Positions 1-64,000 of a stretch of DNA of 64,000 bases are shown piece by piece. Position 1 is the stretch's first letter. Each line of letters opens with the position of its first letter. The notes under the pieces were generated by a model. It did not search any database, was not told the origin of the DNA, and saw nothing but the letters and a program-made list of their open reading frames with translations. The position numbers were made by a program, and so were the translations under genes. The stretch comes from a bacterium (lineage in GTDB: Bacteria > Planctomycetota > Planctomycetia > Planctomycetales > Planctomycetaceae): positions 1 through 64,000 of the forward strand of contig WGME01000010.1 in NCBI GenBank assembly GCA_016125225.1. The letters are read 5' to 3'.

Positions 1-1
1 C

Positions 2-157
2 AGCGGTGCAACCAGCGACCATAATTCGTCCGACACAATCAACCGGGCCATGCTGTCCTCCTTGACACACCAACCAACCATCAGCCCAGCCTATCGCTCA
101 AACACCAATTCTCCAAGATGGGTTTTGTTAGGTGAGTCTAAAGGAACTGGAGCATAA
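2..157 (+). CDS. C-terminal fragment of an unidentified phage gene (partial)
   Basis: A frame open from the left edge gives 51 residues ending ...VLLGESKGTGA and stops at 155-157, about 50 bp before the terminase. The small terminase subunit or an HNH protein is usually encoded here, but the fragment has no recognisable motif. The frame could also be chance. Confidence 0.25.
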   Translation, partial: SGATSDHNSSDTINRAMLSSLTHQPTISPAYRSNTNSPRWVLLGESKGTGA

Positions 158-207
158 AAGCTCGTCAGCACTCCGTGTAAATGAGCAGCCCAAGTCCTAA
201 ATAGGGC

Positions 208-1770
208 GTGAATAACCACGCCCAACACGCTATCGAATTCGTCGAACGTCTCCATTTGACTGGCGACTTCTACGGCCAACCTGTCCGTCTTCGCCCATGG
301 CAGAAGACCATCTACTCCCGACTTTTCGGAACCGTAGACAAGCACGGCAAGCGAATTGTTCGCCGTTGTCTTCTAATGTTGCCACGCAAGTCTAGCAAGA
401 CTTTCATGGCAGCCACAATCTGCCTCTATGCCCTGCTGACCTTTGGTAAGAACCAGACCATCCTGTCGGCGGCAGCGAGCCAAGATCAGGCCACTCGCAT
501 CTATGACGCCATGGTCTCGATCATCCGACAGGATTCGTTCCTGTCGTCTATCTGCGAGATTGTCAAAAGCCAATCTCGCATCGTGGTTCAGCAGACCAAC
601 AGCTATTACTGCGCTGTGACCAGTGGAGGTTCTTCGGCGTTGGGCCATAACCCCACAGTGGTCGTTCTCGATGAGTTATTGGCATGGCAACAGAAGAAAC
701 ACCGGGAACTGTTCGCCGCTCTGACCACGGGCCGAGCCAGAGCCGAACCTCTCACCATCATGATCTCCACGCAGACGAGTGACCGCTACTCGCTGGCTGG
801 CGAGGAATTCGAGTATGCCCGAAACCTGAAAGATCGCATTGAGAACGGCGTCGTCAGGAAAGACGGCACGATTGAAAACCCGTCCTATCTCGCCGTCTTG
901 TATTTCGCTAATCCCGATGATGACTGGCACTCCGAAGAGTTGTGGCATCGAGTCGCCCCTGCACTTGGCGACTTCTTGGACATCGAAGAATACCGAGAAC
1001 AATACCGACTGGCCTGTGAGATTCCCTCACGACAGATCGTCTTCAAGACCCTCTACCTCAACATGCCTTGCGATGAGCAAGAGCGCTGGATGGACTCGGA
1101 GAGATGGCAGTTATGTGCTGGTATCGTCGATCCTGAAGAGGGAGCGGAATGTTTTGCCGCCTTGGATTTGGCCCCGGTCCACGATCTCAGCAGTCTGGTT
1201 CTTCTCTTTCCAATGGATGGGAAATTGAAAGTCTTGAACTTCGCATGGTGTTCCGAGGAAGACATCGTGGCTCGCAGCAAGCTGGAGAAAGTTCCCTATG
1301 ACATTTGGAAAGAAAGGAACCAGCTACGCTGCACGCCGGGGAATGCCACCGATTTCGCCACGATCCGTAACGACATCATCGAGTTGAGCCAGAAATACCG
1401 GATCAAGATGCTGGCGGCAGATAAGGTTCATGCTTACCAACTGGGTCAGGAACTCGTGGAAGCGGGAATCAATGTCCAATGGTTCGGACAGGGATTTCTC
1501 AGCATGGGGCCGCCGACCGCCCGATTGGAAAAGCTGGTCCGTGAAGGGGGAATCGTCCATCCCAATGATCCCGTTCTAAACTACTGTGTCCACAATGTTC
1601 GCTGCGAGACCGACGCCGCAGGGAATCAGAAACCATCGAATCGCCTGAAACTCAGGCATGAACGCATCGATTCCGCCGTGGCCCTTATCATGGCGGTGGG
1701 GCTGTGGCTGGACGAACAGAGCCAGCAACAGGGGAGCGTTTACGATAGCGGTGGTTTGTTCGTCGTCTGA
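208..1770 (+). CDS. Terminase large subunit
   Basis: This is the DNA-packaging motor ATPase/nuclease of a tailed phage, 520 residues, a usual length. The P-loop-like Walker A segment is LMLPRKSSKT (about residues 56-65). Walker B is VVVLDELL (about 151-158), with the catalytic Glu after Asp155. The C-terminal half looks like an RNase H-like nuclease: an Asp in the strand CFAALDLAP (about 312-320), AADKVHAY (about 410), and a late Asp in ERIDSAVALIM. It fits the Terminase_1 (HK97/phiC31-like) type, which agrees with the HK97-like portal, protease and capsid that follow. The start is GTG at 208 and no strong SD is visible. A perfect 15-bp dyad directly follows the stop codon. Confidence 0.93.
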   Translation: MNNHAQHAIEFVERLHLTGDFYGQPVRLRPWQKTIYSRLFGTVDKHGKRIVRRCLLMLPRKSSKTFMAATICLYALLTFGKNQTILSAAASQDQATRIYDAMVSIIRQDSFLSSICEIVKSQSRIVVQQTNSYYCAVTSGGSSALGHNPTVVVLDELLAWQQKKHRELFAALTTGRARAEPLTIMISTQTSDRYSLAGEEFEYARNLKDRIENGVVRKDGTIENPSYLAVLYFANPDDDWHSEELWHRVAPALGDFLDIEEYREQYRLACEIPSRQIVFKTLYLNMPCDEQERWMDSERWQLCAGIVDPEEGAECFAALDLAPVHDLSSLVLLFPMDGKLKVLNFAWCSEEDIVARSKLEKVPYDIWKERNQLRCTPGNATDFATIRNDIIELSQKYRIKMLAADKVHAYQLGQELVEAGINVQWFGQGFLSMGPPTARLEKLVREGGIVHPNDPVLNYCVHNVRCETDAAGNQKPSNRLKLRHERIDSAVALIMAVGLWLDEQSQQQGSVYDSGGLFVV

Positions 1771-1785
1771 TTACAAATGTTGTAA
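1771..1785. promoter_or_regulatory. 15-bp dyad TTACAANNNTTGTAA (perfect copy)
   Basis: The sequence TTACAA-ATG-TTGTAA lies directly after the terminase stop, 19 bp before the portal start. It is one of about eleven related dyads in the prophage (see findings). It resembles an operator for a dimeric regulator. Function is inferred. Confidence 0.5.
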
Positions 1786-1806
1786 TGCCTTCATACATAA
1801 GGCATG
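1785..1806 (+). promoter_or_regulatory. Hairpin overlapping the portal start codon
   Basis: ATGCCTT (1785-1791) and AAGGCAT (1799-1805) are perfect complements around a 7-nt loop. The second arm contains the SD-like AAGG and the first two bases of the portal ATG (1804-1806). The loop carries part of the TACATA start signature (1794-1799). A translation-control role is inferred. Confidence 0.45.
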
Positions 1807-3411
1807 TTCAACTGGTTCCGACGAAACAAGACTGAGACCTACAGCGACCTGTCGATTCTGCGGGATCACTATTCCACGGCAGGCGTGGTGGTCAATGAAA
1901 AGACCGCTCTCAATCTCGTCAGTGTCTTCGCTTGTGTCCGGGCCATTTCCGAAACACTGGCCTCGCTTCCCTTCCCTGTCTACCGCCGACTCAACACGGG
2001 GGGCAAGGAACGTTTGCGAGATCATCCGGTCTACAAAGCCCTCAATATCTCGCCCGATGGGATTCTCCCAGCGATGCAATGGCGGGAGTCGGGTCTCGGC
2101 CATCTGCTCACATGGGGGAACTGGTACAACGAGATCGAAATGACGCACGGGGGCGAACTGGTGGCCCTCCACCTGCTGCTCCCCAATAAGGTGCAGCCCC
2201 AACGCACCAAGTCCGGCAAAGTCGAATACAAGGTCGAGGGTTCTTACGTCCCCATCCCCGCCGAACGAATGTGTCATGTCGCCGGTCTTGGTTTCGATGG
2301 GCTATCTGGCTATTCCCCCATCAAGCTCGGGAAGTCGGCCATCTCGCTCTCGCTGGCGGCGGAAACCTTCGGTAGTTCATGGTTCGGTAACGGGTCTCGT
2401 GGCCAAGGTGTCATTACCCATCCCCAGCGATTGTCAGATTCCGCTAAGGCCAATCTGCGTGAGAGTCTGTCCGAAGTGCATGGTGGGCCAGAGAATGCTC
2501 ATCGCTGGATGATCTTCGAGGAAGGCATCTCGGTCCAACAATTGGGTGTTCCGCCCGAAGATGCCCAGTTCTTGGGAACCAGATTGTTCCAGCTACAGGA
2601 AATCTGTCGTCTGTATCGCATCAGTCCTGCACTCGTCGGCGATCTGTCCCGTTCGACGTTCAGCAATCAGGAACAGGAGGGGATCAACTTCGTGGTCCAT
2701 ACCTTGAGGCCCCATTGCCGCCGCATCGAGAACGAATTCTGCCGCAAGCTCTTCCAACTGGATGACGACCTGTTTGCCGAGCATCTGCTGGATGGGTTGC
2801 TGCGTGGCGATTCCGCTACCAGAAATGCCGCCTATGCCACGGGCCGACAATGGGGCTGGTATTCGGCAGACGATATCAACGAATTGGAAAACCGGAATCC
2901 CCTGCCCGAAGGACAGGGCCAGATTTATCTCGTGCCAGCGAACATGGTCAATGCCGCCGACTACCTGAAACCAGCCGAAGAACCAGCAACAGAGACTCCA
3001 CCAGAACCAGCCGAAGAACCACCAACCGCCGTACCAGAACCCAATCAGGAGGCTCTGGCGGCGTCCTTAAACTGCGTGCAGGACAATATCGACCGAATGC
3101 TCAGGCGTGAAGTGGAAGCGATCAGGAATGCCGCCCGGAAACCAATGCAATTTTTGCATTTGGTGGACCTGTTCTATGAGACCCACCGTCCCATGGTGGA
3201 ACGGGCCTTGTCTCCCAGCGTCAAAGCCTATGGACTGCTCGCTGGAAAGTTCGACCAATTGGTCGAAGTTCCTGATCTGCTGGACGGTCGGGACGAGCTA
3301 CTGGAACTCTCAGGTTCGGTGTCCGCTACAGAACTTCCCCAAGCGGTGGAGCAATGGGCCAACCGCCGACTCGGCAAGGGTTTAGAAATCACTCGGCAAC
3401 TGGCTACATAG
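1804..3411 (+). CDS. Portal protein (HK97 family)
   Basis: This dodecameric ring protein sits at the capsid vertex and is the channel for DNA. It has 535 residues. The N-terminus (MFNWFRRNK, then VNEKTALNLVSVFACVRAISETLASLPFPVYRR) is typical of HK97 gp3-like portals, and further conserved stretches continue to about residue 380. Residues of about 393-418 form a Pro/Glu-rich linker of PAEEP-type repeats. It is followed by a helical tail of about 115 residues that most portals of this family lack. The tail could be an internal or scaffold-like extension. The gene lies 33 bp after terminase and 3 bp before the protease. Confidence 0.93.
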   Translation: MFNWFRRNKTETYSDLSILRDHYSTAGVVVNEKTALNLVSVFACVRAISETLASLPFPVYRRLNTGGKERLRDHPVYKALNISPDGILPAMQWRESGLGHLLTWGNWYNEIEMTHGGELVALHLLLPNKVQPQRTKSGKVEYKVEGSYVPIPAERMCHVAGLGFDGLSGYSPIKLGKSAISLSLAAETFGSSWFGNGSRGQGVITHPQRLSDSAKANLRESLSEVHGGPENAHRWMIFEEGISVQQLGVPPEDAQFLGTRLFQLQEICRLYRISPALVGDLSRSTFSNQEQEGINFVVHTLRPHCRRIENEFCRKLFQLDDDLFAEHLLDGLLRGDSATRNAAYATGRQWGWYSADDINELENRNPLPEGQGQIYLVPANMVNAADYLKPAEEPATETPPEPAEEPPTAVPEPNQEALAASLNCVQDNIDRMLRREVEAIRNAARKPMQFLHLVDLFYETHRPMVERALSPSVKAYGLLAGKFDQLVEVPDLLDGRDELLELSGSVSATELPQAVEQWANRRLGKGLEITRQLAT

Positions 3412-3414
3412 GTT

Positions 3415-4020
3415 ATGCTTGAACGATATTTCTCCCCTGCGGACCTGACCACGGAAGACACGGACCATTCCCCCGGCACCTTGTCGGGGTATGTCACTCG
3501 CTGGAATCTGCTGTCCCATGATCGGGGTGGCTATCGTGATCTCTTTCGGGCGGGGGCGTTCGCCAACCTTGCCGATGAGGGGCACGATGTCCACGCCTAT
3601 CGGGATCACGATGCCACGGTCTATCTGGGCCGAAGCACGAACAACACGCTCAGACTGGCCACCGATGAGGTGGGCCTGAAGTTTTCCTTGGACTTGCCGG
3701 ATACCCAAGATGGACGGGACACCGCCGCACTCGTCAGGAGGGGCGATTTCGGGGGGATGTCCTTCGGGTATCTGGCAAATGAGTATCAGTGGCGGAAGCT
3801 CGAACATGGCCCCGTGAGAGAACACCTGTCCGGCCAATTGGTCGAAATCAGTGTCGTCTTCTCACCCGCTTTCGATAAGACCAGCGTGGAACTGAACGCA
3901 CTGGATGCCCCACGGCCCGAAGTGTTGGCATCGCTTCAAGATTGGCTCGGCACGCCTCGCAGAAATTCTGCCGCACGCCGGATCAAACTGTCGGAAATCG
4001 TGACTAACCATACTATGTAA
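3415..4020 (+). CDS. Prohead protease (HK97 family, U35-like)
   Basis: This is the capsid maturation protease, 201 residues. Visible features are the N-terminal strand LSGYVTRWN, the RAGAF segment, the conserved His in YRDHD (His about 65), and the GDFGGMSFGY motif with the catalytic Ser (about 123). VEISVVFSPAF follows. The start ATG at 3415 has no SD but carries TACATA at 3405-3410, four bases upstream, overlapping the portal stop codon. The product would cut the N-terminal delta domain of the capsid protein encoded next. Confidence 0.9.
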   Translation: MLERYFSPADLTTEDTDHSPGTLSGYVTRWNLLSHDRGGYRDLFRAGAFANLADEGHDVHAYRDHDATVYLGRSTNNTLRLATDEVGLKFSLDLPDTQDGRDTAALVRRGDFGGMSFGYLANEYQWRKLEHGPVREHLSGQLVEISVVFSPAFDKTSVELNALDAPRPEVLASLQDWLGTPRRNSAARRIKLSEIVTNHTM

Positions 4021-4190
4021 TACAGGAAACCCCTTAACACATGTTTCCCGCAGGTGTCAGCAGCGTTTGCTGGCATCTGCACTTTCTCTGATACATCCTC
4101 GGACGGCGACCTGTCCCGATGTGTCCCAGACTTTTTCTCTGGGCCAGCGGCAGGTCGCCGTTGATGTTTTTATGGCCCTTCAGGAGACCG
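4021..4190 (+). promoter_or_regulatory. Structured leader of the capsid gene
   Basis: This 170-bp gap contains a perfect 11-bp inverted repeat, ACGGCGACCTG (4103-4113) with CAGGTCGCCGT (4151-4161). It encloses a smaller perfect hairpin, CCCAGA (4125-4130) with TCTGGG (4138-4143). TGATGTTTTTATGG follows the outer stem, so it could act as a weak terminator or as a 5' structure of the capsid mRNA. An SD (AGGAG, about 4182) and the capsid start come right after. Confidence 0.5.
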
Positions 4191-5471
4191 ATGAAATACA
4201 CAGATCAATATAAAACCAAACTGGCGGAAGCCCGTCAGATGCACACGCTCGCCGAGACCGAAGGGCGTGATCTCACCGCCGACGAACAAACCGCCTTCAA
4301 TCAGATCATGGATGAATGTGACAAGCTGGCCATGCTCATCCAGCAAACCACCAAACTGGAACAGGCCGAGGCCGTTGAAGCCAGTCTCAAACAATCCCAA
4401 GGTCGCATCTCTCGGCCCGAACCGATTCACACCGATGTCGAGCGTTACTCGCTGGTGCGTGCCTTGCGGACGTTCACCGAGAAAGGCCGATTGGATGGAC
4501 TCGAAGCGGAAGTGAGTGACGAACTCGCCAAGAAGTCAGGCCGTTCCCCACAAGGGTTCTTCCTGCCCCTCGACTTGCCCATTCAGAAGTATGGCAACCT
4601 CGACAGCACGACCGGCGCAGGTGGACTTAACACCCGTGTCGATTACGGCAACTTCATCGATCTCCTGCGGAACAAGATGCTGGTCAATCAGTTGGGAGCC
4701 AGAGTGCTGTCCGACCTGAATGGCACGGTGCAGATTCCGAAGCAGACAGGGGGAGCGACCGCCTATTGGATCAACGCCGATGGGGGAGCCACCATCACGA
4801 TCTCGAACCAGACCATCGGTCAGGTTCCCCTCGCTCCCAATACAGTCGGGGCCTTGACGGCCTACACTCGTGCATTCTTGAAGCAAACCTCAATGGATGT
4901 GGAGTCGTTTGTCAGAAACGACTTGGCCACGGTGGTTGCTCTTGAAATGGATCGTGTGGTCTTCAATGGTTCGGGTTCTGGCTCGGAACCGGAAGGCATC
5001 TTGCAGAATAGTTCCGTGACCACGGTAGCTCTTGGTTTGGAGGGAGACTATCCCACCTTCGCCAAGCTGGTGGAGATGGAAACAGCGGTCGCCGTGGCGA
5101 ATGCCGACATCGGCAGATTGGCCTATGTGACCACGCCTGCCGGTCGTGGCATTCTCAAGACCACGGAGATCGCCGACAACACGGCCCGCTTCATTTGGGA
5201 GAACAACAGCATCAACGGCTACGCCGCCTATGCGACCAACCAACTCCCCTCGGACCTTGAGAAAGGGAGCTATGGGGAGAACCTGTCGTCAGTCATCTAC
5301 GGCAATTGGGATGATGTGTTGATCGGTTTGTGGGGTGGTTTGGATGTCGTGGTGAACCCTTACACCAACGATGCGGCAGGCTCGGTGAGAATCACTGTTA
5401 TGCAGGAGACCGATGTGGCCTTCCGCCATTTGGGTTCCTTCTCCAAGTGTGTTGATCTCAAGACCGCCTAA
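4191..5471 (+). CDS. Major capsid protein (HK97 fold)
   Basis: 426 residues from ATG 4191, which has a good SD (AGGAG) six bases upstream. The longer open frame from 4119 runs through a hairpin leader and is not preferred. Residues 1-90 are charged and helical, as in the scaffolding delta domain of HK97 gp5. The rest has HK97-type signatures: GGLNTRVDYGNFIDLLRNKMLVNQLGARVLS, FLKQTSMDVESFVRNDLA, GSGSGSEPEGIL, and a C-terminal VRITVMQETDVAFRHLGSF. It self-assembles into the head shell. A strong terminator follows at 5500, so capsid transcripts probably end there in part. Confidence 0.94.
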   Translation: MKYTDQYKTKLAEARQMHTLAETEGRDLTADEQTAFNQIMDECDKLAMLIQQTTKLEQAEAVEASLKQSQGRISRPEPIHTDVERYSLVRALRTFTEKGRLDGLEAEVSDELAKKSGRSPQGFFLPLDLPIQKYGNLDSTTGAGGLNTRVDYGNFIDLLRNKMLVNQLGARVLSDLNGTVQIPKQTGGATAYWINADGGATITISNQTIGQVPLAPNTVGALTAYTRAFLKQTSMDVESFVRNDLATVVALEMDRVVFNGSGSGSEPEGILQNSSVTTVALGLEGDYPTFAKLVEMETAVAVANADIGRLAYVTTPAGRGILKTTEIADNTARFIWENNSINGYAAYATNQLPSDLEKGSYGENLSSVIYGNWDDVLIGLWGGLDVVVNPYTNDAAGSVRITVMQETDVAFRHLGSFSKCVDLKTA

Positions 5472-5477
5472 GCACCA

Positions 5478-5492
5478 ATCCAAAAGTTGTAA
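5478..5492. promoter_or_regulatory. 15-bp dyad copy after the capsid gene
   Basis: ATCCAA-AAG-TTGTAA matches the recurrent TTACAANNNTTGTAA dyad at 10 of 12 arm positions. It lies between the capsid stop and the terminator. Confidence 0.35.
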
Positions 5493-5499
5493 TCGAGAG

Positions 5500-5527
5500 G
5501 GGCTGCCCTATGGGGCAGCCCTTTTTT
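5500..5527 (+). terminator. Rho-independent terminator after the capsid gene
   Basis: GGGCTGCCC (5500-5508) pairs with GGGCAGCCC (5513-5521) across a 4-nt loop, and six T follow (5522-5527). Confidence 0.9.
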
Positions 5528-5551
5528 CGTTTTCGTGCCCTACATAGTTGC

Positions 5552-5935
5552 ATGTTGGAACAGATTCTTTACCTGCTGGAACCGACCCTGATCGGGAAGC
5601 GAACGTATTCCGCCACGGAACTGGTCGATGTGGGCGGCCCGGAACGGGCCAGAGCCATGCAGGACCAAGCCATCGGCATGGTGGTAGCGGATGCGCCTCT
5701 CTATGCCAGATATCTGGCCCACGCCCGGAGTGAGGGAGATGAGTTTCCTGATGGTGAAGCCTTCCTCAACCGCATCGTCAATTTTCCCTTGGAGATGCGG
5801 ACACCGGAATGGGAAGCACTGGTTGCTGAACTGAAGCGGTATCAGCCCGATCACGGCCATCCGCAATTTCCCTTTACGGTGGTGGAACCCCCGAAGCCCA
5901 AGCGGACTCGTAAGCAGAAGGGGGCCACGGCATGA
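5552..5935 (+). CDS. Unknown phage head protein
   Basis: 127 residues from ATG 5552. A start further upstream (5510) would lie inside the terminator and is rejected. TACATA lies at 5541-5546, five bases before this ATG, and there is no SD. The protein is acidic in the middle and ends in a basic tail (PPKPKRTRKQKGATA). Between capsid and connector genes, phages often carry a small head or decoration protein, but no family is recognised. It overlaps the next gene by ATGA. Confidence 0.75.
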   Translation: MLEQILYLLEPTLIGKRTYSATELVDVGGPERARAMQDQAIGMVVADAPLYARYLAHARSEGDEFPDGEAFLNRIVNFPLEMRTPEWEALVAELKRYQPDHGHPQFPFTVVEPPKPKRTRKQKGATA

Positions 5936-6492
5936 CCCCGACTGTCATTACACCCCCTGCGACGTTGCCCTTGTCGCTCGATATCGCCAAAGCTCACTGC
6001 CGCCTCGACGTTGATCTGGAAGATAATCTGATCGAACGCCTGATCTGGACGGCCTACCAGTTCGCCGAACATTACCAACAGCGGACCCTGTTGGCCACAA
6101 CCTATGAAATGAAGCTGCGTGCCTTTCCTGACATGATCGCTCTGCCGTTGCCGCCCTATCAGAGCATGGAATTCATCAAATACATTGCCACCAACGGCGA
6201 CGAGATCACGCTCGACTCGTCCCTGTATGACGTTGATCTTTCGACACCTCAAGGAGTGATCTATCCGGCCTATGGTCAGTCGTGGCCGAGTGTGCGTTGT
6301 CAACGGAATGCCGTGACGGTGCGCTGGACAGCGGGGGCCGACACCATCTCCCGTGCGACCCAATCGGCCATGCTCCTGTTGGTTGGTCATTTATTTGAGC
6401 ATCGGGAGGCGGTTTCAGAACTGACGTTGAAGGATGTCCCACTGACGGTCACGGCGCTCCTTGATCTCGATGCGTGGGGGAACTACGCATGA
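5932..6492 (+). CDS. Head-tail connector protein (gp6-like)
   Basis: 186 residues. The opening, SLDIAKAHCRLDVDLEDNLIERLIWTAYQFAEHY, is the helical signature of the phage gp6-like/phiE125 gp8 connector family (first ring below the portal). A strand-rich middle and a C-terminal helix (AMLLLVGHLFEHRE) follow. The start overlaps the upstream stop as ATGA, and the end overlaps the next start in the same way, so 5552-7191 is translationally coupled. Confidence 0.8.
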   Translation: MTPTVITPPATLPLSLDIAKAHCRLDVDLEDNLIERLIWTAYQFAEHYQQRTLLATTYEMKLRAFPDMIALPLPPYQSMEFIKYIATNGDEITLDSSLYDVDLSTPQGVIYPAYGQSWPSVRCQRNAVTVRWTAGADTISRATQSAMLLLVGHLFEHREAVSELTLKDVPLTVTALLDLDAWGNYA

Positions 6493-6815
6493 CCACCATT
6501 GGAAAACTCCGTCATCGAATTACCGTTGAAGAACCCTCAACCGCACGGGACGAAACTGGACAGGTCAATCCGTCCGACACATGGGCCACATTCGCCGAAC
6601 GCTATGCGGCTATCGAACCTGTCAGCAGCAATGAACCCAATGGGGAGAAACCCGAGGCCCAGACCACTCACAGGATCACCTTGCGGTATCTGTCGGGACT
6701 GTCGCATGACCAACGGATCAAATTGGGGTCTCGTGTGTTTCAGATCGTGGGGATCAGGAATATCGACGAACGAAACATCTGGCAGGAGGTAACAGCGATT
6801 GAGCGTCTCCATTGA
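6489..6815 (+). CDS. Head closure / head-tail adaptor protein (SPP1 gp16-like)
   Basis: 108 residues from ATG 6489, which overlaps the stop of the connector gene. The pattern IGKLRHRITVEEP...TWATFAERYAAIEP...THRITLRYLSGLSHDQRIKLGSRVFQIVGIRNIDERNIWQEVTAIE is the compact beta-barrel of the phage head-tail adaptor family. It closes the connector after packaging. It overlaps the next gene by 17 bp. Confidence 0.85.
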   Translation: MTTIGKLRHRITVEEPSTARDETGQVNPSDTWATFAERYAAIEPVSSNEPNGEKPEAQTTHRITLRYLSGLSHDQRIKLGSRVFQIVGIRNIDERNIWQEVTAIERLH

Positions 6816-7191
6816 GATTAAAGGACTGAATCAGGCATTACGGCAACTGCGGTCACTGGAACCGAAGCTGTCAAAGAAGATTCTCCGTAAAGCTCTCCGA
6901 GATGGGGCCAAAGTCGTGCAGGCCGAGGCGAAACAGACCATTCCGCAAGTCACCGGCACGACCCGCAAGAGCCTGAAGGTTCGGGCGGGAAAGAAGAGTC
7001 GCCATCTGATCCGGTTCCGCATGGTGACGGTGTTCCCTTCAGCGGATGCCTTCTATTACTCGTTCACCGAACTGGGCACGCAATACATTCGACAGCGGAA
7101 CTATCTCAAGATGGCCACGGAACGGAAACGGGAAGAGGTGTTGCGGATGGTCGAACAACGGATTCGATCAGGTTTGGCGAGCGTGATCTAA
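6799..7191 (+). CDS. HK97 gp10-like tail completion protein
   Basis: 130 residues from a TTG start at 6799 with an SD (AGGAGG) in the upstream gene. The opening (IEIKGLNQALRQLRSLEPKLSKKILRKALRDGAKVVQAEAKQTIP) and the late FTELGTQYIRQRNYLKMA segment are the hallmarks of the HK97-gp10_like family. That family acts at the head-tail junction. Position after the head closure gene agrees. Confidence 0.88.
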   Translation: MSVSIEIKGLNQALRQLRSLEPKLSKKILRKALRDGAKVVQAEAKQTIPQVTGTTRKSLKVRAGKKSRHLIRFRMVTVFPSADAFYYSFTELGTQYIRQRNYLKMATERKREEVLRMVEQRIRSGLASVI

Positions 7192-7200
7192 GGAGCAGAG

Positions 7201-7803
7201 ATGACAGAACAACCTGATGCCGCATGGCTCAAGGCATGGCACGGCGAGTGGGACAACCAAACTGTCTCGGCTTTGGGGTATGGTGATCCCCCCGTGATTA
7301 CCTCCAGTCTAACAGCGACGGGCCGGAAGGGAATTGCGTTTTCGTATCTCATCACGGCGGATAACAGCCCCACCAGTTTTGATGCCACGGGCCTGCCAGC
7401 GGGCCTCAGTGTGAATACCTCGACAGGAGCCATCACGGGCACGGCGACGGTGAGCAGCACCAATAACGTCACTATCTCGGCCATGAACGCCTTCGGCACT
7501 GACAGCGAAACCCTTGTCTTGGAAATGAAGTCCGATACCGAAGTCCCTGTCATCGCCGACTACTCCGCTGGTCAGGAGTTCGAGTATCAACCCACAACAA
7601 CGTATATCACTGTCACGGGCGAAGACCCGCTCGCATGGTCCGCCAGCGACCTGCCGGATGGACTCGCCATCAACAGCAGCACGGGACGCATCACGGGCAC
7701 ATTGCCGGTCCCCGGCACCTATCATTTCACCGTGACCGCCACGACAGAACTGGAAGTCGAGGGGTCACGACTCTTTTCGCTGAGTGTCCGACAAACGGAT
7801 TGA
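7201..7803 (+). CDS. Phage protein with two putative Ig (He_PIG) domains
   Basis: 200 residues, with an AAGGAG-type SD just upstream. After about 35 residues there are two tandem Ig-like repeats. Each has the hallmark core: ATGLPAGLSVNTSTGAITGT (about 62-81) and ASDLPDGLAINSSTGRITGT (about 149-168). This is the putative Ig (He_PIG/cadherin-like) family. Such domains decorate phage heads or tails and give weak binding to cell-surface sugars. It sits at the head-tail gene boundary, so either capsid or tail display is possible. Confidence 0.8.
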   Translation: MTEQPDAAWLKAWHGEWDNQTVSALGYGDPPVITSSLTATGRKGIAFSYLITADNSPTSFDATGLPAGLSVNTSTGAITGTATVSSTNNVTISAMNAFGTDSETLVLEMKSDTEVPVIADYSAGQEFEYQPTTTYITVTGEDPLAWSASDLPDGLAINSSTGRITGTLPVPGTYHFTVTATTELEVEGSRLFSLSVRQTD

Positions 7804-7821
7804 GCCAACTCTACATAGGGT

Positions 7822-10533
7822 ATGACCACCGTTACCCATGATTTTACCCCGACCGAGGACCGCAGTGTGTTGGCGGGGGCCTCCACCAATTGGGAAGGGG
7901 AGTATGAACTCACCCTGAAAGTCGGGGACATCAGCCAAGGCCCCGAAGCCTACATGCGGTGGTTACTGGACATCGAGAAGGGGCGGACGATCACCAGTGC
8001 CACGCTGACGCTCAAGTCAGCCACCGTTTTGGCGAGCAAGTCAGGAACGTTGCGGCTCAACTTCCGGTTCCTCGACCCCAATCTCGACAATCCCGACTGG
8101 GAAGCGGACGATGCCGACTTCGCTGGCTGGTTCTATGAGAATCCGCAGAGTTCGAGAGCCATCAGTAACGGGAACCCCGGCAGCGAGACGGTCTTTACCA
8201 TCAATGTCACAGGTTCGGTGCAGGCATTGGTCAATCGCACCCACTGGGGCGCAGGCCAACACGCCATCTGTCGGATTTATCTGGATGGCTCGACGTATGG
8301 GGTCGGGGAAGTTTTTCCATTCTATTCGTCCGACAGTTCTTCCAGCCCTGAACTCTCCATCGAGTTCGAGATCAGGGACACCACCGATATTGGTTCTGGT
8401 GGAGCGGCTGCTGGCGGCACGGCACTGGTGGGCCTCAACAAGTCCCAGCCGATCATGGCGGCAGGCGTGCAGGCAGGTGGCTCCGCTCTGGCTTTTGTTT
8501 CCCGAGACGAAACGGCGACGGGTGGTCTGGAGATCGAGGGTGTCGCTATTCATCACACGGAAATTGCCGTGGGTGGGGGTGTCACCCTCTCTGGCTCGGC
8601 GCACCTCATGGGGGTGCAGGAGGGAGCGGCTACGGTTTCCGGTCAGTCGGGGGGCTCCTGTCTGGGGGGCAAACTCATTCGGGTGCGGGTCTCGCCCGGC
8701 TCGGGTCTGATTCTTGGTCCCTATCAACCTTTCGCTCAATCGGAGATGACGGTCTCGGCGGTCTACGCTGAACTTCTGAATCCCACGATTGAAGCGGCAG
8801 CAGTCGTCACCGTTCATGCCGAAGTTTTGTATGCCGCATCCGCCACGGTCACGGCCATGGGGGAAGTCTCGATCCTGTCGGGAGAGATCGTCCCCATCGC
8901 AGCCACGATCACGGGGACCAGTCTGGCCTCCGTTCGTGGTGGCAAGGTGTATTCCGTCGTCGGGAGTGGTGGAGTTCTCTTGGCAGGGGCGACTCTCCCC
9001 CACCGACGCATTCAGATATCTGCCACCGTTACAATTTTTGGAACAGCGGAAGTTCAGGCCATAGGTCTCTACGACCAGACCAGTTCTCTCAGTGGGAATG
9101 CCACTGGTGTCGTGATCGCTATGGTAATACATCGCCCCAGCGTAACGATCACGAGTCTAAGCACCGTCACCGTTGCCGCTCAGTTAAATGCAGCGGTAAG
9201 AGTGTCGGCGGCAGTCGCAGCCAGTTCTGGAATGCAAGGCTTTGGCGGGTATCTGTTGGACGGTGCCGCCGATGTGGTGGGATCAGCTTCGTTCGTGGCC
9301 TCGTTGAGCAAATGGCAAAGCGTGGCCATCACGCTGGAAGCCCATTCCACGGAACAGTGCCTTACCAGCCGCACTCGCAATACCAGCAGTGTGATTCCAA
9401 CTTTTGTAACGCAGAATATCGTGGTCCAGACCACCCGAAACTCATCCGCCACGCTGTCGGTGCGTGCGGAACTTGCTGTGAATTCGACATTTCTGATAAC
9501 GGCGGCAGCTTCTACAAACTCGAATTCGGCCCTATCGGTCATGGCGTTCCGTGCGGCACCCGCTGCCGCCATGATCCTGACCAGTTCGGATTGCTCGGCC
9601 ATTGTTGCACGCATCACCCCAGCATCGGCTACGGTAGTCGGATTGTCTGAGGCCGAGAGTTTTGCCAGTGCGATCTATGCCGGGTCGGCCAGTGTTACAA
9701 GTTTTGTATGGTTCACAGCCCATGCCCGAGCGGATTTCCAGACAGGAGCCACGATCATAGGTCAGAGCGGCACCACGGCGACCAGTGTCTATCGACCGAC
9801 GCCATTCCCTTCCACCCTTTACAATTGGTTGGAACCGCAGTTGTCATGTCCCCTGTTTCCACTGCTTCTGCCCCGGAATGTCACTCTGCCAGCGATCACC
9901 TATGGCCGACGCTCCACCGAGTTTCTCTATTATCTCGACCAGCCGAGTTCCCAGCGGATCACGGTGCTGGGGTTCGACATCTTCGCCCGCTCCCAAGCGG
10001 AGGCCATTGATCTCTCGGAAGAACTCCTGACCGCCCTCCACGATTATCGGGGTGACATCGGCAACACGCTGGTTTATCACTCGGAAGCGATCACACTCGA
10101 TGATGCGTTGTTCGAGGATGCGGGTGGCAATCATCAAGGTGTCATTCGTAGCGTCGATTTTGAGATTATCCATAATCATCGTCGGGATGTCACCGAGACG
10201 ATTTGGACCACGGATCAGGACTTGCGGACCTACCTGCAAGAGTTCACCGCCCGACAGGTGACGATGGTTCCCGATCTGTCCGACAGCCGCCCCCTCATCA
10301 CCTTGACCCGTAGCGGCACGGGCCTCGAAACCTACATCGGCAATGCTCGTCCTTTCACCGACGCCGACTACACCATTCGCATCGACAGCACCAGCTACGC
10401 CACCACGTTGGCTCTGGCTGACACGTTGCGCCGCAGCTTGGGAAATCCCGTCGATGATGAGTCCGACACTTTCGATTTCGATGCGGAGAACCGGCCTCTT
10501 TATCGCACGGAACTAAGCCTCAGTTTTTCGTAG
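7822..10533 (+). CDS. Large chimeric virion protein with C-terminal tail-terminator-like domains
   Basis: 903 residues. Residues 1-190 are a beta-rich domain (TFTINVTGSVQALVNR..., SSSSPELSIEFEI) like the DNRLRE/carbohydrate-binding type. About 190-655 is a Ser/Ala/Val/Thr-rich repetitive beta region (repeats like SATVTI..., AAVVTVHAEVLYA). About 660-790 (LYNWLEPQLSCPLFPLLLPRN to GVIRSVDFEIIHNHRR) resembles DUF3168-type tail terminators. About 815-903 looks like a second, shorter domain of similar layout. In siphoviruses the tail terminator gene lies exactly here, between gp10-like and major tail protein. TACATA lies four bases before ATG 7822. No domain call could be checked. Confidence 0.7.
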   Translation: MTTVTHDFTPTEDRSVLAGASTNWEGEYELTLKVGDISQGPEAYMRWLLDIEKGRTITSATLTLKSATVLASKSGTLRLNFRFLDPNLDNPDWEADDADFAGWFYENPQSSRAISNGNPGSETVFTINVTGSVQALVNRTHWGAGQHAICRIYLDGSTYGVGEVFPFYSSDSSSSPELSIEFEIRDTTDIGSGGAAAGGTALVGLNKSQPIMAAGVQAGGSALAFVSRDETATGGLEIEGVAIHHTEIAVGGGVTLSGSAHLMGVQEGAATVSGQSGGSCLGGKLIRVRVSPGSGLILGPYQPFAQSEMTVSAVYAELLNPTIEAAAVVTVHAEVLYAASATVTAMGEVSILSGEIVPIAATITGTSLASVRGGKVYSVVGSGGVLLAGATLPHRRIQISATVTIFGTAEVQAIGLYDQTSSLSGNATGVVIAMVIHRPSVTITSLSTVTVAAQLNAAVRVSAAVAASSGMQGFGGYLLDGAADVVGSASFVASLSKWQSVAITLEAHSTEQCLTSRTRNTSSVIPTFVTQNIVVQTTRNSSATLSVRAELAVNSTFLITAAASTNSNSALSVMAFRAAPAAAMILTSSDCSAIVARITPASATVVGLSEAESFASAIYAGSASVTSFVWFTAHARADFQTGATIIGQSGTTATSVYRPTPFPSTLYNWLEPQLSCPLFPLLLPRNVTLPAITYGRRSTEFLYYLDQPSSQRITVLGFDIFARSQAEAIDLSEELLTALHDYRGDIGNTLVYHSEAITLDDALFEDAGGNHQGVIRSVDFEIIHNHRRDVTETIWTTDQDLRTYLQEFTARQVTMVPDLSDSRPLITLTRSGTGLETYIGNARPFTDADYTIRIDSTSYATTLALADTLRRSLGNPVDDESDTFDFDAENRPLYRTELSLSFS
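9029..9709. repeat. Three intragenic copies of the 15-bp dyad
   Basis: Copies lie at 9029-9043 (TTACAA-TTT-TTGGAA), 9395-9409 (TTCCAA-CTT-TTGTAA) and 9695-9709 (TTACAA-GTT-TTGTAT), each 11 of 12 arm matches to TTACAANNNTTGTAA. They fall in different reading-frame contexts (VTIF, PTFVT, VTSFV), so shared protein repeats do not fully explain them. Confidence 0.4.
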
Positions 10534-10541
10534 GCCAGCTT

Positions 10542-10580
10542 CATACATACCCCAGACCAGCAACCAAGGGGGTATGTATG
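10542..10580 (+). promoter_or_regulatory. Hairpin sequestering the major tail gene start
   Basis: CATACATACCCC (10542-10553) and GGGGTATGTATG (10569-10580) are perfect 12-bp complements with a 15-nt loop. The distal arm contains the G-rich SD region and the start codon at 10578-10580, so translation would need the helix to open. Confidence 0.65.
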
Positions 10581-10988
10581 GCAGACCTTGCCATCAAGGG
10601 GATGAGTATTGCGTGCGAGTTCTCATCCGGCACCTACACCAACATCGCCAACATTGAAAACTTCTCCGGGCCAAATCCTGAAATCGACATGTTTGAGGTG
10701 GCGTATCTCGGCGACAGCTATGTCACCAAGAAACCGACCGTCATCAATAGTGGTCAGCTAACCCTGACCATCGGCTATGACCCGGACAACACGACCCACC
10801 AAAACCTCCGCACCAATTTCGTGGCGGGAACAGTGAAGTCGTTTCGGGTGAGCTTTACCGACAACACACCCACCACGTTCACCTTCGATGGGTTCGTGAA
10901 GAGTTTCAGCATCACGGGGGGCACCTCCCGTGACCAGAACAAGGCCGAAGTCGTCATCGAGATCACCGGCAGCATCACCGTTGCCTAG
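10578..10988 (+). CDS. Major tail (tube) protein
   Basis: 136 residues. The layout is that of siphovirus tail tube proteins: a start ADLAIKGMSIACEFSSGTYTNIANIENFSGPNPEIDMFEVAYL, then a beta-rich core ending AEVVIEITGSITVA. It polymerises around the tape measure to form the tail tube. It precedes the G/GT chaperone pair and tape measure gene, the conserved order. Its start is inside a 12-bp hairpin, unlike its neighbours. Confidence 0.87.
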   Translation: MADLAIKGMSIACEFSSGTYTNIANIENFSGPNPEIDMFEVAYLGDSYVTKKPTVINSGQLTLTIGYDPDNTTHQNLRTNFVAGTVKSFRVSFTDNTPTTFTFDGFVKSFSITGGTSRDQNKAEVVIEITGSITVA

Positions 10989-10997
10989 TAAGGAACC

Positions 10998-11306
10998 ATG
11001 TTTCAGATTCAATGTAAAAGAGAACCGATCACCTTCTGCGGACAGGAACTCTATCTCCAAGAGTTCTCCGCTCGTGATTTGGAACAGTTTGAATCTCTCT
11101 GCTATGAGGTGCAGACCAACCGAGCCAATCATGCCTTTCGTCGGACTTTGCTCTCGCTTTGTCTCGTCGATGCGGACGGGCACAAGGTGGCGACAGTGGA
11201 CGATCTGGCCGACGTGCCTGCTCGTGAGATCATCGCCGCCGCCAATAAAGCTCTGGAACTCAACCAGTTAAACCAGAACGCCGTGGACGACTTGGAAAAA
11301 AACTGA
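10998..11306 (+). CDS. Tail assembly chaperone, short form (lambda gpG-like)
   Basis: 102 residues with a good SD (AAGGA) five bases before ATG. It is a small alpha-rich protein (YLQEFSARDLEQFESLCYEVQ...) between the tail tube and tape measure genes, where lambda G lies. Its last codons are GAA AAA AAC TGA, which place a slippery heptamer directly before the stop. Sequence families of these chaperones diverge widely, so the call rests on position, size and the frameshift signal. Confidence 0.82.
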   Translation: MFQIQCKREPITFCGQELYLQEFSARDLEQFESLCYEVQTNRANHAFRRTLLSLCLVDADGHKVATVDDLADVPAREIIAAANKALELNQLNQNAVDDLEKN

Positions 11307-11343
11307 GGCGACAACCGCTGCGTCAATACACGTTGCGGTTGTC
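11297..11343 (+). other. Programmed -1 ribosomal frameshift signal
   Basis: The heptamer A AAA AAC (11297-11303) is in the zero frame. A 6-nt spacer follows, then a perfect 9-bp stem, GACAACCGC (11310-11318) with GCGGTTGTC (11335-11343), and a 16-nt loop. A -1 slip moves ribosomes into a frame that stays open to 11572. Confidence 0.85.
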
Positions 11344-11572
11344 CCGACAACTCGGCCTGCCCCATGGCGAACTCCTGAATCGCTTGAGTCGTGAGGAACT
11401 GCTGGAGCAGATCGCCTACGACCGTATCCATCCTGAACCCAGTGTGCCCCACATGTTCGCTCTCATCATGGCGGCACTGACTGGCGAACCTCCCACCAAG
11501 TTCCTGCCCCAACCTCCACAGACCATCGAAGACACCAAAGCCCGGTTTTTCGCTCTCGCCGCCGCTACATAA
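11303..11572 (+). CDS. Frameshift extension of the tail assembly chaperone (lambda gpT-like)
   Basis: The -1 frame is open from the slippery site (first codons CTG AGG CGA...) to the stop at 11570-11572 and adds 89 residues (LRRQPLRQYTLRLSRQLG... to FFALAAAT). The fused product of about 191 residues would be the GT-type chaperone that binds the tape measure. The internal ATG and SD signals are poor, so expression as a separate protein is unlikely. Confidence 0.8.
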   Translation: MRRQPLRQYTLRLSRQLGLPHGELLNRLSREELLEQIAYDRIHPEPSVPHMFALIMAALTGEPPTKFLPQPPQTIEDTKARFFALAAAT

Positions 11573-11575
11573 AGC

Positions 11576-13288
11576 ATGGCGAAGGTCGATGAAATCTTTA
11601 TTGGGATCGGGGGCAGCACCCGTCAGCTAGTCACGCAGGTCAATACCGCCGTCGTCTCCCTGAAAACCTTGGGAAGCACGGCGGGGACATTGAAAACCGC
11701 CCTCTTGGGTTTCGGTGCGGCCCTCGCTGGTTCGGCGGTCGTCTCTGGTTTCAAGGAGTTCGTGCAGGGTGGCCTGAGTGTCATCGACAGCCAGACCAAG
11801 CTGGCCCGCAATCTGGGCCTAACAGCTGATGAGTTCGTCAAATGGAACTACATCGCCGGTCTCTCGAATGTCAGCACCGAAGAACTCGAAAAAGCCTTCG
11901 AGAAGCTTGGGATCAACGTCGCCAACAATACAACCACCGCCGCCTCGGCTCTCGAAAAGCTGGGCCTCAACATTCAAGAGGTGCAGAAGCAGACGGTGGG
12001 TCAGGCATTCACTCAAGTCGCCACGCAGTTGAGCAAGATTGAATCCGCCGCCAAGCGGAACGCTCTGGCCATGCAATTGTTTGGCAAGAGTGGGGTCGCC
12101 GTGATGGGAGTCATCAACAATGGCCCCGCTGCCATTGCCGCCATGGGAGATGAAGCCGAGCGGTTGGGTCTGACATTTGGTCAGGCGGGACCATCCGCCG
12201 AAGCCGCTAACGATGCCGTTGCAAAAATTGGATTGGCGTTACAGGGGGCGGCTCAGACCGCCGCCATCGAACTCGCTCCCGCCATTACTGCCGTGGCCGA
12301 TGCCACCACCGCATGGCTCGTCGGCTCCCGTGACCAGATCGCCGACATCATCCCCAAATTTGACACCCTCGCCGCCACGCTCACCGTGATCTCCACCGTG
12401 GGCGAGTATGGCCAGAAGGTCTTCGAGGTGTTCTGGATCGCCGCTCAGACCGTCGCCACGGGCATCCTCGGTATCGTGCAGGGCGTGTTACAACTGGGTG
12501 AAGCAATTGGACTGGTCAGCCAAGAAACAGCCGACTATTTCAGGGAACTCCGCAAAATCAGCGGAGACGATCTGCAAAAGTCCATAGATGGTCTGCTTCA
12601 GGATTCGACACTGGCCGACAACACCACTTCCTTTCTGGATGGGATCACCAGCAAGCTCCACGAAGTGAAAACGGCAGCAGCAGAAACCGCCCCGGAGATC
12701 GGCCAGAACTTCGCCGAACAACTCGCCAAAAGCACCGAACAAGCAGGTCAATTCATCGCCAAACTGGAAGCCCAGATTGCCACGTTTGGCCTCAGCAGCA
12801 ACGCCGCCGAGGTTTACAAGCTCAAACAACAGGGTGTGGATGAGGCATTGGTCCAGCAGGCCGAGGCTCTGGCTCAACAACTGGACCAGATGACTGCCGC
12901 CAAGAAACAGCAGGAGGAGTTGTCGAAGCAGGCCGAACAACTCACGGCCTCGTTACAAACCCCCTTCGAGAAGGCTCAGACCGAATTCTTCAAGGTGGAA
13001 GAACTGTTCCATCAGGGACTCATCAATCCTGACACCTTTAGCAAGGCGGTGGATGAGATCACCAAGGGCCTGACCGACAAGGGGGCGGGAGAGGTGCGGT
13101 TTGCGGGAGCGGCGACAAGGGGCAGTCAGGCCCTTGGTGATCTCGTTTTGGCCAATCGTCAGACCAGTAAGTCGGAGACCACCCAGCAACGCCAGTTGAA
13201 AGAGCAGGTGAAGACAGCGGTGTATCTGAAAGAGATTCGGGACCAGTTGCGTCAGCCAGCCGTCGAAGAATCGCTGGTCGAACTCTAA
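11576..13288 (+). CDS. Tail tape measure protein
   Basis: 570 residues. The start (AKVDEIFIGIGGSTRQLVTQVNTAVVSLKTLGSTAG), a hydrophobic stretch around residues 38-55 and a long helical body rich in Ala/Gln/Glu are typical of tape measures. Further signatures are LMQLFGKSG-type (LAMQLFGKSGVAVMGVINNG) and a second hydrophobic region around 275-310. Length sets tail length, so a short tail is expected. TACATA lies at 11566-11571, four bases before ATG, and no SD is seen. Confidence 0.9.
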   Translation: MAKVDEIFIGIGGSTRQLVTQVNTAVVSLKTLGSTAGTLKTALLGFGAALAGSAVVSGFKEFVQGGLSVIDSQTKLARNLGLTADEFVKWNYIAGLSNVSTEELEKAFEKLGINVANNTTTAASALEKLGLNIQEVQKQTVGQAFTQVATQLSKIESAAKRNALAMQLFGKSGVAVMGVINNGPAAIAAMGDEAERLGLTFGQAGPSAEAANDAVAKIGLALQGAAQTAAIELAPAITAVADATTAWLVGSRDQIADIIPKFDTLAATLTVISTVGEYGQKVFEVFWIAAQTVATGILGIVQGVLQLGEAIGLVSQETADYFRELRKISGDDLQKSIDGLLQDSTLADNTTSFLDGITSKLHEVKTAAAETAPEIGQNFAEQLAKSTEQAGQFIAKLEAQIATFGLSSNAAEVYKLKQQGVDEALVQQAEALAQQLDQMTAAKKQQEELSKQAEQLTASLQTPFEKAQTEFFKVEELFHQGLINPDTFSKAVDEITKGLTDKGAGEVRFAGAATRGSQALGDLVLANRQTSKSETTQQRQLKEQVKTAVYLKEIRDQLRQPAVEESLVEL

Positions 13289-13295
13289 CTACCAC

Positions 13296-14159
13296 ATGGC
13301 CATCGACACCCTCACCAAACACATCGAAGAATCGGGCAAGTGGGGAAAAGACTCACGAGAATACACCGAGACCTACACCGCTATTCATGAGAGCGGCGAT
13401 AACCCGTCCGCCTTATTCCGTGACCTGCGGTCCAATTTCAATCTTTACATCGGTCTCCCCTACGACCTGACCTATCTGACCGACATCAGTATCAACCGCA
13501 TCAGCAACACCGCCAGTGTGGTGGAGTGTTCCTACAAGACCCTCACGCCCCAAGAGAAAGAGAAGGCGACCGAGCCTGATCCCTATTCACGGGCGACGAT
13601 CCTGAGCTATGCGACCCGTGAGACGGAAGAGATTTTCGAGAAGGATCAGGATGACGAGCCAGTGGTCAATTCGGCAGGAGACCCGTTTCAGCCCGGCGTG
13701 GTGCGTCGGAAAGGACAAGGGGTCATCACTGCCGTTAAGAACATGGAAAACCCGATCAATGCTTCGGCCTACCTGTTCAAGCGGAACGCTGACACGCTGT
13801 TTGGGTATGGGACTGGAGAATTATTGTGTGTCTCCCTCAGTCAGCAGCAACAGACCGAAACCCAGACGAATGACGATGATGAAGAAGTCGAGATCACCTA
13901 TTGGCAGGTGACGTTCGAGTTTGAGATCGACGCCAACCAGCATGAAGTGGAGATCGCCGATGCCGGGTTCCGTGAATGGAAGGAAGTCGATGGAGAGATG
14001 GTCTTGGTCAAGATACTGGATGATTTCGGTGAGCCGGTCACGGAACCCCGCTTCCTGAGTTCCACGGGAACGGCGAAAGACCCCGGACCCGATACCGACC
14101 CGGACTACTTGACCTTCGACGTATATCCCGAGACTTCCTTCGGAGGCTTGGGACTATGA
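13296..14159 (+). CDS. Unknown distal tail-region protein
   Basis: 287 residues, acidic, mixed alpha/beta, with poly-Gln/Asp segments (QQQQTETQTNDDDEEVE, about 186-202). It lies 7 bp after the tape measure gene, where distal tail or tail-tip proteins are encoded, but no family is recognised. It overlaps the next gene by ATGA. Confidence 0.75.
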   Translation: MAIDTLTKHIEESGKWGKDSREYTETYTAIHESGDNPSALFRDLRSNFNLYIGLPYDLTYLTDISINRISNTASVVECSYKTLTPQEKEKATEPDPYSRATILSYATRETEEIFEKDQDDEPVVNSAGDPFQPGVVRRKGQGVITAVKNMENPINASAYLFKRNADTLFGYGTGELLCVSLSQQQQTETQTNDDDEEVEITYWQVTFEFEIDANQHEVEIADAGFREWKEVDGEMVLVKILDDFGEPVTEPRFLSSTGTAKDPGPDTDPDYLTFDVYPETSFGGLGL

Positions 14160-14512
14160 GATTCTCACCCCGCAGTCTTCGGCGATTGAAAGCCAGCCTC
14201 AAGAAATCCGAGGCCCAGCGTCAGCAGGCGGACCCCACGGCCAAACCCTATACGCTGCCGAGCCTGCAAGGGTTACTGGTCGATGATCTCGATGCTCCTG
14301 ATGATTTCGAGAGCAGCACCGAACAAGACCTGAAAATTCTGGTTCGCAGAGATGACAAGCTGACCCTGACCGAAACCACTTATAAGGTCAAGAATCGAGA
14401 CCCGAGCTTACAACTCGATAAAGGGGCTTATGTCATGTGTCTGTTGATTGCGGGGGAATGGCGAATCATGTGGGCCTCGTGCGATACCTACGAAGACCTG
14501 CTAGACGGTTGA
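14156..14512 (+). CDS. Unknown small tail-region protein
   Basis: 118 residues, starting within the stop of the upstream gene (ATGA). The N-terminus is basic (MRFSPRSLRRLKASLKKSEAQ) and the C-terminus beta-like (YVMCLLIAGEWRIMWASC). It is the last gene of the + strand late operon. Its 3' end overlaps the convergent propeller gene by 12 bp. Confidence 0.7.
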   Translation: MRFSPRSLRRLKASLKKSEAQRQQADPTAKPYTLPSLQGLLVDDLDAPDDFESSTEQDLKILVRRDDKLTLTETTYKVKNRDPSLQLDKGAYVMCLLIAGEWRIMWASCDTYEDLLDG

Positions 14513-15550
14513 AGCCTGCCAACCCGAAGCATAAATGTAGCCATCGTCCGAAATGCACACCGAGTTGATTTCATTGAACAGATCAGCACGGCGACCCCAC
14601 GGCAGCATGTGCAGACCGACGCCATCTTTGTCGGTGATGAGCAATTTCCCATCGACGTTTTCGCCGTCAATCTGATAGAAGATATTGACGCCACCCCATG
14701 CCACGAAGTCAGATGCAACGTCGATACGCTGCACCAATTGTTCCTTGCTTCCCACAATGTCATAAGCATCCCACAGAACGGTTCCATCGCCCGCCATCTT
14801 CCCGATTCGCCGCTGGTCTTCATTGACCGACATCACATATAAGTCGTCACCCTCTTCCCTCGCTGTCAGTAATCCGGGTATCTGAAAAATACGTTCTGTC
14901 GTAGAGAGATCAACAGCGAAGTGATCTAGCCAGATATTGAAACTGGAAGACGACCGCACACGCAACACACCCGACGAATCAAAGCCAAGGAAGCCGAAAA
15001 CAGGTTCCGTTGAGTCGCTGGACGCTGTTTCGCTACCGTCAAAGCCGTATCGTCGTTTTGCATTGTTTGCTAGGGCATAGACCCCATTGGCATTGACCGC
15101 CAACGAAGCGTAATCGAAGGCTGGGACGCTCGGTGGTGGGACTCGCCACAACACAGACCCATCGTCAGGATTGAGCGAGGTAACGTGTGTTCCGCCTGAT
15201 CTCTGATCCAGAAAATAGATGCCACCCTCTGGTGAGGTGTCGAAGTGTTTTCCGACCGAAACATCCCCCGATGTAATCCACGGGTTGGGTTCGGAAGTGA
15301 TCCACCGCACGGAACCACCGGCAGAAACACGAGCCACGCCGCCCCCCGATACGGCACCGCCTGAAACGACCATCACCACGTCATTCGTGCCGTGCAATGG
15401 CCGCACTTCCCAGCCATGACAGGGGTTGATTTCGTCGTCCTGATCGAAGCGAATCAGCCGACGCCAGATCACACGCCCCCTATCGGGATCAACCTTGATT
15501 AAGTTGAAATCGGTGGAGCAGTGGCAGTGACAGTTAGGCGAGCGGCCCAT
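14501..15550 (-). CDS. PQQ-like beta-propeller phage protein
   Basis: 349 residues with repeated blade motifs: LIKVDPDRGRVIWRR, VSAGGSVRWIT, LNPDDGSVLWRV, MAGDGTVLWDAYD, ISDDGYIYASGW. These have the Gly-x-x-x-Trp pattern of PQQ/quinoprotein-like propeller blades. There is no signal peptide. It lies convergent to the late operon and beside a tail-fibre-like gene, so a role as a receptor-binding or fibre-tip protein is inferred. A perfect 15-bp dyad (15550-15564) overlaps its start codon, and the ATG is read out of TTGTAATG. Confidence 0.75.
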   Translation of the reverse strand: MGRSPNCHCHCSTDFNLIKVDPDRGRVIWRRLIRFDQDDEINPCHGWEVRPLHGTNDVVMVVSGGAVSGGGVARVSAGGSVRWITSEPNPWITSGDVSVGKHFDTSPEGGIYFLDQRSGGTHVTSLNPDDGSVLWRVPPPSVPAFDYASLAVNANGVYALANNAKRRYGFDGSETASSDSTEPVFGFLGFDSSGVLRVRSSSSFNIWLDHFAVDLSTTERIFQIPGLLTAREEGDDLYVMSVNEDQRRIGKMAGDGTVLWDAYDIVGSKEQLVQRIDVASDFVAWGGVNIFYQIDGENVDGKLLITDKDGVGLHMLPWGRRADLFNEINSVCISDDGYIYASGWQASTV

Positions 15551-15564
15551 TACAACTTTTGTAA
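15550..15564. promoter_or_regulatory. 15-bp dyad TTACAANNNTTGTAA (perfect copy)
   Basis: TTACAA-CTT-TTGTAA lies between two - strand virion genes and overlaps the first base of the propeller gene start codon. All 12 arm positions match the prophage consensus. Confidence 0.5.
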
Positions 15565-15567
15565 TCC

Positions 15568-15993
15568 TTAATCGAGAGTGATCGTCAATGAACCTGCGGG
15601 CACTTGTAGCACGTCGCCGTTATCAATGGTTTTGCTGGTGTCCAGAGCGGCATACGCCAAGAGGTTGCCACTGTCATGGGTGGCATCGTCCGTGATGGCC
15701 ACGGCGACCACGGTGCCCCAGCTACCCGTGGCTTGGGGGAAGGTGATGTCCACGGCGTTGGTCACGCTCCCCGTTGAGACGGTCCAGTTGGAGTCCGAGG
15801 CGTCCAATTGGACACGGGCGTAGGCGTTGCTGTCGGCGACTTCAACGCCGGTGCCGGTCGAGAACTGGCCGGTATCGCCATCAATGGCATTCGTGGTAAG
15901 GGCGCAGATGGCGATTTCAGATGGCTTGGACCATGAGTCAGTGCCGAAGATATGGTCCAGCAGATTGGTTTCGAGATAGTTGGAAAAGGACAT
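15568..15993 (-). CDS. Tail fibre-like phage protein
   Basis: 141 residues. The start SFSNYLETNLLDHIFGTDSW.KPSEIAICALTT, followed by a beta-rich body with GSWGTVVAVAITDDATHDSGNLLAYAALDTSKTI and an end with LQVPAGSLTITLD, is a pattern of small phage tail/fibre proteins seen in many environmental siphoviruses. An AGGAG SD lies six bases before ATG, and both are inside a hairpin (15991-16027). Confidence 0.7.
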   Translation of the reverse strand: MSFSNYLETNLLDHIFGTDSWSKPSEIAICALTTNAIDGDTGQFSTGTGVEVADSNAYARVQLDASDSNWTVSTGSVTNAVDITFPQATGSWGTVVAVAITDDATHDSGNLLAYAALDTSKTIDNGDVLQVPAGSLTITLD

Positions 15994-16027
15994 AGATGCT
16001 CCTGTTTATGAGACAGGAGTATCTATG
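15991..16027 (-). promoter_or_regulatory. Hairpin sequestering SD and start of the fibre-like gene
   Basis: On the mRNA strand, CATAGAT-n-CTCCTGT pairs with ACAGGAG-n-ATCTATG across a 7-nt loop: two perfect 7-bp helices split by one mismatch. The AGGAG SD lies in one helix and the ATG in the other. Confidence 0.65.
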
Positions 16028-16059
16028 CAAAATGGAATCGATTCGACAGGAAGTAAAAT

Positions 16060-17124
16060 TCAAGGATGAGAAGTTGACACATCCACCCACCCACTCGATG
16101 TGTTCCACCAGAGTCGTCCAACCGACTGACGCAAAACATAGGCAATCTCTGGCAAAGGTTTGTCGCAACCAGACACCACGACAGTAATCTTCTCTGCCTT
16201 ATTCCCGAACAGGTCTGATAGCGCCCCAAAATATGCCTTCGAGGAGCGATTCTTATATTCATCAAGCGAAGCACACACTCGATTACCTGTTGATAGAATG
16301 ACAATCTCCTCTGCGAGAGACGCAGCATCAGCGATAATCGCCGCCCCTAACTTCTCATAGAGAACACCACCCGGCGCAATTGCAATTGGAGTTAAGAACG
16401 AGGTTTTGAGCGGCCCATTCGTCCGTGTGAAGAGTGCCTTCAGTGCATCTAATGCGTCTTGGTCTGCTTGAGGTATCAGCCAGCCTGCACAATCATGATC
16501 GAATTCGCTGCCGCAGAATGGGTAAATCTGTAGTCGTGACCTAGATTCGGAATGCAGGAGCGGCAAATGAAAAACTGAACTGGTCGTATAAATGACTGAC
16601 CCTGATGGGGCCGCTTTCTCCAGATACCATGCCAGAGGCAGCACCATAGAGCTTGCTTGTATGAATACGTTCTGCCGTTGGCCTCGCTCAACAAACCACT
16701 TCTCCGTGACGTATTTAGCGACTTCACCTTTGTCGGCACAGTCGATATTGAGTCGGGTCAGAAATGATCCTTGAGGGATCAGGAATGCAGGGTGTTGCCG
16801 TCCTGCATTATTGTTGCAGAGCGTATCCATCGAATTCTGCAAGTTCTTCAAGCACTCTTGCTGCACTCCAAGTTGCGCCAGAAACTCGTCGAATCTAGGG
16901 TCTTCAATTGATCTGGGCTGGTGATTGCCATTCAATCCGACGAGCGGGACCATTTCATCGACATTTTTTCCCAACTTGATGACAACTGCCGACATCGAAT
17001 CGATAGCCATCTCTAGCTTTTCGACAGTACGTTGAAGTCGATCTACCTCTTCTCGAAGAGGCATCACCACATCAACTTGCTTCGGCTTGGGTCGTGAATT
17101 CTGCTCCGGTTGCCCAGTTGCCAT
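16060..17124 (-). CDS. Unknown accessory protein, coiled coil plus Rossmann-like region
   Basis: 354 residues from ATG 17124, with a strong SD (AGGAGG). Residues 18-60 are a predicted coiled coil (LREEVDRLQRTVEKLEMAID). The rest alternates strands and helices: VFIQASSMVLPLAWYLEK (about 151-168), VIYTTSSVFHLPLL (about 176-189), ISLTPIAIAPGGVLYEKLGAAIIADAASLAEEIVILSTG-like segments (about 250-290). This resembles, weakly, the ISOCOT/DeoR sensor fold. No virion or replication motif is seen, and the independent RBS suggests a moron-type accessory gene. Function unknown. Confidence 0.7.
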   Translation of the reverse strand: MATGQPEQNSRPKPKQVDVVMPLREEVDRLQRTVEKLEMAIDSMSAVVIKLGKNVDEMVPLVGLNGNHQPRSIEDPRFDEFLAQLGVQQECLKNLQNSMDTLCNNNAGRQHPAFLIPQGSFLTRLNIDCADKGEVAKYVTEKWFVERGQRQNVFIQASSMVLPLAWYLEKAAPSGSVIYTTSSVFHLPLLHSESRSRLQIYPFCGSEFDHDCAGWLIPQADQDALDALKALFTRTNGPLKTSFLTPIAIAPGGVLYEKLGAAIIADAASLAEEIVILSTGNRVCASLDEYKNRSSKAYFGALSDLFGNKAEKITVVVSGCDKPLPEIAYVLRQSVGRLWWNTSSGWVDVSTSHP

Positions 17125-17259
17125 CGTCTATCCTCCTTGTGTCGAGCGTTACATCAATGAGAAGACATGCAAAGTGTAGTCGGGCATCAGGCGATAATGC
17201 AAAGAAATTCCGCACAAGTTAATCTGGGATGGGTGGCTGGTGTGGGTGTTTTCTGGGTG

Positions 17260-18123
17260 TCACTCGTCTTCCTGACGCAGACCGAAGTAATCCGCTACTT
17301 GCTGGTGTAGTTCTGACTTCTCGGAATTCCACGCCAGCAGCCCATTGGGATCGACTCGAACGTCTTCTGACGGGCGATAGTCAGCCTCATCGATCCATCT
17401 GTTCCGTTCGGCATAGAGTCGGTTCTTGCGTGTTCCATGATACAGATGGACCACATCTCCAGAGACATACCCGATATTACCCCGCACTCGCTGATATTCT
17501 GGCCATGCCCATTCCAGAAACTCCTGTCTCATCCGGGTGGGTGTCTGCTGGAGCAACCACGAGTTCCATTCGCCGGACCATGCGATCAATTGGAAAGCAT
17601 CGCCCGAACCCACAACAGCTTTGTCATACAAGCCGTGTGGGATCACCTCACGACGCATTCCCCATGCTCCACCCGGCCTTCTGATATTGATTGTCTTGCC
17701 TTGCTCGTCGTTGGTTTTGGCCCAACCGTAATCTCTTGTTACGAATTCACACCGGGGGCCAGTATCAATGACTCCCTCGAATAGCTGGACCACAGCAAAT
17801 TGATCGAGTTGTTCTTCCGTCTCTCGATACCAGTTGGGATTCAGGAACAGGAAGTCCGCATCGATCCAAGCCACCTTGTCGATCTCGTGGGGAAGAGATT
17901 CGATGGCGACGTTCAGCAGGCGTTCTTTCTGCCAGAGAACGTGTTCCTTGCCACCTCGGATGTGAATGGCGTCTGAAATCTCGAAAGGTCGATCATCGAA
18001 GGCCAGTTCCACTGTCACGATGGGATGGTCGAGTTCGCTACGGAATCGCCAGTAGTTCTTGAGAAGGTTCCGATACCCGCACGGGTTGAAATAGCATGTG
18101 ACCAGACCTAGAGCCATAGTCAT
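17260..18123 (-). CDS. GT-A-like glycosyltransferase
   Basis: 287 residues. The opening strand LGLVTCYFNP, the sugar-nucleotide region and the DxD motif in VAWIDADFLFLNP (Asp88-Ala-Asp90) indicate a GT-A fold. A His-rich C-terminal segment follows (VVHLYHGTRKNR). Phages use such enzymes to glycosylate DNA or the host surface, and the acceptor here cannot be told. Start at 18123 has CACATA four bases upstream on the mRNA, the only - strand copy of the TACATA-type start signature. A 15-bp dyad lies 15-29 bp upstream. Confidence 0.75.
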   Translation of the reverse strand: MTMALGLVTCYFNPCGYRNLLKNYWRFRSELDHPIVTVELAFDDRPFEISDAIHIRGGKEHVLWQKERLLNVAIESLPHEIDKVAWIDADFLFLNPNWYRETEEQLDQFAVVQLFEGVIDTGPRCEFVTRDYGWAKTNDEQGKTINIRRPGGAWGMRREVIPHGLYDKAVVGSGDAFQLIAWSGEWNSWLLQQTPTRMRQEFLEWAWPEYQRVRGNIGYVSGDVVHLYHGTRKNRLYAERNRWIDEADYRPSEDVRVDPNGLLAWNSEKSELHQQVADYFGLRQEDE

Positions 18124-18137
18124 TATTTATGTGGTCG

Positions 18138-18152
18138 TTACAGTTTTTGTAT
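18138..18152. promoter_or_regulatory. 15-bp dyad copy at the end of the small - strand gene
   Basis: TTACAG-TTT-TTGTAT matches 10 of 12 arm positions. It overlaps the stop codon of the 123-residue gene and lies just upstream of the glycosyltransferase start. Confidence 0.35.
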
Positions 18153-18509
18153 CTCCCAGCCAAGCATCTGGCAGACTTCCTCTCTGGTCATTTCCTTGCG
18201 CTGTGGTTTGCGTGAATGCAAGTCCTCGCCTGCCAAGTAGCGATCAACAACAGTTGGCTCAAGGTGGATGTTGTTCTGCTCACGATATTCCTGTAAGGAT
18301 ATCGCCATCCCTAATTCGATAAGCTGGTGCTTGATTTCATCTGCCGTAACGCTGGGATTCATCAACCGCCACGACTCGACAAACCGGAACAACTCCCAAC
18401 GCAACTTGTGCAGAGGATGCGTTGGTTGCTCGGCCTTGATCCTCGCACGATATGCCTTCTGACGCTCGGCATTGGTCATGGCGAACCTGCCATTTGGCTT
18501 CCGTCCCAT
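18138..18509 (-). CDS. Unknown small protein downstream of the divergent switch
   Basis: 123 residues, basic. After MGRKPNGRFAM comes TNAERQKAYRARIKA, a start seen in many small phage proteins, then helical segments and TREEVCQMLGWEIQKL at the end. GGAG lies 3 bases before ATG. As the first gene of the left-going transcript from the operator region, it could be a regulator, but no HTH is certain. Confidence 0.65.
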   Translation of the reverse strand: MGRKPNGRFAMTNAERQKAYRARIKAEQPTHPLHKLRWELFRFVESWRLMNPSVTADEIKHQLIELGMAISLQEYREQNNIHLEPTVVDRYLAGEDLHSRKPQRKEMTREEVCQMLGWEIQKL

Positions 18510-18524
18510 GTCTCCAGTCCTTGA

Positions 18525-18553
18525 TATCGTAACGACGATTGTTCGTTACGATA
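18525..18553. promoter_or_regulatory. Perfect 11-bp inverted repeat in the leftward leader
   Basis: TATCGTAACGA (18525-18535) and TCGTTACGATA (18543-18553) are separated by 7 bp. It lies between the leftward promoter and the 123-residue gene. Either an operator or a leader hairpin. Confidence 0.5.
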
Positions 18554-18567
18554 ATGGTTCATCCGAG

Positions 18568-18710
18568 TTTGTGTCGCAAACATTATATGCGGGTCGGAAG
18601 AATGCGTCAGCCTGATTTTGTGTCACATAATCGGCGTGTAATATTTGGTGTAAACCAATGACAAAGTTGTGGTGTAAAGCAAAGATTTGAGACAGATTTT
18701 GTGTCACAAA
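18568..18710. promoter_or_regulatory. Three TTTGTGTCACAAA operators of the divergent switch
   Basis: Copies are at 18568-18580 (TTTGTGTCGCAAA), 18617-18629 (TTTGTGTCACATA) and 18698-18710 (TTTGTGTCACAAA, perfect dyad around a central T). The first covers the leftward start site, the second is next to the leftward -35, the third abuts the rightward -35. Confidence 0.7.
18582..18610 (-). promoter_or_regulatory. Leftward sigma70-type promoter
   Basis: On the - strand, CTGACG (18605-18610), a 17-bp spacer and TATAAT (18582-18587). It drives the 123-residue gene, and perhaps the glycosyltransferase and fibre block. Confidence 0.6.
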
Positions 18711-18713
18711 TTT

Positions 18714-18742
18714 TTGCACAATAAAACCGAACCGCATATAAT
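18714..18742 (+). promoter_or_regulatory. Rightward sigma70-type promoter
   Basis: TTGCAC (18714-18719), a 17-bp spacer and TATAAT (18737-18742). Transcription should start near 18749, at the foot of the first leader hairpin. Confidence 0.75.
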
Positions 18743-18747
18743 ACGTC

Positions 18748-18850
18748 CATCAAGGAACGGATGCCTTGATGAATGAAATCAAAACGGCGACCCGTCTCCC
18801 CAAAAGCGTCAAGGCATCCACCTTACGGGAGACGGGTCGCTTCGTTTTTC
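18748..18850 (+). ncRNA. Structured leader or small RNA with alternative pairing
   Basis: Hairpin A: CATCAAGG (18748-18755) with CCTTGATG (18764-18771). Hairpin B: a perfect 14-bp stem, 18787-18800 with 18827-18840, followed by TTCGTTTTTC. The loop of B holds TCAAGGCATCC (18809-18819), the exact complement of GGATGCCTTGA (18759-18769) in hairpin A. The RNA is about 100 nt if it ends at the T run. Confidence 0.55.
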
Positions 18851-18880
18851 TGCGCTGTAGGCGGAAGAACTGTGATAACA

Positions 18881-18921
18881 AAAAAATGGTCTCGCCCCAA
18901 CCGAAATTGAAGACGAGACCA
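18881..18921 (-). terminator. Hairpin with T run on the - strand
   Basis: TGGTCTCG (18887-18894) pairs with CGAGACCA (18914-18921). On the - strand seven T follow, so it would stop leftward transcription coming from inside the replication gene. Confidence 0.45.
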
Positions 18922-18937
18922 CTATCATACACTGCCA

Positions 18938-20814
18938 TGTTGACAGAATATAATATAACCGCCGACGCAAAAAACTGCAAACACGAGCCAGATATTTCTG
19001 ACCGTGACAAGGATCGCAAAGAGTTAGCGGCGGCGACGTTCTCGGCGTTTCTGCCCTATATCTCCAACAAGTATTGGGGAATCAACAAAAAACACGCTAT
19101 CACCAAGTCGGTCCACGTTGCATTCCACGAGTGGTGCGAAGCTAGAGACCGAGGCGTCGAGAAGCCCAGAGTCATCATCAGAAACAAAGATGGCTCTCCG
19201 TGGAAGAATGTAGATGGAGAAACCATCTACTTCAATTACTACCATCACTGGAAATCAAGGCTCTGGTCAGAAAGGAATGTTGAGCGTGCCAACGCTGGTC
19301 TTGACTGGGATTACTTCCAGTGCTGTGCCCGTGCTGGCAAGAAGATGGCTTACATTGATGCAGACGCCCATGAGCGTTGGCAGGATGATCTCGATGATGC
19401 TATTACCCTGCTCAAAGAGTTGTTCAAGGACTCGCCGTTCTGGCGATACTCTCCGGGTGGTTACAACGGCTGGCTGAAAATCGGCGATGCCCCATCCGTG
19501 GAAGAATACAACGCAGGTCTCGCTCGGCTAGACCAAGTGCTGAAAGACACGTTTGCCCAACGTCGCATCAAGACAAGCATCGAAATCAAAGGGCGGTCAG
19601 CTTGGAAGGATGACATCGAAACCTTCGATGACCGCCGTTCTCATTTGGCAAAACTCCCTTACTACAACTATGTCGATGCCGGTGCCCGCAAAGATGCCGA
19701 CGACTGCTGGAACCAGAGACGACTCGACGAGTTCATCGCCAAACCCGACATCTATTGGAAGTCGCTGATGGCATTCATAGAGCAATTGGAAAAGATGCTC
19801 GACCGAGAGAAGGTGGATGAAGGCAGGCGGTATCTGGAATCGTTGAAGAGCGGTGGAAAGGGTGTTGCCAAGAAAGCACCTGTTCTAACACCTGTCGCCA
19901 GTGAACCAGAAGTCACTCCACAGTCAGTGTCCCTTCGGGACAAAAGTGCCCCGCTGGGGCGGGGCACAGATGATGACTTGGGGCTGACGCCGGGGTCTTC
20001 CCGAACTCTCGAACAGATTCGCCAGATCACAGATGCTTTCGAGCGTAATCGTGAGTTTGCACTTTACGCCGCTCGATTGGCACGACGCCCTTTGACGGCT
20101 GACGAGTTGCTGGAGCAAGATCGTTTGCATCACATCCACAATGGCGAGTGGGAAGATGGTCTCGCTAACCGCAAACGTCGGTATCAGGAGATCGCTCCCT
20201 TTGTTGCTCGTAATTTTGACGCAAGTAAATGTGGCAAGAAAACTCAGCGTCCGGTTCTCGACAAGAACATCAAGTATTGGAAGGCCAGAGCGCATCTCTT
20301 TCCTTCCGTGGCTCTTGGGTATGTTGGCAAGCGAGCAGAGAAGATCGAGCGTTCTGTTCTGATAGCTCTGACTGCGATCATCCAAACTGCCAGTCAACCA
20401 GATGGTGACTGTCCTCGGGATTCGATTCAGGGCTGGTGGGAAGAACTTGCTTCAGAAGGTCTGATCGAGTCTTGGGACAAGAACATCTACACCGCAGCAC
20501 GAAGTATTCTCGTGCGGTATGGGTTGGTCAAAGTGGATCACCACCGCTACCGCTATGTGCCTGATGCCAAAGGTTGGTGCAAGGGTATCTGGATCACTGG
20601 GAAGCATGAAGAACTGGTGGGCGAACAGAACTATACCTTCCCCACGTCCGATCCTTCTTCTTTCTCTCCGTTCTCTTGCCGTTGCATAATGGTTATGGCG
20701 CAGCCATCGACGGGAAAAGTGCCGAATCGCCCCCCACGACCGCCCCCAAGAGGCCAACCGCCCCCAATCGTGCGGTTCATCCCAAGTTTCGACGAACAAA
20801 TCTCATGGTTTTGA
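18938..20814 (+). CDS. Phage replication protein, possibly AEP primase-like
   Basis: About 625 residues from ATG 18938. The frame is open back to 18766, but that part holds two hairpins and a T run, so the later start is preferred. No SD is seen. A possible archaeo-eukaryotic primase core has AYIDADAHERW (Asp-x-Asp near residue 140), YSPGGYNGWLKI (about 170) and SIEIKGRSAW (about 213). The C-terminal part (IERSVLIALTAIIQTAS..., IYTAARSILVRYGLVKVDHHRYRYV, about 475-550) looks like a winged helix. It follows the switch promoter, the usual place of replication genes. Family assignment is tentative; replication role is likely from position. Confidence 0.65.
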
Positions 20815-20843
20815 CCACGGGAAACGTGGGAGATATGCGACCA

Positions 20844-20858
20844 ATACAATTTTTGCAC
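20844..20858. promoter_or_regulatory. 15-bp dyad copy
   Basis: ATACAA-TTT-TTGCAC, 9 of 12 arm matches, flanked by CCA and TGG, just after the replication gene. Confidence 0.3.
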
Positions 20859-20905
20859 TGGCAGGACGCATGGAGACCACACGGCGAAGCCCCAAGTCAC
20901 AATTT

Positions 20906-20928
20906 GTAGGCTGCCACCGGCAGCCTAC
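20906..20928 (+). terminator. Hairpin after the replication gene
   Basis: GTAGGCTGCC (20906-20915) pairs with GGCAGCCTAC (20919-20928) with a 3-nt loop. No T run follows, so termination is uncertain. It may instead stabilise or process the mRNA. Confidence 0.4.
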
Positions 20929-21006
20929 TGGCTATCCCGAAGGGATGGCCCTGAATCGAAGAAACCTCATGCAAGGAGAGACCACCAACAGGAAGGATAA
21001 CCACAA

Positions 21007-21255
21007 ATGAAAATGCCCTACGGCAAACACAAGGGAGAAGAAATCCACACGATACCCAAAGGGTATCTCAACTGGATGCTCGACAACATCACCGATCTCG
21101 GTCCCGATCTCAAACAAGCGGTTGAAGCCGGACTTCAAGGCAAGGAATACACGCCACCAACACGAGAGCAACGAGTCGATGCCGCCAGACAGGACATGAC
21201 AGCACGACTGCGAGCCAGAGAAACAGAACGGATTCTGTTTCGAGTGGTGGCGTAG
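21007..21255 (+). CDS. DUF3820-like small protein
   Basis: 82 residues. The start MKMPYGKHKGEEIHTIPKGYLNWMLDN matches the (M)PFGKYKG...IPxxYLxW core of DUF3820, a small phage/bacterial family of unclear role often near replication or exonuclease genes. The rest is helical. A G-rich SD-like GGAAGG lies about 15 bases upstream, rather far. Confidence 0.75.
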   Translation: MKMPYGKHKGEEIHTIPKGYLNWMLDNITDLGPDLKQAVEAGLQGKEYTPPTREQRVDAARQDMTARLRARETERILFRVVA

Positions 21256-21258
21256 GCA

Positions 21259-21273
21259 ATACAAATTTTGGAT
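21259..21273. promoter_or_regulatory. 15-bp dyad copy
   Basis: ATACAA-ATT-TTGGAT, 9 of 12 arm matches, in the 35-bp gap between two small genes. Confidence 0.3.
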
Positions 21274-21290
21274 TCAAGGATGAACCAACC

Positions 21291-21665
21291 ATGCAAACAA
21301 CCGAATTTTTTCCCGGCGATGCTACGCTGACTCGCCGTATCAAGAAGCACTGTCACGAACACCAACTGCACTTCAAGGAGTATGGTCACTGGCAAAGATA
21401 TGGCCGACTGGGACGGAAATACAAAGTTGACAAGTATGTTGCTGATGCCGCAGTGGTGCGACGAGAGATCGCATGCCGAGAACAAGAGATCATCCAGCAA
21501 CAACGACAACGAAATGAAGAACGACAGCGACGGGCTGAACAATGGATACAAGAAAACGCAGAAATGGTCCGATTCTTCCAAGAACTGGATCGAGAACTGA
21601 ATCGAAAACTGGAAAGGCCAAAAAAGGACCATACTTATCTTGATTGGCGACAATTCGGCTTCTGA
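21291..21665 (+). CDS. Unknown small helical protein
   Basis: 124 residues, strongly charged. Residues 55-110 form a long Gln/Arg/Glu-rich coiled coil (EQEIIQQQRQRNEERQRRAEQ). An N-terminal His/Cys cluster (KKHCHEHQLHFKE) could bind metal but lacks a clear zinc-finger spacing. Last gene of the rightward replication transcript. Confidence 0.65.
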   Translation: MQTTEFFPGDATLTRRIKKHCHEHQLHFKEYGHWQRYGRLGRKYKVDKYVADAAVVRREIACREQEIIQQQRQRNEERQRRAEQWIQENAEMVRFFQELDRELNRKLERPKKDHTYLDWRQFGF

Positions 21666-21668
21666 AAC

Positions 21669-21701
21669 GAACGCCGCAGCGAGATGCTCACTGCGGCGTT
21701 C
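21669..21701. terminator. Terminator between convergent genes
   Basis: GAACGCCGCAG (21669-21679) pairs perfectly with CTGCGGCGTTC (21691-21701). It lies 4 bp after a + gene and 17 bp after the end of a - gene. No long T run, so it may need help from Rho. Confidence 0.6.
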
Positions 21702-21717
21702 CCAAATGGTCGAACAC

Positions 21718-22500
21718 CTACAAACACGCACGCAACCGACGACAACCCAACGCAGCGAACTCGGGCACGATCTCAAATCCCAGATAATGCCGCCCCAACG
21801 CCGACGCCATCTTCAAGGTGGTCCCGGCCCCGGCAAAGGGATCAAACACGAGATTGCTCTCCCGACTGAATGAATAGATCAAATCTCGGGCCAACAGTTC
21901 CGGCATCGTGGCGGGATGGCCTTCCCTGACGAACTTCTCAGTGGCGTTCGTGGTGCCGCAGTGATACCGCCAGACAGGTCCACGCACCCGGTATTCCGGC
22001 ATCTCCTTCAGTTCCGACACCTTTCGACAGTCTTCCTTGCCATATTTCGTATAGCGTTTGATGTCGCCGAAGGTCTTGTTGGGAATGTCTCGGATCACGT
22101 TGATGGTTCGGGGACGCCCCTTCGATAGCACATAGACATACTGTAGAGAACCATATTGTTCACTCCGTCCGTGGTTGCCGTTCGTGGTTTCGGTAATCAA
22201 CGTCTTGTGACAGGTGAACCCCACGCCATCCACGAAATACATCAACTGCCGACGTGAAGTCAGACTCTCGGCAAATGCCTTGATCTGCTCGCCATAGTGC
22301 CAGCACACCACGCCACCATCACAGGTGATCCTATAGAGTTCGGCAGCGATCACACAGAACTTCTCCCAAGACAAACGATTGCCCTTGAAAGAACGCATGT
22401 TGTCCCATGGTGGGCTAGTCACCGTCAGATGGACGGAATCCGAGGGCAGGGATTTCATGCCTGAGACACAATCCGAACAGATCAACTGGTTCAGCAACAT
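21718..22500 (-). CDS. DNA methyltransferase (SPPW type, N4-C or N6-A)
   Basis: 260 residues from ATG 22500, with SD AAGGAG seven bases upstream. The catalytic motif IV TSPPW lies at residues 28-32 and the SAM-binding motif DPFAGAGTTLKMA near residues 219-231. This is the permuted beta order, motif IV before motif I. SPPW is usual for N4-cytosine enzymes but also occurs in N6-adenine ones. No restriction enzyme is adjacent, so a solitary modification enzyme that guards phage DNA is the likely role. Target sequence unknown. Confidence 0.88.
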   Translation of the reverse strand: MLLNQLICSDCVSGMKSLPSDSVHLTVTSPPWDNMRSFKGNRLSWEKFCVIAAELYRITCDGGVVCWHYGEQIKAFAESLTSRRQLMYFVDGVGFTCHKTLITETTNGNHGRSEQYGSLQYVYVLSKGRPRTINVIRDIPNKTFGDIKRYTKYGKEDCRKVSELKEMPEYRVRGPVWRYHCGTTNATEKFVREGHPATMPELLARDLIYSFSRESNLVFDPFAGAGTTLKMASALGRHYLGFEIVPEFAALGCRRLRACL

Positions 22501-22553
22501 GGGGAACTCCTTAAAGGTGTGAGACAAGCAACGGGGGCGCACCAGCACCCCCG

Positions 22554-22568
22554 TTACATAAATTGGAA
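22554..22568. promoter_or_regulatory. 15-bp dyad copy
   Basis: TTACAT-AAA-TTGGAA, 10 of 12 arm matches, in the gap between two - strand genes. Confidence 0.3.
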
Positions 22569-22572
22569 GGAA

Positions 22573-23151
22573 CTACACTGCGACGGAATCCGTCAGTGAC
22601 GCTCGCAGACGTGCCAATTCCCCTTCAATCAGGTCCAACTGTTCGACGGCGGCGTCTCGGTCGTCTTCGTTCACTACGACCTTGGCCAACATCTGGACGA
22701 CCTTCACGAGACGACCGATCCCCGTAATCACGATTTCAGGTTCCGGCTGGGTGTCTTCTTCCACCTTGCCCAGCAATCGATCCGCCGTCTCACGGATCAG
22801 GCGAGCCGTGATCGGTTCCCCTGAATCCACTACAGCCTTCCAGACCGTCTTCTGGGGTTCCGCATGACGCAGGCGGACCAGTTCCCGTGCCTGTCCTTCA
22901 TTCGTGGGCAGGACGCTGAACCCGTGCAGGTTCAACAGCACCCGTGCTGCACCCTTGTAGCGAGTCACATCGGCGGGACTCATGCCAAATTCCATATCAC
23001 AGAAGTCGGCCATCGACTTGGCCGATTCTTTCCAGATTTTGCGACGGTCGATCTCCCAGACAGCGAAAGCGGTCTCGAAGAAGGCTTCCTGTCCTCGCTT
23101 GACAAGTGTGATAAGTTGCTTGTCGGTCTTGTTGGCGAGTGCGTTCGTCAT
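22573..23151 (-). CDS. Unknown phage/plasmid protein next to the methyltransferase
   Basis: 192 residues, with SD GAGGAG eight bases before ATG. The segment FCDMEFGMSPADVTRYKGAARVL...SVLPTNEGQARELVRLRHAEPQKTVWKAVVDSGEPITARLIRE (about 50-125) recalls a family of phage and plasmid proteins found with methyltransferases and ParB-like genes: an FG.S..... segment, then LPTNE.QAR.L. An HTH-like fold is plausible. The C-terminal 50 residues are helical. It precedes the methyltransferase on the same strand by 72 bp. Role unknown. Confidence 0.7.
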   Translation of the reverse strand: MTNALANKTDKQLITLVKRGQEAFFETAFAVWEIDRRKIWKESAKSMADFCDMEFGMSPADVTRYKGAARVLLNLHGFSVLPTNEGQARELVRLRHAEPQKTVWKAVVDSGEPITARLIRETADRLLGKVEEDTQPEPEIVITGIGRLVKVVQMLAKVVVNEDDRDAAVEQLDLIEGELARLRASLTDSVAV

Positions 23152-23305
23152 GGGCGTTCTCCTCTTTACTCAGGACTGGTTCGCCGGTCACGCTGACCGG
23201 CACGCCCTACTAGCGGGTGCCTCACAAGCTCACTTCCTGAGCCGTTTCACGGCCCAGAGTGGTAAAACACTGGAGAGAGACTGGCCGGACTGGTAAAAAA
23301 GTGGA
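23152..23305. promoter_or_regulatory. Divergent promoter region with hairpin and direct repeats
   Basis: The gap lies between divergent genes. It holds a perfect 8-bp hairpin, GCCGGTCA (23183-23190) with TGACCGGC (23194-23201). Just before the HTH gene there are two imperfect repeats of the type CTGGTAAAA..GTGG (about 23258-23303). No clear -35/-10 pair was found. Confidence 0.4.
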
Positions 23306-23824
23306 ATGAACACTCCCGGCAAAAAACCGACGAAAGCCGACTGGTTGAAACTTCACCGGAAACGAAAGCTCGACCAGTCCGCTGCCACCTTCCGAGACAA
23401 CCTGCACAAGCTGGCCGAGCGAAAATCCTGCCCGGATGAGAACTCACTGGCAAAGCGGCTGGGCTGGGTCAGGGAGAAGAAGAAGTGGCTGCGTCGGTTA
23501 TGGAAGAGCGGACTGGTCCGGCCCAATGCCAAGACCGCTGATGATCTCGACCAATTGTCAAAGTTCTTCGATCTTAAAGACACCGGCCAGTTCTGGAACA
23601 CATCGTTGTTCCCTCCCAAACGGGAATACCACCGCCTGCGGCTCCCACAGGGAAGCGTGGATGTTCCTGTCCGCACCTACGGCGAGATCGAGACCGAGAA
23701 ACTGCTGAACGAGATCGAACAAGAGTTCGAGAACTTGGGTATGCAGATCGTCGATCTGATGGCGGCAAGTTTGCAACGAATCAAAGCGAAGTTGATGGAT
23801 ACCGGCGAGCCTCAACAAGATTAG
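23306..23824 (+). CDS. HTH-containing protein, candidate phage regulator
   Basis: 172 residues. Residues 25-72 read as a helix-turn-helix of the XRE type: LAKRLGWVREKKKWLRRLW..., then a conserved-looking KTADDLDQLSKFFDL. The second half is helical and rich in Glu, which could dimerise (YGEIETEKLLNEIEQEFENLGMQIVDLM). It is the best candidate in the window for binding one of the operator sets. Two repeats lie in its own upstream region, which would fit autoregulation. Not shown. Confidence 0.6.
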   Translation: MNTPGKKPTKADWLKLHRKRKLDQSAATFRDNLHKLAERKSCPDENSLAKRLGWVREKKKWLRRLWKSGLVRPNAKTADDLDQLSKFFDLKDTGQFWNTSLFPPKREYHRLRLPQGSVDVPVRTYGEIETEKLLNEIEQEFENLGMQIVDLMAASLQRIKAKLMDTGEPQQD

Positions 23825-23829
23825 TTGCC

Positions 23830-23851
23830 TGCCCCACTAACTAGGGGCATG
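23830..23851 (+). promoter_or_regulatory. Hairpin covering the SD region of the ParB-like gene
   Basis: TGCCCC (23830-23835) pairs with GGGGCA (23844-23849) across an 8-nt loop. The second arm contains the GGGG SD-like run and the A of the ATG at 23849-23851. Confidence 0.45.
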
Positions 23852-24340
23852 AAAGACCGAATCCAATCCCTCACCCGCATTCCAGCAACCAAGCTGGTTC
23901 CACACCCTAAAAACCACCGCACCCACAGCGACCACCAGAAGCGTGCCCTGCAAGGTCTCCTCGACGAGATCGGCTGGGCCGATGCTCTGCTCGTTCGTGA
24001 AACACCCGCTGGCTACCAGATATTGGACGGGCATCTACGGCAGACCATGACCACGGAGGCTGTCCCCTGTCTCGTGGTCGATCTCACGGACGCTGAGGCC
24101 GATCTGTTGTTGGTTACTCACGACCATATCACTGGTTTAGCGGGGATCGACCAAGCCAAGCTCGAAGACCTGCTGTCCGAGCTTTCCTGTCAGAACGCCG
24201 AGGTGCAAGCCCTGCTGGATGAACTCTCCAGCCAGACAGCGGAGATGCTGCTCGATGAGGGTAAGGAATATGACGAAAGCTGTGCGGATGGTGTGCAGAG
24301 CGTGACCTGTCCCAAATGTGGGGAGATCATCCCCCTATGA
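23849..24340 (+). CDS. ParB/sulfiredoxin-like protein associated with a methyltransferase
   Basis: 163 residues from ATG 23849. The N-terminus, [41 protein letters not shown], and the phosphoryl-binding motif GHLR (residues 61-64) are the ParB-N/Srx fold. The C-terminal tail has one CxxC (Cys154, Cys157). Such proteins are common in phage and plasmids beside DNA methyltransferases. Whether it is a nuclease, CTPase or DNA-binding partner is open. It overlaps the next gene by ATGA. Confidence 0.82.
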
Positions 24341-25311
24341 CATTCTCAGTCATCAGCACATTTTCTGGTGGAGGGGGTTCCTCGCTCGGATATCAGATGG
24401 CAGGCGGCAAGGTTCTGCTTGCTGTGGAATTCGACAACCACGCTGCCAGCACCTACAGAGCCAACTTCCCCAGCACACCTTTATATCAGGGCGACATCGC
24501 CACACTGACGGGCGAGGAGTGTTGTCGTCTGGCTGGTATCCAGCCCCGTGAACTCGACATCTTTGATGGAAGTCCACCCTGCCAAGCATTCAGCACCGCT
24601 GGGCGACGTATCTTCCATGACAGCCGGAACCAGTTGTTCAAGGAATATGTTCGCTTGCTGAGATACATCCAACCACGAGCGTTTATCATGGAAAATGTCT
24701 CGGGCATGATTAAAGGCCGAATGCGATTGATCTTTTCGGAATGCCTCAGAGAACTGAAAGCCAGCGGGTATCAGGTCAAAGCCCGTCTCCTCAACGCTGC
24801 CTGTTATGGCGTCCCTCAAGCCAGAAAGAGAATGATCTTCTTGGGGATCAGAAACGACCTGCAACTGGAGCCAATCTTTCCGAAACCAAACGGACCTATC
24901 GTTTCGATCATGCAGGCCATCGAGGGAGCCGATACGAGTGGTGTTCCTGAACTCAATGACCGCTATGGCCTGCTTTACGACCGAGTGCCGTTGGGTGGGA
25001 ATGCGAGCGATGTGATTGGCACAGGATTCAACAGTTGTGTCAGACCGCATCCTCGTAAGCCCTGTTGCACGCTGCCCAAGACTCAGACAGGCCGAGGGTT
25101 CGCCACGATCTGTCATCCGTATGAGAAGCGTGGCCTGAGTATCGGAGAGGCCAAACGGATTCAGACCTTCCCAGATTCTTACCAATTGCTCGGGTCTTAC
25201 TCCGAGCAGTTCGCTCGCATTGGAAACAGCGTGCCACCGCTGCTCATGTCCCAGATTGCAGCCCAACTGCAACAGACGATCTTTGGCCAGCCAAAACCGG
25301 CAACTCCCTGA
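24337..25311 (+). CDS. dcm: DNA (cytosine-5-)-methyltransferase
   Basis: 325 residues from ATG 24337, translationally coupled (ATGA) to the ParB-like gene. C5-MTase motifs are in order: I ([11 protein letters not shown], residues 9-19), IV with the catalytic Cys (SPPCQAFS, Cys82), VI (MENVSGM, Glu119-Asn-Val), VIII (QARKRMI, about 161), and IX/X at the end ([15 protein letters not shown]). It should methylate cytosine at C5 in an unknown site. With the SPPW enzyme, the phage has two modification activities. Confidence 0.92.
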
Positions 25312-25342
25312 AAAACAGGAGAAAATGACCGTTTTGGGGCTG
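25301..25342 (+). repeat. Leader repeat, copy 1
   Basis: 42-bp element beginning CAACTCCCTGAAAAACAGGA and ending GTTTTGGGGCTG. The second copy is at 25692-25733. Both contain CTGAAAAACAG flanked by complementary C and G runs and precede a small gene. Copy 1 starts in the end of the methyltransferase gene. Confidence 0.55.
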
Positions 25343-25407
25343 TGTCTACAAGAACAACTTGGCTTAATGTGTCAGTTGACCGACGCAACGAAGTTCATCT
25401 GAAAGAA

Positions 25408-25611
25408 ATGAGCATGTCTGCCGAGAATGACAAAATTCGCAAAGGTGACAGGATTCGGATTCGTCCTGAGTGGCAAGACCCCGGCGACGACAAATTCGTG
25501 TGGTTTGCCTGCGAGGACGAAGATGGGGGCCGGGTTCTGGTTGAGTGCCACAATGGAATGAACATCATTCCGACTCAGGTTGTCAAAGTAGAATGGATCG
25601 AAAAGGTCTGA
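25408..25611 (+). CDS. Unknown small protein
   Basis: 67 residues from ATG 25408 (a second ATG lies at 25414). The sequence KGDRIRIRPEWQDPGDDKFVWFACEDEDGGRVLVECH...VVKVEWIEKV looks like a small beta-barrel. GAAAG lies before the start. It has its own leader repeat and terminator, so it is probably a separate transcript. Confidence 0.65.
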   Translation: MSMSAENDKIRKGDRIRIRPEWQDPGDDKFVWFACEDEDGGRVLVECHNGMNIIPTQVVKVEWIEKV

Positions 25612-25620
25612 TTCCGACCT

Positions 25621-25649
25621 GCCCGCTCAATCGAGCGGGCTTTCTTTTT
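25621..25649 (+). terminator. Rho-independent terminator
   Basis: GCCCGCTC (25621-25628) pairs with GAGCGGGC (25633-25640); TTTCTTTTT follows. Confidence 0.9.
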
Positions 25650-25691
25650 GCCCTTCGATCAATAGGCTGTCGCCTATCTTTGCCTCGGAAG

Positions 25692-25733
25692 CAATTCCCC
25701 TGAAAAACAGGGGAAAAGACAGTTTTCGGGGCT
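25692..25733 (+). repeat. Leader repeat, copy 2
   Basis: 42-bp element near-identical to 25301-25342, with the perfect hairpin CCCCTG-AAAAA-CAGGGG. Both copies are followed within 35-40 bp by CTTAATG(T/C)GT. Confidence 0.55.
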
Positions 25734-25818
25734 GGCACCGTCTCGCCCACCGTGCTTAATGCGTGCGTTCGATGTCGCTGTGACATCGACAACGCCACCA
25801 CGAACGGAGAACGAGATC

Positions 25819-26202
25819 ATGGCCAAGCGAACCACAAACAAGACCACGACCGAACCGACCGAGATCAACAAGTCAGAGAAGATTCGGGAATGGTTTGCAG
25901 CGAACCCCGAAGGCACGGCTGTTCAGGCGCAGAAGGCAATGAAAGAACTCGGCATCGAAGTCGGTTCAGGTCATTGTCAGCAGATCAAGAACAAGCTGAG
26001 CGGTGGCAGCACCGCCAGTGCGAAGGTCGATGTGAACACTCTCAAGCTCGCTGCGGAGTTCGTCAAGACTCAGGATGGTGATGTCGAGACAGCCCTCGCC
26101 GCCATCGATCAGATCGGCGAGTTCGTCAGCAAGTGCGGTTCGCCTGCTAAAGCGAAGTCGGCACTCGAAGCCTATCAGGCGATGGCCGCTGTTCTGTCCT
26201 AA
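25819..26202 (+). CDS. Small winged-helix-like protein
   Basis: 127 residues from ATG 25819 (GGAG nine bases upstream). Residues 18-55, KSEKIREWFAANPEGTAVQAQKAMKELGIEVGSGHCQQIKNKL, match a helix-turn-helix pattern common in small planctomycete proteins (K..IR.....P......V...L...GI.V....V..VK). A helical domain follows. A DNA-binding role is inferred. Confidence 0.7.
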   Translation: MAKRTTNKTTTEPTEINKSEKIREWFAANPEGTAVQAQKAMKELGIEVGSGHCQQIKNKLSGGSTASAKVDVNTLKLAAEFVKTQDGDVETALAAIDQIGEFVSKCGSPAKAKSALEAYQAMAAVLS

Positions 26203-26224
26203 TTCACCTTCATGTTCACCAGCA

Positions 26225-26254
26225 GCCCCGTGTGATCCACGGGGCTTGCTTTGT
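26225..26254 (+). terminator. Rho-independent terminator
   Basis: GCCCCGTG (26225-26232) pairs with CACGGGGC (26238-26245), followed by TTGCTTTG. It stops the transcript of the winged-helix gene. Confidence 0.75.
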
Positions 26255-26270
26255 TTCTAAGGAACACGCA

Positions 26271-26672
26271 ATGAAGTCACTCAATCAGAAAGCTACTCAG
26301 GTCTTTCTCAAACTGCTGGACGGTCTCCATGAAGTCGGGGATCACAAGAAGATCGACAACACTGAGGGAGCATTCATGGCAGTTCACGTCGAGATCATCG
26401 CTCAGGCACCGACCGTGCGTGGTGGGTTCATCGTCTCGATTGCTCACTATTACGAAAGTCATGGCGATCTGGTCTGCGATCCTGACATGACATTTCTGTT
26501 CTACCCGGCTGGTCAGGTCACGCCGCTGACGTTTGAACAAGGGGGCGTCGTCTATCAGGTCGCCGCCAAGTTCGACGAGGGGAAGATTCTGTTCAACTCC
26601 AAACAGCAGGCAGAGATCACGAGTTTTGCCAACGGCTGGATGCTCAACATCAAGGAGCAGCAGGGTCTCTGA
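26271..26672 (+). CDS. DUF6908-like small protein
   Basis: 133 residues from ATG 26271; GGAA lies upstream. KVFLKLLDGLHEVGDHKKIDNTEGAFMAVHVE..., then ISIAHYYESHGDLVCDPDMTFLFYP and FANGWMLNIKEQQGL fit the DUF6908 pattern seen in planctomycete and phage genomes. Function unknown. It is the last gene before the tRNA junction. Confidence 0.7.
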   Translation: MKSLNQKATQVFLKLLDGLHEVGDHKKIDNTEGAFMAVHVEIIAQAPTVRGGFIVSIAHYYESHGDLVCDPDMTFLFYPAGQVTPLTFEQGGVVYQVAAKFDEGKILFNSKQQAEITSFANGWMLNIKEQQGL

Positions 26673-26697
26673 GTTGGACCAAAGCCGATGTCTGAGG

Positions 26698-26730
26698 TGC
26701 CGTGGTCAGTCGCATGACCACGGCATTTTT
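26698..26730 (+). terminator. Rho-independent terminator
   Basis: TGCCGTGGTCA (26698-26708) pairs perfectly with TGACCACGGCA (26715-26725); five T follow. Confidence 0.92.
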
Positions 26731-26840
26731 ATGCGCCGTGTGGACTCGTCAGGCTCGATTTGGGGCGTCCGTGACGGATCGGTGTCGGAATTATCGTGCG
26801 GTCGGAATCGTCGGTTTCGGTCGATCCGGGGCCGCCAACG

Positions 26841-26866
26841 AAAAAGCCCCGTGGATCGCACGGGGC
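26841..26866 (-). terminator. Terminator facing left from the tRNA side
   Basis: GCCCCGTG (26846-26853) pairs with CACGGGGC (26859-26866). On the - strand five T follow (26841-26845 are A). The stem is the same as in the terminator at 26225. Confidence 0.75.
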
Positions 26867-26870
26867 GAGT

Positions 26871-26942
26871 CGGTATGCACCATTTCATGCACCAAATGTA
26901 TGCGGGATTGTATGCACCCTGATGTATGCAAAAATGTATGCA
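26871..26942. repeat. Six iterated NTGTATGCA repeats, probable att arm
   Basis: 9-bp units start at 26871, 26883, 26896, 26908, 26922 and 26934 (spacing 12-14 bp). The last four match (A/T)TGTATGC(A) closely, the first two are weaker. Lying 40-110 bp from the tRNA-Pro 3' end, they look like arm-type sites of a tyrosine integrase. No core duplication can be tested here. Confidence 0.55.
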
Positions 26943-26954
26943 TTCCGAAACGAC

Positions 26955-26981
26955 GCAACCCCTTGCGTGACAAGGGGTTGC
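26955..26981 (-). terminator. Hairpin just after tRNA-Pro
   Basis: GCAACCCCTTG (26955-26965) pairs perfectly with CAAGGGGTTGC (26971-26981), 2 nt from the tRNA 3' end. Only a weak T run follows on the - strand. It may end or help process the tRNA transcript. Confidence 0.6.
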
Positions 26982-26983
26982 AA

Positions 26984-27058
26984 TCGGGATGACAAGATTT
27001 GAACTTGCGACCTCTACGTCCCGAACGTAGCGCTCTAGCCAAGCTGAGCTACATCCCG
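26984..27058 (-). tRNA. tRNA-Pro (CGG)
   Basis: 75 nt. The acceptor stem is CGGGATG/CATCCCG, the D arm AGCTCAGCTTGGCTAGAGC and the anticodon stem CTACG/CGTAG, with loop TTCGGGA (anticodon CGG). The T loop is GTTCAAATC and CCA is not encoded. Its 3' end faces the prophage, so it is the probable attachment site. Confidence 0.95.
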
Positions 27059-27394
27059 TGCTGGAAGCGTGCTTCCGGACGGTAGATTAGGCGGATGCCG
27101 CGTTGGAGTCAACCTACAGGGGTTGTTCTGGTCCTGCAGAATTCTCCCAGGCAGCTTGCGTGATCTCGACTTCGGCAGAAATCGGCAATCAAGGTGAACC
27201 GAACTGGCCGTGGTCTGTCCTTAGATTTGAAGTGGGAGATCAGAAAATGCCCTTTACTTTTGAGGATTGATAGCAGTTTTGAGGGTGACAACGGCCTGGA
27301 CCGGGACCGACTCCGGAAGCCCACGTGAGCCAGAGAGTTTCAAATGGCGGTCTCTTGATCCCGTGAGATTTGGTCGATAAACTCCTTCACAGAT
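27059..27394. other. Intergenic region between two tRNA genes
   Basis: 336 bp. No gene, clear promoter or strong hairpin seen. It should hold the divergent tRNA promoters. Confidence 0.6.
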
Positions 27395-27469
27395 GGTGGA
27401 TATAGCTCAGCTGGTTAGAGCGCCAGATTGTGGTTCTGGATGTCGCCGGTTCGAATCCGGTTATCCACC
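27395..27469 (+). tRNA. tRNA-His (GTG)
   Basis: The acceptor is GTGGATA/TATCCAC with the extra G-1 (27395) opposite C73. The anticodon loop is TTGTGGT between CCAGA and TCTGG (anticodon GTG). CCA is not encoded. Confidence 0.96.
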
Positions 27470-27513
27470 CCTTGTTTTTCGCATGGCATTAGCTGCCAGA
27501 GAGTTACGGAACG

Positions 27514-27545
27514 GCCCACCTTGCTATCCGGTGGGCTCTGTTTTG
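27514..27545 (+). terminator. Terminator after tRNA-His
   Basis: GCCCACC (27514-27520) pairs with GGTGGGC (27530-27536), followed by TCTGTTTTG. Confidence 0.75.
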
Positions 27546-27605
27546 AGTAACAGAGCGGCAGGCTTCTGCTGGTGATGCGGTGAATTCGACGGGGCTGAGG
27601 TTGTC

Positions 27606-28496
27606 GTGGCAGACCTGTCGGGTATTGTCTCTATCGCCAAACCGCCGGGGTTGACGTCTCGCGATGTGGTCAACCGGATTCAACGACTGGTGAAGCCTGC
27701 GAAAGTCGGTCACGCTGGCACTCTCGACCCGATGGCCACTGGGGTTCTGGTGGTTGCCGTCGGCGTCGCGACACGGCTGGTCTCCCATGTGCAACGGATG
27801 CGAAAGACCTATCGGGCCACCTTTCGTCTGGGTATTACGACCGATAGCGATGATGTCACGGGGACTGTTCTCACGCAGGCTTGTGCCGAGCACATCACCA
27901 GAGATCAGGTTGCGACCGCCCTGCAGAGTTGTGTGGGAACGATTCAGCAGGTGCCACCACAAGTTTCGGCGGTCCATGTGGATGGCCAACGGGCCTACGA
28001 CTTGGCCCGGCAAGGTGTGACATTCGAACTGGCACCACGGCCGGTGGATGTCTATTCGCTTCAGCTCTGTGATTGGAATCCGCCCGATTTTGGTGTGGAA
28101 CTGGAGTGTGGCAGCGGGACGTATGTGCGATCGATCGGCCGCGATGTCGGTATGGCCTTAGGTTGTGGTGCGACAATGACCTCGCTGGTCCGGACTGCGA
28201 TTGGCGGCTTTGTGCTGCAGAACGCATTGTCGATCGAGAACCTGAATCGCGAAACTGTGTCTGAGGCATTGTTGCCTTGTACGTCGGCAGTTCCCGATAT
28301 GACGCAACTGATCGTGTCATCAGAGATAGAACGGGCGATCCGTTGCGGACAGCAGGTGCCGTCTCCGTCTGACATGACTTTGCCGTGCGGTCAGGAAGTG
28401 GCCTGGGTCGATGCACTGGGGAACCTGGTGGGAATCGGCGTGGTCACCGCGACAGGAGATGCCTTGCAACCTCGATTAATTCTGCACGCCCTCTAG
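27606..28496 (+). CDS. truB: tRNA pseudouridine(55) synthase TruB
   Basis: 296 residues from GTG 27606. It converts U55 of the tRNA T loop to pseudouridine. GIVSIAKPPGLTSRDVVNRI opens the family, and VGHAGTLDPMATGVL contains the catalytic Asp41. A KTYRATFRLG segment and CGSGTYVRSIGRDVG follow. Length is normal. It stands alone between the tRNAs and the TPR gene. GAGG lies about 6-10 bases before the start. Confidence 0.95.
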   Translation: MADLSGIVSIAKPPGLTSRDVVNRIQRLVKPAKVGHAGTLDPMATGVLVVAVGVATRLVSHVQRMRKTYRATFRLGITTDSDDVTGTVLTQACAEHITRDQVATALQSCVGTIQQVPPQVSAVHVDGQRAYDLARQGVTFELAPRPVDVYSLQLCDWNPPDFGVELECGSGTYVRSIGRDVGMALGCGATMTSLVRTAIGGFVLQNALSIENLNRETVSEALLPCTSAVPDMTQLIVSSEIERAIRCGQQVPSPSDMTLPCGQEVAWVDALGNLVGIGVVTATGDALQPRLILHAL

Positions 28497-28726
28497 TAAC
28501 TGGCATCCGTATTGTCGCAGGCACCGTTCCTGGTGTGGGTCGCACTGACCTGTAGCGGCCTTTAGACGGAGTGTCACGTGAGAAACGGTATCAGCGCCGC
28601 CTGAACATGCTTCAGACTCAAGACGCGATTCCACGCTGAACTTGCGATCATACAGGCATTGCACTCTGATAGTCCCACCACGTTCGCGGTCAGCGCAAAT
28701 ATCGCTATCGATGAGTAAGGTCTCGC

Positions 28727-31700
28727 ATGCAACTCACGCATGAGCAACTTGAACCCCTTCTGGGATTGTACGAGCGTGGTCTGTATTTGCAGGCCTATGA
28801 AGCCAGCTTGCCCTATGGTTCCATGAAAGAGTGGAAGGGGCCACGCGGCCGTACCCTGGCAGGGCGTTTATCGAATCATCTCGGGGCACCCCGACTATCG
28901 CGGTGGCATCGTCTGAAGGCATTTCGTGAAAGTCCTGATGATGTGGAAGTCGCGTATTATCACGGGTACTCTCTGATTGAATCGCATGGCCCGCTGGCTG
29001 CCTGGCAGTTTCTGAAGAGTCGTCCCGACCCGGTTGAAGCAGATCAGGATATACGTTCCAGTTGGTACACTCTGCATGCCCAGATTTTGTGTGCTCTGCG
29101 TGATTACGGTGCGGCCGAACCCTGGCTGTCACGTGCCGAGGCTTTGACTCCCGAGAGTCCGTGGGTGCATGTCACCTGGGGGCAATTTCACGAAGAGCAA
29201 GATGCCTACGACGAAGCCTTGCAGGCCATTGATCGGGCACTCGCTTGCCAGCCGTGGTATCGGCCGGCGGTGCAAGCCAAGGGGCATCTGTTACCGCTGA
29301 TGGGGCAAGATGACGCCGCCGCGGTGTTTCTTCGCGAGGCGGTCACGCACATCGAATCAATGGCGGTCCAGTTGCAATTGGCTTCAATTCTGCTGGAGCA
29401 GGAAGACTATGCCACACTCGGGTCCACCCTGAAGCAGGTCGAACAGCTTTCACCGTTGATGGAGCCGAAGTTTGCGGAATCGCTGGCCAGCCTGCGTTCG
29501 CTGATTGCCTACCGGCAGGGCGATCTGGAATCCGCCATCAAATATGCTCGCCAGGGTGAGGACAAATTCCTGAAGAAACTGGCCGATCGACTGGAAGACC
29601 CGGAGCGTCGGCAACGTCCGCGTGTTCATTTGCCGGTCGGCTTTGTACGACAGCATTACCAGACGTGTGTTCCTGCCACACTCTCGGCCATTAGTGCCTA
29701 CTGGTCTCAACCCGCGGAACATCTGGCGGTCGCAGAGGCCATCTGCTACGAAGGAACATCCGCCTACAATGAACGCCGCTGGGCGAATGAAAACGGCTGG
29801 TACACGCGGGAATTCACCATTTCCGAGGAGTCTGCCACTCAACTCATTGATGCCGGAATTCCATTCACACTCACGACGACCGATCCTGGCAGCGGGCATC
29901 TCCAAGCGGTCATCGGCTACGATGGCCTCCGTGGGACGCTAATCATCCGCGACCCCTACCTGCGAAACTGGGGCGAATCGTTTGCTGACGGATTATGTGA
30001 ACGCTATCAGGCGTTTGGTCCCCGCGGCATGGCGCTTGTTCCCGTGGCTGAACGTCAGCGACTGGAAGCACTCGAGCTGCCGGATGCCGCCTTGTGGGAT
30101 CGATTGCATGCTTTAGATGGAGCCTTGGAACAGCATCAACGGGAACTTGCTGGAACGGTCTTCCAGGAACTCAAGGAGGTTGCGGCGGATTATCGCATTG
30201 CGCTCGAAGCCGAACGCCGTTTGATGATTTATGATAGTAATCCTACAGGCACACTCGCCGTGCTGGACAAGCTGGTTGCCTGCTATCCCGATGACCCAAC
30301 GTTGCAGTTGTCGCGCATGTCGCGGTTGCGGGAGCTTTCGCGGCGCGATGAACGTCTGGTCGCTTTAGAAGAACTCAGCAGCAAGAAAGACGCCCATCCG
30401 GCCTTTCTTGGCCAGCTTGCACAGGAACTCTGCTCGGATGCTCGTGAGTATGACCGGGCTTTGCGTCTGCTGAGAAAAGGAATTCGCCTCTGGCCTCGTG
30501 ACTCCGGCAACTACTATCTCACGGCAGGAATTCTGTCGGACCGCTTGCAGTTTACAGATGCACTCGAAATGTACCGGTTCGCGGCCTGCCTGGATGATAA
30601 GAATGAGTATCTGGCGGAAGCCTATTTCCGCATGGCCTACTATCAGCAGCAGACCGCCGAGGCATTGGCATGGCTACAGAAGCGAGCCCTGCGGTTCCAG
30701 ACACGGTCCAGTCGTCCCACCCGTACATTGAACTGGGCATTACGACGACTCAATCGTCACGAGGAAGCGGACAAGGTCTTGGAAGCGGCGATTGCTCAGC
30801 ACCCCGATGATGGGGATCTGTTGCTCTATGCCGCGGAAGTGGTCAGCGGAACGTCCCATGCCCAAATTAAACGGGCAGTGCAATACTGTGAGCAGGCCCG
30901 CGCTCACTGTTCTGAAGCCGACTGGCTCAATACCCGTGCACGATTGGCCTCGCTTCAGGGTGACCGTGCGACCGCACTGGAGTGTGGCCAGCGTTTGGCC
31001 GACATGCAGCCCTTGACGGTCTCCGTGCAGCGCTCGCTGGCCGTGTTGTTGTGGGAGACCGAGAGTCGAGAAGCTGCACTGGATTATCTGAAGTCACTTG
31101 TTGAACGTTTTCCTCATCATCAGCCGACCCTGTCGTTGTATGTTGAATGGCTTGGCGATGAGTCGTTTGAGGTGGCCGAACCGGCTTTACGGCAGTTACT
31201 GGAAGTCAATCCGACTGATGCCTGGGCGCACCGCGAATTGGGCTTTCGTTTACTCCGCGAGCAGCGATATGAAGCTGCGGCAGAGTGTGCAGCGGAATCG
31301 TCGCGACTTGACCCCAACAATGCGGCCTCGCATCACTTGCAGGGAGAACTGGCAGCGAGCCGTGGACAGATGGCGGAGGCTCGCGCGGAATATCAGGCGG
31401 CGTTGCTGTTATCGATCGACAATGACTATGCCATCGGCGAATTGATTCGTTGCTGCGAGACGACAGCTGAGCGTCGCGAGGCGTTGGCCTTCATCTTTGA
31501 GCAGTTAACCCAGCAATACATCAGCGGCGATGGGTTGCTCAGTTATCGCGGGTACGCCAGTTCTCTCGTTGAACCTGAAGAGCTATTGGCACAATTACGC
31601 CGAGGGTTAGAAGCCCGGCCCGATTTGTGGCATGCCTGGTCGGCAACCGTCCAGCAGCTTTGTGACATGGAGCAGTACGACGCCGCGTTGGAACTGGCAC

Positions 31701-33733
31701 AACAGGCGACGCAGAAATTCCCGCTGCTCCCGCGCATCTGGCTTGATCTGGCGCGAGTACAACGTCTGCGACTCGATTTCGAGGGAGAACAAACGGCTCT
31801 GGAACAAGCTTACGAAATCAATCCGCAGTGGAGTGATGTGATTCGGCAACTGTCCGATCTCGAATTGCGACGCAACGAATTGACAAAGGCAGCCAACTGG
31901 CTGAATAAGGCGATTGAGAACGACCCGCTCGAAGGCCCCAACTACGAACTGCTTGCCGATGTTCAATGGCATCAGGGAGAGCGGGAAACCGCACTGGAAA
32001 ACATCGAAAAAGCCCTGGAACTGGCTCCCGGTTACAGTTGGGCGTGGGACCGCATGCAGGAATGGTCACAAACGCTCCATGATCACGCACGGCCGATTCG
32101 TGTCGCACGGGAATTGACCACCCGTCGGCCTGGAGAAGCTCGTTCGTGGCTGATGCTGTCCCAAATGCTGGCCGATCAGCCGGATTCTCTGGAAGAACAA
32201 CTGCAGGCATTGACCAAAGCGCTGGAACTTAATCCTCGCGCCATTGATGCCTATGATCAGCAGGCCATGGCCTTGTATCGCGCGGGACGCACTGAGGAAG
32301 CTCTGGCGGCGTGCCATCCGACGGTCTTCGGCGATCAGGTTCCTGTCGATCTGCAGGCACGGGAAGCCTGGATGGAATGGGATCGCGGGGCTCAGGACCG
32401 CGCCATCGAAAAGATGCGGGCCACTGTGGAAGCCGACCCGAGCTACTATGGCGGTTGGGGCTGTCTGGCTGAGTGGCTGGACCAGCGCGACGACACCATC
32501 GGCTATCTGGAAGCCGCGAAGATGCTGGTTCGGCTCGACCCGCACGGCGAACGAGCTTTGGGTACTCTGGCGAATGCGCTATTGAGAACCGGCGACCGCG
32601 GCGGGGCGAAGCAGGTGTTTCATCGGGCTTACGAACTGAACCCGTCCTACGGCTATGCCGGTCTCTGTCTTTTCGATATGCAGATTGAAGACGATGAATA
32701 CGACGCCGCCCAACAAACACTAGAAACGCTGAAACTGCACGTCGGCGGTCCCTTCGTGACGGGGAAGGGAGTGGTCTATGCTTGTGGCACGAAAGACCGC
32801 ATCAGAGCACGGCAGCTACTCGAGGAACTGTGCGCCGAACCGCCCGAGAATCCCTGGCCCCTGCGGACCGCCTATCAGGCGATGATGGATGCCGAGTGGC
32901 AAACCGACGTGCGAGAAGTTCTGGAAGCCACACTTGAGCAGGAGAACGTGACGGAGGAGATGGCAGCGTTATGGGCCAAAGTTCGCAGTCAGTTAGGACT
33001 GGGGGAGTTGGATCGGGAGTTGAAAGATTTGTCCGCCCGAAATCCCATCGCTGGTGGGGCAGCCGTTTATGCTTACATCGAGCGGCTTGTGCAGAAGAAT
33101 CTGCCGATGGAGTTTCGCCGCTTTCGGAAGAAGAATGAAGCGTGGCTCCGCACGAACGTCCGCACCTGGGGAGCCGTGGGTTGGGGTTTGACGGCCTTGC
33201 TCGATTACAAGGCCGCCTATGCCTGGTTGAAAGACTGGCGGGAACACCCGGACGCGGAACCCTGGATGTTGGTCAACGCCGCCGAAGCCTACCGTTTCCT
33301 GCAGAAAAACTCCGAAGCGGCGGAGATCAGTCGTCGGGCTTTGTCGATCCCTCGTGATCCGTCTTCGCCACGTGATCATGGCAATCAACTTCATCGCCTG
33401 TGGCTGGCGTGTGATGACGTGGTGGCTCAGCGCTTTTCGGATGCCGCTGAGTTAATGCAGCACGTTTCGGCGAATTCTCTGGATGAGAATTACCTCTTCC
33501 TCTGGACGCTGGTCCAAGGCGTGTTAAGCGTGGAAGCCTCTGCGCCAAGTGAACGCAAGCAAACGTTTCGCAGTGTGAGTCGGGAGATTAATCAAGCGGC
33601 AGCCAGTTACCAGTACTTCCAACAGGAACCGGCCCGTCGCCGCTTCTTTTTTCAGGCGTTGGCCACAATCGCCCGCATCACCGGTGGCTGGCGGCCACGT
33701 TTGTGGCAGTGGTACTGGCAACTGGTGAGATAG
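28727..33733 (+). CDS. Giant TPR protein with an embedded C39-like peptidase domain
   Basis: 1668 residues from ATG 28727, with no signal peptide. Residues of about 60-290 are TPR-like helical repeats (AEPWLSRAEALTPESPWVHVTWGQFH...). Residues of about 300-440 resemble a papain-like C39 peptidase: VRQHYQTCVPATL with Cys near 314, SGHLQAVIGYDG with His near 391 and LIIRDPYLRNWG with Asp near 409. Many more TPRs fill about 480-1500, with pattern A....YE.A...L..A....P. A cytoplasmic scaffold with a protease or pseudoprotease centre is likely. No partner is apparent nearby. Confidence 0.85.
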   Translation: MQLTHEQLEPLLGLYERGLYLQAYEASLPYGSMKEWKGPRGRTLAGRLSNHLGAPRLSRWHRLKAFRESPDDVEVAYYHGYSLIESHGPLAAWQFLKSRPDPVEADQDIRSSWYTLHAQILCALRDYGAAEPWLSRAEALTPESPWVHVTWGQFHEEQDAYDEALQAIDRALACQPWYRPAVQAKGHLLPLMGQDDAAAVFLREAVTHIESMAVQLQLASILLEQEDYATLGSTLKQVEQLSPLMEPKFAESLASLRSLIAYRQGDLESAIKYARQGEDKFLKKLADRLEDPERRQRPRVHLPVGFVRQHYQTCVPATLSAISAYWSQPAEHLAVAEAICYEGTSAYNERRWANENGWYTREFTISEESATQLIDAGIPFTLTTTDPGSGHLQAVIGYDGLRGTLIIRDPYLRNWGESFADGLCERYQAFGPRGMALVPVAERQRLEALELPDAALWDRLHALDGALEQHQRELAGTVFQELKEVAADYRIALEAERRLMIYDSNPTGTLAVLDKLVACYPDDPTLQLSRMSRLRELSRRDERLVALEELSSKKDAHPAFLGQLAQELCSDAREYDRALRLLRKGIRLWPRDSGNYYLTAGILSDRLQFTDALEMYRFAACLDDKNEYLAEAYFRMAYYQQQTAEALAWLQKRALRFQTRSSRPTRTLNWALRRLNRHEEADKVLEAAIAQHPDDGDLLLYAAEVVSGTSHAQIKRAVQYCEQARAHCSEADWLNTRARLASLQGDRATALECGQRLADMQPLTVSVQRSLAVLLWETESREAALDYLKSLVERFPHHQPTLSLYVEWLGDESFEVAEPALRQLLEVNPTDAWAHRELGFRLLREQRYEAAAECAAESSRLDPNNAASHHLQGELAASRGQMAEARAEYQAALLLSIDNDYAIGELIRCCETTAERREALAFIFEQLTQQYISGDGLLSYRGYASSLVEPEELLAQLRRGLEARPDLWHAWSATVQQLCDMEQYDAALELAQQATQKFPLLPRIWLDLARVQRLRLDFEGEQTALEQAYEINPQWSDVIRQLSDLELRRNELTKAANWLNKAIENDPLEGPNYELLADVQWHQGERETALENIEKALELAPGYSWAWDRMQEWSQTLHDHARPIRVARELTTRRPGEARSWLMLSQMLADQPDSLEEQLQALTKALELNPRAIDAYDQQAMALYRAGRTEEALAACHPTVFGDQVPVDLQAREAWMEWDRGAQDRAIEKMRATVEADPSYYGGWGCLAEWLDQRDDTIGYLEAAKMLVRLDPHGERALGTLANALLRTGDRGGAKQVFHRAYELNPSYGYAGLCLFDMQIEDDEYDAAQQTLETLKLHVGGPFVTGKGVVYACGTKDRIRARQLLEELCAEPPENPWPLRTAYQAMMDAEWQTDVREVLEATLEQENVTEEMAALWAKVRSQLGLGELDRELKDLSARNPIAGGAAVYAYIERLVQKNLPMEFRRFRKKNEAWLRTNVRTWGAVGWGLTALLDYKAAYAWLKDWREHPDAEPWMLVNAAEAYRFLQKNSEAAEISRRALSIPRDPSSPRDHGNQLHRLWLACDDVVAQRFSDAAELMQHVSANSLDENYLFLWTLVQGVLSVEASAPSERKQTFRSVSREINQAAASYQYFQQEPARRRFFFQALATIARITGGWRPRLWQWYWQLVR

Positions 33734-33776
33734 TCGCGGTATTGTGGGCGGTTTGCATCTGTGTTGCAGGACCATC

Positions 33777-34541
33777 ATGCCGAACGACTGGATTCCCACG
33801 CTTACAGTTCCCTGCTATGCTGCGATTTTCGCTTCGCAACGAACATCGCATGCGGCTACGGAATACGAACAGACCGCCGCCGCGATGACAAAACTGGTCG
33901 CCGAGCAACCCGGCTATCTGGGAATGGAATCGGTCCGTGATGCAGATGGCAAGGGGATCACGATTTCCTATTGGAAGAGCCGGCAAGCCATGGCTGACTG
34001 GCAATCCCAGGCGGCCCACCTCGTCGCACAAGCCCAGGGCCGTGATCAGTTTTACGAGGCCTATGGGTTACGAGTCGGCCGGATCGAACGGGATGTTCGA
34101 TTCGATGCAATTTCCTCGCAGAGGGTCGCGCAGACATCGCCGACAGCTTTGCAATCATTTACCGATCTGGCGGAGTCCCGCAAGAGCTGGATTCACGACA
34201 CCTTGCGAACCTGGTGTCGACAGGCGACACGGCAAGATCTGCTGTTAGCCGAACATGAATGGGTGGATATCGCTGGTAAAGCCGACCCGGTCAAAACGCT
34301 CTGGGCATGGGCATGGAGTCGTTGCCCTGCTTTGGTCCATGACGACATGGGCATCGACGAGTCGAGCGAAGTCGAGGTGGAAGATCGGACGGGGCGAACT
34401 CATCGAGGCTATCCCGATGCCCGACAAAGTCGACAGGGACTGCTGGTGTTATATGGCCGCGACGATAGCGGTCACTGGCGTCACTGCGAACCCCTCTCGA
34501 TCGATGACGTGATCTCAGTACACAAGCTCGACACCATATGA
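33777..34541 (+). CDS. ABM-domain protein with an unknown C-terminal domain
   Basis: 254 residues from ATG 33777. The first 100 residues (YAAIFASQRTSHAATEYEQTAAAM...QPGYLGMESVRDADGKGITISYWKSRQAMADWQSQAAH) are an antibiotic-biosynthesis-monooxygenase-like ferredoxin fold, similar to heme-degrading or quinol monooxygenases. The rest (about 125-254) is unlike known ABM proteins: a helical region, then a beta part (SEVEVEDRTGRTHRGY). It ends 0 bp from the convergent adaptor gene. Confidence 0.75.
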   Translation: MPNDWIPTLTVPCYAAIFASQRTSHAATEYEQTAAAMTKLVAEQPGYLGMESVRDADGKGITISYWKSRQAMADWQSQAAHLVAQAQGRDQFYEAYGLRVGRIERDVRFDAISSQRVAQTSPTALQSFTDLAESRKSWIHDTLRTWCRQATRQDLLLAEHEWVDIAGKADPVKTLWAWAWSRCPALVHDDMGIDESSEVEVEDRTGRTHRGYPDARQSRQGLLVLYGRDDSGHWRHCEPLSIDDVISVHKLDTI

Positions 34542-35675
34542 CTAATGGCGGCCTGTGTCCTTCGGCAACATCACGGCCACGCGCGTCCCCATGGGGAGCT
34601 TCGGCCAGAGTTTTCCAGCGGGCTGAATCTGCAGAGATAACTGCGTATCTTCGGTATCGCTGGCCGTTTTGCCGGTGGTCTGTGGCGGCAACGTTGCCAC
34701 TCGTCCAGAGCGTCGCAGGGTTCCCGGGAACATGAGTTCGACATTTTGACCTGCATTCAACTGGCCCACCAGTGACGAGGGGACCATCGCAGTTAACGAC
34801 AACTGATCTTCGTCAAGCAGTTCCAATACCACATCGCCCGCTTGCAGCAGATCTCCGGGTTGCTGTTGTAACACACCGACCGTGCCGAAACCCGGACTGG
34901 CGATCGTCAACTCCAGCAACCGTCCGTCGAGCAGGGCCAGTTCTTCTTCCGCCCGGGTGACGCGAGTTTTCGCGACATCCACCCCTGCTGAAACGCGAAC
35001 CTTGCTGTTCAGCTCTTCCGAAACCTGATTGAGCGCCGACAGACGCTTCTCACACAGTTCCAGGCGTGTTGACAACGATTCGGCGGCGGTAGCGGCGGCA
35101 TCTTCCTTGAGGACGGCCAGCAAATGGCCGGGATCAGGCGGAGCATCCGAAAGCGAGAGCGGCAGAATGCGAATTTTGTCAGTCACGCGACCCGACCAAC
35201 TCGCCAACCCTTGCAGATGTTCTTCCCAAGCCAGTTGTTCCACCTGGTGATGTAAGCGTTCCTGCATCAACTTGGCGGCCTGTTGTTGAGTCTCGTAGAT
35301 TTCCCCTTCGATCTCGCGTCGGCGCCAGGACAATTCGACATCTGCCGCTGCTTCTGCCCGCAGCAATTCCGAACGCAACTCGACGAGTTCACGGGCTTTG
35401 GCCGCTCGCTGCGCTTCCAGTCGTTCATCGCCCAGACGGATCAAAGGTTGGCCCGGTGACACTTTCTCGCCGGCGGCCACAAAGAGTTCCATCAACCGAC
35501 ACGGTTGCCCCACCGTCACGGCAGTGGTTTTTGCCTGCAGCACTGCCGGAACCGAAGCGGCCTGCTGATGTTCGAACCAACCCACCACGGCCATGCCGAA
35601 TAACAGACCCGCACTGCCGAAAACGACAACTCGAATGCCATTCTGCAGGGGTGACAGGTTCGACATTGGAGGCAT
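34542..35675 (-). CDS. HlyD/RND-type membrane fusion (periplasmic adaptor) protein
   Basis: 377 residues, with one N-terminal membrane anchor (VVVFGSAGLLFGMAVVGWF, about 15-33). A biotinyl-lipoyl-like segment (CRLMELFVAAGEKVSPGQPLIRLGDERLEAQ, about 59-89), a long alpha-hairpin (about 90-150 and 200-250) and a barrel domain (LLQAGDVVLELLDEDQLSLTAMVPSSLVGQLNAGQNVELMFP) follow in the usual order. It links an inner-membrane transporter to an outer channel. No transporter or TolC gene is adjacent, so its partner is elsewhere. Confidence 0.87.
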   Translation of the reverse strand: MPPMSNLSPLQNGIRVVVFGSAGLLFGMAVVGWFEHQQAASVPAVLQAKTTAVTVGQPCRLMELFVAAGEKVSPGQPLIRLGDERLEAQRAAKARELVELRSELLRAEAAADVELSWRRREIEGEIYETQQQAAKLMQERLHHQVEQLAWEEHLQGLASWSGRVTDKIRILPLSLSDAPPDPGHLLAVLKEDAAATAAESLSTRLELCEKRLSALNQVSEELNSKVRVSAGVDVAKTRVTRAEEELALLDGRLLELTIASPGFGTVGVLQQQPGDLLQAGDVVLELLDEDQLSLTAMVPSSLVGQLNAGQNVELMFPGTLRRSGRVATLPPQTTGKTASDTEDTQLSLQIQPAGKLWPKLPMGTRVAVMLPKDTGRH

Positions 35676-35888
35676 TCCAGAGAATCGAGTGAGCGCCAGG
35701 TCGCGCGATCACAACGCGCTGTCGTCCTCTTTCGGCAAGTTCCCGGGTGATCGTTGCGATCGATACCCACGGAATGGTTGTTCGAGTCGGTCATGGCCCG
35801 CAGGGTTTTCCCAATCGCTACCGCTCGCTGCCAAAATACGCTTGCCCGTGCAGTTGTCTTTTGTATACTTTCTGTGGGAGGTGAGCCG

Positions 35889-36668
35889 ATGGGTGATCAG
35901 GCGTGGGATAGCATTATTGACGGTGTTATCGAAGACGTATTCGGTCAGACGCAAACCATTTCCCCGCCGACCGATGCGCTGCGTATCGCGCAGCAGCTAC
36001 AACTTAGGTTACTGTGGGATGATTCGCAGGAATCACGCGGCCGTTTGCAGCGATTTGGACATGAAACGGCCATTCTGCTGCGTCACGATCCCCGGCCAGA
36101 ACGGGTTCAATGGGCCGCTGCTCATGAGATCGGCGAAAGCCTCATCTGGCAGCTTGCCCAACGGGCCGGGGCAGATTTTGAGGAAATCACACCCCGGCAA
36201 CGCGAAAACCTCGCCAATCGAGTCGCCAGCCGTCTGCTTTTACCGGCCTGCTGGTGGCAAGCCGCGATCGCGGAGATCGATGGGAACTTACCGGCTCTCA
36301 AAGAGCGTTTCAGCACCGCCAGTTACGAGTTGATTGCAATGCGACAGCTCGACGGGGAAACTCCCTTGGTGGTCAGCGTCTGGGATCAGGGGCAATTGGT
36401 CCGCCGCCGCCAGAATTTGCCGGGAGCATCGCTACCGTTAACCTGCCTGGAGCAGGAACTTTGGCAGGAAGTTCACAATACGGCTCTCCCCGCTGACATT
36501 TCGGGCGTCTTGGGGCCTGTCCGAATCTGGCCCATTCATGAACCCGAATGGAAACGCGAAATCGGCCTCTGGGCGGTCAATTCCGATGGCCTGGAAGCCT
36601 TGGCAGAAGAAGCCCGCAGGCTGTTTGTCTCGACACCCTCGGCGCGCGGGGTGATCCGGTCTTGGTGA
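35889..36668 (+). CDS. IrrE/ImmA-like (M78) protein with altered zinc motif
   Basis: 259 residues from ATG 35889. WAAAHEIGESLIW (His79-Glu80) and RENLANRVASRLLLP (about 102-116) are the M78/DUF955 signature, but the expected HExxH reads HEIGE, so the second His ligand is Glu83. The C-terminal half is beta-rich. Such enzymes cleave XRE repressors in other systems. Whether this one is still a protease is uncertain. It has no XRE partner next door. Confidence 0.75.
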   Translation: MGDQAWDSIIDGVIEDVFGQTQTISPPTDALRIAQQLQLRLLWDDSQESRGRLQRFGHETAILLRHDPRPERVQWAAAHEIGESLIWQLAQRAGADFEEITPRQRENLANRVASRLLLPACWWQAAIAEIDGNLPALKERFSTASYELIAMRQLDGETPLVVSVWDQGQLVRRRQNLPGASLPLTCLEQELWQEVHNTALPADISGVLGPVRIWPIHEPEWKREIGLWAVNSDGLEALAEEARRLFVSTPSARGVIRSW

Positions 36669-36737
36669 ATCGTGGAGAATCTCGCTAGAATTGCCGCCGT
36701 TCCTCAGTCGTCCAACTGCTCATAGAAATGAACTTCC

Positions 36738-38081
36738 GTGCGAATTGCCTATCTGGATTGTCCGACCGGCATCAGTGGTGACATGACCGTCGCCGCCCTG
36801 CTCGATCTGGGAGTAGAACTCGATACCCTGCAGCGCGTGGTTGATTCTCTGCGCATCCCCGGCATCAAACTGCATGCGGAAGAAGTGATGCGCGGCGGTT
36901 TTCGTGCCACGCATTTTCGCGTCGAACATCCCGAACAGCATGCCCATCGCCATCTGACAGACATCATCCAATTGATCGATCGCTCGGATTTGCTGACCGA
37001 CGAGCAACGCTCACTGGCCCTGTCGATCTTTCGACTGGTGGCCGAAGCGGAAGGTCGCGTGCATGGCATGCCACTCGATCAGGTCCATTTTCATGAAGTC
37101 GGCGCGATCGACTCGATCGTGGACATCATTTGTGCCGCTGTCGGGTTTGATATTCTCGGAGCCGATGAAATCGTCTGCAGTCCGTTACCCCCCGGACGTG
37201 GCACGGTGATGATTGCTCATGGCGAGTGTCGAGTTCCCACCCCCGGAACCGCGGAGTTATTGACGGGTGTCCCCTTGGCCGACGTGGCAATCGAGGCGGA
37301 ACTAACCACGCCGACCGGGGCTGCCATCGTGCGGTCGGTCGTGGAGCGTTATTCCGAGGGCTGGCCCACGATGTCGGTACAGGCGGTCGGCTGCGGTGCC
37401 GGCACGCGCGACTTCAAGGAGCGTGCTAATATCCTGCGGATCGTGGTCGGAGAGTCGGATGCTGATCCGTCGGGCGATGAAGTCGTGTTGCTGGAAACCA
37501 ATCTGGATGACGCTTCGCCCCAAATCCTGGGATATACCCGCCGCAAACTGCTCGAAAGTGGTGCGCTCGATGTCTACACCACATCCATTCAAATGAAGAA
37601 GGATCGTGCGGGCATCATGCTCAGCGTGATCTGCGATCCGGAAGATGCCGACGAAATGGAATCGATCATCTTCACGGAAACCCCCACGCTGGGTATTCGG
37701 CGACAAACCATCCAGCGGAGGTTGCGACGGCGGGCCACATTCACAGTGGACACGGAATGGGGGCCGGTCGCCGGCAAGGTGGGCTGGCGAGATGGTGAAC
37801 CCGCCGTCTTCAGCCCGGAATACGACGATTGTGCCCGTATCGCCGAGGCCTATGACGTTCCGTTGAAAGATGTTTACCTGACCGCTCAGGCGGAATTTCT
37901 GATGAATGCCGATGTCGACGTCGATGATCTCGATGAAGACGATGAGGGTGACGACGAACACGATTGCGGGCACGATCATGACCATAGTCACGACCACGGA
38001 CATGATCATGGCCATGACCACTCCCGCGATCATTCCCATGATCACGATCACCGCCACGACCATGGACACGATCACGACTGA
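36738..38081 (+). CDS. larC: Nickel pincer cofactor biosynthesis protein LarC
   Basis: 447 residues from GTG 36738. The opening MRIAYLDCPTGISGDMTVAALLDLGV and QVHFHEVGAIDSIVDIICAAVGFD are the LarC family hallmark. ETNLDDASPQILGYTRRKLLESGALDVYTTSIQMKKDRAG is the C-terminal domain. LarC inserts nickel into the pincer cofactor of lactate racemase-type enzymes in a CTP-dependent step. The last about 55 residues are a His/Asp-rich tail (repeats of HDHGHDH), a likely nickel store. larB and larE are not in the window. Confidence 0.93.
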   Translation: MRIAYLDCPTGISGDMTVAALLDLGVELDTLQRVVDSLRIPGIKLHAEEVMRGGFRATHFRVEHPEQHAHRHLTDIIQLIDRSDLLTDEQRSLALSIFRLVAEAEGRVHGMPLDQVHFHEVGAIDSIVDIICAAVGFDILGADEIVCSPLPPGRGTVMIAHGECRVPTPGTAELLTGVPLADVAIEAELTTPTGAAIVRSVVERYSEGWPTMSVQAVGCGAGTRDFKERANILRIVVGESDADPSGDEVVLLETNLDDASPQILGYTRRKLLESGALDVYTTSIQMKKDRAGIMLSVICDPEDADEMESIIFTETPTLGIRRQTIQRRLRRRATFTVDTEWGPVAGKVGWRDGEPAVFSPEYDDCARIAEAYDVPLKDVYLTAQAEFLMNADVDVDDLDEDDEGDDEHDCGHDHDHSHDHGHDHGHDHSRDHSHDHDHRHDHGHDHD

Positions 38082-38144
38082 TTGTTCGCGATGACATAGA
38101 CCGGCCAAGACGTGCCGGTGGATTCAACAGGCAAGGATGCCCAC

Positions 38145-38618
38145 ATGGATCTGCAGACAATATTGATCGTGCTGGCAATTGGCGCGGGGGTCGGGCTCAC
38201 GCTGCTGGGAGGTTCCGCCCGTGCACGACGAAGCCGTGCGCACGATCCGTATCGGGTTCATTGCGATGAACAGGCCACGCTGGCTAACTCAGCGACCGGC
38301 AAACTGCATGAGCTGGAAGTCCGGATCTTCGATTATGGTCGCGAAGTGGAAGCCCGCATTGATCTGCAGTTGCGTGTGCTTGATCAATTGATTGTCGATG
38401 CTGACCGGGAGATTGCCCGGTTGGAGGCTCTGCTGGCGGAATCGCGATGCGAGTGGGTCACGCAACGGGACCTGTCTCGCCAGGAGCAGCAGCGGTGCTT
38501 CGCAATGCGGGAAGCAGGCTTCACCGTCGAGGAAATCGCCTACTGTCTCAATGCGACGGCCGACACAGTTCAGCAGGCGCTCGACGAATGGCAAGCCCCC
38601 GGTTCAGAAGCCGCCTGA
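38145..38618 (+). CDS. Unknown small membrane-anchored protein
   Basis: 157 residues from ATG 38145. The first helix, DLQTILIVLAIGAGVGLTLLGG, is a transmembrane segment. A coiled coil follows (KLHELEVRIFDYGREVEARIDLQLRVLDQLIVDADREIARLEALL). A helix-turn-helix-like end has FAMREAGFTVEEIAYCLNATADTVQQALDEW. The latter resembles sigma factor region 4-like or DNA-binding folds, but the membrane anchor makes that unusual. Confidence 0.7.
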   Translation: MDLQTILIVLAIGAGVGLTLLGGSARARRSRAHDPYRVHCDEQATLANSATGKLHELEVRIFDYGREVEARIDLQLRVLDQLIVDADREIARLEALLAESRCEWVTQRDLSRQEQQRCFAMREAGFTVEEIAYCLNATADTVQQALDEWQAPGSEAA

Positions 38619-38625
38619 TTCCCGT

Positions 38626-41600
38626 TCAATTGACATCGGCGTCGCGACTGACGGGGCTCACACTCAAGTGGTGCCATGCCGCCGTGGCTGGCTTGCCATC
38701 AATGGTTTCCGCACGCACTTCGACGATACCCGCTGCGCCTTCGACGGCAGGCAAGGGAAATTCGAGAGAGAGCCAGTTGTCCGACGTTTGCGGAGATGTA
38801 ACGTCGACCGTATGCAACATATTGCCCTGCAGCCAGATCGAAAGTCGCCAGCTTTGCCCGGGCTCATGCCCCACAATGACTCGACAGATCGTGGGTTGAT
38901 CGACTGGCAGGCTTTGCACCAGCCGTAGCGTGTGCCGTGAATTGAGCTTGGTCAGCATCACCCGATCTTTCCCGCGGACCGGTTCAGTCGAGTAGGAAAT
39001 CTGCCCGGCATCCAACCCATAGCCCTGCCAACCGGGCAGGCAAAGTTGTAATGCACGCTGGGCCTCCGCGGGCCATGCCGAGGTCCAAGCGGGCCAGTCG
39101 TCCGATTTCTTTGGTACCGTGCTCGCCGCAGTGACTGGCACCAGCTTCATGATGTCGCGGTGAGGTTCGCGGAATCCGTGACCCACCATGAGCCAGATCG
39201 TTTCATCGATCGAGAACCACGGCCCCGCGCGATAATCATCGCCCTCTGGTACATACCAGGGGATCGCTTGCAATTGCTGTCCGCTGATTGCATCGATAAC
39301 AATCGCCTGTAACCAGCCCCGTTTGTCTTTACGAGGAAGCTGTGCGAGTGCCGTGATACGGTCGCCACTCCAGGCCACGGCTTGCAGAGGCCGATCGATC
39401 TCTTGCCGCCAAATTTGTCGTCCAGTCTCTGGCTCCAGCATCAGATAGCCATCGGGAACGGCCACCAGCAATCCGGTATCGCGAACGGCAATCAGCCCCT
39501 GCGAATCGGGAACAACACTCGCCCAGATTTCCTGGCCCATTGCCAGATCCAGGCAGACGACTCTCCGGCTATTGAACGGCGAGAGATAGACGCGATTGTC
39601 TTGGATGATCGGCGGCGTGACCCGCTGATTGTGTTCAAGCGGATCGATCTTTGGGGGCAGCCAGAGTTCTCGCCACAACCATTGCACCTGGCCGGCCAAA
39701 TCGAACTTCAACACCAAATTGCCGATGTTCGCCACCAGGTCGAGGCCGTCATGAGCCACTGATACCGGAAGCTCCTGATCCCAGGCGGGACGCAGCCGAG
39801 TCAGCGGGACGGAAGTAATCACCTCGCCCCGACTTGGATCGATTTGTGTCCATAAGACTTCCCAGTGATCCTGGTCACCGGGAACGCCAGTGAGAACCCA
39901 TACCGTTTTCCCGATGACCAATGGGTCGGAAAGAACATGCGACTTTTCGCCGGGCTGCATGGTCCATTGCACTTGGCCATCCGTCGTTTGGAGAGAGGCG
40001 AGTTCGATGCCGCCCTTGGTCAATCTCCGGGCCAGTAACTGCTGTCCGTAGACCACGGGGACCATGGGCACGAACGCGAAGGCGTGCGCTTCGCCCTGGT
40101 CTTGATCAACACCGCGAGCCCAGACGGTTTGTCCTGTCGACTTGTTGTACGCGGTAATCTGAAAGCGATTGGAGAGATAAAGTTGTTGCTGATCGCTTGC
40201 GATGGCAAATTGTCGGCCGAAGGCATCACCCGCCTGATACTCACCGCGTCCGGCATTCTGCCCCGATTGGCCATCAAAACGAGCGAGTTTCTCCAATTGG
40301 TAGGGGACCGGCATCAACTTCAACTCGGGGACTGCGGCATTGATCCGAGAAGAGGATGAGTTGTCGGTGGCTGTGGCGGGCCATAACTCCGCGATTGGCA
40401 CTCCCGCAAATGTGGTCACTTCGCCCTCACGATTGCTTGGCAGGCCCACGGCCCGTTCGGCCAATTGTTGCCGAGCCATCAATTCCGATCGCAGCGAGTC
40501 ATCCGCCGTGCGCTGAGCCATCCGATAGGCCAAGAGGGCGGCCACGGGATCGCCCAGGGACAAGGCACGATCGCCTCCCCAGGCATGGGCCCGGGCAGCG
40601 GCGGCGGTTCCCCAGAACTGCATCGTCAAGGACTGCATCGACGCCACATCTCCGTGGGCCATCACCTGCTGCCAGCGAAGATCCCCAGCCGGTCCCAGTT
40701 GCTGCGGCAGCCGCTCGGACCACTGGGGATGCGAGTTCAAAGCGACGTTCAAAGCCACGGGGAGCGTGACGTAAAGGTTGGAGTCGTGCGCGTCGGGCAG
40801 CAGTCCGGACATGGCTGTAGTATGAATGCCTTGCACAATCCGGCAGGCATCGTCATAGGCGCCGCTCTCGAGGGCCGAAAGCAACTCGGCCTGGACGTTG
40901 TATGCCTCTTTGTTGAGTTGCGTTGACCAGGGTGGTCGCCAACTGATCGGCAAGGATTCATGGTGTTGAGGCGCGGGGACCCCGAACACATCGACGGCAA
41001 CGCTTCGGCTCCAGCGGGCCAGTTGAAAGACATCGTTCGCCGAATCGCGTGGGGTTTGATCGGGATGAGCCGGTTCCGTCCACGCATAGCTACTGCGGGC
41101 CGCCTCAGCCAGCGGGCCGCCTTTTCCTGAAAATGCGAGTTGTAACAGTTCGCGAACACGAGCCGCATCGAAGGCCGCATGGCCACGGTGATAGCTCCAC
41201 AACGGGGCCTGCAGCCAGCGATTCCAAAGAGCCTCGGCCAGCACCTGCTGGTCGGGCGAGACACCATCCGAAGCGATGTCGGCATAGGCCCGTTCCCAGA
41301 GTCGTGCCTTGTCATCGGACCATGTATCGACCAGAGCGAGCGCGTCATCGAAGAACTGTAGGCGTTCATCCGCCGGCAAGCGTGGCGACGATTTCACCAG
41401 TCGTTCCAACAGCGCCTGAGCCAGTTCCGGGGCAGGACCCGCTTCCAATGTCCGCACGGCACGGGCATCATGCCAGTCATCAATCGGGACAGAGGCTTTG
41501 GCCGCCACTGTCCAACCCTGTGCCAGCCAGTCGTCCAGAGTTCGCGTCTGTTTGAGATCGATCTCCGGGAATTCGGTTTCCTGCAGATTCGCCAACAGTG

Positions 41601-43344
41601 GCGCAAAACCGGGCAACCTGCGAACTTCTAAGTCTTGCAGGCGAATCGTGCGGGGGGTGTCGCCTGGCAGGCAGAACAGTCCCACGGTTCGGACGGCTCC
41701 TGGCACGCCCCGCACCGGATTTTCGGCCAATCGTCCCCAGTGCTGACGATCTGCGGAACACCATGTCTGCCAGTTACCCAATCCCGCGGTCACGCGGAAC
41801 CATGTTTCAGGGACGAAATAGGGGGGCGGAAAGACGCGCAAGTCATAGTCAGACTCAGTCCGTTTTTCGTACCCCGGCAACGGAACCACCGTGATCTGCT
41901 GAGTCCGTCGATCTCGACAGAATGTCAGCCAACCAATCGGCTGCCCGGTCTCATTACCGAGAAAGACCCCCGTGCCGGGGTCGGCCTCGGAAACCTGCAG
42001 TAGCGTCTCGAATAAGCCGGGGGCTTCAATTGGTAAATAGGCGCGGACCACCTGCTCTTTATCGGTCGATGTCAGCCGCAGACCACCATCAACATCACGC
42101 TGCAACATTGCTGTTTCGGTCGAGGAGGTTTGCCAATCGGCGTCAGCTGGCCGATCCATCGTCAAAACACTTGGTCCCGATGTCTGCTCGCGGCTGGACC
42201 AGGGCTCTGCGCGGACCCATTGAAATCCGCGGAGCCGGGTCTGGGCCTGCAACACCACTTCCTGCGGTGACTCTGCATACGGCACGGTGAGCAACGTCAT
42301 GCCACCGGTTGAGAGTCGCAATTGATTGTCGTGGCAACTCACGTCCCAGGTAGCGGCACCACTCCGATAAAACGCGCCGCTGTCGGTGGTCAGCAGCCCC
42401 CAGTAAGTCGGTTGCGTTTCGCCGGGGTTTCGTCGCACGCGGAATGCGGCCCAGGTATGCGGTTCCCGTTCCCGGTAAAAGCGAAGTGCCACACCCTCGG
42501 GGCCTTGCCAGAAAAAGAGGATGATTTCCCGCACATCGAACGGAGTCAGTTTCAAATGGGTATCGGGTAGCCAGGGGGCTCGCAGTGTCCACAGGCCATC
42601 CAGATTCAGCGTCGGCCGTTGACCGATTTTGTCCTGGGAATGATTCGCTGGCTGACCGGGAATCGGGTTCCACCAAGCCTGAAATTCGGCCAAGGTCAAT
42701 TGATCCAGCCCCATGGAACGCAGGTCGCCAACATTGCGCGGATCGTTCGTGGCCAACGGGATGGCATCGGCTGCCAACCAGTTGGACCAGGGGCCATCCG
42801 GCCAGGCTGGAGTTGCCTCGCGAGCCTCCGTGGTGCCAGTTGTGGTCGCTACCGCCGACGGTGTCATGGCGGCTTCGGTCGGATCAACGGGGACTTCGGG
42901 ATCGGGACTGGCTGCGGTCATCAACGCCTGTGAAGACGGATCGGCTTCCGGTGTTGATGCAGCATCGGATGTCGGGGATAGGGCCGAGGGATTTTCGTCG
43001 ATAGTGGCGATGTCTTCTCCCATTGGGGCACGGCGAGCGGGACTCCAGAACCAGACCGCCAACAGCAGGCAAGCCGTTAGACCCACAAGGCTCCACCACC
43101 ACTTGGCATTACCACGACGACGCTCGACCGGACGCATTTCTGCCTGCATCCACAGCTTATCGATATTGATCCCCGCATGCCCGAACGCCGCCGCGAGCTG
43201 GCTTTCCCATTGCACGGCTTCGAGAACAGCTTGGCGAACTGCGGCCGATTCGTGAGCCCGCTGTTGCAGGGCTACCAGTTCCTCACTGGTCAGCTCCCGG
43301 TGTGATTTCTCGGCGAGGAGTTTGAGCAGGTCTTCGTCCGTCAT
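38626..43344 (-). CDS. Membrane-anchored anti-sigma-like protein with PQQ propeller
   Basis: About 1572 residues from ATG 43344. The start overlaps the sigma gene stop as ATGA. Residues 1-70 are an anti-sigma-like helical domain (DLLKLLAEKSHRELTSEELVALQQRA). A transmembrane helix follows at about 75-95 (WWWSLVGLTACLLLAVWFW), then a Pro/Ala-rich linker. A concanavalin-like part lies near 400-570 (FRVTAGLGNWQTWCSADRQHWG). A long helical region and a PQQ/BamB-like propeller (TGQTVWARG, TDGQVQWTM, AGQVQWLWRE, MGQEIWASVV, TGRQIWRQEID) fill the rest. It probably senses a periplasmic signal and controls the sigma factor. Confidence 0.85.
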   Translation of the reverse strand: MTDEDLLKLLAEKSHRELTSEELVALQQRAHESAAVRQAVLEAVQWESQLAAAFGHAGINIDKLWMQAEMRPVERRRGNAKWWWSLVGLTACLLLAVWFWSPARRAPMGEDIATIDENPSALSPTSDAASTPEADPSSQALMTAASPDPEVPVDPTEAAMTPSAVATTTGTTEAREATPAWPDGPWSNWLAADAIPLATNDPRNVGDLRSMGLDQLTLAEFQAWWNPIPGQPANHSQDKIGQRPTLNLDGLWTLRAPWLPDTHLKLTPFDVREIILFFWQGPEGVALRFYREREPHTWAAFRVRRNPGETQPTYWGLLTTDSGAFYRSGAATWDVSCHDNQLRLSTGGMTLLTVPYAESPQEVVLQAQTRLRGFQWVRAEPWSSREQTSGPSVLTMDRPADADWQTSSTETAMLQRDVDGGLRLTSTDKEQVVRAYLPIEAPGLFETLLQVSEADPGTGVFLGNETGQPIGWLTFCRDRRTQQITVVPLPGYEKRTESDYDLRVFPPPYFVPETWFRVTAGLGNWQTWCSADRQHWGRLAENPVRGVPGAVRTVGLFCLPGDTPRTIRLQDLEVRRLPGFAPLLANLQETEFPEIDLKQTRTLDDWLAQGWTVAAKASVPIDDWHDARAVRTLEAGPAPELAQALLERLVKSSPRLPADERLQFFDDALALVDTWSDDKARLWERAYADIASDGVSPDQQVLAEALWNRWLQAPLWSYHRGHAAFDAARVRELLQLAFSGKGGPLAEAARSSYAWTEPAHPDQTPRDSANDVFQLARWSRSVAVDVFGVPAPQHHESLPISWRPPWSTQLNKEAYNVQAELLSALESGAYDDACRIVQGIHTTAMSGLLPDAHDSNLYVTLPVALNVALNSHPQWSERLPQQLGPAGDLRWQQVMAHGDVASMQSLTMQFWGTAAAARAHAWGGDRALSLGDPVAALLAYRMAQRTADDSLRSELMARQQLAERAVGLPSNREGEVTTFAGVPIAELWPATATDNSSSSRINAAVPELKLMPVPYQLEKLARFDGQSGQNAGRGEYQAGDAFGRQFAIASDQQQLYLSNRFQITAYNKSTGQTVWARGVDQDQGEAHAFAFVPMVPVVYGQQLLARRLTKGGIELASLQTTDGQVQWTMQPGEKSHVLSDPLVIGKTVWVLTGVPGDQDHWEVLWTQIDPSRGEVITSVPLTRLRPAWDQELPVSVAHDGLDLVANIGNLVLKFDLAGQVQWLWRELWLPPKIDPLEHNQRVTPPIIQDNRVYLSPFNSRRVVCLDLAMGQEIWASVVPDSQGLIAVRDTGLLVAVPDGYLMLEPETGRQIWRQEIDRPLQAVAWSGDRITALAQLPRKDKRGWLQAIVIDAISGQQLQAIPWYVPEGDDYRAGPWFSIDETIWLMVGHGFREPHRDIMKLVPVTAASTVPKKSDDWPAWTSAWPAEAQRALQLCLPGWQGYGLDAGQISYSTEPVRGKDRVMLTKLNSRHTLRLVQSLPVDQPTICRVIVGHEPGQSWRLSIWLQGNMLHTVDVTSPQTSDNWLSLEFPLPAVEGAAGIVEVRAETIDGKPATAAWHHLSVSPVSRDADVN

Positions 43345-43910
43345 GACCGCAGGCTCCTCTGGCGTTTGAAATGCAGGCAATCTCGCAACGCTTGCCGCGC
43401 CCGATGCAGCAACAGCTTCACTGCTCCCTCACTTCGATGCTGGGTTTCCGCGATTTCTGACAGCTTCAATTCCAGGCGATAGTGACCGTCGATCGCTTCC
43501 CGGGCACTGGGTCCTAATTCGGCCAAACATTGCGGCAGCCAGATGAGATGATCGTCGATCGATCCCAAATCGGGCGGTGCTGTGGTTTCAAGTTCGAGGC
43601 AGAGTTCGGTCCAGGCGATTTCGTGTCGTCGACGATGCCGACGGACATGCTCGCGCAGCAGATTCCGCGCTATCCCCAGGAGCCAGGGTTGGACCAGCGA
43701 GCCCAGATCGAAGCGAGCCCGTGCCTGATAGCTCCGCAGGAAGACTTCCTGCGTCATGTCTTCAGCATCGGCGGCCGAACGAACACGCGCGCGCAAGTAA
43801 CCATAGACCAGCTTCTGATAGCGCTCCACGAGGTGAGCGAACGCCGCACGCTCGCCTGCCTGTAACCGCGCCATGATGTCTGGGTCGCTTGCGGTCACAC
43901 GGACCTCCAA
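43341..43910 (-). CDS. ECF-type RNA polymerase sigma factor
   Basis: 189 residues from the start at 43910. Sigma2 has AFAHLVERYQKLVYGYLRARVRSAADAEDMTQEVFLRSYQ (about 23-62). Sigma4 has LGPSAREAIDGHYRLELKLSEIAETQHRSEGAVKLLLHRARQALRDCL (about 135-182). It is of the type that commonly sits with a large membrane protein in planctomycetes. Stop and the next start overlap (ATGA), so sigma and anti-sigma are made in a coupled ratio. Confidence 0.92.
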   Translation of the reverse strand: MEVRVTASDPDIMARLQAGERAAFAHLVERYQKLVYGYLRARVRSAADAEDMTQEVFLRSYQARARFDLGSLVQPWLLGIARNLLREHVRRHRRRHEIAWTELCLELETTAPPDLGSIDDHLIWLPQCLAELGPSAREAIDGHYRLELKLSEIAETQHRSEGAVKLLLHRARQALRDCLHFKRQRSLRS

Positions 43911-44014
43911 GGTGCTCCGTCCATCTCATCAACAACTGCTCATAAAGTACGCCATACCGCTGGGTGAAACAATCACTCGCGATCTTCTGGAGCGGAAGGA
44001 CCGCGATGAATCGG

Positions 44015-44230
44015 TCATTTCCCCACCACCTGGGCCTGACGCATCAGCCCTGAGCGTTCGAACTCCGTTGTTAACGGCAGAATCGCTACACACAGCAAGA
44101 TCCCTATCCCCGCGCCAATCGCAATGTTCAGAAGAATCAACATAATCGCTACAACCTGAACGTCTTTGTTCGAGCCCCGAAACACCGGAGACGAGGTAGC
44201 CGCGCTCGGAAGAGCATCTGGTTTCGACAT
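44015..44230 (-). CDS. Unknown small membrane protein
   Basis: 71 residues with one long hydrophobic helix (VVAIMLILLNIAIGAGIGILLCVAILPL, about 25-52). It lies 104 bp before the sigma gene on the same strand. No family known. It may be spurious. Confidence 0.4.
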   Translation of the reverse strand: MSKPDALPSAATSSPVFRGSNKDVQVVAIMLILLNIAIGAGIGILLCVAILPLTTEFERSGLMRQAQVVGK

Positions 44231-44613
44231 ATGTGTCGTCTATAAAACAAGATGCGACCACAGCCCGATTGTGACGATTAGCGCGATCCTAACTTTGGCA
44301 CGGGTCATGCAAATCGAAGCGGTGGAGACGATTGAATCGGTGGCAATAGTGCTAACGATTCTGTCGATTCTTTCGCCGGGGGCCTGACCATGTCGGTTCC
44401 CCGCCTTCCCTTTGTGTTCGAGCGTGTGGTGCGACCTGAGAGACCGCCCGTGCGCTGAGATGAGCTGCCAGCGGGTGTGGTCCCGTTGGCGGCAACGGCT
44501 TTCGGCCGGTGCCCCAGGAAGACAGGAGTCGACTTGGGACACCGGCGAAACCGCTTCAAGCAAACGCCCCCAACCTTTCGTCGCGATCCCTCATGTGGAA
44601 ATGGAGTGCTCGA
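44231..44613. other. Intergenic region
   Basis: 383 bp between divergent genes. No gene seen and no convincing promoter hexamers found. Confidence 0.5.
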
Positions 44614-45132
44614 ATGTGCCAGGCATTATGGAAGGATGACCGCGGCTTAGTGCTGTCGGCTGAGTTGATCATTATTGTGACGGTGGTCGTCCTGGGACTG
44701 ATCACGGGACTGGCTTGCGTCCAACAAGCGGTTGTCGCAGAGCTGCAGGATGTTAGTGGTGCGTTGCGGGGATTGAATCAGTCCTACGCCACACCACAGT
44801 TCTGGGGCTGCGCCAAGATCTGGGGCCGAACCAGTTGGACCGCCGGCTCACGCTTCACCGACACGACCAACGGTTTCGTAGCACCGGGGTATGCTAATGC
44901 GGACCTTGGAGTGGGCCGAGGTGGCCTGATTCTCGAATCGGCACCATCCACGACGGTGGTCCCCGAAGGTTGCACGACCTGTCCGCCGAATGGCTACAGC
45001 CAGCCCGCACCCTCTGCGATCGCACCAATTCCTGAGTGCACGACCTGTCCGCCCAACGCGAGCCCGCGGCTGGAATCTCGCAAACCGATCATTCCCCAAG
45101 GCCCGGCACCGCAGATTCTGCCACAAATGTAG
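44614..45132 (+). CDS. Flp-pilin-like protein, divergent paralogue with Pro-rich tail
   Basis: 172 residues from ATG 44614, chosen by alignment with three paralogues (start M-x-x-x-L-W/F-x-D). A short charged leader, KDDRG, ends at the Gly of a class III-like site. A hydrophobic helix, LVLSAELIIIVTVVVLGLITGLACVQQAVVAELQDVSGALRGLNQSY (about 11-57), follows. Unlike the paralogues, the C-terminus has two CTTCPPN motifs and a Pro-rich end. Role unknown; a secreted or surface pilin-like protein is likely. Confidence 0.8.
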   Translation: MCQALWKDDRGLVLSAELIIIVTVVVLGLITGLACVQQAVVAELQDVSGALRGLNQSYATPQFWGCAKIWGRTSWTAGSRFTDTTNGFVAPGYANADLGVGRGGLILESAPSTTVVPEGCTTCPPNGYSQPAPSAIAPIPECTTCPPNASPRLESRKPIIPQGPAPQILPQM

Positions 45133-45626
45133 GCCCGACGGCTGGCAATCAGGCAATCGTCAGTCATCCCGTGTTTCAGAGGCTGAACAGAGCGCATGAG
45201 TGCAGGTTCAGCCTTTGAACGCGTTTGCTAAGTCCTTGAAAGCTGTAGTTTTCCGGCCGTATTTCACCTCAACTGGAGGCGATTCACCTAACGCCAAGCA
45301 ACTCTAAGGGTTAGGGTGAATTTGCCACCTTTATTGATTGAAGATTTTAACCAACCTATTCGCTGGGAATTGATTTTGCGATGAGAGACCTTTGGCAGGG
45401 TCGTAGCGACGCGGAGTGTCGTGAGGATTCTGCCTGTTGTGCCTGGGCAATGAACCCGGGTGTCTCCGAGCGGGGCAGGCTCGGAGACCATGCGGCTTCG
45501 ACCGAACGGTAAACCACACATGCCATTCGGTTGCTGGAGCGTGCCTGGAGTGCACCCAGGAACGCGTCCTCTGCATGACAGCTCACCTCATCTCAGTTCA
45601 CAAAGTCTCTCTCAAAGGTTGGTGTC
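45133..45626. other. Intergenic leader with hairpins
   Basis: 494 bp. It holds a terminator-like hairpin, AGGCTGAAC (45180-45188) with GTTCAGCCT (45206-45214), then CTTT, after the upstream gene. A perfect 10-bp hairpin, GTCTCCGAGC (45462-45471) with GCTCGGAGAC (45479-45488), follows. No protein-coding gene seen. Confidence 0.5.
45180..45217 (+). terminator. Probable terminator after the Pro-rich pilin-like gene
   Basis: Perfect 9-bp stem with a 17-nt loop and a short T run. Confidence 0.5.
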
Positions 45627-45959
45627 ATGTTGCGGAAACTGTTCAACGACGAAAGCGGTGCTGTGATCAGCGCTGAACTCGTCCTCGTGCTGACGATTCT
45701 TGTGATTGGTGTGATTGTCGGTCTCAGCGAAGTTGCTGTGGCCATCAACACCGAATTGAACGACATCTCGAATGCGATTGGTTCGCTGGACCAGAGCTAC
45801 TTTGTCACGGGTTTTCATGGCATCGGTGGCAACCAGAACGGTGCAAAGATCAAGAGCGTCGTTGCTGGATCGCGGTTCACAGACGGCCACGATGACTGCG
45901 ACAACAATCGCAGCTGCGACTTGGTTTGTGGTCCGCCCCCGGTTGATACCTGCGGTTGA
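45627..45959 (+). CDS. Flp-pilin-like protein, paralogue 2
   Basis: 110 residues. MLRKLFNDESGAVISAELVLVLTILVIGVIVGLSEVAVAINTELNDISNAIGSLDQSYFVTGF, then VAGSRFTDGHDDCD and CDLVCGPPP. A leader ending at Gly11 before a Glu17-containing hydrophobic helix is like Flp/TadE pilins. The C-terminal cysteines may form disulfides. Nearly identical helix to paralogue 3, 680 bp away. No Tad secretion genes are in the window. Confidence 0.85.
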   Translation: MLRKLFNDESGAVISAELVLVLTILVIGVIVGLSEVAVAINTELNDISNAIGSLDQSYFVTGFHGIGGNQNGAKIKSVVAGSRFTDGHDDCDNNRSCDLVCGPPPVDTCG

Positions 45960-46100
45960 TCGCTCGAGAACACCATGCGAATGGTGTTGGTCGTCTTGGA
46001 CGGCCTGAATGATCGGAAATGACGAGCACCTTGCTTCGCGACCGCGAGGCAAGGTCGCTCCGTTCACACTTGAAAACAGAGTTGTATGTAACCTGAACGT

Positions 46101-46130
46101 CATGTTGCGTTTCGGCAACATGCGTTTTTT
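46101..46130 (+). terminator. Rho-independent terminator
   Basis: CATGTTGC (46101-46108) pairs with GCAACATG (46115-46122), followed by CG and six T. It is about 140 bp beyond the second pilin-like gene. Confidence 0.85.
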
Positions 46131-46638
46131 GCCATGCGCACCGGCGTGTAGCGTTTCGTCACCTTGGCTCGCATTCGAGTCCGTCGCTGAACCTCTTTTG
46201 TGACAGCGATTTAGCAAACAGATTTCTGTCTAAAGCCTGATCTGAGGCACGCGTTGCCATTTAGCAGCGCCCCGTCAGGCACGCGCGCTGCTCTCAGCGA
46301 TTTTCAGCCAGTTCGTTGTCGGGCTCTGTGTGATCGCTTAAGCCCTCGACAGTGTGACTCGGCAACATCCTGTCATGTTTGGCGAATCAACCACACGTCG
46401 GTGGTGCCATCCCTGTTTTTAAGTTGAGTTAGCCTATTCAGCAGTTCCATGCGAACTGCTTACGGATCTTTCTGCGCAGAAATGGAATTGTCCCGGTGGC
46501 CACCGGGAGAGTTCAAACGGAAGCGTGAAAACGTTTCCACTCCTGTTGCAATGTGTGGTTTCAACAGGAAATCGCATCGCTCTCAGAGTGGTGTGATCAG
46601 TTCAATCAGTTAGTGCCTCTGAAAGAGGAATTCGTTCC
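46131..46638 (+). other. Leader of the third pilin-like gene with hairpin cluster
   Basis: 508 bp without a gene. Three small structures lie close together: GCAGTT/AACTGC (46441-46459), TCTGCGCAGA (46471-46480) and the perfect 16-bp palindrome CCCGGTGGCCACCGGG (46492-46507). These could be a structured 5' UTR. Confidence 0.45.
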
Positions 46639-46968
46639 ATGCTGCGTAAGCTGTTCAACGACGAATGCGGTGCTGTCATCAGCGCTGAACTCGTGCTCGT
46701 TCTGACCATCCTCGTCATCGGCGTCATCGTCGGCCTCAGCGAAGTCGCTGTTGCCGTCAACACCGAGCTCAACGACATCTCGAACGCCATTGGTGCCCTT
46801 GACCAAAGCTACTTCTTCACCGGTTTCAAGAAGAACGGTGACGCCGTCAGCGGCAAAGTGACCAGCGGTGTGGCTGGCTCACGATTCACCGACGCTCACG
46901 ATGACTGCGACAAGAACGTGACCTGCGACTTGGTCTGCGGTCCTCCCCCGACCGACACCTGCGGTTGA
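46639..46968 (+). CDS. Flp-pilin-like protein, paralogue 3
   Basis: 109 residues. MLRKLFNDECGAVISAELVLVLTILVIGVIVGLSEVAVAVNTELNDISNAIGALDQSYFFTGF, with the same C-terminal SRFTDAHDDCD...CDLVCGPPPTDTCG. The leader has Cys10 instead of Ser. It is close in sequence to paralogue 2, so it is a tandem duplicate. Confidence 0.85.
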   Translation: MLRKLFNDECGAVISAELVLVLTILVIGVIVGLSEVAVAVNTELNDISNAIGALDQSYFFTGFKKNGDAVSGKVTSGVAGSRFTDAHDDCDKNVTCDLVCGPPPTDTCG

Positions 46969-47026
46969 TTTCCTCGCAGCAGTTTGAACCTGTTCGGATT
47001 GCTGCAACCGCTCGTTTGATCTTGAG

Positions 47027-47063
47027 CCCTGACTTCGAAATTCGCTTCGGAGTCAGGGTTTTT
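47027..47063 (+). terminator. Rho-independent terminator
   Basis: CCCTGACT (47027-47034) pairs with AGTCAGGG (47051-47058), with inner TCGAA/TTCGG pairing; five T follow. Confidence 0.85.
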
Positions 47064-47293
47064 GCACGTCAGAAGCATTTCTGCCGGAGTTTCCCGGCTG
47101 GGGATGCGGAGACAATTCTTACCTCACTGCAGAAGCGATTCGACGGCAGCAGCAGCCGCCCGAACCTACAATGCGATGCCGCGCGGCACGGAAGTTGCGA
47201 TTTGGGTTTGCGTCAACCGGGCCAGTGCGATACCCTGCGACACATCAGGCGTCCGTCGAGATCATCGATTCGAGGACAGTGCCTGTTTCACGG

Positions 47294-48136
47294 ATGAAGA
47301 AAAGGATGCAACCCATGCAGGGGGTGCGAGCAATTGTCATCGGCGCACGTCAGGGATTCGTCAACGCTCTGATCCAGAATTCAGGCCGCTTGAGCCTGCT
47401 GGCTTTTGCGCTGGCTGCTACCAATTTCCTGTTTGCTGCCGAGGTGGACCCCCAGCATCCGCTCGCTCCGGCTATCGAACACGCGTTGCAGTCAAAAGCG
47501 GCTCTGGGGAAAATCTCCGACTACACCGCGACCTACACCAAGCAGGAACTGGTCGGCGGCAAGGTTATGTCCTCGGTCGTCAGCCTGAAGTTCCGGGAAG
47601 AGCCATTCAGCGTTTATATGCTCTTCGATAAGCCGCACAAAGGCCGCGAAGTCATCTACTATGCTGGCAAGAACAATGGCATGCTGCTGGTCCACGAGAC
47701 AGGCATTCGCTCGATTGCCGGCACCGTCTCACTCGCCCCCAACAGTGAAACCGCTCTCGAGGAAAATCGTTATCCCATCACCATGATGGGCATGGGGAAA
47801 ATGCTCGATAAACTCCTCGCTCAGTGGGAAGCCGAAGCTCAGTACGGCGAAGTCGAAGTGAAGTTCTATCCCAACGCTCGCATGGGTGATGTGGAATGCA
47901 AGGTGATTGAAAGCCGTCACCCCACGCCCCGCAAACAATTCAAGTTCCAGATGTCTCGGCTGTACATTGAAAAAACGTCCGGTTTGCCGGTGCGCTTGGA
48001 GCAATGGGCCTTTCCCACGAACGGAACACAACCCATCCTGGCCGAAGAGTACACCTATTCCAAGGTGCGAACCAATCTGGGACTGACCGACCAGGACTTC
48101 GACCACACCAACCCCAATTATGCCTTTCCGCGATAA
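47294..48136 (+). CDS. DUF1571 domain secreted protein
   Basis: 280 residues from ATG 47294. The N-terminus has a hydrophobic helix (LSLLAFALAATNFLFAA) that should be a signal peptide. The body (ISDYTATYTKQELVGGKVMSSVVSLKFREEPFSVYMLFDKPHKGREVIYYAGKNNGMLLVHETG) is DUF1571, a planctomycete-rich family of outer-membrane or periplasmic LolA-like proteins. A role in lipoprotein or lipid handling is inferred from that fold only. panC follows 36 bp later. Confidence 0.85.
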   Translation: MKKRMQPMQGVRAIVIGARQGFVNALIQNSGRLSLLAFALAATNFLFAAEVDPQHPLAPAIEHALQSKAALGKISDYTATYTKQELVGGKVMSSVVSLKFREEPFSVYMLFDKPHKGREVIYYAGKNNGMLLVHETGIRSIAGTVSLAPNSETALEENRYPITMMGMGKMLDKLLAQWEAEAQYGEVEVKFYPNARMGDVECKVIESRHPTPRKQFKFQMSRLYIEKTSGLPVRLEQWAFPTNGTQPILAEEYTYSKVRTNLGLTDQDFDHTNPNYAFPR

Positions 48137-48172
48137 GGCAGCGATATCGATCGCTCGGGAAGAGGGGGCCAC

Positions 48173-49015
48173 ATGGACGTGGTGGAATCGATTGCCGATG
48201 TCCGACGTTGGGTACGGAATGCAAAGTCGAGCGGAAAGACAGTCGGCTTTATCCCGACAATGGGAGCCCTGCATGATGGGCATCTCAGTCTGATTGAAGC
48301 CGCAAAACGGCAGCACGCAGCAATCGTCGTCAGCATTTTCGTGAATCCGACGCAGTTCGCCCCGCATGAAGATCTGCAGCGGTATCCCCGACCACGTGAG
48401 CGTGACTTGGAACTCTGCCGAAATGCGGGGGCCGGGCTTGTGTTCTATCCTGCCGTCGAAACGATGTATCCCCCCGGCAGCAGTACCTTCGTGGAAGTGA
48501 AGGGACTCACAGACCGCTGGGAAGGGGCCATCCGGCCCGGCCATTTTCTCGGCGTCACCACTGTGGTCAACAAACTCTTTCAGATCGTTCAACCCAATGC
48601 GGCGTACTTCGGTCAGAAAGACTATCAGCAACAGGCTGTGATCAAACGAATGGTCCGCGACCTGGATATGCCCCTGGAAATCGTCACCTGTCCGACGATG
48701 CGGGATGCCGACGGACTGGCGATGAGCAGCCGCAATGCCTACCTCTCTGCCGACCAGCGTCGCGCGGGGCTCTGTCTGTCGCGAGCGCTTGCCGAGGGGA
48801 AGAAGCTGTGGCATCGTGGAACCGAGCCACAAGAGATTTCCCAAGTCTTGCAGCAGCAAATCGGCGCAGAACCGGAAGTCCATCTCGACTATGCTACGGT
48901 AGCAGATGTCGACACGCTGGAACCGCTGGAGTCGCGGGGCATGATGGCCGTGGCTTTGGTCGCCTGTCGCGTGGGCTCCACCCGATTGATCGACAACGAT
49001 CTCTGGCAATCGTGA
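48173..49015 (+). CDS. panC: Pantothenate synthetase
   Basis: 280 residues. It joins pantoate and beta-alanine with ATP in vitamin B5 and CoA synthesis. GFIPTMGALHDGHLSLI (about 25-41) holds the HxGH-type ATP site, FVNPTQFAPHEDLQRYPR (about 59-76) and GQKDYQQQAVI and RDADGLAMSSRNAYL are the other family motifs. Length is normal. The order DUF1571-panC-lgt on one strand with small gaps suggests one transcript. Confidence 0.96.
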   Translation: MDVVESIADVRRWVRNAKSSGKTVGFIPTMGALHDGHLSLIEAAKRQHAAIVVSIFVNPTQFAPHEDLQRYPRPRERDLELCRNAGAGLVFYPAVETMYPPGSSTFVEVKGLTDRWEGAIRPGHFLGVTTVVNKLFQIVQPNAAYFGQKDYQQQAVIKRMVRDLDMPLEIVTCPTMRDADGLAMSSRNAYLSADQRRAGLCLSRALAEGKKLWHRGTEPQEISQVLQQQIGAEPEVHLDYATVADVDTLEPLESRGMMAVALVACRVGSTRLIDNDLWQS

Positions 49016-49055
49016 TACCGGCTTCGCAATCAGGCCAGACACACGGAGAGTGAGC

Positions 49056-50168
49056 ATGCGCCAGGTCTTGTTCCGCATTCCCTGGGAAGGGATTTCGCTG
49101 GGGGGCGTGACCCTGCCACTGTTCGGTTTCGGCCTTTTGTTCTGGGTGCTGCTGGCCGTGTTGACCGGTGGGGTGTGGTTAGGTCTACGATCAGCCGGTC
49201 CCGCTTCATCAAAGAATTCTGCTCCCGCAGCAACCGATTCGCCATTTGACATTGGTTCGATGCTGTTCTGGTTATTCGCGCTGATCCTCGTCGTGCAGGC
49301 CCGTGTGATTGGACCACGGATGGCCCCGGAAGGTTTGCCGATTTTCGGTTACGGCGTGATGCTATTGATCGGCCTGACCACGGCCGTCTTCGCAGCTGAC
49401 TGGCGAGCGCGTTCCGAAGGATTGCCCCCGGAAACCATCTGGGATCTGGCGATCTGGCTGTTCATCCCGGGAATCATCGGGGCCCGCATCTTCTACCTGG
49501 TGCAATATCGCGACCGTGTTTTTACCGGGGTTGAGAACCTGCCGCAGTTTGTCTGGGCGACGGTGAACCTGTCGGAAGGGGGCATCGTGTTGTACGGCGG
49601 GCTGCTGGCGGGAGCCGCCGCCTACTTCACCTTCTGTGCCGTGAAGAAGTTACCGCCGTTGCAACTGGCCGACATCATTACTCCTTCGGTCTTCATCGGG
49701 ATTGGGTTTGGCCGTATCGGCTGCCTGCTGAATGGTTGCTGCTACGGAGATGCCTGTACGTTACCGTGGGGGCTGGAGTTTCCAGCGCAGAGCGTGCCGT
49801 TTCTCGCGCTCGTGGAACGTGGGTTTCTGGCCCCCGATGCTTTACACACGCCGCCTTTGCATCCGACCCAGATTTATGCCGCGTTGGATGGGTTCTTCAT
49901 CGCAGCATTAACGTGGTGGTATTACGGTGTCCGTCGCGTGCCGGGCGATGTGCTCGGTCTGGCGCTACTGATCTCGCCGTTGACACGCTTCCTGATCGAG
50001 ATCCTGCGCGGCGATGAATATGGTCAATGGGGCACCACGCTGACGATTTCTCAGTGGGTGAGCGTGGCACTCTTTACGACTGGTCTGCTGTTCCAGATTT
50101 ATCTGTCTCGCCAGGCACATGGAGTGAGAGGCGGCTTGCCGTCTAACCTCAAACCTTCGGTGACATAA
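49056..50168 (+). CDS. lgt: Prolipoprotein diacylglyceryl transferase
   Basis: 370 residues from ATG 49056 (GGAGAG five bases upstream). A polytopic inner-membrane enzyme that attaches diacylglycerol to lipobox Cys. The core has YGVMLLIGLTTAVFAADWRARSEG, IWLFIPGIIGARIFYLV, GGIVLYGGLL and IGFGRIGCLLNGCCYG. It is longer than E. coli Lgt (about 290), with an extra N-terminal membrane part. It overlaps the convergent ATPase gene by 20 bp. Confidence 0.94.
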   Translation: MRQVLFRIPWEGISLGGVTLPLFGFGLLFWVLLAVLTGGVWLGLRSAGPASSKNSAPAATDSPFDIGSMLFWLFALILVVQARVIGPRMAPEGLPIFGYGVMLLIGLTTAVFAADWRARSEGLPPETIWDLAIWLFIPGIIGARIFYLVQYRDRVFTGVENLPQFVWATVNLSEGGIVLYGGLLAGAAAYFTFCAVKKLPPLQLADIITPSVFIGIGFGRIGCLLNGCCYGDACTLPWGLEFPAQSVPFLALVERGFLAPDALHTPPLHPTQIYAALDGFFIAALTWWYYGVRRVPGDVLGLALLISPLTRFLIEILRGDEYGQWGTTLTISQWVSVALFTTGLLFQIYLSRQAHGVRGGLPSNLKPSVT

Positions 50169-53100
50169 CCGAATCGGTGGTCGAAGGCAGTTGGGAGGCA
50201 GTCGCGAGAAGCTCGACCACGTCGCCCGGTTGCGGCAATGCATACGGGCGAAATTTGTCGAGCGTGCCACGATCGCCCCGGTACAGCCAGGCCCGATTCA
50301 CCCCGAGCCGGCTAGCCACCGGGCTATCGATGAGTTGGCTGGAATCGGCGGCACTCATCGGGAAAGCGACTCGGTTTTCCAGGTGCTGCTGCATCTCGCG
50401 GCTCAACCACCGAGATACCGTATTCATGGAGTCGGCCCAGATCCAGACATGTACGCCAACGGCGGGGCCATCGCGGAGAATTTCCGCCAGCAGATCCGAG
50501 GGTGATGCGGCCTTTTTATCGAATCCACCAAAGCCGAAATCATCGTCGTTCCGGCGAAGTTTGCGGAAGCGGGCCAGGTCGAACAAGCAGAGCCAGCAAC
50601 GTGCCCCGGGGACACCATCGCGCTGCCGAATCAAATCCACCAATTCGTTCAGTGATGTCTCAAGTTCGGCAGCATCGGGGCATTCCACCGCGGCACTCGC
50701 CGTGTTCAACGACTGCCACAAGTCTTCGAGTTCTTCACGAGGGCTGCCGTTGAAGATCAAACAGCGAGGCGGGTCAGCCGAAGGAGATCGCAATACTGAG
50801 ACCGTGGCGGCGGTCAACACGCCAGCGGCAGAGAGTTCTTCGGCACCAACCAGCAACAGATGACTCCCCGCTGATGGCAAGAAATCGAGCCCGAGGGCAC
50901 CGCGCAAGCTCACCGCTTCACCTAACCAGGCGGTCACCTGATTTGTGCGTCGTCCGCCTTGAGCAACGGGCGGAGCGGGCAGCTTTCGCAGATCGGCAGG
51001 GATGTTTCCTTCGAACACAATGGTTGTCGGTCGCCGCGACTCTGTCGGTGCAGAGGTGCGGGTCTGGAGTTCGGCGAGATAGCGTTCGCGTTTGGCATCA
51101 TCCAGCCAGACCACCTGGAAAAGGTGGTTCCCAGTGGTCAGCCCGTTGGCATCGTTATAGATGGCTTCCCCGGGACGTGTGAGCAACCGGGCAGCGGTAT
51201 TCTCTTCACTCAAGATGAGGTGAGCGTCGGTCTCGCTGCATTGCAAGGCGATGCGAACCGCCACCTGGCCGAGCGTGCTGCGTGCCAGCGAGTAGGCACC
51301 GGCCAATGTCTGTGAACCAAGAATGACGTGCACGCCGAACGCCCGACCTTGGCGAATGAGACGGTCGAGGAGCAACGTCGCGGACTGCGAAAGGGGATCG
51401 TCTTCGACAAAGAACTCCTGGAATTCGTCGATGACCAGCAACACCCGGGGCATGGGATGATCGGGCCGCATCCGGCGATAGCCCGCGAGATCGGCCACGC
51501 CGGCATCTCGGAATTGGGCACTACGCTGCTGCAGTTCCCAATCGAGCCGTTCGAGCACACTCACACCGAATTCGCGATCACTTTCGATGCCGACGACCCG
51601 CGCATGGGGTAGTCCATACCGGGCATAAACTTTGAATTCGACCCCTTTCTTGAAGTCGATCAGATAGAGTTCCAATTCATCGGGGCTGTAAAACAACGCG
51701 GCATTGGTGATGAGCGCATGGAGCAGGGTCGATTTGCCTGAACCCGTTTTCCCTGCGATCAACACGTGCTGCGATGTTCCTGATCCAAGAGTGATCGATT
51801 GTGTCTTTGTGGCGCCCGCGCGACCGACCGGGATTTCCAGGCCCTTGGCCGCCGATTTGCCCCAGATGCCATCCAGTGGTGGTGCCACGCGATGAAACGG
51901 CACCTCCACCTTGCGGACATCACCAGCCAACTGGCCCAAGTGCTTGACCAACTCCCCGAATTCCTGCGGAATCGGCAGCGCTTGCGGTTGTAGCTTCCAA
52001 CGCTCCAATTCCGGTTCGTGCCAACGAAAATTCTCACGGTCCCAAGTGACGACAGCCAGTTGGTCCACGAGGTCTTTCAGATCAAAGCCGCGTGGCATCG
52101 GCTGCTGAAGGTCGACGGCGATGAGCGGAATCACGCCGCAACGAACTCCGCCCGTGATAATGCTCCACAAACGTCGCAGAGCAATTTCCGTGAAGCTCGT
52201 TGGCAGCCCCGAGATCACCAGAATGCGGTAAGGCTCCGCAACTTCGCCCGCTTCCCGGTTGTATTCCTCGAGCGTGGCGAACTCGTTCCGCAGAAACATT
52301 TGCAGCACGGTTTCCATGTGCTCGGTCAGATCGGCCAGTCGTTCTTCAATCTGTCCCGGTTCGGTCCAGATGCGTTGTGTTACGAGCAGTTCATCGACAT
52401 CGGCCAGATGCATGAACGTCGCAAAGTTTTCGCCCAGACTGATGGGATCGAGAATCGTGAAGCGGACTTGACCTGCCGGTAACACCGCCAACCACCGTAG
52501 CATGGCGGCCTGCAACAGATCGACTGCGGCCTTGCGGCCGGTATGATCACGATATTGCACCAACAGCCCTGGTTTTTCAGCCAGATTCAGCACCGCAGGC
52601 AATTGCCACTGGGATGGCACCGGGACCAGATCGGCTGAGGTCGGCAGGCCGTTCTCCAGTTGTTTCAAGCCCGTCTGAAACTGCCCGATGCAGATGGCTT
52701 GCCCGCTGATGTGGCCCGCCACGGCCGGCACCAGATCCCACGCGGGGCAGAGGGAGATCACTTCGTCCCGCCAGTGCTGGGCCTGTTGCGTCAACTCCGC
52801 GAGTGTCTGCCGCCATTCCTGGCACAACGCCTGCCAATCGTCGGAGAATTGCTGCTCGATTTCCGTGAGTCGGTGCTGATGGGCCTGTTCGATCAGGAGC
52901 AGTTGTTCGCGCCGAGCCGTATCGCCTTCGTCATTGGCCAGATGGCCCGAGCGCGACAAACGTGCCAATTCCTGATCGCGCGCCTGCTCCAACTGGGCCT
53001 TTTGTGCGGTCGATTTGCGTTCAATCTGTGCGAGTTCCGTGCGTCTCCAATTGGTCAACTCTGACATGCGTTGCTGAAACTCAATCTCGGCTTTCGACAG

Positions 53101-54225
53101 GGATTCTTCGCGTTGGCTCCGCCGTCGCACATGGCGCTGGTCGAGATCCTGTTGAGCGGCGGCGAGTTCTTCGGCGGCCAGCCGTTCCCAACGCGAGAAC
53201 AAGGCCTGAGCCGCGCGGCTATGCACAAAGACTTCTGTGATCAAACCAAAGACCGACTGATTTGCCACCACATGCAATAACATCAGCAGCACAATGGGTA
53301 TCGCTGCCGCACTGCCGCAGATGATGCCAATCCAGGCCGGATCTTGCCGGGTCCCCTGAATGCCGACCAGATCGGGCGGGAGCCACAACCAGATGGGAAC
53401 CGCGATCGCACTGGCCAGGAACAGCCAGGCCACGAACGGGTTGAATCCCGCAAACAGCTTGGGCAACCACAGCCGCTGCAACTTGAGATAGGGCCGCTCA
53501 ACAAGTTGCACCTCGGCCAAACACCGCTCCTGAAGTGCCGTCAAGGTATGGGGGGGAGCTTCGGGTTCGAACACGCCGACTTCCGTCGACATGCGGCAGC
53601 GCTCAAGATAGTTCGCCGACTCGGTTCGGATCTGACTGGCCCTGCGGACCGCGTCTTGCAAGACCGACTCCGTTCCATCAATCTGGTGATGCAAACGTAG
53701 CAATTGCTGGCGCGGACTGTCGGTCGCCGACTCATCCAGCAAAGAAGCAACCAGCCATGTGGTTTCTTCTCGGCTCGATTGAGCCGCAGCCCGTTCCGAT
53801 TCGAACCGCTGCTCGACTTCGGCGATCGAGGCGCGGGTTTCGGCCTGAAGTTCGTCGAGTTGTTTCGTCCAGCGCGCGGAAGCTGTTAACCAAACCTGCT
53901 GCTGCTGTTCGAGGAGTTCCTGGGTTTCGGCATCAAACGCCTGCGTGAGCTGACGCCTCGCGGTCTCGTAGTCCCGCTGCTCTTCCCTCTGACTGTCGCG
54001 GTGATGTGACTGGATTGACTGCTCAAGTTCCGCGCGCCGTTCGACCAGTTTCCGCAGTCGCAACGACCAGGCAGCTTCGGCGTCGGTGGTCAGAGGTTCC
54101 AACAAGCGAATCACTTTCCTGATGGACGGTTCGGTCTTACTGGCGTCAGCATCCGGTTCCGGCCCCCATCCCGGTTTCATGGACCGGAGAGCGTTCATCG
54201 GCAATTCGTCGATCTGTGCCATCAT
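50149..54225 (-). CDS. FtsK/SpoIIIE ATPase, EccC/EssC-like
   Basis: 1358 residues from ATG 54225 (a second ATG at 54222). Residues of about 50-220 are a coiled coil. Two membrane helices (about 260-315; WLFLASAIAVPIWLWL and IPIVLLMLLHVV) and a second coiled coil (about 350-480) follow. The first ATPase has Walker A AGKTGSGKS (about residue 820) and Walker B RVLLVIDEF (about 925). A second ATPase-like domain (about 1060-1350) lacks an intact P-loop (GAEELSAAG). The membrane helices and tandem ATPase layout match EccC/EssC of type VII secretion rather than FtsK. The coiled coils are unusual for EccC. Confidence 0.82.
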   Translation of the reverse strand: MMAQIDELPMNALRSMKPGWGPEPDADASKTEPSIRKVIRLLEPLTTDAEAAWSLRLRKLVERRAELEQSIQSHHRDSQREEQRDYETARRQLTQAFDAETQELLEQQQQVWLTASARWTKQLDELQAETRASIAEVEQRFESERAAAQSSREETTWLVASLLDESATDSPRQQLLRLHHQIDGTESVLQDAVRRASQIRTESANYLERCRMSTEVGVFEPEAPPHTLTALQERCLAEVQLVERPYLKLQRLWLPKLFAGFNPFVAWLFLASAIAVPIWLWLPPDLVGIQGTRQDPAWIGIICGSAAAIPIVLLMLLHVVANQSVFGLITEVFVHSRAAQALFSRWERLAAEELAAAQQDLDQRHVRRRSQREESLSKAEIEFQQRMSELTNWRRTELAQIERKSTAQKAQLEQARDQELARLSRSGHLANDEGDTARREQLLLIEQAHQHRLTEIEQQFSDDWQALCQEWRQTLAELTQQAQHWRDEVISLCPAWDLVPAVAGHISGQAICIGQFQTGLKQLENGLPTSADLVPVPSQWQLPAVLNLAEKPGLLVQYRDHTGRKAAVDLLQAAMLRWLAVLPAGQVRFTILDPISLGENFATFMHLADVDELLVTQRIWTEPGQIEERLADLTEHMETVLQMFLRNEFATLEEYNREAGEVAEPYRILVISGLPTSFTEIALRRLWSIITGGVRCGVIPLIAVDLQQPMPRGFDLKDLVDQLAVVTWDRENFRWHEPELERWKLQPQALPIPQEFGELVKHLGQLAGDVRKVEVPFHRVAPPLDGIWGKSAAKGLEIPVGRAGATKTQSITLGSGTSQHVLIAGKTGSGKSTLLHALITNAALFYSPDELELYLIDFKKGVEFKVYARYGLPHARVVGIESDREFGVSVLERLDWELQQRSAQFRDAGVADLAGYRRMRPDHPMPRVLLVIDEFQEFFVEDDPLSQSATLLLDRLIRQGRAFGVHVILGSQTLAGAYSLARSTLGQVAVRIALQCSETDAHLILSEENTAARLLTRPGEAIYNDANGLTTGNHLFQVVWLDDAKRERYLAELQTRTSAPTESRRPTTIVFEGNIPADLRKLPAPPVAQGGRRTNQVTAWLGEAVSLRGALGLDFLPSAGSHLLLVGAEELSAAGVLTAATVSVLRSPSADPPRCLIFNGSPREELEDLWQSLNTASAAVECPDAAELETSLNELVDLIRQRDGVPGARCWLCLFDLARFRKLRRNDDDFGFGGFDKKAASPSDLLAEILRDGPAVGVHVWIWADSMNTVSRWLSREMQQHLENRVAFPMSAADSSQLIDSPVASRLGVNRAWLYRGDRGTLDKFRPYALPQPGDVVELLATASQLPSTTDSVMSPKV

Positions 54226-54289
54226 AGCCTCTAAGATCGTGATGCGGAGCGCAAGAGCGCATGGGGGGAATTCTTGAAGGAGACACCAA

Positions 54290-54529
54290 TCAACCGTTTC
54301 GGTCCGCATCCGAAGCCTGTCGGACGGCATGCATCAGCACGTCCGACAGTTGCTGGATCGCCCCTTGGGCCAGCGCCAACTGCTTGCGGAGTTCTTGCAG
54401 CCGTTCTTCTTCGAAGCGCTTGCGGACGGCATCGTTCCAGTGGGATTCGGAGCGTGCCCACGTCTGCTCCAGCAGTTCGGCCGCTTCCCGCAGTTGTGCC
54501 GCCCCATCAACCAGTGGCGTCCCCGACAT
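54290..54529 (-). CDS. Small helical WXG100-like partner of the FtsK/EccC ATPase
   Basis: 79 residues, just upstream (64 bp) of the ATPase start on the same strand. It is wholly helical: LREAAELLEQTWARSESHWNDAVRKRFEEERLQELRKQL. A Trp near the middle (TW and HWND) and F.EE..L resemble small helical proteins of type VII-like loci, though there is no strict WxG. It may be the substrate or a subunit. The start is GTG- or ATG-type near 54529. Confidence 0.6.
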   Translation of the reverse strand: MSGTPLVDGAAQLREAAELLEQTWARSESHWNDAVRKRFEEERLQELRKQLALAQGAIQQLSDVLMHAVRQASDADRNG

Positions 54530-54657
54530 GGCCTGACTCCTGAGAAAATTCCAAGGGTTTGCTGACGTTCGACCTCAGCGTCATCCCTGAAATCCATAAC
54601 GCGATCGATGTTGGAATTTCAACTCGAATGAGGGAAATGCTGCCGCAGAAAACAGGT

Positions 54658-54689
54658 ACGGCCTTGGTCGGAATTCCAACCAAGGCCGT
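54658..54689. terminator. Perfect inverted repeat
   Basis: ACGGCCTTGGT (54658-54668) and ACCAAGGCCGT (54679-54689) flank the inner palindrome GGAATTCC (54670-54677). Probably a terminator for the fourth pilin-like gene's read-through or a leader hairpin. No T run. Confidence 0.45.
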
Positions 54690-54796
54690 GATTTGCGCCT
54701 GCGAGAGCGTGCGTCTAACGAGTCGTCTTTCAGAGTCTCATCATCCGGGAGTTCCTATCGGTCATCCTGCGGAATGACAATCAGATTCGGTCGGGA

Positions 54797-55123
54797 TCAG
54801 TCGTTACCTTCGCCGGGCATGGACGGGGCACCACAGACCAAATCGCAGCTGGCGTTCATGTCGCAATCGTCGGTGCTGTCTGAATAAGTACTACCGGCCA
54901 CATAGCTCTTGGTCTTGTATTCACCGACGGCTTTGAAGCCGGTAAATGCATACGATTGATTCAGTGCACCGATGGCATTCGAGAAGTCGTTCAGCTCGGT
55001 ATTGACCGCGACAGCCACTTCGCTGAGGCCCACCACCATTGCCAGCACGGCGATCGTCAGCACCAGCACGATTTCCGCGGAAACCACCACGCCAGCCTCA
55101 TCATTCCACAAAGACTTGATCAT
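54797..55123 (-). CDS. Flp-pilin-like protein, paralogue 4
   Basis: 108 residues from ATG 55123, chosen to match the paralogues at 44.6-47.0 kb. MIKSLWNDEAGVVVSAEIVLVLTIAVLAMVVGLSEVAVAVNTELNDFSNAIGALNQSYAFTGF, then VAGSTYSDSTDDCD...CDLVCG. Same leader-helix plan, but it lacks the PPxDTCG end. It lies on the other strand, about 8 kb from the others. Confidence 0.85.
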   Translation of the reverse strand: MIKSLWNDEAGVVVSAEIVLVLTIAVLAMVVGLSEVAVAVNTELNDFSNAIGALNQSYAFTGFKAVGEYKTKSYVAGSTYSDSTDDCDMNASCDLVCGAPSMPGEGND

Positions 55124-55699
55124 CTTGACTGAACCTTTCGCTGAATTCCTTGCGGGACTGGTCGCTGAAATGACACATTTCAGCCATCGCGGCACGCCAC
55201 CGAGACAATGAGAAGCGTGGCCCCAGGCTTTCCCGGTACTGAAGCCCCGCGTGCCATTCCGCCAGTCGGTTTGGTCTTGTTGCTGAGCCTCTCGATGGGG
55301 GCGAGCTATCGCAGGGGGCATGCCAGCCATGCCAATCAAGGGCTTGATCTTTAGCCCTGATCAAGCAGGAAATCCCACGGTTTACTGACGAATTCGCAGA
55401 AATCGCGATTCAGAAAAACGCGATCTCATGCGAATTGCGCTTGTTAGGCAGATGAATCATCTGACTGATACTGCTGTTCCGGAACCCTGACACTTTGTTA
55501 GCCCCGTCCTACGAGTGATGCCAAACCGCAACGTACTGTTAGGCAGGGACTTACCGCGTTTTCCATGCATTTTTGTCCGGTGCTGGCCGATTCGTTATGT
55601 TTCGAGAAGGCAACAGGAGTGTTGACGTTTAGCAACACGTTGGCATGCCCACTACAATCATCCTGCGGGGAAGGTTGTGATATCTTCTGGGGTGCGAAA
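55124..55699. other. Intergenic region
   Basis: About 576 bp upstream of the fourth pilin-like gene and downstream of the DUF2237 gene. No gene found. It should hold the pilin promoter. Confidence 0.5.
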
Positions 55700-55743
55700 C
55701 ACAACGAGCCTGGCAACGTGAAATCGTTGCCAGGCTCGTTGTG
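55700..55743. terminator. 19-bp hairpin terminator
   Basis: A perfect 19-bp stem, 55700-55718 with 55725-55743, and a 6-nt loop. On the - strand TTTCG follows, so it should end the DUF2237 transcript. Confidence 0.75.
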
Positions 55744-55769
55744 CTGGGTAAGCGAGAGGACTTGGGAAG

Positions 55770-56144
55770 CTATTCGCTGTCGGCAGCGTGCTCCTGGAGT
55801 TCTTCGAGGCTGACGAACTCCAATGTGGAGATATGTGTCGCTGCCAGTACGACAGGCGGGGCCACCCCGGCGGCCAAGGCTTCCTTCCAGCGTTCAATAC
55901 AGAGGCACCATTGGTCTCCCGGAACTAATCCGGGGAAATCCCACTCCGGGTTGGGGGTGGAAAGGTCATTTCCGTGGTCCCGCGAGAACTCCAGAAACTC
56001 TTCCGTCATCCGGGCACAGAGCAGATGCAGGCCGACATCGCCCGCGCCAGACCGGCAGCATCCGTCGCGGAACCACCCAGTCGCCGGGCTCAGACTGCAC
56101 GTTTCCAAGTCGGTTCCCAGCACATTTTTCGCGGTCCGCATCAT
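55770..56144 (-). CDS. DUF2237 family protein
   Basis: About 124 residues from ATG 56144. NVLGTDLETCSLSPATGWFRDGCCRSGAGDVGLHLLCARMTEEFLEFSRDHGNDLSTPNPEWDFPGLVPGDQWCLCIERWKEALAAG is the DUF2237 signature with conserved Cys (GCC and WCLC). Function unknown; a redox or metal role is possible. Divergent from rpsA. Confidence 0.88.
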   Translation of the reverse strand: MMRTAKNVLGTDLETCSLSPATGWFRDGCCRSGAGDVGLHLLCARMTEEFLEFSRDHGNDLSTPNPEWDFPGLVPGDQWCLCIERWKEALAAGVAPPVVLAATHISTLEFVSLEELQEHAADSE

Positions 56145-56518
56145 TCGCCTTCCTTGAGTTGCCGTCACAATACCGATTTCAGGCCTCGTCATTCCATTCC
56201 GCAGAACCGGAATTCCCTCGAAACTGCGGCGAATTTTGCGGCTGGCTGTACGGAATGGGAAATCTGACTCATGAATTCGCTGTAAACGCCATTCTCAACT
56301 AGCATTTCAGCAGCAAGTTGTTGTACACTGCGATCTTCCACATAGCTGTGATGAAGGGGACGTCTCCTTCTGCGGTGGAACGTTTCCTCTAACCCGGGTA
56401 CGCGACCTCTCTGTTTTTGCGGTCGCGTTGCAGCGTACCCAGCCGTTTCCCGTGCCAGCCTCTGAGTCGGTGGGCATGGATGGCGGTTCTCCCGCTGCTC
56501 GGAAAGAGTCTGTTTCGC
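56145..56518. other. Divergent promoter region and rpsA leader
   Basis: 374 bp. A GAAGGGGACGTCTCCTTC near-palindrome (about 56355-56372) lies in the probable rpsA leader. No further feature seen. Confidence 0.45.
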
Positions 56519-58312
<1,794 letters not shown>

Positions 58313-58410
58313 CCTACGATCGCTATTCGTGATATGACCACCCTTGGAAACAGGGGTGGGAAGTCCGATTATGCAACCAATCCCGTAAGTTCACGAAGAT
58401 TAAGTAGACC

Positions 58411-58450
58411 ATAACGGCCATTCGGTGCAGACCGGATGGCCGTTATTTTT
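58411..58450 (+). terminator. rpsA terminator
   Basis: ATAACGGCCAT (58411-58421) pairs with ATGGCCGTTAT (58436-58446), with inner CGGT/ACCG; T run follows. Confidence 0.9.
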
Positions 58451-58632
58451 GCGCAGTTTGCCCAGTCGTTCCCCTTGTTGCAGAAAAACCCACGCTCCTT
58501 CTCTCGACAGCGGGCGTTCAATTTCCGATACAGAACGTAAGGATCGGTTGTTATTGCCGGTCGCTCTTGTTGCCCCCGCAGCAGGCGACCGAGGTTTTCC
58601 CCTCCTAATTGTTGCGATCGGTAGAGCTTTAC

Positions 58633-59475
58633 ATGCGCAAGACCCTCCGTCCACGCACGACGGCAGATGCTGTTCAGACTCCGCTGGAGACTTATCTCCG
58701 CGAAATCAATGAAACAGCTCTGCTCAGCGCCGAGGAAGAGAAGGAGCTTTCCTACCGGATCAATCTTGGTGAAAAAGAAGCGCGCGACCAGATGGTGCGA
58801 GCCAATCTGCGGTTGGTCGTGAATATCGCCCGCGCCTACACGAACAAAGGCCTGCCTCTGCAGGATCTGATCGAGGAAGGCAACCTGGGGCTGCTGCGTG
58901 CCGTCGAAGGGTTCGACCCGGAGATGAACACGCGTTTCAGCACCTATGCCAGCTACTGGATCAAGCAGTCGATCAAACGGGCGCTGATCAACTCCGCCAA
59001 GACCATCCGCATTCCGGCCTATATGGTTGAACTGCTCACGAAATGGCGGCGAGCCACCTTCAAGCTGGAAGACGAACTCGGCCGGCCGCCAACTCAGGAA
59101 GAAGTCGCCAAGGAACTTGGACTCAACAAAAAGAAGTTGAGCATCGTGAAGAAGGCGATCCAGCTCTACAACACCACGCCGCAGTCTGATGACGAGGACA
59201 AAGGCTGGTCGATGAGCGACATGGTGGCCGATGCACGGATCAAAGGCCCGGAAGACGAACTGCTGGATCACGACAATCTCAAGCACGTCTACCGCATGCT
59301 CGATCAGATGGAACCCCGGGAAGCGACCATCCTGCGGATGCGGTTCGGTCTCGATGATTCCGAGCCGAAAACGCTCAAAGAGATTGGCGAAGCTTTGGGA
59401 TTAACGCGTGAGCGCGTCCGCCAGATCGAATCGGATGCGCTCCGCCGGTTGGCCCAAGGCATCCTCGGCGAGTAA
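58633..59475 (+). CDS. RNA polymerase sigma factor, sigma70 group
   Basis: 280 residues from ATG 58633. Region 1.2 is PLETYLREINETALLSAEEEKELSYRI. Region 2 is RDQMVRANLRLVVNIARAYTNKGLPLQDLIEEGNLGLLRAVEGFDPEMNTRFSTYASYWIKQSIKRAL. Region 3 follows with TIRIPAYMVELLTKWRRATFKLEDELGRPPTQEEVAKELGL. Region 4 is REATILRMRFGLDDSEPKTLKEIGEALGLTRERVRQIESDALRRL. It lacks the long RpoD N-terminus (about 280 against 600), so it is either a compact primary or a group 2 sigma. It recognises TTGACA/TATAAT-type promoters, as seen in the prophage switch. Confidence 0.93.
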   Translation: MRKTLRPRTTADAVQTPLETYLREINETALLSAEEEKELSYRINLGEKEARDQMVRANLRLVVNIARAYTNKGLPLQDLIEEGNLGLLRAVEGFDPEMNTRFSTYASYWIKQSIKRALINSAKTIRIPAYMVELLTKWRRATFKLEDELGRPPTQEEVAKELGLNKKKLSIVKKAIQLYNTTPQSDDEDKGWSMSDMVADARIKGPEDELLDHDNLKHVYRMLDQMEPREATILRMRFGLDDSEPKTLKEIGEALGLTRERVRQIESDALRRLAQGILGE

Positions 59476-59571
59476 CACTCGCGTTCCTGCGAAGACGAAC
59501 ATCAGGCTGTCGGTTCTGTGGAACCCTGTCCGGTGGAACGTTTGCATCACTACGAATGCCATGCAAGACGA

Positions 59572-59612
59572 GCGGCCGGTGTCTTTCGGGACCCGGCCGT
59601 TTGTCTTTTTTC
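59572..59612 (+). terminator. Terminator after the sigma factor gene
   Basis: CGGCCGG/CCGGCCG-based stem (about 59573-59599), then TTTGTCTTTTTTCC. Confidence 0.75.
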
Positions 59613-59627
59613 CGTGACGTCACGAAA

Positions 59628-59662
59628 CAAAATCAGCCCGGTGCTGAATGGCAACCGGGCTG
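59628..59662 (-). terminator. Terminator after the ligase gene
   Basis: CAGCCCGGT (59634-59642) pairs with ACCGGGCTG (59654-59662). On the - strand ATTTTGTTTC follows. Confidence 0.8.
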
Positions 59663-59692
59663 AAATGGACATCAATTACATCAGAAGCCAGC

Positions 59693-60787
59693 TTAGTAAA
59701 CACCCACCGTGGTGGTCTTGGCGAACTCATGGAAGGGGCGGGTGCCACTGATGCCGTCCCACGGATACGGCTCGCAGGGATGCTCTCGCTCCCCTTCGTC
59801 ACGCTCCATGAAGCCCGGAATAAAGAGTTCCTTGGTGAGCGTATAGAGCTTCACGCGGCCAGTTTCACCATAGCCCACCACTTTGTTGTAGTCATTGAAT
59901 TCGACCACTTCGATGGCAGCCCGTGGTTCCGGGGCATGGTAGGTGATCTTGTAATTGTCCGCCGGGTCAAACGGCTTGCTGCAGGCCAGACCCATGAGGG
60001 TGTTGCCATAGGTTGGCGTCATGAACACATCCGGGCCGAGCAGTTCTTCTTTGCAGAAGCGGTACCACTGCGGCGAGAACTCGGTACCCCCGCCGAAGAT
60101 CCCCGTGATCCCCGATTCGGCGATGCTGGAGCCTTCGTCCATCAAGCGAGTCGCCAAGGCTTCCAATAGCTTCGGCGTCATAAAAGCGCACTTGATGTCG
60201 TGCCCGGCCGAGAGAATGGTCAGCACCTGATCGATGACGTGTTTCTTGTAAGCTTCCGCCTCCTGAATCTTTCCCTGCTTGAGCAGTTTGATGACCCAGC
60301 GGGGATCCAGATCGACACAGAAGCAAATTCCGCCACGGTATTGTGCGAGGTGCTCGACCGCCAACCGCAATCGACGCGGCCCCGAGGGACCGAGCATCAG
60401 CCAGTTGGAGCCCTTGGGAAAGTATTCATCCGGAAGGGTATGACTGAAGACTTCGTAGTCGATCCAATGATCTTCCACGACCAGACGGCTTTTCGGGATG
60501 CCGGTGGTTCCGCCGGTTTCAAAGACATACATCGGCTTGCCGGCGAGACCTTTCGGCAGCCAGCGAGTGACTGGCCCGCCGCGGAGTTCATCGTCTTCGA
60601 ACAGCGGGAATTTCTTCAGATCGTCGAAACAGTTCACGTCAGTGAGCGGGTTGAAATTGAACGTTTTGGCCTTTTCCAGCCAGTAGGGCGAGCCGGTTTC
60701 CGGGCTGAAATGCCATTGCACGGTTTCCCGGGTATGGGCATCGAGGGCGGCCCGGGCTTCTTTCACGCGATCGGCGAGATTGCTCAC
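59693..60787 (-). CDS. ANL-superfamily ligase, phenylacetate-CoA ligase-like
   Basis: 364 residues from GTG 60787. ETGGTTGIPKSR (about 90-101) is the nucleotide-binding loop of ANL enzymes. FMTPTYGNTLMGLACSKP and GETGRVKLYTLTKELFIPGFMERDEG are the later motifs. It is short for the family (usual about 430-550), lacking a clear C-terminal lid (A10), so it may be a partial-type adenylate-former such as those in acyl transfer. Substrate unknown. Confidence 0.75.
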   Translation of the reverse strand: MSNLADRVKEARAALDAHTRETVQWHFSPETGSPYWLEKAKTFNFNPLTDVNCFDDLKKFPLFEDDELRGGPVTRWLPKGLAGKPMYVFETGGTTGIPKSRLVVEDHWIDYEVFSHTLPDEYFPKGSNWLMLGPSGPRRLRLAVEHLAQYRGGICFCVDLDPRWVIKLLKQGKIQEAEAYKKHVIDQVLTILSAGHDIKCAFMTPKLLEALATRLMDEGSSIAESGITGIFGGGTEFSPQWYRFCKEELLGPDVFMTPTYGNTLMGLACSKPFDPADNYKITYHAPEPRAAIEVVEFNDYNKVVGYGETGRVKLYTLTKELFIPGFMERDEGEREHPCEPYPWDGISGTRPFHEFAKTTTVGVY

Positions 60788-60957
60788 TTTGCGGTCTCTT
60801 TTGACGGTAAGGGGGCGACCAAACGACTGGCGTTGGCGTTCGATCGATGATAGTCACGAACTGTGAGAATTTCCAATTTTGCAAAAACCTGATCGTGCCA
60901 TGAACGACAGATGTCACAGCACGACCAGAGCACATATCTCGTCTATACCGGGCCGGC

Positions 60958-62418
60958 TTAGAGATCTTTCGTTTCCGGTACGATGTAGGGAGCCCGATAT
61001 TCGCGGGTGAGCATGGGATTGGCCTTGTCCGCCAGTTCCCCGGAGAACGTTTCCGTGCCCGCCAGGGTCAGTTTCGGACCGAGCGTTATTTTGGTGCTCG
61101 CCGGATCGACTTGGTTGTCCTGCAGGTGCTTTAGGAAGCGGTCGAGCGTTTCGCCCGCTTCGGCATCACTCTGGAAGTGGTCGGTCAATTCCTGCGAGGA
61201 GCTGGGCTGACCCAGGCGGTAGGAAATGTTCCCCACATGACACAGCGCGCTCGACAAATGCCCTTCCAGAATGTCGGCGTTCAGATCTTCGACTTTCCGG
61301 CTGCGAACAGCTTTCACAAAGTTATCGAAGTGGTTCTGGTCGCCGCCCCCCATGAACTTGGAGACTTCGTTGCCATCTTTATCGTAGACCACGCCACCGT
61401 TATAGCTGGGGCTGACCATGTAGCCTTCACTGCCGTAGAAAATCACGCCGACTTTTGCCCCGCGGTAGTCGTCGGTCTTCAGTCCGCGAACTTCGAAAAC
61501 CAGTCGATTTCCCGACCCATACTCGTGAATGCAGACCTGAGTGTTCGCAGTTTCCCCGGCATCTTTGTAGCCAAAGCGGCCGCCGTAGCTGGTAACGGTA
61601 TCGCCGAGATCCATTTCTCCGAGACCCCAGCGGGCGATGTCCATCTGGTGGATGCCCTGGTTACCGAGATCGCCATTGCCGTAGTTCCACTGCCAGTGCC
61701 AATCGTAGTGCAACTTGGGACGGGTCAGTGTGTCCATGGCTGCCGGTCCGCACCACAGATCGTAGTTGATGCTGGCGGGAACATCGTAGTTGCCGGGAGC
61801 ACCGATGGGGCCGCGCGGCTTGTAACACAATCCCCGGGCCAGTTTCACCTCACCGAGTTTGCCCCCCTTGATGTAATCGATCGCTTCCCGCATGCCGGGA
61901 TTGGAGCGGCTTTGGGTGCCGGTCTGCACGATCTTGCCGTACTTCCGAGCGGCTTCCACGATGCGGCGGCCTTCGCTCACATTGTGACTGACCGGCTTTT
62001 CGACGTACACATCTTTGCCGGCTTGGATGGCCCAAATCGCAGAGAGGGCATGCCAGTGGTTCGGGGTCGCGATGCTGATGATGTCAATCGATTTGTCTTC
62101 GAAGCACTTCCGCATGTCGACGTAGATTTCGGGCTTGTAGCCGTAGGTCTTCTCAATGCCTTGCGAGACCCGCATCCCAACTGTCGCGTCGACATCGACA
62201 ATCGCGGCGATTTCACAGTCTTTGCGCTTTCCGAAGCCCGCAATATGGGAACCGCCGCGGCCATTCACGCCCACCACGGCGACCCGCAGCTTTTCATTGG
62301 GGCTGGACGACTGGGTTTCCTGAGCGAAAGCCGAGCGGGACAGGCCGGTGCTCATGGCGGCAGCCGCCGCAGCAAACAGCGAATCTTCGAGGAAATCGCG
62401 GCGAGATGAACGTGACAT
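60958..62418 (-). CDS. Tat-exported Gfo/Idh/MocA-family oxidoreductase
   Basis: 486 residues from ATG 62418. SSRRDFLEDSLFAAAAAAM is a twin-arginine signal (Arg6-Arg7). RVAVVGVNGRGGSHIAGF (about 46-63) is the NAD(P) Rossmann loop. VDVDATVGMRVS and ATPNHWHALSAIWAIQAGKDVYVEKPVSHNVSEG (Glu-Lys-Pro) are typical. It acts outside the cytoplasm on sugars or sugar derivatives. Such enzymes are abundant in planctomycetes; the substrate is unknown. Confidence 0.93.
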   Translation of the reverse strand: MSRSSRRDFLEDSLFAAAAAAMSTGLSRSAFAQETQSSSPNEKLRVAVVGVNGRGGSHIAGFGKRKDCEIAAIVDVDATVGMRVSQGIEKTYGYKPEIYVDMRKCFEDKSIDIISIATPNHWHALSAIWAIQAGKDVYVEKPVSHNVSEGRRIVEAARKYGKIVQTGTQSRSNPGMREAIDYIKGGKLGEVKLARGLCYKPRGPIGAPGNYDVPASINYDLWCGPAAMDTLTRPKLHYDWHWQWNYGNGDLGNQGIHQMDIARWGLGEMDLGDTVTSYGGRFGYKDAGETANTQVCIHEYGSGNRLVFEVRGLKTDDYRGAKVGVIFYGSEGYMVSPSYNGGVVYDKDGNEVSKFMGGGDQNHFDNFVKAVRSRKVEDLNADILEGHLSSALCHVGNISYRLGQPSSSQELTDHFQSDAEAGETLDRFLKHLQDNQVDPASTKITLGPKLTLAGTETFSGELADKANPMLTREYRAPYIVPETKDL

Positions 62419-62692
62419 GGGGTTCGTCCTCGGGTGGGTGAAGCGGTCGTTAAGCCGGCGATCAGCGCCGCTGGTGATGTTCCAGTCTTTAAGTTTACGC
62501 CCGGAACGGATCAACCTGCAACCATACATCTGTCGAAACAGATGTCAAAGGGGGATCATGGAGGCGGTCGGCTGCCTGTTTCTCCGCGGTTCGCAAGAAT
62601 GTTCACCCATCGCGATAGTTGGTCGTGAGTCGACAGTCGGGTATAGTTAAGGGGCGCACGACAGTCGCTCGTCCCTGCTGCAGAAAGAGATT

Positions 62693-64000
62693 ATGGCGGA
62701 CTTATTTCACGAGTGCGGGATCGTAGCGATCTATCACCTGCCTAACCGGGGGATCAGTCGCTTCGCTGCCGATGGTGATCCCGCGACCACATCTCGCCAT
62801 ATTCCGCGCTTGCTGCTGGAAATTCAGAACCGCGGTCAGCTCGCCGCCGGCATGACCAGTTACGACCCCGACCGGCTGGAACTGCTGCACACCCACAAGA
62901 ACGTTGGTCAGGTTACGGAAGTCTTTCACCTCAACCATCGTGAGCGGTTTGAAGATCTCATGAAATTGCAGCGGGGAATCGCTGCCATTGGGCATGTGCG
63001 TTATGCCACCTGCGGCGATGACGATGTCAATTACGCCCAGCCGTTTGAACGCAAACACATCGAAAAGTCGAAGTGGTTCAGCTTCGGCTTCAATGGGCAG
63101 TTGGCCAACTATACGGAACTGCGGGATGAGATCCTCACTCAGCAGGATTTTCATCTCTCGCGGAAAAACGACACTGAAATTCTGATGCACCTGATTGCCC
63201 AGCAGCTTTCAGGAGACAAGCGTCCCACGCCGCTGGAATTGCTGGGTCAACTCGCCAGGCGACTCGATGGGGCCTACAACATTGCCTACCTGAACGCGCA
63301 AGGCGACATGATTATTGCCCGCGATCCGTTGGGCATTCGGCCGCTGTGCTACGCCATCGACGGACCGATGTTCGCCGCGGCGAGTGAGAGCGTGGCTCTT
63401 GCCAATCTTGGCTTTCATAACGAAGACATCAAAGACCTGCCGCCCGGTCATGCGGTGATTATTCGCAAGGGGGAACTGTCGGTCGAGCAATATGCCCCTT
63501 CGCCCAAGCGAGCCCATTGCTTCTTCGAATGGATCTACTTCGCGAACGTGGCCAGTCGACTGGATGACCGCAGCGTTTATCTCACGCGGAAACGACTCGG
63601 GGAAGAGTTAGCCCGGCAGGAAGAGCTGGAAATTGACCGGGATCTGCACGACACCATTGTCGTGCCTGTGCCCGATACCGCCAAAGCCGCCGCCGATGCC
63701 ATGGCCCACGCCTTGCGGGTCCCCTGTGTCGAAGGGCTGATCCGTCAACGCTATATGGGGCGGACCTTCATAGAAGGGGGGGCCAATCGCGGCGAAAAAG
63801 TCCGCATGAAATACACGCCGCTGCCCGACGTGCTGGAGGGCAAACGGGTCTTGCTGGTGGAAGACACCATCGTACGGTCGACCACCATGAAGGCTTTGAT
63901 TCATCAGCTGCGCGACCGCGGCCGTGCGAAAGAAGTCCATGTGCGTGTGGCCTGTCCGCCGATCATCGCCCCGTGCTTCTATGGCATTGATATGTCGACG
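62693..64000 (+). CDS. purF: Amidophosphoribosyltransferase (3' truncated by the window)
   Basis: 436 codons from ATG 62693 to the window end, with no stop. It makes phosphoribosylamine from PRPP and glutamine, the first step of purine synthesis. [16 protein letters not shown] places the N-terminal nucleophile at Cys8, so a short propeptide is removed, as in the Bacillus-type enzymes. [15 protein letters not shown] and [16 protein letters not shown] are the glutaminase part. [16 protein letters not shown] is the PRPP loop. AAGAGA lies before ATG. Confidence 0.93.

Follow-up and report, generated by a model that had tools for sequence, protein, structure and literature searches.

The operator regions OR and OL of phage lambda combine divergent promoters with three similar, odd-centred dyads, one of which lies over a start site, and genes for CI and Cro flank the operators. 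Replication genes can be controlled by a different logic. Those of P4 are kept off by premature termination, for which the account in PMC4825925 describes a CI RNA that pairs with sequences both upstream and downstream. ColE2 encodes a primase-type initiator whose expression is controlled via the 5' untranslated leader by an antisense RNA, as described in PMC5304414, and its Rep protein is reported to unwind DNA despite having no NTPase domain (PMC5862659). The same source describes the motif I acids of the AEP superfamily as catalytic and the motif II His as family specific and replaceable. It places PrimPol-PV1-type proteins almost only in integrated elements and prophages, where some have winged-helix domains that might recognise an origin (PMC5862659).

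The region analysed here is flanked by a block of leftward genes (18509 down to 14501) and by a rightward gene. Since its rightward promoter is followed by an unusually folded leader and a probable replication gene, the region resembles a replication control panel more than a copy of the lambda switch. Searches of open-access papers gave no title on this control region or its leader RNA. The region belongs to the first 64 kb of contig C32 (154,709 bases) of a 6.35-Mb genome; this stretch, analysed at its full length, is called the window below. The first 27 kb of the window are the right part of a prophage, which contains the large terminase, portal, major head protein, head-tail adaptor and tape-measure families and also encodes DNA methyltransferases and a ParB-like protein. 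The prophage ends at a tRNA-Pro gene; 49 bp of this gene, the attachment core, recur on contig C40 with 94% identity. An integrase-like gene with a weak XerD-type match (E 0.06) directly follows the core on C40. Short TGTATGCA / TGCATACA repeats beside both cores (window 26871-26942; L012 2765-2872 on C40) resemble integrase arm sites, thus supporting the prophage ends.

On the C40 side, leftward cargo genes are located between the integrase-like and small-terminase-like genes (16576-21131, L011/L012). They encode P-loop-like (571 aa), 138-aa, 464-aa peptidase-like and 217-aa proteins and, named by eye, look like a defence-type insert.

Table 1. Features of the divergent promoter region, the rightward leader and the genes discussed in the text (positions in the window)
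Feature	Position	Strand	Remarks
First leftward gene, 123-aa orphan protein	18138-18509	-	Regulator candidate
11-bp inverted repeat in the leftward leader	18525-18553	.	Arms 18525-18535/18543-18553
Putative operator O1, TTTGTGTCGCAAA	18568-18580	.	1 mismatch; centre at ~+1 of the leftward promoter
Leftward promoter (PL), CTGACG-17-TATAAT	18582-18610	-	-35 18605-18610, -10 18582-18587; 10/12; predicted start ~18575
Putative operator O2, TTTGTGTCACATA	18617-18629	.	1 mismatch; centre at ~-48 of the leftward start
Class-2 dyad ATTTGGTGTAAACCAAT	18643-18659	.	Type common to upstream regions of the G151, G213 and G174 primase-like genes
Degenerate class-2 dyad TTGTGGTGTAAAGCAAA	18667-18683	.	No match to the class-2 pattern; overlaps the 19-mer that best matches the G151 upstream region
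Putative operator O3, TTTGTGTCACAAA	18698-18710	.	Exact; centre at ~-45 of the rightward start
Rightward promoter (PR)	18714-18742	+	Weak -35, perfect -10 TATAAT at 18737-18742; predicted start ~18749
Shared -10 block CCGAACCGCATATAAT	18727-18742	+	Also at PL, 18582-18597, - strand, 15/16
Structured leader of the rightward transcript	18749-18936	+	-71 kcal/mol, z -6.28 for 18749-18937
Stem A, 5' arm GGATGCCTTGA	18759-18769	+	Complementary to 18809-18819
Stem B, 5' arm GCGACCCGTCTCCC	18787-18800	+	Pairs with 18827-18840
Stem A, 3' arm TCAAGGCATCC	18809-18819	+	Within the loop of stem B
Stem B, 3' arm GGGAGACGGGTCGC then TTCGTTTTTC	18827-18850	+	Terminator-like
625-aa primase-like (DxDxH) protein	18937-20814	+	Start 18937 backed by alignment with a 62% identical relative
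Antisense promoter-like site TTTGCA-18-TATATT	18952-18981	-	9/12; transcript would cross the leader
172-aa protein, divergent Cro/CI-type HTH inferred via relatives	23306-23824	+	Regulator candidate

The first-pass annotation, made from the DNA letters and open reading frames, had described a lambda-like switch with two back-to-back promoters. The leftward one, CTGACG-17-TATAAT, is present as described. In the rightward TTGCAC-17-TATAAT, the -10 is perfect, but TTGCAC (18714-18719) matches TTGACA at only three of six positions, and a promoter scan gives TTTGCA or TGCACA (10/12 each) as the -35 instead. Across the 3-kb region, promoter-like matches (5 versus 2.7, sd 1.9) do not clearly exceed chance, and neither do terminator-like ones. 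The sequence that the two -10 elements had been said to share turned out to be longer, a block of the form CCGAnCCGCATATAAT (15/16) that is common to the two promoters and, at up to three mismatches, has no further match in the window; two or more matches are contained in 4 of 100 shuffles. The G+C content is 41% in 18510-18768 versus 56.5% for the window. The 11-bp inverted repeat reported for the leftward leader (TATCGTAACGA...TCGTTACGATA) was also found, directly upstream of the leftward gene start and with arms that are unique in the window at one mismatch. Operator and RNA hairpin are both conceivable roles for it; the leftward leader as a whole (76 nt) shows no unusual folding (z -0.92).

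Three copies of a 13-bp dyad had been placed over the leftward start, beside the leftward -35 and against the rightward -35, and they are there, with one, one and no mismatch in O1, O2 and O3. O2 is contained in a 19-bp dyad with one mismatch. A non-overlapping triple at up to one mismatch did not arise in any of 500 dinucleotide shuffles of the region; of 498 overlapping 256-bp segments of the real sequence, one has it, which is the O1-O3 place itself. At up to three mismatches, the 13-mer is not enriched window-wide (17 versus 13.8 expected; 25 of 100 shuffles reach 17), so that it is the cluster at up to one mismatch, and not a window-wide motif count, that makes O1-O3 exceptional. The degenerate form TTTGTGTCRCAWA, searched as an exact pattern, has five copies in the whole 6.35-Mb genome. 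Three are O1-O3; the remaining two each stand alone on contigs other than C32, one within an ORF and one just beyond an ORF end. With starts set 7 bp past each -10, only O1 overlaps a predicted start. Because O2 and O3 are centred at ~-48 and ~-45 of their promoters, activator contact fits as well as repression. In a DNA search of 297 genomes of the class, the region was matched in its own genome only.

A related prophage in G103 (L054) has head, tail and ParB-like genes in common with the window prophage. It shows a similar layout (L054 9350-14125), consisting of a leftward block, a 118-bp divergent gap and rightward genes. No O1-O3-like dyads were found at the equivalent place, only a two-copy 14-nt direct repeat with one copy inside a gene. 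Its leftward 138-aa protein had seemed similar to the 141-aa protein of the window, but BLASTP did not bear this out (E 7.7). Two further genomes, G104 (L057/L058) and G026 (L055/L056), entered a tblastn comparison only.

The rightward frame is open from 18766, and relatives of its product align only from ~18937. The closest of these, in G213, is identical at 62% (367 of 594 aligned positions) and aligns from residue 7 of the 18937 version. Apart from the 625-aa protein itself, there was no match in 149 near genomes at E 1e-3, and none in pattern-based searches of viral contigs and genome contigs or by tblastn of phage records. When 170 genomes of the order were searched at E up to 1, 37 of them, counting the own genome, contained matches, from which those at E < 1e-3 were kept (two in G284 and one each in G206, G151, G159 and G279); the rest (E 0.014 to 0.81) were dropped. 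A profile of seven proteins matched in 11 of 397 genomes of the class, again including the own genome, and added G213, G157, G111, G179 and G174. We thus compared 12 loci, the window and 11 relatives in 10 other genomes, some of which share only the C-terminal part of the primase-like gene. Serine recombinase-like genes, named by eye, are located near 4 of the 11 relatives (G284 C50, G206, G279 and G111).

The protein contains a DxDxH motif, a form typical of archaeo-eukaryotic primases, which is invariant in all seven aligned sequences and present by eye in the five further relatives. The motif I DxD acids of the AEP superfamily are thus there. At the likely motif II position, assigned by eye, an Asn (SPGGYNGW) is kept in 7/7 aligned sequences, and G174 has a His-bearing STNGVGIHGYPV at that place, likewise by eye. 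No Pfam, PHROG, NCBIfam or PDB match naming a primase and no AEP family or structure profile match was obtained for the 625-aa protein, and Pfam named none of the six relatives scanned a primase. As neither the profile libraries nor PDB give the protein a name, we call it primase-like and do not file it as an AEP member. The missing profile match lowers the case that it is an AEP, not the case that it works like one.

A comparison of the 3' ends of the primase-like genes (window 20700-20780; L073, L074, L075, L076, L077, L092 and L093) yielded three observations. A proline tail ends 5 of the 12 proteins (GKPPP, GKQPP, QRPPP, NRPPP and SKPPP), and RP(P/L)PRGQPPP occurs near the C-terminal end in the window, G159 and G157. 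The DNA motif ACAGGGAAGGTACG is close to the stop codon in G284 (14/14, +60) and G159 (13/14, -62) and weaker in G206 and G157 (11 each); at G279 and the remaining loci it does not exceed chance, and the window lacks it. This motif is possibly an origin, because ColE2-like origins sit there.

Between the rightward promoter and this gene is a leader that was absent from the first-pass annotation and whose predicted folding was reached by none of 200 shuffles. It contains two perfect inverted repeats, stems A (11 bp) and B (14 bp), which are interleaved, and stem B is followed by T-rich TTCGTTTTT. Stem B is not in the list of our terminator scan, in which loops were limited to 3-8 bases. The CCTTGAT end of the stem A 5' arm can also pair with ATCAAGG at 18749-18755, and the minimum-energy nested fold consists of B and a small hairpin at 18749-18770 in place of A. 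The folding program cannot show pseudoknots, and A together with B is a possible one. The folded leader and terminator-like stem predicted for the rightward transcript also speak against the lambda-like reading of the first-pass annotation. In a coding test of 18769-18939, 2.6% of true-frame segments score as low and 2.4% of wrong-frame segments as high. This result is ambiguous, and part of the leader could therefore be coding.

The order A-B-A'-B' with a T-rich tail was found at 3 of the 12 loci (the window, G159 and G157), where 0, 0 and 1 of 200 shuffles, respectively, reach the score; the other nine loci had no interleaved stems at the thresholds used. The G159 and G157 leaders are alike by eye. 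Because the stems were not in register in a MAFFT alignment of the three leaders, the interleaving test was used instead of a covariation count. In an Rfam search, the window had no gathering-level match besides two tRNAs; weak matches in 18400-19100 to two snoRNA families and Pxr were far under the cut-offs and were rejected. On the opposite strand, terminator-like sites are listed at 18773-18746, 18798-18781 and 18759-18744 in addition to the promoter-like site in Table 1. The antisense promoter- and terminator-like counts across the leader are not clearly above those in shuffles.

The leaders of G159 (L076 6828-6931) and G157 (L093, minus strand, 7780-7927) are predicted to pair with the start-codon region of the primase-like gene. 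According to these folding models, they could also hide the start codon.

A second class of dyads, also absent from the first-pass annotation, lies between O2 and O3. The sites were described by the pattern TTTG-TGTAMA-CAA, which allows 0-3 free bases on each side. This pattern was derived from sites already seen, and the remaining 222 kb, in which it had no match, served as the control. In the 233,011 bp of the 12 loci, this TTTGG-TGTAAA-CCAA type gave seven matches at six distinct sites, all within 900 bp upstream of a primase-like gene. These are distributed over four loci, with one site in the window, three in G151, one in G213 (on the other strand) and one in G174, and the pattern scan found none at the other eight. 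The best 19-mer match between the window region and the 802-bp G151 upstream region (17/19; 0 of 300 shuffles) is at the poorer copy at 18667. An earlier search for GTAA-loop hairpins, which found three upstream of primase-like genes (two in G151 and one in G213) and five elsewhere and missed the window and G174 dyads, was superseded by this pattern.

Since the class-2 sites are confined to upstream regions of primase-like genes, we infer that this class belongs to that gene. O-type sites behave differently. Within 16 kb around the G151 gene, the 10-mer ATTTTGTGTC, common to O2 and O3, has two copies, which both fall in the 802-bp upstream region. It is the only one of nine ten-mers repeated in the window region that recurs so at G151. 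G206 has one copy, 2.9 kb inside or after the gene start. A relaxed O-type pattern gave 12 matches around the 12 loci, of which 5 are away from upstream regions, and no O-type site was found at G213, the closest protein relative. O1-O3 would belong mostly to this prophage.

As judged from the sequence, the chances appear about even that a prophage replication gene is controlled from this AT-rich region, in which putative operators for a phage regulator are combined with RNA attenuation in a logic comparable to that of P4 and ColE2; perhaps it is also an origin. A phage-encoded dimer would bind O1-O3. Bound at O3, it would touch RNA polymerase at the weak rightward -35, and at O2 it would do so at the leftward promoter, which would be shut when O1 is filled. 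The class-2 dyads would be sites for the replication protein or a partner and serve in autoregulation, as an origin or in both. Stem B and its T-rich tail would stop rightward transcription in the leader; stem A pairing, an antisense RNA or another factor would allow the polymerase to pass to the replication gene at 18937. If this is true, two layers, operators and a folded leader, govern the replication gene of a prophage outside the usual model hosts, and not a CI/Cro switch of the simple kind. Other primase-like loci, a few in each case, show the leader layout or the class-2 dyad again, which makes both directly testable, and either could help to find origins and control RNAs in integrated elements.

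A wider proposal starts from the leader. Its interleaved stems, possible pseudoknot and intrinsic terminator may form an RNA gate behind a protein-operated divergent promoter, reached independently of P4 and ColE2. Such a gate, in this tailed prophage and in at least two further loci with a related gene, would represent a new family of replication-control RNAs that travels with new primase-like initiators, some of them sharing the TTTGG-TGTAAA-CCAA dyads. We regard this proposal as tentative and rather unlikely. For the control region as read above, G213 is a main argument against generality: the ORF upstream of its gene is on the same strand, where the window has a divergent gene, and neither O-type sites nor interleaved stems were found there. 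The layout is therefore not a fixed part of the primase-like gene family; at the thresholds used, 9 of the 12 loci lack the interleaved stems, which is a further fact against generality.

The region might instead be mainly a replication origin, in which O1-O3 and the class-2 dyads are initiator repeats for the primase-like protein and promoter control is secondary, as autoregulation. The low G+C content, the repeated dyads adjoining a probable initiator gene, the restriction of the class-2 dyads to upstream regions of relatives among the loci scanned, and the presence of TCTTTGTTGTACAGCAAAGA in three copies, 80-100% alike, ahead of the G151 gene are all consistent with an origin. However, O-type sites are absent at G213 although its protein is 62% identical, and two-thirds of the loci (8/12) are without a class-2 site. 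Furthermore, ColE2-like Pseudomonas replicons, as described in PMC5304414, have their origin within rep or ~300 nt after it. O1-O3 are also registered to the promoters and unevenly spaced (49 and 81 bp), and we consider a region that is mainly an origin rather unlikely.

A lambda-like lysis-lysogeny switch requires a repressor, most likely the 172-aa or the 123-aa protein, that holds the replication gene off via O3 and sets the leftward promoter via O1 and O2. Both proteins are candidates for binding O1-O3. The divergent promoters do have three related operators between them, on or adjoining both promoters. The flanking genes, however, are not those of CI and Cro but those of the 123-aa orphan and the primase-like protein, neither of which (18138-18509, 18937-20814) matches an HTH repressor family. 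Only the basic N-terminal 25 residues of the 123-aa protein match anything, namely one viral contig and three PHROGs of unknown function (E < 0.01), and the protein was found in its own genome only among 198 genomes. The five leftward genes show no repressor family in the libraries tried (NCBIfam only for the 141-aa one).

The nearest HTH candidate from the operators begins at 23306. The first-pass annotation was literally right that no known CI/Cro gene lies beside the switch, but the 172-aa product of this gene is probably a divergent Cro/CI-type protein. No Pfam model matched its own sequence. Matches were found in 6 of 149 genomes, the own genome included, and the five relatives share FxxNL, W..R and GLxR positions with it; three of the six rows of the alignment match HTH_31, HTH_26 and HTH_3 each (best 1.7e-8). 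The shared positions and these rows support the assignment, and a LexA-like PDB chain, 2kpj, was matched at E 0.019. AlphaFold models were too poor to use for both the 123-aa (pLDDT 51.6) and the 172-aa (pLDDT 45.9) protein.

The 172-aa gene lies within a stretch (21718-25311) that contains N6/N4-type and C5-type methyltransferase genes with the ParB-like, 172-aa HTH and 192-aa orphan genes between them.

A divergent Cro/CI-type HTH protein encoded in the prophage thus favours the lambda-like switch, as do the three dyads. However, its gene is 4.6 kb off, past two leftward genes, and no O dyad was found near it in a scan of the prophage part of the window and a reading of its upstream region. 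In addition, O3 is upstream of the rightward -35 and not over the promoter. Resemblance to OR/OL extends to the divergent promoters, the three similar odd-centred dyads and the one dyad over a start site, and it is offset by the lack of CI or Cro on either side, by sites 49 and 81 bp apart, by a primase-like rightward gene and by a terminator-like leader. On this evidence, a switch of the lambda type is unlikely. Control of the promoters by a host regulator, such as a CRP/FNR-type protein acting at O3-like sites, is very improbable: the symmetric TGTG/CACA dyad loosely resembles CRP/FNR-type sites, but its 13-bp odd-centred spacing does not fit their consensus, and the genome has just two more copies of the degenerate form, each on its own, for which reason a host regulon of the dyad was rejected.

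Control of a replication gene by operators and RNA attenuation, the reading that we prefer, can be compared with three known systems. The primase-like protein resembles PrimPol-PV1 in its acidic motif I (DxD), its occurrence in integrated elements or prophages and, by eye, a winged-helix-like C-terminus, and it differs in having Asn for the usual motif II His and in matching none of the HMM families in the libraries searched. Compared with ColE2, neither Pfam nor PDB gave a Rep match, and the gene lies in a tailed-phage genome with a divergent promoter. An antisense promoter-like site (18981-18952, 9/12) and a terminator-like site (18773-18746) are predicted, not clearly above chance, so that ColE2-like antisense control of the rightward leader would be conceivable. 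We do not claim sequence kinship with P4, and all three complementary stretches are within ~70 nt here. As in P4, however, one sequence, GGATGCCTTGAT (18759-18770), is complementary to both an upstream stretch (ATCAAGG, 18749-18755) and a downstream one (the stem A 3' arm, 18809-18819), and this complementary set precedes a terminator-like stem and a replication-like gene.
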